DNA from: Amniculibacterium aquaticum
GTDB taxonomy: Bacteria > Bacteroidota > Bacteroidia > Flavobacteriales > Weeksellaceae
Length of the DNA: 36,989 bases
NCBI RefSeq assembly: GCF_003852705.1
Contig: NZ_REFA01000023.1
Span: 1 to 36,989 of the forward strand
Reading direction: 5' to 3'
Below, piece after piece: positions 1 through 36,989 of the stretch. The position numbers and the translations under genes were made by a program. Each line of letters opens with the position of its first letter. The first letter of the stretch is position 1. Below the pieces are notes generated by a model. That model saw only the letters and a list, made by a program, of their open reading frames with translations, had not been told where the DNA came from and made no database searches.

Positions 1-117
1 GAAAGGGTAATAAATATTTTAAACAACAGACCACGAAAAAGATTTGGTTTTAAAACGCCCAATGAAATTTTCGCTCAAAAATTGAATGAAAACTGTGATG
101 TTGCATTTATAACTTGA
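1..117 (+). pseudogene. IS30-family transposase, C-terminal fragment (cut by window edge)
   Basis: Reading frame 1 is open from the first base and ends at TGA 115-117, giving 38 residues that contain NNRPRKRFGFKTPNEIF. This is the characteristic end of the DDE catalytic domain of IS30-family transposases (usual form N-x-RPRK-x-LG-(F/Y)-x-TP-x-E-x-F). The family cuts and re-joins DNA at the inverted ends of its own element. Only the last tenth of the protein is visible, so it cannot be told whether the copy is intact upstream. The right inverted end probably overlaps or follows the stop codon (about 100-122), but the left end needed to prove it is outside the window. Confidence 0.85.
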
Positions 118-311
118 ATCCACCTTTGCAAAGATTTGACAAAGCAAAAAAAAACAATTGCGCAAGAAAAAGCGGTAATTTTTATTAAATATTTTATTAT
201 GTTAAATAAGTGCCGTTGTTATAACGGTATTTTGCCGTTATTTATTGCAAATGTATTAAAATTTAACAGGCGAAGTTTCCCATTCGAAGGATATTTTTTT
301 TAAATCTTTGA
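118..311. other. Intergenic stretch next to IS30 end, no gene seen
   Basis: This AT-rich stretch lies between the transposase tail and the end of the truncated haemoglobin gene. It contains a 10-bp palindrome CTTTGCAAAG (about 123-132) and a small dyad CCGTT-N5-AACGG near 222-236. No open frame, tRNA or clear terminator was recognised. Confidence 0.5.
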
Positions 312-692
312 TTAGCTCAATCTTCTTGCAATTTCCATACGGTGTCCCATCAGTAGGGCTATGTTGTTGGCTTTGTAAACGGCAAGTTCGGCCACTTCTC
401 CTTCAAAATGTTCCATAACGGTTTCTGTCCAAATTTTTATCCAAGTTTCAAAATGGCTCTTTTCCATGGCTACCATGCTGTTGATGGGAAAGTGTGCCGC
501 CATAGGATTTCCTTTGTAGGCAACCTCGCCAAATAAAAGAGTGGTCCAAAAGTCATACATCTTGGGAAGGTGGTGTCCCCAATCGATTTTGGCAACATCG
601 TTAAAGAAAAATCCGATTTCAGATTTTTCCACTTTTTTGTAAAAAGCATTCACTAAAAATACGATATCGTCTCTGTTTTCAAGCTGTTTCAT
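312..692 (-). CDS. Group III truncated haemoglobin
   Basis: This is a 126-residue haem protein of the group III (P-type) truncated globin family, a cytosolic haem protein thought to handle O2, NO or peroxide; the exact role in flavobacteria is unknown. The globin body fills the whole protein. Family marks are FFFNDVAKIDW (28-38), HLPKMYDFWTTLLFG (41-55), Y59-x-G-x-P (59-63) and SHFETWIKIW (79-88), where H80 is the expected proximal haem ligand. The length matches the family (about 120-140). It is a single gene: the neighbour upstream is divergent (828, +), and a promoter matching the Bacteroidota consensus lies immediately before its ATG, so the mRNA may be leaderless. No odd residues were noticed. 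Confidence 0.9.
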   Translation of the reverse strand: MKQLENRDDIVFLVNAFYKKVEKSEIGFFFNDVAKIDWGHHLPKMYDFWTTLLFGEVAYKGNPMAAHFPINSMVAMEKSHFETWIKIWTETVMEHFEGEVAELAVYKANNIALLMGHRMEIARRLS

Positions 693-696
693 TTTG

Positions 697-727
697 CAAA
701 ATTACATTTTTATCGTTCGTTTTTCAA
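697..727 (-). promoter_or_regulatory. Promoter of truncated haemoglobin gene
   Basis: Read on the minus strand this is TTG (727-725), 20 bases, then TAATTTTG (704-697). That is an exact fit to the Bacteroidota consensus TTG-N19/21-TAnnTTTG. The last G of the -7 box is only four bases from the ATG (692), so transcription probably starts at or within a base or two of the start codon. Confidence 0.65.
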
Positions 728-827
728 TAGTTTTTAAAGATTGCCGTTATGGAAAATGCTCTTGCTTCTTTAATAAAGACGAAGTTGTCGTTTATTTTTT
801 TAAATTAGCCTGCATAAACTTTGGGCG

Positions 828-2615
828 ATGAAAAAAACAATCTTTCGTATCATTTTAAGTTCCGGATTGCTTCTGGGATTATGGGCGTGTACTAAAAAAG
901 AAAAAACAGCACAAAAATCCAAAGAATTGGCACAAATTGCAGATCGGTATTATGAAGATTATCTAAAACTTCATCCGTTGGAAGCGACTTCTCAAGGGGA
1001 TTTGCGCTACAACGACATCTTGCCCATTGATATTGGCGATGAATTTTTGGGACAAGAAAAATCGCTTTATACCCAAGTGGGTGCTCAATTAAAAAAAATA
1101 AATTACTCCGCACTTTCCGATGAGGATAAGGTGGTGTACGATGTGCTGAAATACGAAGTAAGCGATCATTTACAAGCATTGGACTATCCCTTTCAGCTGC
1201 TTCCCTTTACGCAATTTCAAGGATTGCCGTTGGATTTTCCGCTTTTGGGATCTGGAGAGGGAGGTCAGCCTTTTGAAACGATAAAAAATTACGAAGATTG
1301 GCTGAAACGAATGGAGCAATTTCCAAGATGGATGGATCAGGCCGAAATCAACTTTCAAAAAGGAATGGATAGCGGACTGGTTTTGCCAAAAGTTTTGGTG
1401 CAAAAAATGATCACCCAGATGAAAGCTGAAGAATTGACCTCTACTTCCGTGGATAAAAACATTTTCTTTGGGCCGATTAGGAAATTTCCCGCAGACTTCA
1501 GTCAAGAACAAAAAGAAGATCTAAGCCTAAGGTATCAGAAGGTTATTCTGTCGGTGATCGTTCCTTCCTACAAAAAAATGGGCGATTTCTTGGAGAAAAA
1601 TTACCTGCCCAATGCAAGAAAAACCGACGGGATGAATGCCGTACCAAACGGAGATGGGATGTACAAACATTTGGTAAAATCTTGGACCACGACTGATAAA
1701 ACGCCGGAAGATATTTTTCAAATTGGGAAAATACAAGTGGAAGTCATCCGTGCCGAAATGCTAAAGGTGAAAGATGAGGTTGGTTTTCAGGGTTCTTTAG
1801 GAGACTTTATCCAAAGTTTTACCAAAGATGCTAAAGCGATGCCTTATCAAACGAAACAAGAAATTTTGGACGACTTTCAGAAAATATTATCGACCATCAG
1901 TCCGCATTTAAAAACATATTTTAATGTAACACCCACAACTCCTTTCGAAATTCGAGCTACCGAGAAATTTAGAGAAACCACAGCCAGTGCCGAATATGTA
2001 CAAGGAACTCCTGACGGAAAGAGACCGGGTGTTTTTTATGTTCCGCTTCCTGATCCTAAAAAATTTAATGTCACCACAGGTATGGAATCTTTATTTTTGC
2101 ACGAAGCCATTCCTGGACATCACTATCAAATTTCTTTGCAACAAGAGAATAAAAGTTTACCAAAATTTATGCGCTTCGGTTGGATAGGTGCTTACGGCGA
2201 AGGATGGGCGCATTATTGTGAAACATTAGGCCCTGAATTGGGTCTGTACAAAAATCCGTATCAAAAAATGGGCTACCTGAACGATCAGATGTTGCGTGCT
2301 GTTCGTCTGGTGATCGATACGGGAATCCATACCGGTATGATGCCCAGAGAAGTAGCCATAGCCTATTATCTGAACAACATCGCCGACTCCGAAGCCAATG
2401 CCACAGCAGCTGTAGAACGGTATATGGCGGTGCCTGGACAAGCATTGGCCTATAAAATTGGAGCTTTAAAAATTCTTGAACTTAGGGAAAAGTACAGCAA
2501 AGATTTGGGAGCGAAATTTAACATTGCAAAATTTCACGACGAAGTGCTCAGTCAAGGCTGCCTTCCGTTGGATGTCTTGGATAGAAAAATGGCTGTTTGG
2601 GCTAAAAAACAATAA
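828..2615 (+). CDS. DUF885 family lipoprotein, predicted metallopeptidase
   Basis: This 595-residue protein begins with a lipoprotein signal (MKKTIFRIILSSGLLLGLWAC; lipobox cysteine C21), so it should be anchored in a membrane facing the periplasm. The body is the DUF885 (COG4805) family. It carries HEAIPGHHYQ from H425, a zinc-binding HExxx-GHH pattern, followed by EGWAHYCE (458-465), which probably supplies a further ligand. Members are predicted zinc peptidases, but substrates are not established. The length is typical. The start is fixed by the signal peptide. A TTTG lies four bases before the ATG, a possible -7 box. The stop is followed after two bases by the ATG of the glycosyltransferase at 2618, so the two are very likely co-transcribed, although no functional link is obvious. 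Confidence 0.88.
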   Translation: MKKTIFRIILSSGLLLGLWACTKKEKTAQKSKELAQIADRYYEDYLKLHPLEATSQGDLRYNDILPIDIGDEFLGQEKSLYTQVGAQLKKINYSALSDEDKVVYDVLKYEVSDHLQALDYPFQLLPFTQFQGLPLDFPLLGSGEGGQPFETIKNYEDWLKRMEQFPRWMDQAEINFQKGMDSGLVLPKVLVQKMITQMKAEELTSTSVDKNIFFGPIRKFPADFSQEQKEDLSLRYQKVILSVIVPSYKKMGDFLEKNYLPNARKTDGMNAVPNGDGMYKHLVKSWTTTDKTPEDIFQIGKIQVEVIRAEMLKVKDEVGFQGSLGDFIQSFTKDAKAMPYQTKQEILDDFQKILSTISPHLKTYFNVTPTTPFEIRATEKFRETTASAEYVQGTPDGKRPGVFYVPLPDPKKFNVTTGMESLFLHEAIPGHHYQISLQQENKSLPKFMRFGWIGAYGEGWAHYCETLGPELGLYKNPYQKMGYLNDQMLRAVRLVIDTGIHTGMMPREVAIAYYLNNIADSEANATAAVERYMAVPGQALAYKIGALKILELREKYSKDLGAKFNIAKFHDEVLSQGCLPLDVLDRKMAVWAKKQ

Positions 2616-2617
2616 AA

Positions 2618-3727
2618 ATGACGAAGGTAATTGTATCGGTTTTTAACAATTTATTGACCGACCAACGAGTAGAAAAAATTTGTAAAACCTTATACGACAA
2701 CGGCTATCAAGTAGAATTGATTGGTTCTTCTTGGGACGGATTGCCCGAATTGAAAAGGCCGTATCCTTTTACGAGAATTTCATTAAAATCAAAATCGTTG
2801 AAGTTTGCTTATGTAGAATACAATCTAAAACTGTATAAGCTGTTAAGGTCAAAAGCTAAAGAAAATTGCATTCTGGTGGCGAACGACCTAGAAACCATCT
2901 ATCCCAATCTGTTGATTTCCAAAAAGAAAAAGCTTCCGTTGATCTATGACAGTCACGAGATTTTCACAGAGATGCCTTCTTTACAAGGGAAATGGACCAA
3001 GAGAATTTGGCAACTTTTAGAAGAATATTGCATTCCGAATCTAAAATACATGATGACTGCAAATGCCAGTTATGCCGATTGGTATGCAAAAAAATACCAC
3101 ATCAAAATGCCATTGGTCATCCGAAATTTGCCAATGAAAATGAGTCTGAATCCTGAAGTGCACAATTCTGAAAACAATCCTAAAATTATTTTATACCAAG
3201 GTACCATCAATCCGTCTCGTGGATTGGATAAAGTGATCCCCGCCATGAAGTGGATTGATAATGCCGTGCTTTGGATCGCAGGTGGCGGTCCGAAATATAC
3301 CGAGTATGTGGAGCTGACCAAGAAACTCAATCTTCTGGATAAGGTGAAATTTTTAGGAAAAAAGCACCCAACTGAATTAAGAGCAATCACTCCCAAAGCC
3401 AATGTAGGCTTGAGTATTGAAGAAAACGGTGGTCTTAGTTACTACTACTCTTTGCCCAATAAAATTTCAGATTACATACAAGCCGGGGTTCCAGTAGTCT
3501 GTTCTGATTTTCCGGAAATGAAAAAAATAATCAGCCAATATAAAGTAGGCGAAACGATTAAAAACCACAGCGAGCAAGAATTGGCCGAGAAAATTAGCTT
3601 GGTTCTGAAGTGTGGTAAATCGGTTTATCAAAACGAACTCAACAGGGCTGCCCAAGATCTTTGTTGGGAAAACGAAACGCCGAAATTGCTACAACTTTAT
3701 GAAAAGGTGGTTCAAGAAAATTTTTAA
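2618..3727 (+). CDS. Glycosyltransferase family 4 (GT-B fold)
   Basis: This 369-residue protein is a retaining GT-B glycosyltransferase of the GT4 type, likely cytosolic or at the inner membrane face and acting on a surface glycan or lipid. The N-terminal acceptor domain shows the Bacteroidota-type VSVFNNLLTDQRVEKICKTL start and the YDSHEIFTEMP motif (near 108-118). The C-terminal nucleotide-sugar domain begins near KIILYQGTINPSRGLD (about 188) and continues through IAGGGPKY and LGKKHPTEL. The typical late acidic motif appears as GLSIEENGGLSYYYSLPNKISDYIQAGVPVV (split here: SIEENGGLSYYYSLPNK, then ISDYIQAGVPVV). Donor and acceptor cannot be told from sequence. It follows the DUF885 gene after two bases. 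No hairpin terminator is seen behind it. Confidence 0.88.
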   Translation: MTKVIVSVFNNLLTDQRVEKICKTLYDNGYQVELIGSSWDGLPELKRPYPFTRISLKSKSLKFAYVEYNLKLYKLLRSKAKENCILVANDLETIYPNLLISKKKKLPLIYDSHEIFTEMPSLQGKWTKRIWQLLEEYCIPNLKYMMTANASYADWYAKKYHIKMPLVIRNLPMKMSLNPEVHNSENNPKIILYQGTINPSRGLDKVIPAMKWIDNAVLWIAGGGPKYTEYVELTKKLNLLDKVKFLGKKHPTELRAITPKANVGLSIEENGGLSYYYSLPNKISDYIQAGVPVVCSDFPEMKKIISQYKVGETIKNHSEQELAEKISLVLKCGKSVYQNELNRAAQDLCWENETPKLLQLYEKVVQENF

Positions 3728-3790
3728 TTTCATTTTAATTCTTGTTTAATTCAACCCTTCATAATGTGCATTCACTTGTCTTAAATGCCT

Positions 3791-3798
3791 TATCTTTG
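3791..3798 (+). promoter_or_regulatory. -7 promoter box before sufE
   Basis: TATCTTTG matches TAnnTTTG and lies 20 bases before the sufE ATG. No good TTG was seen at the expected -33 spacing, so only the -7 part is supported. Confidence 0.4.
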
Positions 3799-3818
3799 TC
3801 CTTTAGATAAGATTCAAG

Positions 3819-4238
3819 ATGACCATACAAGAAAAGCAGAGAGAAATAGTAGAAGAATTTGATTTTTTGGACGATTGGGAACAAAAATACGAATACATCA
3901 TCGACCTTGGCAAGTCCTTGGTTGGGATGCCGGAAGATAAAAAGAAAGATGAAAACCTGATCAAAGGCTGTCAGTCCAAAGTTTGGATCGATCCAGAATT
4001 TAGAGACGGAAAACTCTTTTTCAATGCAGACTCCGACGGGATACTTCCTAAAGGGATTGTTGCTCTTTTGGTGTCCATCTATTCGGGACATACCACTCAG
4101 GAAATTATGGATTCGGATTTTAAGTTTATTGAAGAAATCGGACTGCAAGAATTTCTTTCTCCAACTCGAGCCAATGGACTTATGGCGATGACCAAGCAAA
4201 TAAAATTCTATGCCGTAGCCTATCAATTAAAAGCATGA
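3819..4238 (+). CDS. sufE: SufE family sulfur acceptor for Fe-S cluster assembly
   Basis: This 139-residue cytosolic protein takes persulfide sulfur from the cysteine desulfurase SufS and passes it to the SufBCD scaffold. The acceptor cysteine is C51 in LIKGCQSKVWI, the same number as in E. coli SufE. The rest follows the family: the FNADSDGILPKGIVALL block and the C-terminal ANGLMAMTKQIKFYA stretch. Length is normal. The stop overlaps the ATG of the next gene by four bases (ATGA at 4235-4238), implying translational coupling with a GT9 glycosyltransferase, a pairing with no clear biochemical reason. The other suf genes are not in this window, although a MIP18/SufT-like gene is at 23745. Confidence 0.92.
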   Translation: MTIQEKQREIVEEFDFLDDWEQKYEYIIDLGKSLVGMPEDKKKDENLIKGCQSKVWIDPEFRDGKLFFNADSDGILPKGIVALLVSIYSGHTTQEIMDSDFKFIEEIGLQEFLSPTRANGLMAMTKQIKFYAVAYQLKA

Positions 4239-5209
4239 TCAGGATTTTAGCATACCGTTTTTCTGCCTTTGGAGATGTTGCCATGACGGCACCCGTAATC
4301 CGTGAGTTTCTGGAACAAAACCCAGAAGTAGAAATCGTGATGGTATCCAGAAAAAATTTCGAGGATTTGTTTTTTGACATTCCAAGATTTTCATTTCACG
4401 GTACAGACTTAGATCAATACAAAGGATATTTTGGGTTGATGAAATTGGCAAAAGAGCTTCATCAAAAGTACAAACCTCATTTTGTGGCGGACTTGCACGA
4501 TGTTATTCGATCCAAAATGCTCTCAAAATTTTTAGCGAGAAAAGGTAATAAAGTATTCAAAATCAATAAAGGCAAAGACGAAAAAAAACAGTTGACCAAC
4601 ATTTGGAATTTGGACAAAATCCAACTGAAGCTCACCGTAGAACGATACGCCGATGTTTTCCGAAAGATGGGTTTTGAGGTCAATCTTTCACATCAATTCA
4701 GAAGTTTAGAAATTCATAAATCCGGAATTGGTTTTGCTCCATTTGCCCAACACAAAGGCAAAATGCTACCTCTTGAAAAATCTTTTGAATTGGCAAAAAT
4801 CCTAGCACAAGATCATGAAATTTATTTTTTTGGAGGTGGAAAATCAGAAGTAGAACTCTTGAGTCAATGGGAGAGTCAAATTCCGAATGCGACATCTTTG
4901 GCAGGTAAACTCAGTCTAAAACAAGAGTTGCAAAAAATCGCAAAATTAGAACTGATGATTTCCATGGATTCGGCCAACATGCATTTGGCAAGTTTGGTCG
5001 GTACACGATGCATTTCCATTTGGGGAGCCACCCATCCCTATGCGGGTTTCCTGGGCTATGGACAATCCTTAGACGATGTGGTGCAGGTCAAAGATCTGTC
5101 TTGTCGACCGTGTTCGGTTTTTGGCGACAAAGAATGTTTCCGAGGCGATTGGGCTTGTCTTAATGAATTGAACATTGATAAAATAGTAGAAAAAATGAAT
5201 CCTCAATAA
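4235..5209 (+). CDS. Glycosyltransferase family 9, heptosyltransferase-like
   Basis: This 324-residue protein resembles ADP-heptose:LPS heptosyltransferases, GT-B enzymes that build lipopolysaccharide core on the cytosolic face of the inner membrane. It starts with ILAYRFSAFGDVAMTAPVI, the usual N-terminal motif. It has a middle SGIGFAPFAQHKGKMLP, a GGGKSEVELL loop, and the family's late SMDSANMHLASLVGTRCISIWG motif. The cysteine-rich end (CRPCSVFGDKECFRGDWACL) is common in Bacteroidota members. The length is slightly short for WaaC/WaaF (about 320-350). It overlaps sufE by four bases. The sugar transferred is unknown, since flavobacterial core structures differ from those of enterics. Confidence 0.85.
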   Translation: MIRILAYRFSAFGDVAMTAPVIREFLEQNPEVEIVMVSRKNFEDLFFDIPRFSFHGTDLDQYKGYFGLMKLAKELHQKYKPHFVADLHDVIRSKMLSKFLARKGNKVFKINKGKDEKKQLTNIWNLDKIQLKLTVERYADVFRKMGFEVNLSHQFRSLEIHKSGIGFAPFAQHKGKMLPLEKSFELAKILAQDHEIYFFGGGKSEVELLSQWESQIPNATSLAGKLSLKQELQKIAKLELMISMDSANMHLASLVGTRCISIWGATHPYAGFLGYGQSLDDVVQVKDLSCRPCSVFGDKECFRGDWACLNELNIDKIVEKMNPQ

Positions 5210-5283
5210 AGGATTAACACCATCAATCGCTCTCTTTTTAAAATTCTATTCATTCTGCTTCAAGCATTCGATTAAGTTTTTCA

Positions 5284-5291
5284 TATCTTTG
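5284..5291 (+). promoter_or_regulatory. -7 promoter box immediately before polA
   Basis: TATCTTTG matches TAnnTTTG and ends four bases before the polA ATG (5296), suggesting a leaderless or nearly leaderless mRNA. The -33 part is poor (TTC rather than TTG near 5259-5261). Confidence 0.5.
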
Positions 5292-5295
5292 TTTT

Positions 5296-8127
5296 ATGAC
5301 AAAGCCTAGCGACAAACGACTTTACCTAATCGATGCTTATGCCATGATTTTTCGTGGGTATTATGCGCTCATCAGAAACCCAAGACTGACCAGCAAAGGA
5401 TTGGATACATCAGCCATTTTTGGATTTACCAACTCGCTTATTGAACTGATAAAACGAGAAAAACCCACCCATTTGGCAGTGGTTTTTGATGTGGGAAAAG
5501 CTTCTGTACGAACTGAAGATTTCGCCGATTACAAAGCCAACCGTAGTGAGACTCCAGAGGCCATAAAAATTGCAGTTCCCTATATTCATACCATTTTAGA
5601 AGCCATGCATATCCCAATTTTGGGAGTGGAAGGCTACGAAGCCGATGATGTTATTGGGACCATTGCAGGCAAGGCAGAAAAGGAAGGCTATGAAGTTTTT
5701 ATGGTAACTCCGGATAAAGATTTTGCACAGTTGGTTACCCATAATATTAAAATTTACAAACCGGCATCCAAAGGGGGCGACATCGAAATCTTGGGTGTGG
5801 ACGAAGTGAAAGCCAAATACGAAATTGAAGATCCAAAACAAGTGATCGATTTCCTCGCCATGATGGGCGATGCGGTGGACAATATCCCAGGATTGGAAGG
5901 GGTCGGAGAGAAAACGGCTATGAAATTTCTGAAAGAATACGGAAGCATTGAGACTCTTTTGGCCAACACCAATCAACTGAAAGGAAAGTTAAAGGAAAAG
6001 GTAGAAGCATCTGCGGAAAGAGGAATTTTGTCTAAAAAATTAGCCACAATTATTTGCGATGTTCCCATCGATTTTCACCAAGAACAATACGATCTGGATC
6101 AGCCGGACTTTGAAAAAGTTAGAGAAGTCTTTGACGAATTAGAATTCAGAAGACTATTTGAAAATCTATACCGAGCTTTTTCGGTTGAAGGTGATAAGTC
6201 GGTAAATGCTGAAACTGAAACTGAAACTGAAAAGACGACTGCTAAATCATCACCTAAAGCCAACGAATTTGTAGGCGATTTATTCGCAAATTTTGAAGAA
6301 TTGGATGCACAAACCTCAACCAAAACTTCACTTAAAGACGGTCGTGCTTTGTATCAATACATCAATACTGAAAAAGCACAAAAAATAGTGGTACAAAATA
6401 TTCTCACCCAAAAAGCGGTAGCCCTTCATTTTCTCGTTTCAGAACAGGATGAAGAGGATCTTTTGGGCATGAGCTTTTCTTACAAAAAAAATCTATCCTA
6501 TTTTATTCCTTTTTCCAGCATTGCTGAGGATCGAAACGCGACTATCGAACTTTTCAGGCCGGTTTTTGAAAAAGAAGACCTACTGAAAGTGGGGCACAAT
6601 CTGAAAGGCGTTTTTAAAATACTTTTAAATCTAGGGATTGAACTGAAGGGAAATCTTTTCGACACCATGATTGCTCATTATTTGCTCAATCCTGACGGAA
6701 GACACGGGCTGGATTATCTTTCGGAAATTTATTTGAATTATCAATTGCAAACCATCGAGCAAGTCCTTGGTAAAAAAGGGAAAAACCAAAGGTCTTTCCA
6801 AGAGATAGAAATGACCGACACCACCAATTTTACAGCAGAAAATGCGGATGTGGTGTACCAATTGTTCGAAATTTTTGCTCCTCAATTAAAAAAAGAAAAT
6901 CTGGAAAATCTTTTCTACGATATCGAAATGCCACTGATGAAGGTGCTTTCCAAAATGGAAACGGCAGGAATATCTTTGGACACCGACTGGCTCAATAAAG
7001 AAAGTCAGGATTTGGAAAATGATTTGCGAAATCTCGAACAAAAAATATTCGACTTGTCTGAGGAAGAATTCAACATGAACTCTCCGAAACAATTGGGCGA
7101 TATTTTGTTTGAAAAACTAAAACTGGATGCCAAAGCCAAAAAAACAAAGACCGGACAGTATGCTACTTCCGAAGATGTTTTACAAAAATTAGTCTCCAAA
7201 CACGAGATTGTTCCGCTTATTCTGGAATATAGAACTTATCAAAAACTGAAATCGACCTATGTAGATGCTTTGCCTACGCAGATTTCGCCAAAAGATCACA
7301 GGGTACACACCTCGTTTTCCCAAACTACGGCAGCAACCGGAAGATTGGCTTCACTAAATCCGAATTTGCAAAATATTCCGATCCGTACAAAAAGAGGTCA
7401 GCAAATTCGTGGTGCTTTTGTGGCAAAGGAAGGTTACCAACTGATCTCCGCCGATTATTCGCAAATAGAACTTAGGATTATTGCTGAAATTTCCAAGGAA
7501 GATCAATTGATTTCTGCATTTCAAAATGGCGAAGACATCCATGCTTCTACCGCGGCTAAATTGTTTGGTATTCCATTGGAAGAAGTGAGTAGAGACCAAC
7601 GATCTCAAGCCAAATCTGTTAATTTCGGAATCATTTACGGACAAGGAGCTTTTGGATTGGCAGAACAAACCGGACTTTCCAGAACTGAGGCCAAACAAAT
7701 GATCGATGCTTATTTTGAAACCTATCCCAAGCTGAAATCCTACATGTCCAGTCAAGTTGAGAAAGCCAGAACCAATGGCTTTGTCGAAACAATTTTGGGA
7801 AGAAGAAGGCATCTGAAAGACATCAATTCCAATAATTTTGTGGTAAAAGGCCATGCAGAAAGAAATGCGGTGAACGCCCCGATACAAGGTTCTGCAGCGG
7901 ACATCATAAAAATTGCAATGATAAATATCGACCAAAAACTTACAGAGAAAAAGTTAAAAACGAAAATGCTCTTACAGGTTCATGATGAACTTATATTTGA
8001 ATCTCCCAACGACGAATTGGATCTTGTTATCCCTATTATAAAAAAAGAAATGGAATCGGCCATTGAGACCCAAGTCCCTCTTGTTGTAGAAGTTGGAATG
8101 GGAAAAAATTGGCTGGAAGCACACTAA
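5296..8127 (+). CDS. polA: DNA polymerase I, apparently without proofreading residues
   Basis: This 943-residue protein is DNA polymerase I, which fills gaps and removes RNA primers in repair and lagging-strand synthesis. Residues 1 to about 295 are the 5' nuclease (VFDVGKASVRTEDFADYKAN; VTPDKDFAQL; GVGEKTAMKFL). A low-complexity linker (about 307-345, with ETETETE) precedes a 3'-5' exonuclease-like domain (about 346-545). The polymerase domain follows, with motif A DYSQIELRI (D720), the O-helix RSQAKSVNFGIIYGQG and motif C VHDELIFE (D897). By eye alignment to E. coli Klenow, all proofreading ligands are changed: D355/E357 fall in ALHFLVSE (376-383), D424 becomes V439, D501 becomes N516 and Y497 becomes F512. 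The domain is therefore probably structural only, as in Taq. A -7 box ends four bases upstream. The gene appears to be transcribed alone. Confidence 0.96.
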   Translation: MTKPSDKRLYLIDAYAMIFRGYYALIRNPRLTSKGLDTSAIFGFTNSLIELIKREKPTHLAVVFDVGKASVRTEDFADYKANRSETPEAIKIAVPYIHTILEAMHIPILGVEGYEADDVIGTIAGKAEKEGYEVFMVTPDKDFAQLVTHNIKIYKPASKGGDIEILGVDEVKAKYEIEDPKQVIDFLAMMGDAVDNIPGLEGVGEKTAMKFLKEYGSIETLLANTNQLKGKLKEKVEASAERGILSKKLATIICDVPIDFHQEQYDLDQPDFEKVREVFDELEFRRLFENLYRAFSVEGDKSVNAETETETEKTTAKSSPKANEFVGDLFANFEELDAQTSTKTSLKDGRALYQYINTEKAQKIVVQNILTQKAVALHFLVSEQDEEDLLGMSFSYKKNLSYFIPFSSIAEDRNATIELFRPVFEKEDLLKVGHNLKGVFKILLNLGIELKGNLFDTMIAHYLLNPDGRHGLDYLSEIYLNYQLQTIEQVLGKKGKNQRSFQEIEMTDTTNFTAENADVVYQLFEIFAPQLKKENLENLFYDIEMPLMKVLSKMETAGISLDTDWLNKESQDLENDLRNLEQKIFDLSEEEFNMNSPKQLGDILFEKLKLDAKAKKTKTGQYATSEDVLQKLVSKHEIVPLILEYRTYQKLKSTYVDALPTQISPKDHRVHTSFSQTTAATGRLASLNPNLQNIPIRTKRGQQIRGAFVAKEGYQLISADYSQIELRIIAEISKEDQLISAFQNGEDIHASTAAKLFGIPLEEVSRDQRSQAKSVNFGIIYGQGAFGLAEQTGLSRTEAKQMIDAYFETYPKLKSYMSSQVEKARTNGFVETILGRRRHLKDINSNNFVVKGHAERNAVNAPIQGSAADIIKIAMINIDQKLTEKKLKTKMLLQVHDELIFESPNDELDLVIPIIKKEMESAIETQVPLVVEVGMGKNWLEAH
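6211..6232 (+). repeat. polA: Hexanucleotide repeat GAAACT (about 3.7 copies) inside polA
   Basis: Consecutive GAAACT units encode alternating Glu-Thr in the linker between the 5' nuclease and the exonuclease-like domain. The unit length is a multiple of three, so copy-number changes would only lengthen or shorten the linker. Confidence 0.8.
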
Positions 8128-8166
8128 AAAAATATCAATTAATTATTAATTTAAAACATATTTCAA

Positions 8167-8667
8167 ATGAAAGGAAGTTTAATTTTAGCAGGTGCGATTG
8201 CCCTGAGCATGGTGTCTTGCGGAACTACAAAAAATTATAAAATTTTAAGCAAAAGCAAAACGGATACCCAAGGTACGGTAAATTTTATACAAAAAGGAAA
8301 GACGGTAACCATGGACATCAATGCATACAAGCTAACGCCGGGGATCCATGCCATCCATATTCATGAGAAAGGAGATTGCTCGTCACCGGATGCGATGTCT
8401 GCAGGTGGACATTGGAATCCTAAAAGCCACAATCACGGGAAATGGAATCATGGTGAACACCACATGGGGGATATCGGAAATTTGGTTGCAGACAAAGAAG
8501 GGACTGCAAGGTTGATTTTCAAAACGGACAAATGGTGCATTGGCTGTAAGGACGAAACCAAAAATATTATTGGAAAATCGATTATTATCCACGCAAAAGA
8601 AGATGATTTTCATACACAGCCAACAGGAAATGCCGGTGGCAGAGTGGGATGTGTAGAGATCAAGTAA
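8167..8667 (+). CDS. sodC: Cu/Zn superoxide dismutase, lipoprotein
   Basis: This 166-residue envelope enzyme converts superoxide to O2 and H2O2. It has a lipoprotein signal with lipobox cysteine C18 (SMVSC). Copper ligands are H64 and H66 (HAIHIHEKG), the bridging H82 (GGHWNP) and H142 (IIIHAKEDD). Zinc ligands are expected among the His-rich loop at 88-99 and D102. The structural disulfide should be C71-C162. Unusually, an extra CxxC pair (C124, C127 in KWCIGCKDE) sits in the loop before the last copper ligand. Length is typical for bacterial SodC. It follows polA after 39 bases and ends in a strong two-way terminator. Confidence 0.93.
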   Translation: MKGSLILAGAIALSMVSCGTTKNYKILSKSKTDTQGTVNFIQKGKTVTMDINAYKLTPGIHAIHIHEKGDCSSPDAMSAGGHWNPKSHNHGKWNHGEHHMGDIGNLVADKEGTARLIFKTDKWCIGCKDETKNIIGKSIIIHAKEDDFHTQPTGNAGGRVGCVEIK

Positions 8668-8670
8668 TAC

Positions 8671-8707
8671 AATAAAAAATGAGGTCATTGCGACCTCATT
8701 TTTTTAT
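8671..8707. terminator. Two-way terminator between sodC and alkD
   Basis: The stem AAAAATGAGGTC / GACCTCATTTTT with loop ATTGC has A-rich and T-rich flanks on either side, so it can stop transcription from both convergent genes. The alkD stop codon lies at its right edge. Confidence 0.85.
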
Positions 8708-9420
8708 ACTCTTCCTTTTAGATAGTCTTGCCGAAGCGTTTCTTCAAGTTTTTCGATTGCGTATCTAAGGCAAGTTCTAGGCATTTTATGATACTCTCGA
8801 TTCAAGAAGTTGAGCAGTGTGGTTTCATCTTTTTTGCCCATTTCTCTTAGCATCCAACCGTTGGCTTTGTGCATTAAATCGTGTGGATGGTTGAGGTTGT
8901 TCAAAACCAATTCTTGGGTGAGTTCAAAAGAATTTTGCTTCACAAAATACAGAGTTCCTACCACAGCAATTCGTTTTTCCCATAGTTGGTCGGAGTTGGA
9001 TAATGTTCTGAGTATTTTATCTTGTTTGTTTTCAAAACAATAGTTGCCCAAAATTTTATAACAGCTTTGGTCGACCAAATCCCAATTGTTGATGTATCGT
9101 GTATTCTTGAGATAGAAATCGACAATTTCTTTTTTTATATTTAAATCTTTACTTTTTTCAAATTTCTTGACCAAAATAAGCAAGCCTACCAAACGCATTT
9201 CGTGGTATTTGGATTCTAAAAGTTCTTGAACATCTTCTAAAGTTGTTTTGCCCCAAAATGCGTTTACGACAGTCCTGGACTCTGGGACTTTCACACCCAA
9301 GAAAACATCGCCTTCGCCGTATTCGCCTTTTCCAGTTTTGAAAAATCGGGATAGGATCTCGACATTTTCCTTGATGGCAAGATCGTTCAATGCTTCTAAA
9401 ATTTCTTGGCTATTCGTCAT
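8704..9420 (-). CDS. AlkD-like DNA glycosylase (HEAT-repeat DNA alkylation repair)
   Basis: This 238-residue all-helical protein belongs to the AlkC/AlkD superfamily, which excises N3- and N7-alkylated purines without flipping the base. Residues matching those used by Bacillus cereus AlkD are visible: W113 and D117 in NNWDLVDQ (W109/D113), R150 in LWEKRIAVV (R148) and W189 in KANGWMLREMGK (W187). The length fits the family. Its ATG shares one base with the stop codon of hflX (TAATG at 9422-9418), so it is translated with hflX from one mRNA. The 3' end runs into the shared terminator. Confidence 0.9.
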   Translation of the reverse strand: MTNSQEILEALNDLAIKENVEILSRFFKTGKGEYGEGDVFLGVKVPESRTVVNAFWGKTTLEDVQELLESKYHEMRLVGLLILVKKFEKSKDLNIKKEIVDFYLKNTRYINNWDLVDQSCYKILGNYCFENKQDKILRTLSNSDQLWEKRIAVVGTLYFVKQNSFELTQELVLNNLNHPHDLMHKANGWMLREMGKKDETTLLNFLNREYHKMPRTCLRYAIEKLEETLRQDYLKGRV

Positions 9421-10634
9421 TATCTATCGTCTTCGTCATCAAAATATTCAAACAAGAAATCGTTGTACGGAAATCTAGAAATGTGGATTTTATGCACTTC
9501 GTCGTAGATCATCTTTTTCATTTCAGCAAAATTTTCTTTGGTAATTGCTGAGATAAAAACCGTTGGGTATTTGGATTTTCCCATCCAAGTTTTTTTCCAC
9601 TCGTCCAAAGAAATGTTTTTTCTGGTGGCAGGAGTTAGGTCGTCTTCGTCTTTTTTCTCGTACGCAAAAGCGTCTATTTTGTTGAAAACCATGATCATGG
9701 GTTTTTGATGTGCTTCGATTTCCATCAGAATTTGATTAACAGAATCGATATGGTCTTCAAAACTTTCGTGAGAAATATCCACCACATGGATCAGTAAATC
9801 GGCCTCTCTTACTTCATCCAAAGTCGATTTAAAGGATTCCACCAATTGTGTAGGTAATTTTCGGATAAACCCCACCGTGTCGGTCAATAGGAAAGGGAGG
9901 TTGCCGATGACTACTTTTCGTACCGTGGTATCCAAAGTTGCAAACAGTTTGTTTTCTGCAAAAACATCGGATTTGGAAAGGGTATTCATCAGGGTGGATT
10001 TTCCTACATTGGTATAACCCACCAATGCCACACGAACGACTTTCCCACGGTTGTTTCTTTGGGTAGCCATTTGTTTGTCGATGGTTTTTAATTTTTCTTT
10101 CAGTAAGGTAATTCGGTCACGGATAATTCTTCTGTCCGTTTCAATTTCTGTTTCTCCGGGGCCTCTCATTCCGATACCTCCTTTTTGTCTTTCCAAGTGG
10201 GTCCACATTCGGGTAAGTCGCGGTAGTAGGTATTGGTATTGTGCGAGTTCAACTTGTGTTCTTGCATAAGAAGTTTGTGCTCTTTGAGCGAAAATGTCCA
10301 AAATAAGATTGGTTCTGTCCAAGATTTTCACTTCCATATCCCTTTCTAGATTTTTAAGCTGAGAGGGAGAAAGTTCGTCATCAAAAATGACCGTTCCGAT
10401 TTCGTTTTCTTTCACAAAATTTTTTATCTCTTCTGCTTTTCCTTTTCCAACAAAGGTTTTGGAGTCGGGCATGGTCAGTTTTTGGGTAAATCTTTTTTCT
10501 ACAGTTGCACCAGCTGTGTAGGCTAAGAACTCCAATTCGTCCATGTATTCATGGAGTTTTTCCTCGTCTTGCAATTGGGTAATAACACCGACTAAAACGG
10601 CTTTTTCGTATAGATGTTCCTTTTTTTCTAACAT
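9420..10634 (-). CDS. hflX: GTPase HflX
   Basis: This 404-residue cytosolic GTPase binds the 50S subunit and splits stalled or hibernating ribosomes, notably in heat or antibiotic stress. It has the N-terminal HflX domain (about 1-195, with TFVGKGKAEEI and the GIGMRGPGETEIETDRR glycine-rich linker). The GTPase domain has P-loop GYTNVGKS (206-213), DTVGFIRKLP (G3) and NKID (G4). Length is normal. A -7 box (10670-10677) gives it its own promoter 130 bases after comM. It is one-base overlapped with alkD. A highly acidic C-terminal tail (FEYFDDEDDR) is present. Confidence 0.95.
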   Translation of the reverse strand: MLEKKEHLYEKAVLVGVITQLQDEEKLHEYMDELEFLAYTAGATVEKRFTQKLTMPDSKTFVGKGKAEEIKNFVKENEIGTVIFDDELSPSQLKNLERDMEVKILDRTNLILDIFAQRAQTSYARTQVELAQYQYLLPRLTRMWTHLERQKGGIGMRGPGETEIETDRRIIRDRITLLKEKLKTIDKQMATQRNNRGKVVRVALVGYTNVGKSTLMNTLSKSDVFAENKLFATLDTTVRKVVIGNLPFLLTDTVGFIRKLPTQLVESFKSTLDEVREADLLIHVVDISHESFEDHIDSVNQILMEIEAHQKPMIMVFNKIDAFAYEKKDEDDLTPATRKNISLDEWKKTWMGKSKYPTVFISAITKENFAEMKKMIYDEVHKIHISRFPYNDFLFEYFDDEDDR

Positions 10635-10669
10635 ATAAATTTATCGGAAACTTCATCGTTTCTGCGGCA

Positions 10670-10677
10670 CAAAGTTA
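10670..10677 (-). promoter_or_regulatory. -7 promoter box before hflX
   Basis: The minus strand reads TAACTTTG, matching TAnnTTTG, 35 bases before the hflX ATG. No clean TTG is found 20 bases further upstream. Confidence 0.35.
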
Positions 10678-10764
10678 TTGAAAAAAGATGGATTGCCTAA
10701 GTGGAATTGTTGCAATCGTTGCAGTTTTGTCGGGTGTTTCTTAAATTGAAAAAATTAAGCCTCA

Positions 10765-12300
10765 TCAAACATTCCAAAATTCCCTATCCAAGCTTCTGTA
10801 TTGTATGGCTTCTGAAATATGGGTCGAATTTATGTTGTCGTGATTGTCCAAATCGGCGATGGTTCGGGCCACTTTTAAGATCCTATCGTAGGCTCTGGCA
10901 GAAAGATTTAATTTTTCCATGGCTGTTTTTATAAGGCTTTGCGAAACTTCATCCAAGGCGCAATATTTTTCGATTTCTTTAGGTCCCATTTGTGCATTAT
11001 AATGGATTTCGGATTCGTTGTACCGTTCTGTTTGTCGGTCTCTTGCAGCGAGAACTCGTTTTCTTATTTCGTGGCTGTTTTCACCTTTTCTCTTTTCGGT
11101 GAGTTGTTCGAATTCTACTTTTTGCACTTCTATGTGGATGTCAATTCTGTCCAATAATGGGCCAGAAAGTTTGTTCATGTACCTTTGCATTTCCATTACT
11201 GAAGATGTGTTGTTGGGATCGTCCGGGAAATAACCGGAAGGCGAGGGATTCATGCTTGCGACCAACATAAAACTTGCCGGATAATTCACCGTAAATTTGG
11301 CTCTGGAAATGGTAACCACACGGTCTTCCAAAGGTTGTCTCATCACTTCCAAAACCTGTCTTTTAAATTCGGGCATTTCATCTAAAAATAAAACTCCATT
11401 GTGGGCCAAGGAAATCTCTCCCGGTTGGGGATAGCTGCCACCACCGACCAAAGCGACATCTGAGATAGTGTGGTGAGGGCTGCGAAAAGGTCTTGTCGTC
11501 ATCAGTGAGGTTTCTGTACCCATTTTTCCAGCAACCGAATGTATTTTGGTGGTCTCCAAAGCTTCTTTCAAAGTAAGTGGCGGTAATATGCCCGGAACTC
11601 TTTTTGCAAGCATGGTTTTGCCACTTCCTGGTGGACCGATAATTATAATGTTGTGACCTCCAGCTGCGGCTACCTCCATGGCTCTTTTTGCCATTTCCTG
11701 ACCTTTTACTTCAGAGAAATCAAAGGGAAAATCGTTTATTTTATCTTGAAATTCTTTTCGGGTGTCAATTTCTGTTCTTTCCAACGGCTTTCCTTCATTA
11801 AAAAAATCAATGACTTCTTTGATGTTTTCAACGCCATAGACTTCCAAGTTATTAACAATAGCCGCCTCTCTGGTGTTTTGTTTGGGTAGGATAATTCCTT
11901 TGAAGCCTTCTTCTCTTGCTTTGATGGCGATGGGTAAGATACCTTTTAACGGTTGCAAACCTCCATCCAAGGAAAGTTCGCCCATGATGATGTAATCGCC
12001 GATGTTTTCGGCAGTTATTTGTTCAGAAGCGGTTAAGATCCCCAAGGCAATGCTTAGGTCGTATGCCGAGCCTTCTTTTCTAAGATCTGCCGGCGCCATG
12101 TTGATGGTGATTTTTTTACCCGGGATTTTGTAACCCACATTTTTCAAAGCTGCAGAAATTCTGTAGCTGCTTTCTTTGATGGCATTGTCCGGCAATCCAA
12201 CAAGATGGTATCCCACACCTCCTGTGTCCACATTTACTTCAATGGTGATGGTTTGTGCCGAAACACCATGGATTGCGCTTCCGAATATTTTTACCAACAT
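10765..12300 (-). CDS. comM: YifB/ComM family Mg-chelatase-like AAA+ ATPase
   Basis: This 511-residue protein belongs to the ComM/YifB family. In naturally competent bacteria ComM is a hexameric helicase promoting branch migration during integration of foreign DNA; in others the role is less clear. The N-terminal domain (about 1-165) has the S5-like fold start MLVKIFGSAIHGVSAQTITIEVNV. The AAA+ domain follows with Walker A GPPGSGKT (222-229) and Walker B VLFLDEMPEF. The C-terminal Mg-chelatase domain ends with NLSARAYDRILKVARTIADL. Length is standard. The stretch in front of its start contains a MITE-like insertion (12360-12453), so its upstream regulation may have been changed. Confidence 0.92.
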   Translation of the reverse strand: MLVKIFGSAIHGVSAQTITIEVNVDTGGVGYHLVGLPDNAIKESSYRISAALKNVGYKIPGKKITINMAPADLRKEGSAYDLSIALGILTASEQITAENIGDYIIMGELSLDGGLQPLKGILPIAIKAREEGFKGIILPKQNTREAAIVNNLEVYGVENIKEVIDFFNEGKPLERTEIDTRKEFQDKINDFPFDFSEVKGQEMAKRAMEVAAAGGHNIIIIGPPGSGKTMLAKRVPGILPPLTLKEALETTKIHSVAGKMGTETSLMTTRPFRSPHHTISDVALVGGGSYPQPGEISLAHNGVLFLDEMPEFKRQVLEVMRQPLEDRVVTISRAKFTVNYPASFMLVASMNPSPSGYFPDDPNNTSSVMEMQRYMNKLSGPLLDRIDIHIEVQKVEFEQLTEKRKGENSHEIRKRVLAARDRQTERYNESEIHYNAQMGPKEIEKYCALDEVSQSLIKTAMEKLNLSARAYDRILKVARTIADLDNHDNINSTHISEAIQYRSLDREFWNV

Positions 12301-12356
12301 AACCGTGTTTTTAAAGTAAATTTAATAAAAATTTGATGAAATACGGAGCAATCCAT

Positions 12357-12456
12357 TTAGAGCCTATTTAAAATTTTACCGAAATAACAATTCGGCTGTT
12401 TCTAATCTTTCTTATCTGCCTTTTTGTATGGATATAAAATTTAAAACAGGCTCTTA
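12357..12456. mobile_element. MITE-like element, 94 bp with 19-bp inverted ends and TTA duplication
   Basis: The left end GAGCCTATTTAAAATTTTA (12360-12378) and right end TAAAATTTAAAACAGGCTC (12435-12453) are inverted copies with two mismatches in 19. The element is flanked on both sides by TTA (12357-12359 and 12454-12456), as expected of a 3-bp target duplication. There is no coding capacity. The interior holds a smaller dyad CCGAA...TTCGG. Ends starting GAG and a 3-bp duplication recall the IS5 superfamily, but no partner transposase is in the window and the family assignment is inferred. Confidence 0.65.
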
Positions 12457-12497
12457 AAAGAAATAGCATAAGATGTCAATCAAATGCTTTTATGTTG

Positions 12498-14693
12498 TTA
12501 TTTGTTTTGGTTTAGGATACTACCGCTTTCTTCTTTGATGTTTTCTGTGTTCAGAATGTTTTGTTCTACTTTGGCAAGTTTATTTTTGGTAGGAATTTTA
12601 TAATTAATAGAAATTCCAAAATTTCTACTGTCGCGCCTGTCGTTTAGGTAAATTGGAGTGTTGGTATTCATCGTTTTTACGCTCATTCTACTGCTGTTGA
12701 AAATATCATTTGCAAATAAACTAATGGACAATCGGTCGTTATCAAATTTTTTACTGATGTTTAGATCCACACTATTCATAAATGGCTTTTCGGCTCGGAA
12801 AAAGTAATAATTTCCTTTTGTTGAATAACTGAATGACGGTGAAATTTTGATGTCGTAAGGCAAGATAAATTGTCCACTGATGTTAAAAAACCAAAGTCCC
12901 TTTTTGTCCAAAACCTCCTTGATGTCTTGAAATTGATAGCCGGAATAGAAGTATAGAAAATTGATTTTGTCCGGATTAAAGTTAAATTTCATAATCTCTG
13001 AAAGTGGCTTTGTGAAAATCATTAAAGGTAGTGGCAGTCCCACATTGAAGCTGTGTTGCGTAAGCTTGTCAATATTCACATTGGTTTGTTTCATCGTATA
13101 TGCATCGCGTTCTACATGCATCATGACCTGATCGTTTACAATACTATAATCATAACTTATAAATGCGTAGTCGAAGGCCGAAAGTTTCGCCTGGAAATTG
13201 TTGTAGATCGTTGGTTGGATGTTCGGGTTTCCACCGATGTTTACATTCGGGTTTTGGAAGGTGTTGTTGTTAGGATTTAATTGTGAGGTGGAAGGTAACG
13301 AGATTTTTCGGTTATAATTAACATTGAAATAAAGCGAAGGTGCAATGTCGTACTGAATGCTCGCATTTGGGAAAAGTTCAAACCTCTTGAATGCTTTTAG
13401 ATCTGACCACGATTGATTGTTTAAGTTTAACGATTTTCCAGAAATGTCATAATTTTCGGCTCGAACACCTGTGATAAAGCTGAATTTTTTCAATTTGGCA
13501 TTCAGTTCAGCATAGGTAGAGGCGGTTTGCCTTTGGTAATCTAAATTTTTTATATCCAAGTAATCCGTTGTGAAATCTGTTTTTTCATACAAACCACCGA
13601 AACTTATTTTACCTTCATCCAAAATATTGATAGGCTGAGAATAATCTACCTTGAAGTTGTAATATTTTTGGTTGGATGAGTTTTTCATGTCTAAATAATT
13701 GGGATTTCCTGGGTAATTTATAAGCTCTGTAACTCCGTTTTGGTTAAATTGGGAATTGAGATTGGAGAAATTAAATTTCAGGTCTAATTTTTTATTCTTA
13801 TCATCAAATTTCTTTTGATAGGTCGCCGTAAATTCGTTTCTGTCGGTTTTGGTTTTTGACTTGCTGAGGTTGGTGTACTTCTCCGGAAGAAAAACATTGG
13901 ATCCCGCAGGGTTTTCGATTAGAAATGTACCGTCCGAGTTGCTATAAGCATCGCTATTAGAGTTGTTGTAATCGTAATTGAGTAGCAAGCGATCGGGACC
14001 CATGTCGAAAGTAGTGGCTGCTTTTACAAAATAACTGCGAGCATATTTGTCGGAAAATGCAGTGGAAAGTCCATCCATTTTATTTTCGTTAAATGACTCG
14101 TTATAATTTTGTCCTGCACTCAATTGCCAACCAAAGAATTTATTTTTTGAATTGAGGACGATACTGTTGTTAAATTTATTTCTGAACTTATCGTAGTTGG
14201 AAAATCGATATCCTCCAGAATAGGTGGCTGTCAAATAACTTTTGGACTTTTTGGATGTGATGATGTTTAGGATGGCACCTCCAGAAGTTGCCGGAAATTC
14301 GGCTCCGGGTTGAGTGATCACTTCTATTCTTTCAATGGCGCTAGCAGGCATGCCTTCCAAAAAAGCGGTTAGCTCATTGCTGTTTATGTTCAGAGGTCTT
14401 CCGTCCATATAGACTTCCAATAATTTCCCTTGGTACATCATTCCGGCAATGTCGGTAACTACCATTCCTGGGAGTTTTTTGATGCCTTCTAAAGACGACC
14501 CACTGTTTAGGACAGGTTGTTCGGAAAAATCAAAAATGGTTCTGTCGGCTTTTTGTTCAACAGCTTTTTTTGTTTTGGTAATGGTAACACCTTCAATATT
14601 TTTTTCTTTAGTTAGGGGTTTTTGATCTGTATTTTGTGCAAAAGAAATTTGAAAACTCAGCAGTGCAATAGCGAATACCTTTTTTTTGTTCAT
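12498..14693 (-). CDS. Outer-membrane beta-barrel receptor (TonB-dependent receptor-like)
   Basis: This 731-residue protein has a cleavable signal (MNKKKVFAIALLSFQISFAQ, cleavage near 19-20). A plug-like domain follows (about 35-150: VTITKTKKAVEQKADRTIF, IKKLPGMVVTD, EVYMDGRPLNIN, IERIEVITQPGAEFPAT). The rest is a long aromatic-rich region ending in NFGISINYKIP, typical of the OMP_b-brl_3 / TonB-receptor-like family common in Bacteroidota. Most relatives begin with a carboxypeptidase-regulatory-like domain; here the mature protein goes almost directly into the plug. The substrate is unknown, and no SusD partner or enzyme lies nearby. The last 30 residues are a polar tail after the barrel (KLAKVEQNILNTENIKEESG). 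It lies downstream of aconitase on the same strand, separated by a terminator. Confidence 0.85.
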   Translation of the reverse strand: MNKKKVFAIALLSFQISFAQNTDQKPLTKEKNIEGVTITKTKKAVEQKADRTIFDFSEQPVLNSGSSLEGIKKLPGMVVTDIAGMMYQGKLLEVYMDGRPLNINSNELTAFLEGMPASAIERIEVITQPGAEFPATSGGAILNIITSKKSKSYLTATYSGGYRFSNYDKFRNKFNNSIVLNSKNKFFGWQLSAGQNYNESFNENKMDGLSTAFSDKYARSYFVKAATTFDMGPDRLLLNYDYNNSNSDAYSNSDGTFLIENPAGSNVFLPEKYTNLSKSKTKTDRNEFTATYQKKFDDKNKKLDLKFNFSNLNSQFNQNGVTELINYPGNPNYLDMKNSSNQKYYNFKVDYSQPINILDEGKISFGGLYEKTDFTTDYLDIKNLDYQRQTASTYAELNAKLKKFSFITGVRAENYDISGKSLNLNNQSWSDLKAFKRFELFPNASIQYDIAPSLYFNVNYNRKISLPSTSQLNPNNNTFQNPNVNIGGNPNIQPTIYNNFQAKLSAFDYAFISYDYSIVNDQVMMHVERDAYTMKQTNVNIDKLTQHSFNVGLPLPLMIFTKPLSEIMKFNFNPDKINFLYFYSGYQFQDIKEVLDKKGLWFFNISGQFILPYDIKISPSFSYSTKGNYYFFRAEKPFMNSVDLNISKKFDNDRLSISLFANDIFNSSRMSVKTMNTNTPIYLNDRRDSRNFGISINYKIPTKNKLAKVEQNILNTENIKEESGSILNQNK

Positions 14694-14743
14694 TTTTGTT
14701 GTATATGATTAATTAGACGAACAAAGAGTTGTATTGTTACAAA

Positions 14744-14766
14744 AAAACGCTCCAAATTGGAGCGTT
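14744..14766 (-). terminator. Terminator behind aconitase
   Basis: Stem AAACGCTCC / GGAGCGTTT around AAATT lies 25 bases beyond the acn stop. On the minus strand it is followed by a T-rich stretch (complement of the AAAAAAA at 14741-14747), giving a classic intrinsic terminator. Confidence 0.8.
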
Positions 14767-14790
14767 TCATTATGTTGAAAATAAGAGATA

Positions 14791-17058
14791 TTAATTCTCT
14801 TGTTTCTTAATCAAGTTCAGTGCAGATCCTGCTTTGAACCAATCAATTTGTTGTTCGTTGTAAGTGTGGTTAGCCATTATAACATCTTTAGATCCGTCGG
14901 CATGAACAAATTCTAAAGTTAATGCTTTACCAGGAGCAAATTGATCAAGGTCTAAGAAATTAACAGAGTCATCTTCTTGGATTTTGTCGTAATCTGCTTT
15001 GTCAGCAAAAGTAAGACCTAGCATTCCTTGTTTTTTAAGGTTGGTTTCGTGGATTCTTGCAAAAGATTTTACCAAAACCGCTTTCACACCAAGGTGTCTT
15101 GGCTCCATAGCAGCGTGTTCTCTAGAAGATCCTTCACCGTAGTTTTCGTCACCCACAACAATAGAAGGTACGCCAGCAGCTTTGTACGCTCTTGCAGAAG
15201 CAGGAACTTCCATGTACTCACCATTCAAAAGGTTTTTCACTTTGTTGGTTTCCATGTTGTAAGCGTTAACTGCACCAATTAACATGTTGTTAGAGATGTT
15301 GTCCAGGTGACCTCTAAATCTCAACCATGGACCTGCCATAGAGATGTGGTCGGTGGTACATTTTCCGAACGCTTTGATCAAAACTTTAGCATCAGAAATA
15401 TTTTTTCCGTCCCAAGCCGGGAATTCTTCTAGCAACTGAAGTCTTTCAGAAGTTGGGTTTACATTTACCACTACTGCAGAACCGTCTACAGATGGCGCTT
15501 GGTAACCGTTATCCGCAACATCAAATCCTTTAGAAGGAAGTTCGGCACCTTTAGGTTCAGCCAATTTCACTTGCTCGCCTGCTTCGTTGGTCAGAGTATC
15601 GGTAATTGGGTTAAAGTCCAAACGACCAGAAATTGCCACAGCAGCAACCATCTCTGGAGAAGCTACGAAAGCGTGGGTATTCGGGTTACCATCGGCTCTT
15701 TTTGCAAAGTTTCTGTTGAAAGAGTGGATGATGGAGTTTTTCTCGCCTTTGTCAGCACCTTCTCTGTCCCATTGTCCGATACATGGACCACAAGCGTTGG
15801 TGAAGATTCTAGCGTTTTCGAATTTTCTGAAAGAATTTAAGAAACCGTCTCTTTCAGCGGTATATTTTACTTGCTCAGAACCAGGATTGATCCCAAGGAT
15901 TGCTTTAGGTTTTACACCTTTAGCTACAGCGTCTTCAACGATAGAAGCAGCTCTAGAAAGGTCTTCGTAAGAAGAGTTGGTACAAGAACCGATCAAAGCC
16001 CATTCTACCTCTAGAGGCCAACCGTTAGCTTCGGCTTTCGCACGGAATTCAGCAACTGGAGTCGCCAAGTCCGGAGTGAAAGGTCCGTTAAGGTGAGGGG
16101 TCAATTCAGAAAGGTTGATTTCAATAACTTGGTCGAAATAGTTTTCAGGATTTGCATACACTTCAGCGTCTCCAGTCAAGTGTTCTGCAATTTTATCAGC
16201 AGCATCTACCACTTCTTGTCTTCCTGTTGCAGCAAGATATCTTCTGATAGAATCGTCGTACCCGAAAGTAGAAGTTGTAGCACCAATTTCTGCACCCATG
16301 TTACAGATGGTACCTTTACCTGTTGCAGAAAGAGACTGAGCACCTTCGCCGAAATATTCAACGATGCAACCTGTACCTCCTTTTACAGTAAGGATGCCGG
16401 CTACTTTTAGGATGACATCTTTAGCAGAAGTCCACCCGTTCATTTTACCGGTCAATTTAACCCCAATTAATTTAGGCATTTTTAGTTCCCACGCCATACC
16501 GGCCATTACATCTACCGCATCGGCACCACCAACACCGATGGCTACCATACCCAATCCACCGGCATTAACCGTGTGAGAGTCGGTACCAATCATCATTCCG
16601 CCAGGGAATGCGTAGTTTTCTAAAACCACTTGGTGAATGATTCCGGCACCTGGCTTCCAGAAACCGATACCGTATTTGTCACAAACAGAACTCAAGAAAT
16701 TGAAAACTTCAGAGTTTTTGTTGATTCCTTCTTGTAAGTCAGATTCTGCTCCTACTCTCGCTTGGATCAAGTGATCCGCATGTGCTGTAGAAGGAACTGC
16801 AACTTTTTGTTTTCCGGCTTGCATAAATTGCAAAAGTGCCATCTGTGCGGTTGCATCTTGCATGGCAACTCTATCCGGAGCGAAGTCTACATAAGAGTTT
16901 CCTCTTTCGTAAGCCTGTGTAGCATTACCTTCCCAAAGGTGAGCATAAAGAATTTTTTCTGCTAATGTAAGAGGTTTTCCAACGATTTGTCTTGCAGCAG
17001 CAATTCTCTCTGGATAACGCTCGTACACTTTTTTAATCATATCAAGGTCAAAAACCAT
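14791..17058 (-). CDS. acn: Aconitate hydratase (mitochondrial-type aconitase)
   Basis: This 755-residue cytosolic enzyme isomerises citrate to isocitrate in the TCA cycle. Three cysteines should hold the 4Fe-4S cluster: C359 ([11 protein letters not shown]) and C423/C426 (ACGPCIGQW). Other family marks are HADHLIQ (93-99), [14 protein letters not shown] (158-171) and, in the swivel domain, [22 protein letters not shown]. Length and motifs match the mitochondrial-type aconitase (about 750-780), not the longer AcnA (about 890) or AcnB. Codon use looks biased (frequent GGT, AAC, TCT and GTA codons), leaving long open shadow frames on the other strand, which suggests high expression. The leader is 54 bases from a -7 box at 17113-17120. 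Confidence 0.96.
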
Positions 17059-17112
17059 ATCTATAAAAGTTTTAAATTATCGATGAATTAAGTTCTATTT
17101 TTTTAGAATTTT

Positions 17113-17120
17113 CAAATTTA
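17113..17120 (-). promoter_or_regulatory. -7 promoter box before aconitase
   Basis: The minus strand reads TAAATTTG, matching TAnnTTTG, 54 bases before the acn ATG. A dyad TTCTA-N6-TAGAA (17093-17108) lies just downstream, near the expected transcript start. No good -33 TTG was seen. Confidence 0.4.
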
Positions 17121-17187
17121 CGAATTTTTATACTTTTTCATGATGAAAATCATTTAGAATGAATATAAATAAATTCTATCTTTTTAT

Positions 17188-17219
17188 TTTGATGTAATGC
17201 TCAGAAAACAGTAGCTTTG
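17188..17219 (+). promoter_or_regulatory. Promoter for TPP riboswitch and receptor mRNA
   Basis: TTTG (17188-17191), exactly 20 bases, then TAGCTTTG (17212-17219) is a full match to the Bacteroidota consensus. The transcript should start about 17224-17227, only some 8 bases before the conserved GGGG of the riboswitch. Confidence 0.75.
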
Positions 17220-17232
17220 CCAACAGAAATTT

Positions 17233-17297
17233 AAGGGGTGCTGTAACAAGCTGAGATTATACCCAATGAACCTGGAACAGGTAATGCTGTTTAGGGA
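17233..17297 (+). promoter_or_regulatory. TPP (thiamine pyrophosphate) riboswitch aptamer
   Basis: The conserved THI-box core is present: AAGGGGTGC (17233-17241), GCTGAGA (17250-17256), ACCC (17261-17264), GAACCTG (17268-17274), AACAG-GTAATG-CTGTT (17276-17291) and AGGGA (17293-17297). P2 pairs GGGT with ACCC, P3 is a short GCT/AGC stem, and P5 is AACAG/CTGTT. No convincing P1 stem joins the two ends. This RNA binds thiamine pyrophosphate and usually lowers expression of the gene behind it, here the outer-membrane receptor at 17399. Confidence 0.93.
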
Positions 17298-17299
17298 CG

Positions 17300-17337
17300 C
17301 CTCGCCAACTTAGTGTACAATAGGTTGGAGCATGAGG
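17300..17337 (+). promoter_or_regulatory. Stem-loop after TPP aptamer, candidate expression platform
   Basis: CCTC (17300-17303) and CCAAC (17305-17309) can pair with GTTGG (17324-17328) and GAGG (17334-17337), giving one long hairpin behind the aptamer. Further on, CCCCTT (17358-17363) is complementary to AAGGGG (17233-17238) of the aptamer itself. The two could form an alternative fold when TPP is absent. There is no T run after the hairpin, so it does not look like a simple terminator. Confidence 0.5.
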
Positions 17338-17398
17338 TTTGTATAACTTATCGCGAACCCCTTTTATTCCAATAAATTTAATTATAAAATTTAAAAGA

Positions 17399-19516
17399 AT
17401 GAAAGGATTTATTTTTTTAGGACTGTGTATGGGTCCATTTTACTTTGCGCAAAACTCGGTGCAAGATTCTCTAAAAACTCAAAATATCGGTGAGGTAAGG
17501 CTCCTGAAAAAGCTTCCTGTGACCAAGGAAATTATCCAGGTTAAGAAAGATTTGGGCAATAAAAATTTGGGACAGGATTTGCCCATTTTATTAAAAAATC
17601 AAACTTCTATCGAAACGACTTCGGACGCTGGAAATGGTGTCGGCTATACCGGGCTGAAAATTAGAGGGGTAGAAGGGAGTCGCATCAATGTTATGCTGAA
17701 TGGAGTTCCGTTTAACGATAGCGAGTCTCAAGGAACTTTTTTTGTGAACATCCCAGATGTCGCCTCTTCAGCATCCAACATCGTCATTCAGAGAGGTGTG
17801 GGCACATCGACCAACGGATCTGCAGCTTTTGGAGCGAGTGTTAATATCCTAACGGCTGATCCATCGGAAAAAGCTTTTGTAAGCACGATGAATTCTTATG
17901 GGTCATTCAATACCCAGAAACATACCTTCGAAGCGGCAACAGGAAGTCTTCTGGATGGGAAACTTTTGTTTGGAGGTCGCTATTCCATTATAAAATCCGA
18001 CGGATACATCGATAGGGCATTTTCCGATTTGAATTCGTATAATTTTACTGCAGCCTACAAAAATGGAAATACCAAATTGCGATTCTTAACTTTTGGTGGA
18101 AACGAAAAAACCTATCAAGCGTGGAATGGGATTAGTAAAGAACAGTACGAAAGCAATCCTAGATACAACTCAGCTGGAGAGATCTACGATGCCGATGGAA
18201 ATATTTTAGGCTTCTATAAAAATGAAACCGACAACTACAAGCAGCAACATTATCATTTTCTTTGGCAACAAAAGTTGAACTCGGTCTGGGACTTGTCCAC
18301 AACCCTGCATTACACCAAAGGTCAAGGCTTTTATGATAATTACAAATCCAATCAGAAATTTTCAAAGTACGGACTGCCAAATTTAGTCGTGAACGGAACT
18401 ACAATCTCCAGAGGCGATTTAATAAGACAGAAATGGATGGACAATAAATTCTACGGAATGGTGTCTGAATTGAGTGGTAAACTGAACAACTGGGATCTTA
18501 ATTTTGGCGTGGTTGCCAACCAATACAAAGGGGATCATTACGGAGAAATCACCAGCGGCTCTTATTTGCAGCAATTGATCCTTCCTTTTGAATATTATAG
18601 AAATGAAGGGGTGAAAAATGAAATTTCTGCTTATGCAAAAGCATTGTACAAATGGGATAGATACGAGTTTTTTGGAGATCTACAAGTCAGAAGCATCCAA
18701 TATCAATCGACGGTACAAAAAGCCAATCCGGATGAAAATCCAGTTTTTGATAAAAAATATTCCTTCTTCAATCCAAAAGTGGGCGTCAATTATCATCTGG
18801 ACTCAGGAGTCGTTTATCTTTCTTATGCCAACGCCCATCGTGAGCCGGGAAGAAGTGATTTGAAAGAAAATACAGACATCAAACCGGAGCAATTGCACGA
18901 TTTTGAGTTGGGTTATCATTATAATTTGGGCAATCTTAATATGAGCGCCAACTTGTACTATATGTTGTACAAAGATCAGCTGGTGGTTACGGGTGAGCTG
19001 AATGAGGTAGGAGCTGCCCTGCATAAAAATGTAGGCGAAAGTTACAGACGAGGTTTAGAGGTCGCAGTAGGCTATCGTTTTTCAGATCAAATTAATGTTA
19101 AAACCAACCTGAATTTTAGCCAGAATAAAAATGTGGATTATAAAATAGAAACCGCAAATGGAACTGAGAATTTAGGAAAAACCGACTTGGCACTTTCTCC
19201 TAATTTTATCGGAAACCTTACCTTAAGCTATTTGCCTATTAAAAATTTAGAACTCTCTTGGGTCAACAAAGCTGTGGGAAAACAATACATCAACAATTCG
19301 CAATCTGAGGAATATAAATTAAATTCATACTACCTCTCGGATTTTATCGGAACTTACAAAACCAAATGGAAAAATACGGAATGGGGATTTCATCTATTAA
19401 TCAACAATATATTTAACACCAAATACACCAATTACGGAGCCGACTATGGTGTGCCGTATTATTATGCACAAGCCAGAACCAATTACATGTTGGGAATTAG
19501 TCTGAAATTCAATTAA
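17399..19516 (+). CDS. TonB-dependent outer-membrane receptor under TPP riboswitch (probable thiamine uptake)
   Basis: This is a 705-residue TonB-dependent receptor. The start is taken at 17399 because MKGFIFLGLCMGPFYFAQ forms a signal peptide; the open frame reaches upstream to a TTG inside the riboswitch, which is not a likely start. The plug domain (about 30-160) has GYTGLKIRGVEGSRINVMLNG and IVIQRGVGTSTNGSAAFGASV. The 22-strand barrel ends in YMLGISLKFN with a terminal aromatic residue. TPP-riboswitch-linked receptors in Bacteroidota have been proposed to import thiamine or its precursors across the outer membrane, driven by TonB-ExbBD. No thi or pnuT gene is adjacent, so the substrate rests on the riboswitch. 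Confidence 0.9.
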   Translation: MKGFIFLGLCMGPFYFAQNSVQDSLKTQNIGEVRLLKKLPVTKEIIQVKKDLGNKNLGQDLPILLKNQTSIETTSDAGNGVGYTGLKIRGVEGSRINVMLNGVPFNDSESQGTFFVNIPDVASSASNIVIQRGVGTSTNGSAAFGASVNILTADPSEKAFVSTMNSYGSFNTQKHTFEAATGSLLDGKLLFGGRYSIIKSDGYIDRAFSDLNSYNFTAAYKNGNTKLRFLTFGGNEKTYQAWNGISKEQYESNPRYNSAGEIYDADGNILGFYKNETDNYKQQHYHFLWQQKLNSVWDLSTTLHYTKGQGFYDNYKSNQKFSKYGLPNLVVNGTTISRGDLIRQKWMDNKFYGMVSELSGKLNNWDLNFGVVANQYKGDHYGEITSGSYLQQLILPFEYYRNEGVKNEISAYAKALYKWDRYEFFGDLQVRSIQYQSTVQKANPDENPVFDKKYSFFNPKVGVNYHLDSGVVYLSYANAHREPGRSDLKENTDIKPEQLHDFELGYHYNLGNLNMSANLYYMLYKDQLVVTGELNEVGAALHKNVGESYRRGLEVAVGYRFSDQINVKTNLNFSQNKNVDYKIETANGTENLGKTDLALSPNFIGNLTLSYLPIKNLELSWVNKAVGKQYINNSQSEEYKLNSYYLSDFIGTYKTKWKNTEWGFHLLINNIFNTKYTNYGADYGVPYYYAQARTNYMLGISLKFN

Positions 19517-19532
19517 CATCAATTTTTATCAC

Positions 19533-19565
19533 AATCGGAAAGTCATGGATTTTCCGATTTTTTTT
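19533..19565 (+). terminator. Terminator behind thiamine-type receptor
   Basis: Stem AATCGGAAA (19533-19541) / TTTCCGATT (19551-19559) is followed by a run of T. Confidence 0.85.
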
Positions 19566-19673
19566 AATTTAATATTGAAAAACACGGCGCATCGTTTGCA
19601 ATTTTTGTTAAAATCAGATTCAAATCGGTTGAAATCAAAGAAAATCAATGGTTTTCGTTTCAATAAAAATATC

Positions 19674-19681
19674 TAAATTTG
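19674..19681 (+). promoter_or_regulatory. -7 promoter box before HU-like gene
   Basis: TAAATTTG matches TAnnTTTG and ends seven bases before the ATG at 19689, so the leader would be extremely short. No clean -33 TTG is present. Confidence 0.4.
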
Positions 19682-19688
19682 CACCCAA

Positions 19689-20414
19689 ATGAATATTTCA
19701 GCAGATATTTTAGCTTTTTTGAAGCTCTTTGGTAAGGCTTCAGTTCCGGGTTTTGGTCAATTTACCATTGAAAAAACCGGAGCTCAATTCAACGACCAAA
19801 CCAAAACTCTTCTTCCACCGTCACAACTCATTATTTTTAATAAAAATGAAAATCAAAATGACGAAGGATTAATACAGTTTTTAGCAAAAAGAAATCAAGT
19901 AACACCCGATCGTATAGAAAAATTATTGAAAGATCAGGTGGACTCTTGGAATTCGACTCTATACTCTGGACAACCTTTGTTGATCGATGGTTTGGGCGAG
20001 TTTGACCAACAGGATTTTAAATTCTCAGGCTATAGAATTGAATCTGAAAACTCGGATTTCTTTGGTTTAGAAGAAATTAATATTACCGATGTACAAAAGT
20101 CCAGTAAGTACAAAACGCCAAAAGGCAACATCCCAAAAGACACGAACAAGACCGTATCTGTTTTATTATGGATATTTTTATTGGTGATACCTGTTTTGGG
20201 ATTGCTTTATTTTGGATATACTCAGCAAGAACTTATTTTTGGAAAAAAATCCTTTGATGATTTGGTTGTGAAAAACTCGACGCACAGGATAGACACAAAG
20301 GAAAAAATAGATACTCTAAAGGTTGAACCTAAAAAAGACAGCTTACAGAAAGACTCATTAACAAGTCCAATACCGACCACAACAACTAAAAAACCGTCAC
20401 AAAATGGAAAGTAA
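19689..20414 (+). CDS. HU-CCDC81-like domain protein with one membrane segment, no SPOR domain
   Basis: This 241-residue protein resembles the Bacteroidota proteins carrying two HU-CCDC81-type domains (Pfam families HU-CCDC81_bac_1 and _2). The first is about residues 1-55 (ILAFLKLFGKASVPGFGQFTI) and the second about 60-125 (GLIQFLAKRNQVTPDRIEKLL, PLLIDGLGEFDQQ). A single hydrophobic segment (about 158-178, VSVLLWIFLLVIPVLGLLYFG) is followed by a polar, probably periplasmic tail. Relatives usually carry a peptidoglycan-binding SPOR domain at the C-terminus; here the tail is a short Lys/Asp/Thr-rich stretch instead, so any link to peptidoglycan is uncertain. Its last 11 bases overlap the thioesterase start, implying an operon. 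Confidence 0.75.
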   Translation: MNISADILAFLKLFGKASVPGFGQFTIEKTGAQFNDQTKTLLPPSQLIIFNKNENQNDEGLIQFLAKRNQVTPDRIEKLLKDQVDSWNSTLYSGQPLLIDGLGEFDQQDFKFSGYRIESENSDFFGLEEINITDVQKSSKYKTPKGNIPKDTNKTVSVLLWIFLLVIPVLGLLYFGYTQQELIFGKKSFDDLVVKNSTHRIDTKEKIDTLKVEPKKDSLQKDSLTSPIPTTTTKKPSQNGK

Positions 20415-20919
20415 AACCGCTTCCGAGTCATTGACCATCATGACCAATATCGTCCTTCCCAACGAAACCAATTCTCTTAGAAATCTTTTTGGTGGAGAAC
20501 TTTTGGCAAAAATGGATCGCTGCGCTGCAATTTCTGCATCCAGACATAGCGAAACCCGCGTAGTTACGGCATCGGTAAACCATGTGTCGTTCAAGCATCC
20601 CATTCCGGAAGGAGGCGTAGTGGTTTTGGAGTCCAAAGTTTCCAGAGCATTTTCTACTTCTATGGAAATATATGTTGATGTATGGTTGGACGATCCCATC
20701 CTGAAAAAGAAAGTACACACCAACGAAGGCATTTATACTTTTGTTGCGGTGGATGAAAACAATGTTCCTGTTAAAATACCGGAAATGGTACCTGTAACCA
20801 TTTTGGAGAAAGACAGGCATTTGGCAGCACTCCGCAGAAAGGAACTGTCATTGATCCTTTCCGGAAGGATGAAAGCTGAAGATTCTGTAGAGCTGAAAAA
20901 ATTATTTTCTGAAAAATAG
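20404..20919 (+). CDS. Acyl-CoA thioesterase (hotdog fold, YciA/BFIT type)
   Basis: This 171-residue cytosolic hydrolase cleaves acyl-CoA to free acid and CoA. The hotdog signature is N-x4-LRNLFGGELLAKMDRCAAISASRH (split as NETNSLRNLFGG and ELLAKMDRCAAISASRH), with the conserved Asn, Gly-Gly and Asp of the family. HVSFKHPIPEGGVV and the VSRAFSTSMEIYVDVW strand follow. The C-terminal end (RRKELSLILSGRMKAEDS) is a helical extension. It sits between the HU-like gene (11-base overlap) and a hydroxyacid dehydrogenase (12-base gap) as the second gene of an operon. The acyl chain preference cannot be judged. Confidence 0.88.
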   Translation: MESKTASESLTIMTNIVLPNETNSLRNLFGGELLAKMDRCAAISASRHSETRVVTASVNHVSFKHPIPEGGVVVLESKVSRAFSTSMEIYVDVWLDDPILKKKVHTNEGIYTFVAVDENNVPVKIPEMVPVTILEKDRHLAALRRKELSLILSGRMKAEDSVELKKLFSEK

Positions 20920-20931
20920 ACTATCCCAATC

Positions 20932-21861
20932 ATGCGAATTTTACAATTGGATAAAAACCATCCGTTAATTGCACAACAGTTGATGGATAAAGGCTTTGTT
21001 GTGGATGAAGATCATCAATCGACTTACGATGAAGTACTTAGGAAAATTAATAACTACCAAGGAATCGTTATTCGAAGTCGTATTCCGTTGGATGAAAATT
21101 TTTTGAGAAATTCCAGCCATCTGAAGTTTATTGCTAGAGTGGGCGCCGGAATGGAAAATATCGCCGTGGATGTTGCTGAAGAATTAGGCATCTCGCTCAT
21201 CAATTCGCCAGAAGGTAATCGTGATTCTGTAGCCGAGCATGTTTTGGGAATGCTGTTGATGTTAATGAACCGATTCAACATCGCCACTTCTGAAGTAAAG
21301 CAAGGCATCTGGAAAAGAGAAGAAAACCGAGGCGACGAATTGATGGGGAAAACCGTTGGCATCATCGGTTATGGAAATATGGGAAAAGCCACGGCAAAAC
21401 GGTTTTCGGGTTTTGGATGCCGTGTTATTTTCTATGATATTTTAGAGAACATCGGAGACAATTATGCCCAACAAGTTTCTTTAGAAGAGCTGAAAAGCCA
21501 AGCCGAAATCATTAGTTTGCACATTCCTATAACCAAAGAAACCCACTATTTGATCGACGAGAAATTTATTGATGAAATGAAAAATAATTTCTATTTGGTC
21601 AATACTGCCCGAGGCAAAAATGTGAAAACCAATGCCGTAGTCTCTGCCTTGAAGTCTGGAAAGATAAAAGGAGTTTGTCTGGATGTTTTAGAGTTTGAAA
21701 AAGCTTCTTTCGAAAGTTTGGATCACCAAAACGAAGACCTGAATTTCTTATTGCAATCCGACCAAGCCATCATTACCCCACACATCGGAGGATGGACGGT
21801 ACAGAGCAAAGAAAAACTGGCCCAATTTATTGTCGATAAAATCGTTAAAGAATTCGCTTAG
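20932..21861 (+). CDS. D-2-hydroxyacid dehydrogenase, SerA-like without ACT domain
   Basis: This 309-residue NAD-dependent oxidoreductase belongs to the D-isomer 2-hydroxyacid dehydrogenases; 3-phosphoglycerate dehydrogenase (first step of serine synthesis) is a candidate role. The NAD-binding motif is [16 protein letters not shown] (Rossmann GxGxxG). Catalytic Arg, Glu and His are expected in [19 protein letters not shown] and ITPHIGGWT. It has no C-terminal ACT regulatory domain, so it would not be serine-inhibited like E. coli SerA. It is third in the operon with the HU-like protein and thioesterase. Its stop overlaps the stop of convergent mnmA by a few bases, so there is no room for a terminator. 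Confidence 0.85.
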
Positions 21862-23045
21862 GAAATTACGCCACTTCCCAAGAGCTCGTCGTCCAGGTAC
21901 CATGCTGCGAACTGCCCTTCGGCAATGGCTGATTGTGGATGTTCGAATTCCATGTACAAGGCATTTTCAAACTGGAAAATTTTAGCTTTTTCTAGTGCTT
22001 GTCGGTATCGGATTCTTGCCATGATCTCCATGGACTGTCCCGGCAAAAGTTTTAGATCTTCTCTTACCCAGTGCACTTCGTTGTTGTTTATTTTTAACGC
22101 TTTTCTGAACAATCCAGGGAATGTGTTGCCTTCGCCTACAAAAATAATGTTGTTGGTCATGTCTCTGGAGATTACATAGCAACTTTCTTTATGCCCACCA
22201 ATGCCTAGTCCTTTGCTTTGGCCAATGGTATAATATTGGGCTCCTTGGTGTTTGCCAATAACTTTGCCATCCTTTTTCTCATAATGGATTTTGGCAGAAA
22301 GAAATTCCAACTCATCTTTTTTTGAAGAGAACATTGGGGTTTCGGTCTGGAAACCTTGGTAATCGCGGAAGATCTCCACCAACTCTCCTTCTTTGGGCTG
22401 AAGTTGTTGCTTCAAAAATTCCGGCAAAGAAACTTTTCCAATGAAACACAATCCTTGAGAGTCTTTTTTATCGGCCGTGACCAATCCAATTTCTTTGGCA
22501 ATTTCTCTAACTTCGGGTTTTGTTAGTTCGCCAATCGGAAACAAAGCCTTGGAAAGTTGTTCTTGGTTCAGCTGACAAAGGAAGTAGCTTTGGTCTTTGT
22601 TGTTGTCTTTTCCGGCCAGAAGTTGGTAAATTTCATTTCCGTTTTTGTCGGTTGTCGTTCCCAATCGGGCATAGTGTCCGGTTGCTACTTTTTCGGCACC
22701 TAAGGAAAGTGCGGTTTGAAGAAATACATCAAACTTTACTTCGCGGTTGCACAAGACATCGGGGTTGGGAGTGCGTCCTTTTTCGTATTCGGAAAACATG
22801 TAATCTACAATTCTTTCTTTGTACAGATCGCTCATGTCGATCACTTGAAACGGAATATTCAGTTTCTGTGCAACCATCAAAGCATCGTTGCTGTCTTCTA
22901 TCCATGGGCATTCGTCTTCTAAAGTCACCGAAGCATCGTTCCAATTGCGCATAAAAAGTCCGATCACTTCATGACCTTGTTGTTGCAAAAGATATGCAGT
23001 AACACTAGAATCTACACCACCAGAAAGTCCAACTACGATTTTCAT
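21858..23045 (-). CDS. mnmA: tRNA-specific 2-thiouridylase MnmA
   Basis: This 395-residue enzyme puts sulfur on U34 of tRNAs for Lys, Glu and Gln. The PP-loop GLSGGVDSS (7-14 region) activates the base with ATP. C99 (VLCNRE) and C200 (SQGLCFIG) are the catalytic pair that carries persulfide. The central domain ([13 protein letters not shown]) and the C-terminal barrel ([13 protein letters not shown]) are in place. Length is slightly longer than E. coli MnmA (368) but normal for Bacteroidota. The gene overlaps the end of the convergent dehydrogenase. A -7-like box at 23084-23091 gives a leader of about 38 bases. Confidence 0.96.
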
Positions 23046-23083
23046 TGAATAAAAGAATTATATTTTGAGTTAAATAGAAGTTG

Positions 23084-23091
23084 CAAATTTA
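23084..23091 (-). promoter_or_regulatory. -7 promoter box before mnmA
   Basis: The minus strand reads TAAATTTG, matching TAnnTTTG, 38 bases before the mnmA ATG. No -33 TTG was found at the right distance. Confidence 0.35.
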
Positions 23092-23132
23092 CAATTTTAA
23101 GGACGAATAATCGATTTATTCGTTAAATGATG

Positions 23133-23140
23133 TAATTTTG
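23133..23140 (+). promoter_or_regulatory. -7 promoter box before beta-barrel gene
   Basis: TAATTTTG matches TAnnTTTG, 22 bases before the chosen ATG at 23163. No -33 TTG was recognised. Confidence 0.4.
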
Positions 23141-23162
23141 AAATATGTATAAAATTCAAATT

Positions 23163-23684
23163 ATGAAAAAAATAATTTCAACCCTTACCTTGGGGATTTC
23201 GGTATTTGCTTTTTCTCAAATCGGATTGGGCGGTATCCAAACGCAAAACAATTGGACTTTTGGTGGGTATGCCGGGCTTGGTACCGGTTCTGGTGGGACA
23301 TCGATCTATGTTACTCCAAAAGTTGGATATAAAGTTTCTGAAAATTTCGAATTGGGAGCTGCCGGTAATTTTACTTGGAACAACAACAGTTATTTCAATT
23401 CTACCATGATAGGCGTTGGTCCTTATGCAAATTATTATTTTGCACGAACAGCATATATTTCCGGGATGTTCCAAGAGTATTTCATCAATTATAGAAACCG
23501 ATACAACAATCTGAATACGAAAAACAATGAATCGGTTTTGTATCTAGGTGGCGGTTATATGCAAAGGTTGGGAGATAGTGCTTATATGCAAATTGGTGCG
23601 ATGTACAATGTGTTGTACGACAAAAACAAATCCGTCTTCGGGAGCGGTTTTGTACCACAAGTTGGGGTGGTGTTTGGTTTATAA
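23163..23684 (+). CDS. Small outer-membrane beta-barrel protein
   Basis: This 173-residue secreted protein is unnamed. The start is taken at 23163 because MKKIISTLTLGISVFAFSQ forms a signal peptide cut after SQ; an in-frame ATG 18 bases upstream adds only MYKIQI. The mature part has alternating aromatic and small residues in short beta strands (WTFGGYAGLGTG, FELGAAGNFTWNN, YANYYFARTAYISGMFQEY, YLGGGYMQRLG) and ends in VPQVGVVFGL, as in eight-stranded OmpW/OmpX-like barrels. No catalytic motif is seen. It is transcribed alone between mnmA (divergent) and a two-way terminator. Confidence 0.75.
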   Translation: MKKIISTLTLGISVFAFSQIGLGGIQTQNNWTFGGYAGLGTGSGGTSIYVTPKVGYKVSENFELGAAGNFTWNNNSYFNSTMIGVGPYANYYFARTAYISGMFQEYFINYRNRYNNLNTKNNESVLYLGGGYMQRLGDSAYMQIGAMYNVLYDKNKSVFGSGFVPQVGVVFGL

Positions 23685-23722
23685 AAAAATCCTCTCATAT
23701 TTTTTGGATGAGAGGATTTTTT
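23684..23722. terminator. Two-way terminator between beta-barrel and SufT-like genes
   Basis: Stem AAAAAATCCTCTCAT (23684-23698) / ATGAGAGGATTTTTT (23708-23722), perfect over 15 bp, with A and T runs built in. It serves both convergent genes. Confidence 0.9.
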
Positions 23723-23744
23723 ATTATTATTTTTTTTTAATGGA

Positions 23745-24074
23745 TTAGTAAAGGATTCCCAATTCAAATTTTGCTTCCTCACTCATCATGTCTTTGTTCC
23801 ACATGGGTTCGAAGGTTAGGTCCAAATCTACATCGATTACGCCTTCAACCGTTTTCACTTTGTCTTTCACCTCTTGCGGCATGGACTCGGCAACAGGACA
23901 GTTGGGGGTTGTAAGGGTCATGATAATTTTTGCAAGTCCATCTTCGGATACCTGAACATCATAAATCAGTCCCAATTCATAAATGTCCACCGGAATTTCT
24001 GGGTCATAAACCGTTTTTAGGGTTTTTACAATATCTTCACCAATGGCTGTAATTTGTTCGTCTGTGTATTTCAT
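23745..24074 (-). CDS. MIP18/DUF59 family protein, SufT-like Fe-S maturation factor
   Basis: This 109-residue cytosolic protein is a single MIP18 (DUF59) domain, a family that helps Fe-S cluster assembly or delivery (SufT, PaaD, CIA2). The start is chosen at 24074 (MKYTDEQITAIGEDIV) over an in-frame start 15 bases upstream, because relatives begin here. Family marks are YDPEIPVDIYELGLIYDV and LTTPNCPVAESMP, with the conserved cysteine. FEPMWNKDMMSEEAKFELG closes the domain. It lies 69 bases downstream of the exonuclease gene on the same strand, so it may be in the same transcript. It is separate from suf genes except sufE at 3819. Confidence 0.85.
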   Translation of the reverse strand: MKYTDEQITAIGEDIVKTLKTVYDPEIPVDIYELGLIYDVQVSEDGLAKIIMTLTTPNCPVAESMPQEVKDKVKTVEGVIDVDLDLTFEPMWNKDMMSEEAKFELGILY

Positions 24075-24143
24075 AAATAGAGTCACCATTTTTCCATTTT
24101 AAAAGCTAAACTTAACTTTTTAATGGATTTTTTCTGAAAAATT

Positions 24144-24851
24144 TTACTTGTTTTCATCTTCAGATCGTTCCAACAAGTCCTCTTGTCGCATCCGTCTAAA
24201 AATATTGCACAAAGTTAAGACATCTTTCTCACAATATAGAATTATTCTAAATAAATCTTTTTCTATATGATAGATTGATGAAACCATTGAACCGTCAATG
24301 TCGTCTTTGGGTGTCGAGATTCCGAAGACATGAGCAAGAAGTTCTAAGGAGACAAAACTTTTGTAATCTCCGAATTTCCACAATTCCATGGTGTCGAGAT
24401 GTGGGATTTCCCAAGGTTTTTTTCCGAATAATTGAAAGGGAAGTGGAGGCATCATACCGTTGATTAAAAACCGACGGGCGATCCACGGAAAGTCGAACTC
24501 TTTGCCGTTGTGGGCGCAAAGGATAATGTCACGCATTTTGGGTTTGTTAAACATTTGTCCAAAATCTTCTAGTAATTTTTTTTCATTATCCCCGGCAAAA
24601 CTTTTAATTCTTAGTTTGCCACCATGATCCATCATTCCTACAGAAATGCATATTATTTTTCCGAATTCGGCCATAATTCCGCCCCGTTCAATATAAAAAT
24701 CTTCTGCACCAACTTCCTCTTTTCTTTGAAATCGGGTTTTCTTTTCCCAAAGATATTGCTCGGTTTCAGAGACTTCGTCCCAGTTCCCAAACTGAGAGAC
24801 GGTTTCTATGTCCAAAAATAATATTTTCTCGAAAGGGATGTTTTGAAGCAT
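24144..24851 (-). CDS. PolB-like 3'-5' exonuclease (RNase H fold, DEDDy)
   Basis: This 235-residue stand-alone nuclease is of the COG3298 type (predicted 3'-5' exonuclease related to the proofreading domain of PolB). The four DEDD metal ligands are visible: D14 and E16 in LFLDIETV, D120 in AHNGKEFDFPW and D210 in YCEKDVLTL, with Y206 as the DEDDy tyrosine. It covers the full exonuclease domain but has no polymerase domain. Substrate is unknown. It follows the zincin-like gene after 12 bases and probably shares its mRNA. The intact exonuclease residues here contrast with their loss in DNA polymerase I. Confidence 0.85.
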   Translation of the reverse strand: MLQNIPFEKILFLDIETVSQFGNWDEVSETEQYLWEKKTRFQRKEEVGAEDFYIERGGIMAEFGKIICISVGMMDHGGKLRIKSFAGDNEKKLLEDFGQMFNKPKMRDIILCAHNGKEFDFPWIARRFLINGMMPPLPFQLFGKKPWEIPHLDTMELWKFGDYKSFVSLELLAHVFGISTPKDDIDGSMVSSIYHIEKDLFRIILYCEKDVLTLCNIFRRMRQEDLLERSEDENK

Positions 24852-24863
24852 GATCTAAAGGTT

Positions 24864-25379
24864 TTATGGTTGTGCTATTGAGTTGATGAGAAGGTCTATT
24901 TCTAATTTTTGCTCGGCATATTTTTGTTGTAAATCGCTCTCTTCTCCCATTCTTTTGTAATAGTCTAAGGCTCTTTTCCCAAACCATACTTTGTGAAAAT
25001 TGGACATGTCCGGAATGTTAGGATATCTTTTGTGGAAAAGCATTTCGTAATGCGCCTGAAACTCTCTTTCATTTTTGTCCTCTACATAAGGAGCTATGGT
25101 TTTTTGATGGATGTGAACCATTTCATGGGCAATCAAGTTAATCACCAAATTGAAGTCAAAATCAAATAAATTCTTAGGAATCATGATGACTTGAGGCGCT
25201 CCAACTTCGCCATCCGTAGTGAGAACGATAAGTTCTTTATTTTCATCTTTTCTAAAATCAAAACGCCCCCAATTGTCATTGGCCAAACCAAAACTGCTGA
25301 CGATAAAATACGCCGCATCCAGGACTTGCTGATGTTCGAGGTATGTGTTGAGGTGCAATTTGACTTGAGAAAGATCCAT
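24864..25379 (-). CDS. Uncharacterised zincin-like protein (HEMVH motif)
   Basis: I do not recognise a named family for this 171-residue cytosolic protein (no signal peptide, no membrane segment). It has a short zinc-protease motif HEMVH (85-89) in a hydrophobic helix (FNLVINLIAHEMVHIHQ), then NEREFQAHYE with E106 in place for a third metal ligand, the layout seen in small zincins such as SprT-like proteins. The rest is a mixed alpha/beta N-terminal part and a basic, aromatic C-terminal part. It is the first gene of a unit with the exonuclease (12-base gap). A -7 box lies 20 bases before its ATG. Peptidase activity is only inferred. Confidence 0.65.
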   Translation of the reverse strand: MDLSQVKLHLNTYLEHQQVLDAAYFIVSSFGLANDNWGRFDFRKDENKELIVLTTDGEVGAPQVIMIPKNLFDFDFNLVINLIAHEMVHIHQKTIAPYVEDKNEREFQAHYEMLFHKRYPNIPDMSNFHKVWFGKRALDYYKRMGEESDLQQKYAEQKLEIDLLINSIAQP

Positions 25380-25399
25380 GATAAATGATGTTTACGATT

Positions 25400-25407
25400 C
25401 AAATTTA
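25400..25407 (-). promoter_or_regulatory. -7 promoter box before zincin-like gene
   Basis: The minus strand reads TAAATTTG, matching TAnnTTTG, 20 bases before the ATG at 25379. A TTG lies only 13 bases further upstream (25423-25421), too close for the usual -33 spacing. Confidence 0.35.
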
Positions 25408-25410
25408 TAA

Positions 25411-25440
25411 AAAAAATGTTCAATTCTTATTGAGAATTGA
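25411..25440 (-). terminator. Terminator behind the SpmAB operon
   Basis: On the minus strand TCAATTCT-CAATA-AGAATTGA (25440-25420) forms an 8-bp hairpin followed by ACATTTTTTTT, an intrinsic terminator just after the DUF2007 gene. Confidence 0.7.
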
Positions 25441-25445
25441 TTAAG

Positions 25446-25688
25446 TTACATGGCTTCTTGTTCGTCATTTTCACGATTGTAGAATTGATCCGAAAGGTAT
25501 TTTGCTTTTATAAAATCTTCTCGATCCACTTGCAATTTGTATCCGCCAATGGAACTGTTGAAAATGGGATACATTGCCACCGAATTGGTGTTGAAGATAA
25601 AAGCATCAATGTCGTTTTCTTCCAAAAATAATTTGAAAATTTGTGCTTCAAACTCGGTATTGTAAATGTTTACAGTAATCAATTCCAT
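25446..25688 (-). CDS. DUF2007 family small protein
   Basis: This 80-residue protein matches the DUF2007 (putative signal-transducing protein) pattern: MELITVNIYNTEFEAQIFKLFLEENDIDAFI, a beta-alpha-beta ferredoxin-like unit, then GGYKLQVDREDFIKAKYLS. DUF2007 domains often occur alone or beside nucleotide or metal-binding proteins; the ligand is not known. It starts three bases after the stop of the 129-residue unknown gene and is the last gene of the SpmAB operon. A short acidic tail (NRENDEQEAM) ends it. Confidence 0.75.
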   Translation of the reverse strand: MELITVNIYNTEFEAQIFKLFLEENDIDAFIFNTNSVAMYPIFNSSIGGYKLQVDREDFIKAKYLSDQFYNRENDEQEAM

Positions 25689-25691
25689 AGC

Positions 25692-26081
25692 CTAAATTTT
25701 TGAATTTATTTCTGAAATCCGGTTGATGATGGGCAGGGAAAAAACACCACTTTTTTGGAGGTATTTTTCATAGAAAAATTTAGATTTATCGAAAAAAGAG
25801 GGATTGTTGTCCAGTGTTCCTTTGGCAAAGAAAAGATGTCCCAACAATTCCAAGTAAGGCACATGATGGTGGGTATCTTTTTGTTCTACAATTTCTACAA
25901 TTTCATCTGTGGAAAGCGCAGAAAATTGGTCAAAATCCATTTTGAAAACATCGTTCATTTGGGTGTCGAAAATCCTTTGGTCGTCTTCGATTTTCCCTTC
26001 ATTTTTTTCCAAAATCAATCGGTTGAGGGCTTCTGAAAATTGTTTAACAATACGGATGATATAATCTTTATCGTGAATCAT
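25692..26081 (-). CDS. Uncharacterised helical protein in SpmAB operon
   Basis: This 129-residue protein is not recognised with certainty. It is predicted fully helical and soluble, starting MIHDKDYIIRIVKQFSEALNRLILEKNEG, with no catalytic motif, signal or membrane segment. The start resembles a group of small DUF proteins in which the N-terminal helix is the best conserved part, but I would not name it. It sits 18 bases behind spmAB and three bases before the DUF2007 gene, so the three are almost certainly co-transcribed. Function is unknown. Confidence 0.7.
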   Translation of the reverse strand: MIHDKDYIIRIVKQFSEALNRLILEKNEGKIEDDQRIFDTQMNDVFKMDFDQFSALSTDEIVEIVEQKDTHHHVPYLELLGHLFFAKGTLDNNPSFFDKSKFFYEKYLQKSGVFSLPIINRISEINSKI

Positions 26082-26099
26082 TTTTTTTTAATTTTAAAA

Positions 26100-27503
26100 T
26101 TAGGCAAAGAATAAATACGCCAAGACAACCGAGGTTATGACTCCTACCAAATCGGCTAAGAGCATTGCCCATACCGTGTATCTGGTGTTTTTAATGGCAA
26201 CCGCTCCAAAATAAACAGCGATTACATAGAAGGTCGTATCCGAACTTCCTTGTAGGACAGCTGCTAGTTTTCCTTGAAAACTGTCGGCTCCAAAAGTGGT
26301 CATCGTATCCACCATCATCCCTCTTGCTCCGGATCCCGATAGAGGTTTGATAAGTGCTGTTGGGAGTCCATCTACAAATCGAGAATCGGCGCCAACCACT
26401 TCGGCTACCCATTTCATTCCGCTAATAATTACATCAAAAACTCCGGAGGTCCTGAGCAAAGAAATGGCGATGAGCATCCCCACCAAATACGGAATAATTT
26501 TGACACAGGTCGTGAAACCTTCTTTGGCTCCATCGATAAAAGCATCAAATATGTTTATTTTTTTGTACAATCCGCCCAAAACGATGGCAAAGAAAATAAA
26601 TAGGATAATTCCATTGCTCATCACTTTACTGAATTGGTCCAACTCGTCCTTGCTTAGCTGGACCAGATAGACCACCAATCCGCCGATTATGGCAGAAATA
26701 CCGCCAACAAAAAGCAATACAGCAGGCTGGAAAAGATTAATTTTTTGTTTGATTGAGACGATGGTCATTGCTGCCATGGTTGCCATAAAAGTCGCAATCA
26801 TGCACGGAAGGAAAATGTCGGTAGGCGTTTGTGATCCCATCGAGGCTCGAATGGCAATTATAGAAACCGGTATCAAAGTAAGACCGCTGGCATGAAGACA
26901 AAGAAACATGATTTGTGCGTTGCTCGCCTTGTCCTTGTCGGGATTTAGACTTTGCAAACTGTCCATCGCTTTTAGTCCAAAAGGTGTTGCGGCATTGTCC
27001 AAACCCAATAGATTGGCCGAAAAATTGAGCATCATGTGTCCAAAAGCCGGGTGGTTTTTAGGAATTTCCGGAAATAATTTCGAGAAAAAGGGTTGTATAA
27101 ATCGCGATAAAAGATTGATGCCACCTGCTTTTTCAGCAATGGACATAAAACCCATGAACAGCGTCATAATCCCGATGAGTCCCAAGCAGATTTCCACAGC
27201 AGTTTTGGAAGTTCCAATAACTCCATCGGTTTCTTGGATGCGAAAAACAGTAACAGTTTGTTTTAAAGAATCTGTTTTATAATGAATGTAATTTTCATCC
27301 AACAACGGCGATTTTTCTAACTTTTGTTGGGTTTCAAGAGGTAATGAAGAAAATTTTTGACTTGCAATTTGTATGGTGTCTCCACCTTTGCCCACAACCA
27401 TATCGTTATAGATGCTGTCGTAATTTCCTGTAAAAACAAATTTTATGCTGGCAACCAATATTGCAATAAGAATGAAGGCTGTCCATATCCTTGAAAGAAC
27501 CAT
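26100..27503 (-). CDS. Fused SpmA/SpmB nucleoside-recognition membrane protein
   Basis: This 467-residue inner-membrane protein joins two nucleoside-recognition (Gate) domains. The N-terminal half matches spore maturation protein SpmA (GLIGIMTLFMGFMSIAEKAGG, HPAFGHMMLNFSANLLGLDNA, ATPFGLKAMDSLQ). The C-terminal half matches SpmB (IPYLVGMLIAISLLRTSG, LPTALIKPLSGSGARGMM, GSSDTTFYVIAVYFG). Bacteroidota do not sporulate, so the role is something else, probably transport or sensing; the substrate is unknown. About ten membrane segments are expected. An extracytoplasmic loop near 30-90 separates the first segment from the rest. It leads a three-gene operon with an unknown protein and a DUF2007 protein. 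Confidence 0.85.
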   Translation of the reverse strand: MVLSRIWTAFILIAILVASIKFVFTGNYDSIYNDMVVGKGGDTIQIASQKFSSLPLETQQKLEKSPLLDENYIHYKTDSLKQTVTVFRIQETDGVIGTSKTAVEICLGLIGIMTLFMGFMSIAEKAGGINLLSRFIQPFFSKLFPEIPKNHPAFGHMMLNFSANLLGLDNAATPFGLKAMDSLQSLNPDKDKASNAQIMFLCLHASGLTLIPVSIIAIRASMGSQTPTDIFLPCMIATFMATMAAMTIVSIKQKINLFQPAVLLFVGGISAIIGGLVVYLVQLSKDELDQFSKVMSNGIILFIFFAIVLGGLYKKINIFDAFIDGAKEGFTTCVKIIPYLVGMLIAISLLRTSGVFDVIISGMKWVAEVVGADSRFVDGLPTALIKPLSGSGARGMMVDTMTTFGADSFQGKLAAVLQGSSDTTFYVIAVYFGAVAIKNTRYTVWAMLLADLVGVITSVVLAYLFFA

Positions 27504-27701
27504 GTCTTGAAAAATTTTGTTAAATGTAAGAAAAACTTGGTTAAAAAAAATTAACTTTTAAGGGAGGTGTTTTTATAAAGTGAGATCGCTCATGTTTTTT
27601 TTAACCCTCTTGTTTTCAAAACTTAAGAAAAACTTTTGTAATTTTAATTCATCAAATAAATTTCAAAATTTATTCTCAAACCATGCAAAAAATCACAATT
27701 T

Positions 27702-29828
27702 ATGACGACCAATACGCAAAATCTCAGAAATGTTGCCATACTCGGTCATTCCGGGTCTGGTAAAACGACTCTTATAGAAACCATGCTTTTTGAAGGTGGA
27801 AAAATTAGACGAAGAGGCAGCATTGAAAATCACAACACCGTGTCGGACGATACGGAGATAGAGCACGAAAGGGAGAGTACCATCTACTCTCATCAGATGT
27901 TTGTTCCGTGGAAGGAAAATAAAATTAACATTTTGGATACTCCGGGATTTGATGATTTTATAGGTGAGGTTATTTCCTCCTTGAAAATTTCAGATACAGC
28001 AGTGATTACTCTTAATGCAAGTTCCGGTGTCGAAGTGGGTACTGAATTGGTTTGGGAATACATCAAAAAATTTAATACGCCATGCATTGTGGCAATCAAT
28101 CAGGTCGATCATCCCAAAGCTGATTTTGAAAAAAGTTTGAGCGAAGCCCAGGAATTGTTTGGAAATCATGTGGTAAGTGTTCAGTATCCGATGCGAACTG
28201 GTGAAGGATTTCATCAAATCATTGATGCCCTTCGAATGGTGATGTACGATTTTCCTGCTCTTGGTGGAAAACCAGAAAAAAAGCCCATTCCGGATTCGGA
28301 AATTGAAAAAGCCAAAGTCTTGCACTCCGTTTTGGTAGAAATTGCTGCGGAAAATGAAGATGGACTGATGGAAAAATATTTTGAAGAAGGTCAACTTTCA
28401 GAAGAAGATTTAGCAAAAGGTCTCACCATTGCTTTGGCACAACAAAAGTTTGTTCCGGTGTTCGTAACCTCAGGGCTCAAAGATATGGGAAGTGGCCGAT
28501 TGATGGGTTTTATCAATGATATTGCACCCAGTCCTGCAGATAGACCCAATACAATTTTGGAAAATGGAGACGAACTGGTTTGCGATAGCCAAGGCAAAAA
28601 CACAATTTTTATATATAAAACAACTTCTGAACCACAAGTAGGACTTATTTCGTATTTTAAAGTCCTATCGGGAACGATAAAACCCGGAGACGAATTGGTT
28701 AACGCCGATAACAACGAAACCGAAAGACTGGCTCAGATTTTTGTAGCCGAAGGAAAAGAACGAATTAGCGTTTCCGAATTGAAAGCTGGCGATCTAGGAC
28801 TGACCATCAAGCTGAAAAATTCACACACCAACAATACTTTGAACAGCAAGGGAGTAAAACTAAAAGTGAGCCCTATTGTTTTCCCAGAAAGTAGATTACG
28901 GAAAACCATTTTTGCTGAAAATTCTTCGGATACGGAAAAACTTTTTGCAACCATCAATAAAATAAAAGAAGAAGATCCCACATTGTCTTTAGAAATAGAT
29001 GCCGACACCCACGAGTCGGTGATGGGTGGACAAGGTCAGTTGCATTTGGACCTGCTGAAACAAAGAATTGAAAAAGAATCGGGCGTGAAAATGAAAATGA
29101 AAAGCCCAAAAATTTCATATAGAGAAACCATTGTTGGAGCTTCCAGTGCCGAGTATCGACATAAAAAACAATCGGGTGGTGCCGGACAATTTGGAGAAAT
29201 CCACCTGAGAGTCGAAAATTATTTTGATGGAATGGACGAACCCAAAGGGATGAACATCCGACAGCATGAAATTGAAACCCTCCCATGGGGTTGCAAATTG
29301 GCGTTTTATTGGTGCATCGTTGGAGGTGCCATCGATAACCGATACATTGCTGCCATCAAAAAAGGAATTATGCAACAGATGAAAAACGGACCTTTGACAG
29401 GATCGCCATGCCAGAATATTAGGGTGTCGGTTTTCGATGGAAAAATGCACAGCGTGGACTCCAATGATATTTCCTTTCAGTTGGCTGCATCGGGAGCTTT
29501 TAAAGAGGCGTTTCATCAAGCTTCTCCACAACTTTTAGAGCCCATGTATCGTATAGAAATTTTGTGTCCAAACGATGCAACAGGCGATGTGATGGGCGAT
29601 TTGCAAACCAGAAGAGGTATTATTTCCGGAATGGATTCTGAAGATCGTTACCAAAAGATCACAGCCGAGGTGCCTCTGGCAGAATTGGACAACTACGGAA
29701 CCCAGCTAAGAGCGATAACCGGCGGGAAAGCGAAGTTTAGCATGAAACTTTCGGACTATCAATTGGTGCCGCCCAACATTCAAAAAGAATTGGTGAAAGA
29801 GTACGAAGCCAAACGACATGAAATATAA
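27702..29828 (+). CDS. Elongation factor G paralogue (EF-G2-like)
   Basis: This 708-residue ribosomal translocase paralogue shows all five EF-G domains, but its GTPase motifs are unusual. The P-loop is GHSGSGKT (15-22) rather than GHIDAGKT. Switch I reads EHERESTIYS instead of EQERGITITS. Switch II is DTPGFDDF, so the catalytic His is replaced by F83. G4 is NQVD (133-136) rather than NKxD. Later domains look standard (domain IV: SYRETIVGASSAEYRHKKQSGG; domain V: EPMYRIEILCPNDATGDVMGDL, QTRRG). Bacteroides EF-G2 has been reported to support translation without GTP hydrolysis, in gut colonisation and starvation; this protein may be similar. The gene is transcribed alone. Possible promoter: TTTG (27635) N18 TAAATTTC (27657). 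Confidence 0.9.
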   Translation: MTTNTQNLRNVAILGHSGSGKTTLIETMLFEGGKIRRRGSIENHNTVSDDTEIEHERESTIYSHQMFVPWKENKINILDTPGFDDFIGEVISSLKISDTAVITLNASSGVEVGTELVWEYIKKFNTPCIVAINQVDHPKADFEKSLSEAQELFGNHVVSVQYPMRTGEGFHQIIDALRMVMYDFPALGGKPEKKPIPDSEIEKAKVLHSVLVEIAAENEDGLMEKYFEEGQLSEEDLAKGLTIALAQQKFVPVFVTSGLKDMGSGRLMGFINDIAPSPADRPNTILENGDELVCDSQGKNTIFIYKTTSEPQVGLISYFKVLSGTIKPGDELVNADNNETERLAQIFVAEGKERISVSELKAGDLGLTIKLKNSHTNNTLNSKGVKLKVSPIVFPESRLRKTIFAENSSDTEKLFATINKIKEEDPTLSLEIDADTHESVMGGQGQLHLDLLKQRIEKESGVKMKMKSPKISYRETIVGASSAEYRHKKQSGGAGQFGEIHLRVENYFDGMDEPKGMNIRQHEIETLPWGCKLAFYWCIVGGAIDNRYIAAIKKGIMQQMKNGPLTGSPCQNIRVSVFDGKMHSVDSNDISFQLAASGAFKEAFHQASPQLLEPMYRIEILCPNDATGDVMGDLQTRRGIISGMDSEDRYQKITAEVPLAELDNYGTQLRAITGGKAKFSMKLSDYQLVPPNIQKELVKEYEAKRHEI

Positions 29829-29830
29829 AC

Positions 29831-29865
29831 AAAGAGGCGTTCAGATTTTTTTTGAACGCCTCTTT
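29831..29865. terminator. Two-way terminator between EF-G paralogue and ccoI
   Basis: Stem AAAGAGGCGTTCA (29831-29843) / TGAACGCCTCTTT (29853-29865) with a T-rich loop and flanks lies between two convergent genes. Confidence 0.9.
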
Positions 29866-29881
29866 TTATACTTGTTTTTGA

Positions 29882-32260
29882 TTATTTAAAATATTTATGT
29901 GCCCGAATGTAAGTCAGTAATGAAGTTAGCGCTACGATGGTTATCGAAGAAATGGGCATCAGAATGGCACAGATCAATGGCGACAACTCTCCAGTAACAG
30001 CAAAGCTAAGCCCCACAATATTGTATAAGAAACTGATGACAAACATGATTTTCACAATGTTGATGGCATCTTTGGACAGGTCCAAATATTTTTTGACATC
30101 AACGATGTTCTCCCCTTTCATAATTACATCAGAAGATGGGGTGAAAGCGTTGGTGTCATCGGCAATTGCAATGCCTACATTCGCTTGTTTTAATGCACCG
30201 GCATCGTTCAGTCCATCACCAAACATGGCCACTTTTTTACCTTGAGATTGCAGTTCTTGTATATAATTTAGTTTGTCCTCAGGGTTTTGGTTGAAGCGCA
30301 TCTCTTCGGCTTTTGTTGCCAAAGATTTCAACTGATTTTCCTCAGAAGAATTGTCGCCACTCAGGATGTCAATGTGGTAATTTTCCAATTGATCGAACAT
30401 GGTTTTGATCTCTTTTCTGTATTCATTTTTAAAAATGAATTTGCCCAAGAAAATGTCGTTTTTAGAAATATAAACCGCCGTTTCCATGTTTTGTGAGGTT
30501 TGTCCAATAAAACTTGCGGCTCCAATTTTATACGATTGGCTTCTTACATCGGCCTGGTAACCTCTGCCGGGTGTATCTTTAAAATTTTCTATTGGGAAAT
30601 ATTCATCTTTGTTGTCTAAAGAATCGTACAACGCTTTAGATAAAGGATGGTTGGAGTTTTTCAGTAAAGATTTTAGGTTGGCGAGATCAAATTCTTCCAA
30701 CAAATCTCCTTCGTATTGTATGTTTGATTTTTTGTTGTGGGTGATGGTTCCTGTTTTGTCAAAAACCAAAGTGTCTATTTTCGCCAGTTTTTCTATGGTT
30801 AAGGTGTCTTTTACATAAAAATGATTTTTACCTAAAATCCTCATGATGTGTCCAAAAGTGAACGGTGCCGATAGTGCCAAAGCACAAGGACAAGCAATGA
30901 TGAGGATGGCAGCAACTACTTGGAACATTTTCTCGAAATCGTGCTGTATCCAATAGATCGCTGCTATGGCCGTAATACCAAGAATGATAAAAGTGAAATA
31001 TTTGGAAATGGTATTGGTGATGGTATCCAAACCGTTTTCATGTTTTTTGAAGGCTTCTTTGTTCCAAAGTTGGGTCAGGTAACTTTGGTCCACATTTTTT
31101 ATCACTTCAAGTTCCAAGATCGCTCCGGATTGTTTTCCACCGGCGAAGATTTTGTCACCTGGTTTTTTTGCAATGGTAGCGCTCTCACCCGTGATGAACG
31201 AGTTGTCGATGTTTCCATTTCCCGAAATCAAGATGGCATCAACAGGGATTATTTCTTGATTTCTCACCATAATTCTATCGCCCACCTTCAGTTCAGAAAG
31301 TAGAATGTTTTGTTGTTGGCCTTCAAAATCGACCTTAGTAACCGCAATCGGATAAAAAGATTTGTAATCTCTATCGTAGGAAAGTGCGGAATAAGTTCTT
31401 TTTTGAAAGGTTTTACCAAGAAGCATGAAAAACAACAACCCACATAAAGTATCAAAATAACCGGGTCCGAAGTCGGTTAACACCTCATAGATGCTTCTTC
31501 CGTAAAGCATGATGATACCCAAAACAATAGGTACATCAATGTTTACGATTTTGTTTTTAAGACCAAACCAAGCCGATTTAAAATAATCCGAAGCCGAATA
31601 AAAAACCACTGGAGTGGCCAGTAAAAACATGATAAAACGGAAAAGATTTTTATAAGAATTCATCCAAATATCCGTAGTTCCCATGATTTCTTGGGCGTAT
31701 TCCGGGTAGGAAAAGAACATTCCGTTACCAAAAGCAAAACCGGCAACCGCTAATTTTATCAAAAGAGTCTTGTCCAGTTTTTCTTCTTTTTTGTCGGCGG
31801 TCTCTAGGCTAATGACCGGTTTGTACCCCAAATTGGTGAGGAATTTTGCCAATTCACTCAACTTTAATTCTTGATGGTTAAAGGAAATCTGAACGGTTTT
31901 TCTGGTGAAATTAACTTGGCTGTATTTGATGTTTTCATTCAAGGTATGAAGGCTTTCCAACAGCCAAATGCACGATGAACAATGGATGACCGGGATTTTG
32001 AAGGTGACTAAACTGGTACTGCCTTCAGAAAAATCGGTTACTTTATCAAAAATTTCTTGGGTGTCCAAATAATCAAATTGTGTCGAGTTTTCGTCCGGTC
32101 TGGTTCCTGCATTTTTGTTGAGTTCATAGAAATTACCTAGCTGGTTCAGATTTAGGATTTCATAAACCGATTTGCACCCGTTGCAACAAAATATTTTTTC
32201 ATCAAAAGCAATTCGTTCTTTTTCTATTTGTTGTCCACAGTGAAAACAATTTTCCGACAT
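29882..32260 (-). CDS. ccoI: CcoI/FixI-type copper-transporting P-type ATPase
   Basis: This 792-residue inner-membrane pump exports Cu(I) for the assembly of cbb3-type cytochrome oxidase. The N-terminal Cys-rich domain (C5, C8, C25, C26, C29) is followed by an HMA domain with HCSSC (C94, C97). About eight membrane segments follow, with the transport motif CPC at 457-459. The phosphorylation site is DKTGT (501-505), and the TGES and MFGDGLNDAGAL motifs are present. Length is typical. In many Bacteroidota ccoI is followed by ccoS and ccoNO; here it is followed directly by a terminator, so these must lie elsewhere. It is divergent from a Crp/Fnr regulator, as often seen for cco genes. Confidence 0.92.
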   Translation of the reverse strand: MSENCFHCGQQIEKERIAFDEKIFCCNGCKSVYEILNLNQLGNFYELNKNAGTRPDENSTQFDYLDTQEIFDKVTDFSEGSTSLVTFKIPVIHCSSCIWLLESLHTLNENIKYSQVNFTRKTVQISFNHQELKLSELAKFLTNLGYKPVISLETADKKEEKLDKTLLIKLAVAGFAFGNGMFFSYPEYAQEIMGTTDIWMNSYKNLFRFIMFLLATPVVFYSASDYFKSAWFGLKNKIVNIDVPIVLGIIMLYGRSIYEVLTDFGPGYFDTLCGLLFFMLLGKTFQKRTYSALSYDRDYKSFYPIAVTKVDFEGQQQNILLSELKVGDRIMVRNQEIIPVDAILISGNGNIDNSFITGESATIAKKPGDKIFAGGKQSGAILELEVIKNVDQSYLTQLWNKEAFKKHENGLDTITNTISKYFTFIILGITAIAAIYWIQHDFEKMFQVVAAILIIACPCALALSAPFTFGHIMRILGKNHFYVKDTLTIEKLAKIDTLVFDKTGTITHNKKSNIQYEGDLLEEFDLANLKSLLKNSNHPLSKALYDSLDNKDEYFPIENFKDTPGRGYQADVRSQSYKIGAASFIGQTSQNMETAVYISKNDIFLGKFIFKNEYRKEIKTMFDQLENYHIDILSGDNSSEENQLKSLATKAEEMRFNQNPEDKLNYIQELQSQGKKVAMFGDGLNDAGALKQANVGIAIADDTNAFTPSSDVIMKGENIVDVKKYLDLSKDAINIVKIMFVISFLYNIVGLSFAVTGELSPLICAILMPISSITIVALTSLLTYIRAHKYFK

Positions 32261-32363
32261 GATTTTTAACTGAATTTTTAAATTTAATGATTGAACTTAT
32301 TCATTTCTAAAAAAGATTAAACGAGTGTTTATTGGCTATTAAGAGGATAAACTCTTGTTTTAT

Positions 32364-32385
32364 TTAGAATTAGAATAAATTCTAA
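32364..32385. promoter_or_regulatory. Perfect dyad between ccoI and the Crp/Fnr regulator, candidate operator
   Basis: TTAGAATT (32364-32371), six bases, then AATTCTAA (32378-32385) is a perfect 8-bp inverted repeat. It lies 22 bases upstream of the -33 element of the regulator gene and about 100 bases from the ccoI start. The layout fits a dimeric regulator, possibly the Crp/Fnr protein itself, but the sequence is unlike the classic Fnr site TTGAT-N4-ATCAA. Confidence 0.4.
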
Positions 32386-32407
32386 CATGCAAAATTAGAT
32401 AAAAAAC

Positions 32408-32439
32408 TTTGCCTTTCATTTTAAAAAGCAATACTTTTG
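32408..32439 (+). promoter_or_regulatory. Promoter of Crp/Fnr regulator gene
   Basis: TTTG (32408-32411), exactly 20 bases, then TACTTTTG (32432-32439) matches the Bacteroidota consensus. The ATG is 20 bases beyond the -7 box. Confidence 0.75.
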
Positions 32440-32458
32440 CTGATAAATATCATTATTT

Positions 32459-33172
32459 ATGTCATTAGAAAAACAAATTGCTATTGAAGAGGCTTTGAAA
32501 GTCGCATTTGATGAAAATGAACTGAAAAGCAGAATTTCTGCAGAAGATTTTGAATTGTACAATTCGACAAAAGAAGAAATGAGTTTTCAAAAAGGCGATG
32601 ATATTTTTGAAGATGGCGAATTTCCAAAAGGTATTTATCTGATTGAATCGGGTACAGCAAAGCTTTCTAAATCTGGCGTTTATGGGAAAGATCATATCCT
32701 GAGATTTATCAAAGAAGGCGACATGATTGGCTACCGCTCTCTTTTGTGCGGCGAAAAATTTCAAGCCAAAGCCGAAGCGATGACCGAGATTAAGGCTCGT
32801 TTTATCCCCGCAGCAACCTTCAGACATTTGCTGGAGGTGGATTCTAAAATGGCCTATGCCATGCTGCAAAAATTCGCTTACGAATTGGGAGAAAGTGCCA
32901 ATACCGTAGCTTTTTTAGCACAAAAAACCGTTAGAGAACGCTTGGCAGAAATTTTAATTTTGCTCGAACAAAAACTAGGAACCGACCCGGAAGGTTTTAT
33001 TAAAATTTCACTAACCAGAGAAGAAATAGCCAACCTCATTGGTACGGCAACAGAAAGCGCCATCCGTTTGATCTCCGAATTCAAAACCGACCAACTGATC
33101 GAAGTAGAAGGTAGAAACATACGAATTCTGAATCGAGAAAAACTCATCAAATTGGGCCATGTTCTAATATAA
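32459..33172 (+). CDS. Crp/Fnr family transcription regulator
   Basis: This 237-residue regulator has a cyclic-nucleotide-binding-type beta-barrel (about 35-130: FQKGDDIFEDGEFPKGIYLIESGTAKL, split as FQKGDDIFEDGEFPKG and IYLIESGTAKL), a long dimer helix (about 135-170) and a winged helix-turn-helix (about 178-230: SLTREEIANLIGTATESAIRL). It has only one cysteine (in LLCGEK), so it cannot hold the 4Fe-4S cluster of E. coli Fnr. The signal is therefore something other than direct oxygen attack on a cluster. It is divergent from ccoI, and is probably a regulator of respiratory genes under low oxygen, as proposed for relatives. A good promoter precedes it and a terminator follows. Confidence 0.9.
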   Translation: MSLEKQIAIEEALKVAFDENELKSRISAEDFELYNSTKEEMSFQKGDDIFEDGEFPKGIYLIESGTAKLSKSGVYGKDHILRFIKEGDMIGYRSLLCGEKFQAKAEAMTEIKARFIPAATFRHLLEVDSKMAYAMLQKFAYELGESANTVAFLAQKTVRERLAEILILLEQKLGTDPEGFIKISLTREEIANLIGTATESAIRLISEFKTDQLIEVEGRNIRILNREKLIKLGHVLI

Positions 33173-33180
33173 AATTTTTT

Positions 33181-33214
33181 ACAGTCGAACGGTAAAGGTT
33201 TCGACTGTTTTTTT
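33181..33214 (+). terminator. Terminator behind Crp/Fnr gene
   Basis: Stem ACAGTCGAA (33181-33189) / TTCGACTGT (33200-33208), followed by a run of T. Confidence 0.85.
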
Positions 33215-33245
33215 ATTATTTTTAAAGTTTAAAATACCATTTCTT

Positions 33246-34061
33246 ATGTCTGTACATTCAGAAATAAAAAAAATAACCACCGAGACCTTGAGAAAAATGA
33301 AATTCGACAAGGAAAAAATCACCATGCTGACGGCTTACGATTTTACAACAGCCAAAATGGTGGATGCCGGTGGGGTGGATACCATATTGGTTGGCGATTC
33401 CGCAGCCAATGTTATGGCGGGGTACGAAACCACTTTGCCCATCACTTTGGATCACATGATTTACCATACGCAATGCGTAGTTCGTGGGGTCGAAAGAGCT
33501 TTGGTAGTGGCCGACTTGCCTTTTGGTACCTATCAGAGTAATCCTGAGAAAGCTTTGGAGTCGGCCGTAAGGATGATGAAGGAAGGCGGAGCGCATGCTG
33601 TAAAAATTGAAGGCGGTAAAGAAATTGAAGATTCCATTCGTAAGATTGTCAATGCCGGTATTCCTGTCATGGGACATCTAGGACTGACACCGCAATCCAT
33701 ATATCAATTTGGAACTTATAAAGTGAGAGCCAAAGAAGAAGCTGAGGCCGAAAAGCTAATCCAGGATGCCAAATTGTTGGAAGTATTGGGATGTTTTGCT
33801 TTGGTTTTAGAGAAAATTCCGGCCGATTTGGCAAAGAAAGTGAGCGAAAGTATTTCCATACCAACCATTGGGATTGGTGCCGGTCCGGATTGTGATGGAC
33901 AGGTCTTGGTGTACCACGATATGATCGGGATGAATAAGGGCTTTACACCAAAATTTCTAAGAAAATATTTGGATCTTTATTCTGAAATTACAGGTGCCAT
34001 TTCCAATTATGTGAAAGATGTGAAAGACTTGGATTTTCCAAATAAAAATGAAAGCTACTGA
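33246..34061 (+). CDS. panB: 3-methyl-2-oxobutanoate hydroxymethyltransferase
   Basis: This 271-residue cytosolic enzyme makes ketopantoate from 2-oxoisovalerate and methylene-tetrahydrofolate, the first committed step to pantothenate and CoA. PanB motifs are MLTAYDFTTAKMVDAGGVD, VGDSAANVMAGYETTLPI (the Asp and Ser near 50 bind Mg and substrate), AHAVKIEGG, GHLGLTPQS and IGIGAGPDCDGQVLVYHDMIG. Length (about 265-275) is normal. It opens an operon: its stop TGA shares its last base with the ATG of a small membrane protein (TGATG), and an RluA-type gene follows after 8 bases. No panC or panD is adjacent. Confidence 0.96.
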   Translation: MSVHSEIKKITTETLRKMKFDKEKITMLTAYDFTTAKMVDAGGVDTILVGDSAANVMAGYETTLPITLDHMIYHTQCVVRGVERALVVADLPFGTYQSNPEKALESAVRMMKEGGAHAVKIEGGKEIEDSIRKIVNAGIPVMGHLGLTPQSIYQFGTYKVRAKEEAEAEKLIQDAKLLEVLGCFALVLEKIPADLAKKVSESISIPTIGIGAGPDCDGQVLVYHDMIGMNKGFTPKFLRKYLDLYSEITGAISNYVKDVKDLDFPNKNESY

Positions 34062-34378
34062 TGCAAAGATTAAAATCGTATAACGCTATTTTGTCGGTTC
34101 TCATCTTGTTGTGTTTGGTCGTTGGATGGACTAAACCATTCAGTTTCGAGCTCAATGTGATGATATACAACCGGCTGTTCTACATCCTGATTGGGTTAAG
34201 TTTTTTCTTGCAAAGTAAAATGTTGCCCAATCCAAAGATGGTCTATCCCATGTATGCCGCTGCTTTGTTTTGTGTGGTAGGTGCGTTTTTGCCTTTAGAA
34301 AGTCAGTTTTCATCGATAAAAACCATTGGACTTTTTGCTGGAATTATCATTTCAATTTTTAATCGACCTCGAGCTTAA
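34061..34378 (+). CDS. Small uncharacterised membrane protein
   Basis: This 105-residue protein is not recognised. About four hydrophobic segments can be seen: about 8-22 (AILSVLILLCLVVGW), 34-50 (MIYNRLFYILIGLSFFL), 62-77 (YPMYAAALFCVVGAFL) and 86-100 (IKTIGLFAGIIISIF). No charged residues suggestive of catalysis lie inside them. It is coupled to panB by a one-base overlap (TGATG) and lies eight bases before the pseudouridine synthase gene. A role in pantothenate transport would fit the position, but nothing in the sequence proves it. Confidence 0.75.
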   Translation: MQRLKSYNAILSVLILLCLVVGWTKPFSFELNVMIYNRLFYILIGLSFFLQSKMLPNPKMVYPMYAAALFCVVGAFLPLESQFSSIKTIGLFAGIIISIFNRPRA

Positions 34379-34386
34379 TTTTTTCT

Positions 34387-35082
34387 ATGTCTAAAGAGTT
34401 TAGTGCAGACCAAATTGCCTATGAAGACAATCACTTGATGGTGGTTAATAAAAAAGTGGGGCAGTTGGTGCAAGGAGATAAAACCGGTGACGAATCGTTG
34501 CTGGAAGCCGTTAAAAATTTCATAAAAATTAGAGATCAAAAACCAGGAAATGTTTTTCTGGGTTTGGTACACCGCATTGATAGGCCCACTTCGGGATTGG
34601 TAATCTATGCCAAAACTTCCAAGGCTCTCAGTCGATTGACACAGATGGTAAAAAACCGAGAGGTGAAGAAAACCTATTGGGCTTTGGTGGGCAAAGATGC
34701 AATTCCGCAATCGTTGAGGTTGGTGCATTATCTTAAGAAAAATGAAAAAAACAACAAGGCCATTGTTTTTACAAAGCCCACAGAAGGTGCCAAAGAAGCT
34801 GTATTGACCTATCAAATCATAAAATCTTTAGATCGTTATTTGCTTCTGGAAGTCGATTTGGAAACCGGGAGGCATCATCAAATTCGAGCACAATTGTCCA
34901 AGAACGGAACGCCGATAAAAGGCGATTTAAAGTACGGAGCACCACGATCCAATCCGGATGGAGGCATTTCGTTGCATGCCAGGAAATTAGAATTTATACA
35001 TCCAACCACCAAAGAATTGATCGTAGTGGTAGGAGCTTTACCTAAAAACGATGCCGTTTGGCAAGCCTGCGAAACGATGTGA
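34387..35082 (+). CDS. RluA-family pseudouridine synthase
   Basis: This 231-residue enzyme turns uridine into pseudouridine in rRNA or tRNA. The catalytic aspartate is D65 in HRIDRPTSGLVIYAKT, the RluA motif II. GRHHQIRAQL and GDLKYGAP match the later family motifs. It has no N-terminal S4 domain, so it is shorter than RluC/RluD (about 320) and resembles the RluA/TruC group. Which RNA position it modifies cannot be told. It is the last gene of the panB operon and is followed by a terminator. Confidence 0.9.
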   Translation: MSKEFSADQIAYEDNHLMVVNKKVGQLVQGDKTGDESLLEAVKNFIKIRDQKPGNVFLGLVHRIDRPTSGLVIYAKTSKALSRLTQMVKNREVKKTYWALVGKDAIPQSLRLVHYLKKNEKNNKAIVFTKPTEGAKEAVLTYQIIKSLDRYLLLEVDLETGRHHQIRAQLSKNGTPIKGDLKYGAPRSNPDGGISLHARKLEFIHPTTKELIVVVGALPKNDAVWQACETM

Positions 35083-35110
35083 TTTGTAAGGAGATATAAG
35101 TTTATTGCGT

Positions 35111-35149
35111 AAAAAAGGAGTTTGAACAAGAATTCAAATTCCTTTTTTT
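35111..35149. terminator. Two-way terminator between pseudouridine synthase and serine hydrolase genes
   Basis: Stem AAAAAAGGAGTTTGAA / TTCAAATTCCTTTTTTT, with one unpaired G/T position, A-rich on the left and T-rich on the right. The hydrolase stop codon lies at its edge. Confidence 0.85.
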
Positions 35150-36281
35150 ATGGGTACATTTTTACGGCTTCTTCAACCAAAAATGATACTTGTTCGGGGC
35201 GACTTTTATTGTCTTTAGGTTGGTTTTCATAACTTCCGGTTCTTACGATGATCATGTTTTTTTCTGGAACCACAATGATGTATTGTCCCAGATGTCCCCA
35301 AAAATAATAATGCTTGATGGGGTGATCGTAATTGATCCAAAGTCCCAATCCATAAGTGTTGTTTGATGCTTTGCTGGGCGTTCTCATTTTATCAATGAAG
35401 GCTTTACTCAAAAGTTGTTGGTCTTGCCATTTACCATTGTTCAGGAGGATTTGTCCCAATTTTGCAAAATCTCTGGATTCGGCATGTATGCAGCAAAAAG
35501 TTTTTTCCATACCGTTACTGTCCGTAGTCCAATAGGCATTTTGCTCCATACCCAAAGGTTGCCAGAATTTTTCGGACAGATAACTGGAAAGAGGTTTGTC
35601 TATAGCTTTTCTTAAGGCAAATCCTAAAAGCTGAGTCGCTCCACTTTGGTATTCAAATTTTTTTCCGGGTTCTTCTTTGAAGCCTCTTAACAATACTGCT
35701 TTTGCTAAGCTTTTTCCGTAATAGGCTTTTGCATTTGGTGTAAAAGGATTTTGGTAGTCTTCATTCCAATCCAATCCTGCTTCCATAGCTGCCAAATTCT
35801 GTATGGTTAGGTTTTTACCAAAAGGAACATGGGCATAATTTTCATAAAAATCAGAAAATTTCTGATCCAAACCTTTTATCCGCCCTTCTTCTATGGCTTT
35901 TCCCAAAAGCATCACCGTTATGGCTTTTGCCATGGAGAAAGAATTGGTTCTGGTGTATGCATTGCCGTCCCAATAATGTTCTTGAGCCAATTTCCCATCT
36001 TTTATCACCAGAAAAGAAGCAGTTTTGGTCGTTTGCACATCTTTGATCATGGCTGCGGAGAGGGTTTTGCTGTTGTAGTTTTGATCCTTTTCCCAAGGCT
36101 GAGCGATGCCGGCTTTTATCGTATTGCTGCTGAATAAAGATCCATCGTCTATCGTGGCCGAAGTTTTCCCACGCAAGTAGGTTTTGGCAATCCCGCTGAA
36201 GAGATAGTCGTAGCCTAAAGAATATATGATTGCAATGATGGAAGCCATGATAACGGCGATGGTTTTAACTGCTTTTTTCAA
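35148..36281 (-). CDS. Serine hydrolase, class-C beta-lactamase/esterase family
   Basis: This 377-residue protein has the beta-lactamase fold of the class C / EstB / DD-peptidase group. The catalytic motifs are S116-M-A-K119 (SxxK), Y211-Q-S213 (YxN-like, with Ser in place of Asn) and H330-L-G332 (HxG in place of KTG). The N-terminus has one hydrophobic segment (about 5-23), a signal anchor or uncleaved signal, so it should face the periplasm. HxG and YxS forms are common in esterase-like members and make penicillin resistance unlikely. Substrate is unknown. A -7 box lies 17 bases before the ATG. It is transcribed alone. Confidence 0.87.
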   Translation of the reverse strand: MKKAVKTIAVIMASIIAIIYSLGYDYLFSGIAKTYLRGKTSATIDDGSLFSSNTIKAGIAQPWEKDQNYNSKTLSAAMIKDVQTTKTASFLVIKDGKLAQEHYWDGNAYTRTNSFSMAKAITVMLLGKAIEEGRIKGLDQKFSDFYENYAHVPFGKNLTIQNLAAMEAGLDWNEDYQNPFTPNAKAYYGKSLAKAVLLRGFKEEPGKKFEYQSGATQLLGFALRKAIDKPLSSYLSEKFWQPLGMEQNAYWTTDSNGMEKTFCCIHAESRDFAKLGQILLNNGKWQDQQLLSKAFIDKMRTPSKASNNTYGLGLWINYDHPIKHYYFWGHLGQYIIVVPEKNMIIVRTGSYENQPKDNKSRPEQVSFLVEEAVKMYP

Positions 36282-36298
36282 AATGCATTCGGTTTACA

Positions 36299-36306
36299 CA
36301 AATTTA
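36299..36306 (-). promoter_or_regulatory. -7 promoter box before serine hydrolase
   Basis: The minus strand reads TAAATTTG, matching TAnnTTTG, 17 bases before the ATG. No -33 TTG was found at the right distance. Confidence 0.35.
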
Positions 36307-36343
36307 ATAAATTTAAAGATAGAAAAAAGGATTTGTTTAGTTT

Positions 36344-36530
36344 CGTCTTTCGGAAAGGGTATTGCCGAAGGACGGGCTACTTATAACTAAAAGTGGAAAG
36401 AATAACCAACCTGAACAAAAAACTTTTTCCGCTTCTAAATTACATAAAAAAATGAAGCGGAAAAGTTTTTTGTGGATATTGATAACTGAATGCTCAAAGA
36501 ATATATTCAACCCCGTCTTTTGGCAATACC
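36344..36530. repeat. Nested inverted repeats with alternative pairing
   Basis: The outer arms GGTATTGCCGAAGGACGGG (36358-36376) and CCCGTCTTTTGGCAATACC (36512-36530) are inverted copies with two mismatches, both G-U compatible in RNA. The left arm can instead pair with CGTCTTTCGG just before it (36344-36353 with CCGAAGGACG 36365-36374). Inside lies a second near-perfect pair, 36416-36435 with 36454-36472 (AAAAAACTTTTTCCGCTTC type, one extra T). No target duplication is seen at the outer ends. Confidence 0.75.
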
Positions 36531-36613
36531 ATGTTATATGCTGTGCTTTTTATGCTGTGTGTTTGGAAATATGCAGGAGAGGTGAGGGAAATTTATTCTT
36601 TTTTTGGCATGGG

Positions 36614-36688
36614 CAAAAAGAGGGAAGGGAAATGCTCTTTTTGTATTTTCTCAGGCAAAAGAGTTGAACAAAATACAAAATGTGCATT
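36614..36688. repeat. Inverted repeats with alternative partners
   Basis: AATGCTCTTTTTGTATTTT (36631-36649) and AAAATACAAAATGTGCATT (36670-36688) are inverted copies with two mismatches in 19. Part of the left arm, CTCTTTTTG (36635-36643), can also pair with CAAAAAGAG upstream (36614-36622). Confidence 0.65.
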
Positions 36689-36725
36689 ACTCTTTGCGTT
36701 GGCTGTTTACCTTTGTTTTATTTCC

Positions 36726-36872
36726 GCAGTGGCTAAATTATTTTCCGCAGTCGCTAATTTTGAAATTGCAGTAACGAATATTATTGTTGCAGTTGCTCAT
36801 ATTATATTTGCAGTTGCTTATATTATATTTGCTGTTATAAATTTTGAAACTGCCGTTTTTGATATTGAACTT
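36726..36872 (+). repeat. Tandem repeat, 21-bp unit, seven degenerate copies
   Basis: Copies begin at 36726, 36747, 36768, 36789, 36810, 36831 and 36852, exactly 21 bases apart, with consensus close to GCAGTTGCTNATATTATATTT. The fourth and fifth copies are nearly identical and the outer ones more diverged. In the one frame open on the plus strand each copy encodes a seven-residue unit of the form xAVxxxI, ending at TAA 36876-36878. Confidence 0.85.
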
Positions 36873-36989
36873 GTTTAAAGTAAAAAAATCGATAAACACC
36901 TTTAAAAAAAGGCGTTAATTATTTGTTTAAAAGACTGGTATTCAGTATATTAGAGGAAAAATAACTACAAATTTCTCTATGCAAAAGAA

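Follow-up and report, generated by a model that had tools for sequence, protein, structure and literature searches.

Substitution of the proofreading residues of DNA polymerase I in the genus of Amniculibacterium aquaticum, amid mostly intact relatives

The stretch of DNA analysed here, hereafter the window, comprises 36,989 nucleotides of Amniculibacterium aquaticum, whose genome is a 2.55 Mb draft. The open reading frame at 5296–8127 on the forward strand is polA and encodes a full-length DNA polymerase I (Pol I) of 943 aa, which matched the NCBIfam model NF004397 (DNA polymerase I) with 1107.5 bits against a cut-off of 720. It gave the single PolA match across the contigs of this genome, thus ruling out a second, intact PolA. 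The Pfam domains, all on the forward strand, follow the PolA1 order: a 5′–3′ nuclease (FEN-like) domain at 5317–6180, in which both PF02739 and PF01367 are present, a DnaQ-like (RNase H-like) 3′–5′ exonuclease domain at about 6349–6891, and a polymerase domain at 6904–8124. Between the two nuclease domains lies a linker (residues 299–337, 6190–6306), which is probably disordered judging from its low model confidence. Downstream of polA are the genes for a Cu/Zn superoxide dismutase (8167–8664, forward strand) and, on the opposite strand, for a DNA alkylation repair enzyme (8707–9420).

The catalytic residues were mapped by a MAFFT alignment of the window Pol I to E. coli K-12 PolA (L112). All five DEDDy residues of the exonuclease are substituted: D355 and E357 (both within 6427–6435) by H378 (codon 6427–6429) and L380 (6433–6435), D424 by V439 (6610–6612), Y497 by F512 (6829–6831), and D501 by N516 (6841–6843). 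The polymerase Asp pair D705/D882 is retained as D720/D897, and the two 5′ nuclease residues checked, D13/D116, are retained as D13/D118. An earlier note, made by eye, had named the exonuclease residues correctly and had put the exonuclease region at 6340–6860, close to the computed domain. It had also described the flanking sequence as alignable and the polymerase and 5′ nuclease motifs as intact, in agreement with flanks that align well and with the retained aspartates.

The AlphaFold2 model, built from an alignment of 84 sequences, has a mean pLDDT of 88.8 and a pTM of 0.69, with values below 50 in two stretches only (residues 1–4 and 299–337). The strands and helices of the exonuclease domain are predicted confidently, with H378 and L380 in strand 374–381, V439 in helix 436–445, and F512 and N516 in helix 506–533. 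A comparison with the Klenow structure had been proposed in the earlier note, and Klenow is indeed the top structural match of the predicted fold (1kfs_A, Z 46.1, rmsd 2.1 Å over 583 residues); the Bst fragment 4dsj_A also matches the model (Z 39.9). Since the Klenow fold is predicted with confidence, the exonuclease domain is, according to the model, preserved as a folded scaffold next to the polymerase domain. Thus, the window enzyme resembles E. coli Pol I/Klenow in domain order and fold, and differs from it in having H, L, V and N, together with F, in place of DEDDy.

The genus is small and Chryseobacterium-like, and the exonuclease site has been lost in all three of the species examined, although by differing substitutions. 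The five positions read H F D I N in G011 (L082) and K M D Y T in G040 (L113), and loops are shortened in both, by unequal amounts. None of the three species retains D355, E357 or D501; D424 is changed in the window species only and is still present in the other two, and Y497 is changed in two of the three, being still Tyr in G040. Intact relatives are 76–77% identical to the window Pol I. The change of D355, E357 and D501 in every species would place the loss in the ancestor of the genus, and the three different substitution sets point to a shared loss that drifted afterwards. We infer that, most likely, the active site was lost in this ancestor first and that drift followed.

To place the genus among its relatives, 226 PolA proteins (219 distinct) were aligned, the window and E. 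coli proteins plus 224 rows from Bacteroidota, of which 143 belong to the window's family; seven rows are duplicates, leaving 217 distinct relatives. All five DEDDy residues are kept in 213 of the 224 Bacteroidota rows (206 of these 213 being distinct), ten rows are changed, and one (L162), a fragment, lacks the first exonuclease motifs. Besides the two genus members, the changed rows are L123 (genus g7), whose five positions read E L D F N, L137 (g14), L158 (g8), L203 and L204 (both of family f8), and three rows with single changes: D355H in L118 (g26), D424G in L031 (Kaistella yonginensis), and Y497F in L046 (Chryseobacterium salipaludis), whose exonuclease is perhaps still active. Outside this alignment, L266 (g7) and L267 (g52 of f8) are changed as well. 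A deliberately chosen, and hence biased, set of 30 low-scoring genomes contained 25 intact proteins, three changed ones (L274, L292 and L295, all of family f37) and two fragments that are not fully scorable (L298 and L299). Altogether 197 genomes of the family were searched, and PolA residues were read in 85 of them by our own count, plus the named loci, some of which are from the same strains. All 33 genera of the family are represented, g4 by a fragment only; 60 loci were taken from among the better-scoring matches, so that genomes with worse-scoring matches are under-sampled.

The earlier note had also called for mapping the loss on a tree. An 87-row tree was built by a quick method from the 5′ nuclease and polymerase columns only, with L046 scored as changed. 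The three genus rows group together as a clade (SH-aLRT support 100%), and the tree as a whole requires no fewer than six changes of state, a count that does not by itself separate loss from gain. The exonuclease-site losses in Bacteroidota Pol I are apparently several independent events.

Branch lengths were then fitted for each domain on this tree with the five catalytic columns excluded. The ratio of exonuclease to polymerase branch length was 3.76 for the three genus tips together (3.09, 3.52 and 4.69 individually). For 74 intact tips the median is 1.35 and the highest value 2.87, a length filter having excluded two further intact tips with very short polymerase branches (L002, 0.0; L098, 3.37). 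The genus stem (2.6) and the changed row L123 (1.99) lie inside the intact range, and the remaining changed rows gave 3.58 to 9.06. The 5′ nuclease is not accelerated, its ratio to the polymerase being 0.44 in the genus vs. 0.80 in intact tips. The same is seen in pairwise identities: the window protein and the intact L002 share 0.56 of the exonuclease domain, 0.91 of the 5′ nuclease and 0.81 of the polymerase, and the intact pair L002/L094 shares 0.87, 0.88 and 0.88, respectively.

Conserved columns tell a similar story. Identity across 130 intact family rows reaches 98% or more in 47 exonuclease columns. The window protein has changed 12 of these, including all five catalytic ones, vs. 7 of the 42 others (p = 0.0005, a post hoc value obtained with intact rows chosen by those same five columns). 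In all three genus species 31 of the 47 are kept and five are changed, three of these five being D355, E357 and D501 (Fisher p 0.006; this test, too, is post hoc, its rows are related, and its intact rows were selected on the catalytic columns). In the 5′ nuclease, none of the 100 columns conserved in this way is changed in any of the three species; in the polymerase just one is, M723 to L, in two of the three, the other apparent misses being gaps at the contig end of G040. A dN/dS analysis was dropped, as saturated synonymous sites prevent it from separating relaxed from positive selection. These column counts and domain-specific rates point to relaxed constraint in the exonuclease domain only, the catalytic site being gone and much of the scaffold retained. 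Taken together, sequence, distribution and rates strongly support a loss of the proofreading residues.

The linker contains a further feature. A Q-x-x-L-F form is the consensus for binding the beta clamp, and Q-x-[DS]-L-F is present in the linker between the 5′ nuclease and the exonuclease in 50 of 56 distinct linkers outside the window's family but within its class, which we take to be Bacteroidia, and in 99 of 127 distinct linkers within the family; the corresponding shuffle means are 0.09 and 0.34. The other classes of the phylum have it in just 6 of 25 distinct linkers. Over the whole proteins of the set, 169 occurrences fall in the linker and one elsewhere. Examples of linkers with the clamp-like motif are L003, L021, L061 and L062. 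At this place the window genus reads VGDLF (residues 326–330, 6271–6285, forward strand), a degenerate form of the QxxLF of its relatives. L002 and its identical copy L083 share VGDLF with the genus, yet the tree groups L002 with L098 (QLDLF), so that convergence, recombination or a regained motif may be involved. A tie between the loss of this motif and that of the exonuclease site was considered and rejected: the exonuclease-changed L031, L046, L118 and L123 keep QLDLF, L158 has QTNLF, L203 and L204 have QLSMF, only the genus and L137 lack the motif among the changed rows, and L002 combines VGDLF with an intact exonuclease. Should the putative motif bind, it would be a clamp tether for the Pol I of a whole class.

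The other repair and replication functions of the genome were also surveyed. In all three genus genomes, the replicative DnaE (a frame of 1566 aa) carries a fused N-terminal DnaQ domain showing the DEDDh letters when read by eye, in G040 on a contig-truncated frame. An active PHP motif reads DHGN; the PHP part of DnaE reads DLGN instead in the genus and a sister (L260 of the window genome G000, L264, L265 and L268), and may thus be inactive. For PF00929, every one of the three genus genomes gave four matches; among ten genomes outside the genus, eight gave four, G007 two and G020 five, so that a gain of nucleases of this family was ruled out. The four frames of the window genome and of G011 correspond by length to the G095 frames; the 410-aa frame was not seen in G040, which has one of 167 aa instead. 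The earlier note had made its expectation of an error-prone enzyme conditional ("unless another nuclease helps"); within PF00929 no extra nuclease appears, the window genome having four matches as have 10 of the 12 other genomes. A loss of MutS was ruled out as well: each of the 15 genomes searched has PF00488 matches of MutS and MutS2 length, presumably these two proteins. The Y-family (PF00817) has one match in the window genome vs. two each in G011, G040 and G095.

Pol I without an active exonuclease has well-known counterparts. The Bst and Taq enzymes carry a vestigial 3′–5′ domain devoid of editing residues, and their hosts belong to other phyla. The window enzyme is like them in having a scaffold domain without editing residues, and unlike them in that most sampled members of its own clade have retained the site. 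H. pylori Pol I (HP1470), as described in PMC3121766, lacks D355, D424 and D501 in an exonuclease fold thought to be kept, shows no 3′–5′ exonuclease, has active 5′ nuclease and polymerase functions, extends most of the mismatched primers tried, and is credited with intrinsic fidelity on undamaged DNA. The window Pol I shares this architecture, but it is known from its sequence, whereas the H. pylori enzyme was tested in vitro, and the window genome has a Y-family match, whereas H. pylori is described there as having no translesion polymerases. A survey puts about half of bacterial PolA1 as exonuclease-inactive, with inactivation largely phylum-specific; it also describes the actinobacterial PolA2 (APEX), which lacks the 5′ nuclease and has QxxLF, given as its clamp motif, in a vestigial exonuclease domain (PMC12926913). 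The window protein also has an exonuclease domain that appears inactive, but it possesses a 5′ nuclease, and its linker has only VGDLF. Within Bacteroidota, Cardinium endosymbionts have undergone independent polA deletions reaching the proofreading and polymerase domains (PMC12842512). There, too, Pol I proofreading was lost independently, but by deletion of gene parts in reduced genomes, in contrast to point changes in a full-length gene of a 2.55 Mb genome. With these precedents (H. pylori, Cardinium, about half of PolA1), the exonuclease-inactive Pol I belongs to a known kind. Our literature search on lineage-level loss in Bacteroidota found the Cardinium paper (PMC12842512) and none on Weeksellaceae; what is new in detail is that the site was lost through substitutions at the level of a genus, and more than once in a clade that is mostly intact otherwise.

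How the loss arose may be read in several ways. A sequencing, assembly or alignment error, which a draft of 74 contigs might invite, is scarcely credible, because three separate species assemblies agree on the loss in open frames with well-aligned flanks. It is also very improbable, judging from the alignment and the predicted secondary structure, that other acidic residues rebuild the metal site of a still working exonuclease. The acidic run SEQDEED after strand 1 would be the candidate, but it sits in the loop after predicted strand 374–381, where intact relatives are also acidic, and it differs in G011 and G040; moreover, no acid aligns with V439 or N516.

Selection for the loss is less improbable than these, though still unlikely: an editing-free Pol I would extend mismatches and bypass lesions better, thereby serving mutagenic repair. 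Mismatch extension by H. pylori Pol I (PMC3121766) is in line with this, recurrence on the tree could reflect selection, and Y-family matches are few in three exonuclease-lost genomes (one in the window genome, one in G014, none in the 83% complete G007). However, the exonuclease-lost G011, G040 and G036 keep two such matches and G006 three, the intact G022 has one, the 5′ nuclease is not accelerated, and the polymerase has only its M723 change. Still more doubtful is a wider version, in which Bacteroidia Pol I would be tethered to the clamp through the linker QxxLF and the genus, having lost the motif Gln together with the exonuclease site, would possess an untethered, non-editing gap-filler selected for mismatch extension or lesion bypass. 

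Very probably, the window encodes a Pol I with a non-editing exonuclease scaffold, whose active site was most likely lost in the genus ancestor, a loss most likely tolerated through relaxed constraint. Tolerance is suggested by the recurrence in sister lineages and by the DnaE-fused DnaQ and MutS that remain.

Under such a tolerated, probably neutral loss, the exonuclease of the window Pol I would be unable to bind the two catalytic metals, so that Pol I would perform no editing. Gap filling and primer removal would continue via the polymerase and the 5′ nuclease. A mispaired 3′ end would not be excised by Pol I but either extended or passed to DnaE–DnaQ, and the remaining mismatches would presumably be corrected later by MutS-dependent mismatch repair. 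By analogy, this polymerase is expected to act much as its H. pylori, Bst or Taq counterpart does, and the error-prone behaviour like that of Taq, expected in the earlier note, may apply to it. The loss has been caught here at the level of a genus, beside intact relatives, and again in neighbouring genera, thus providing matched pairs in which the value of Pol I proofreading to a cell can be examined.
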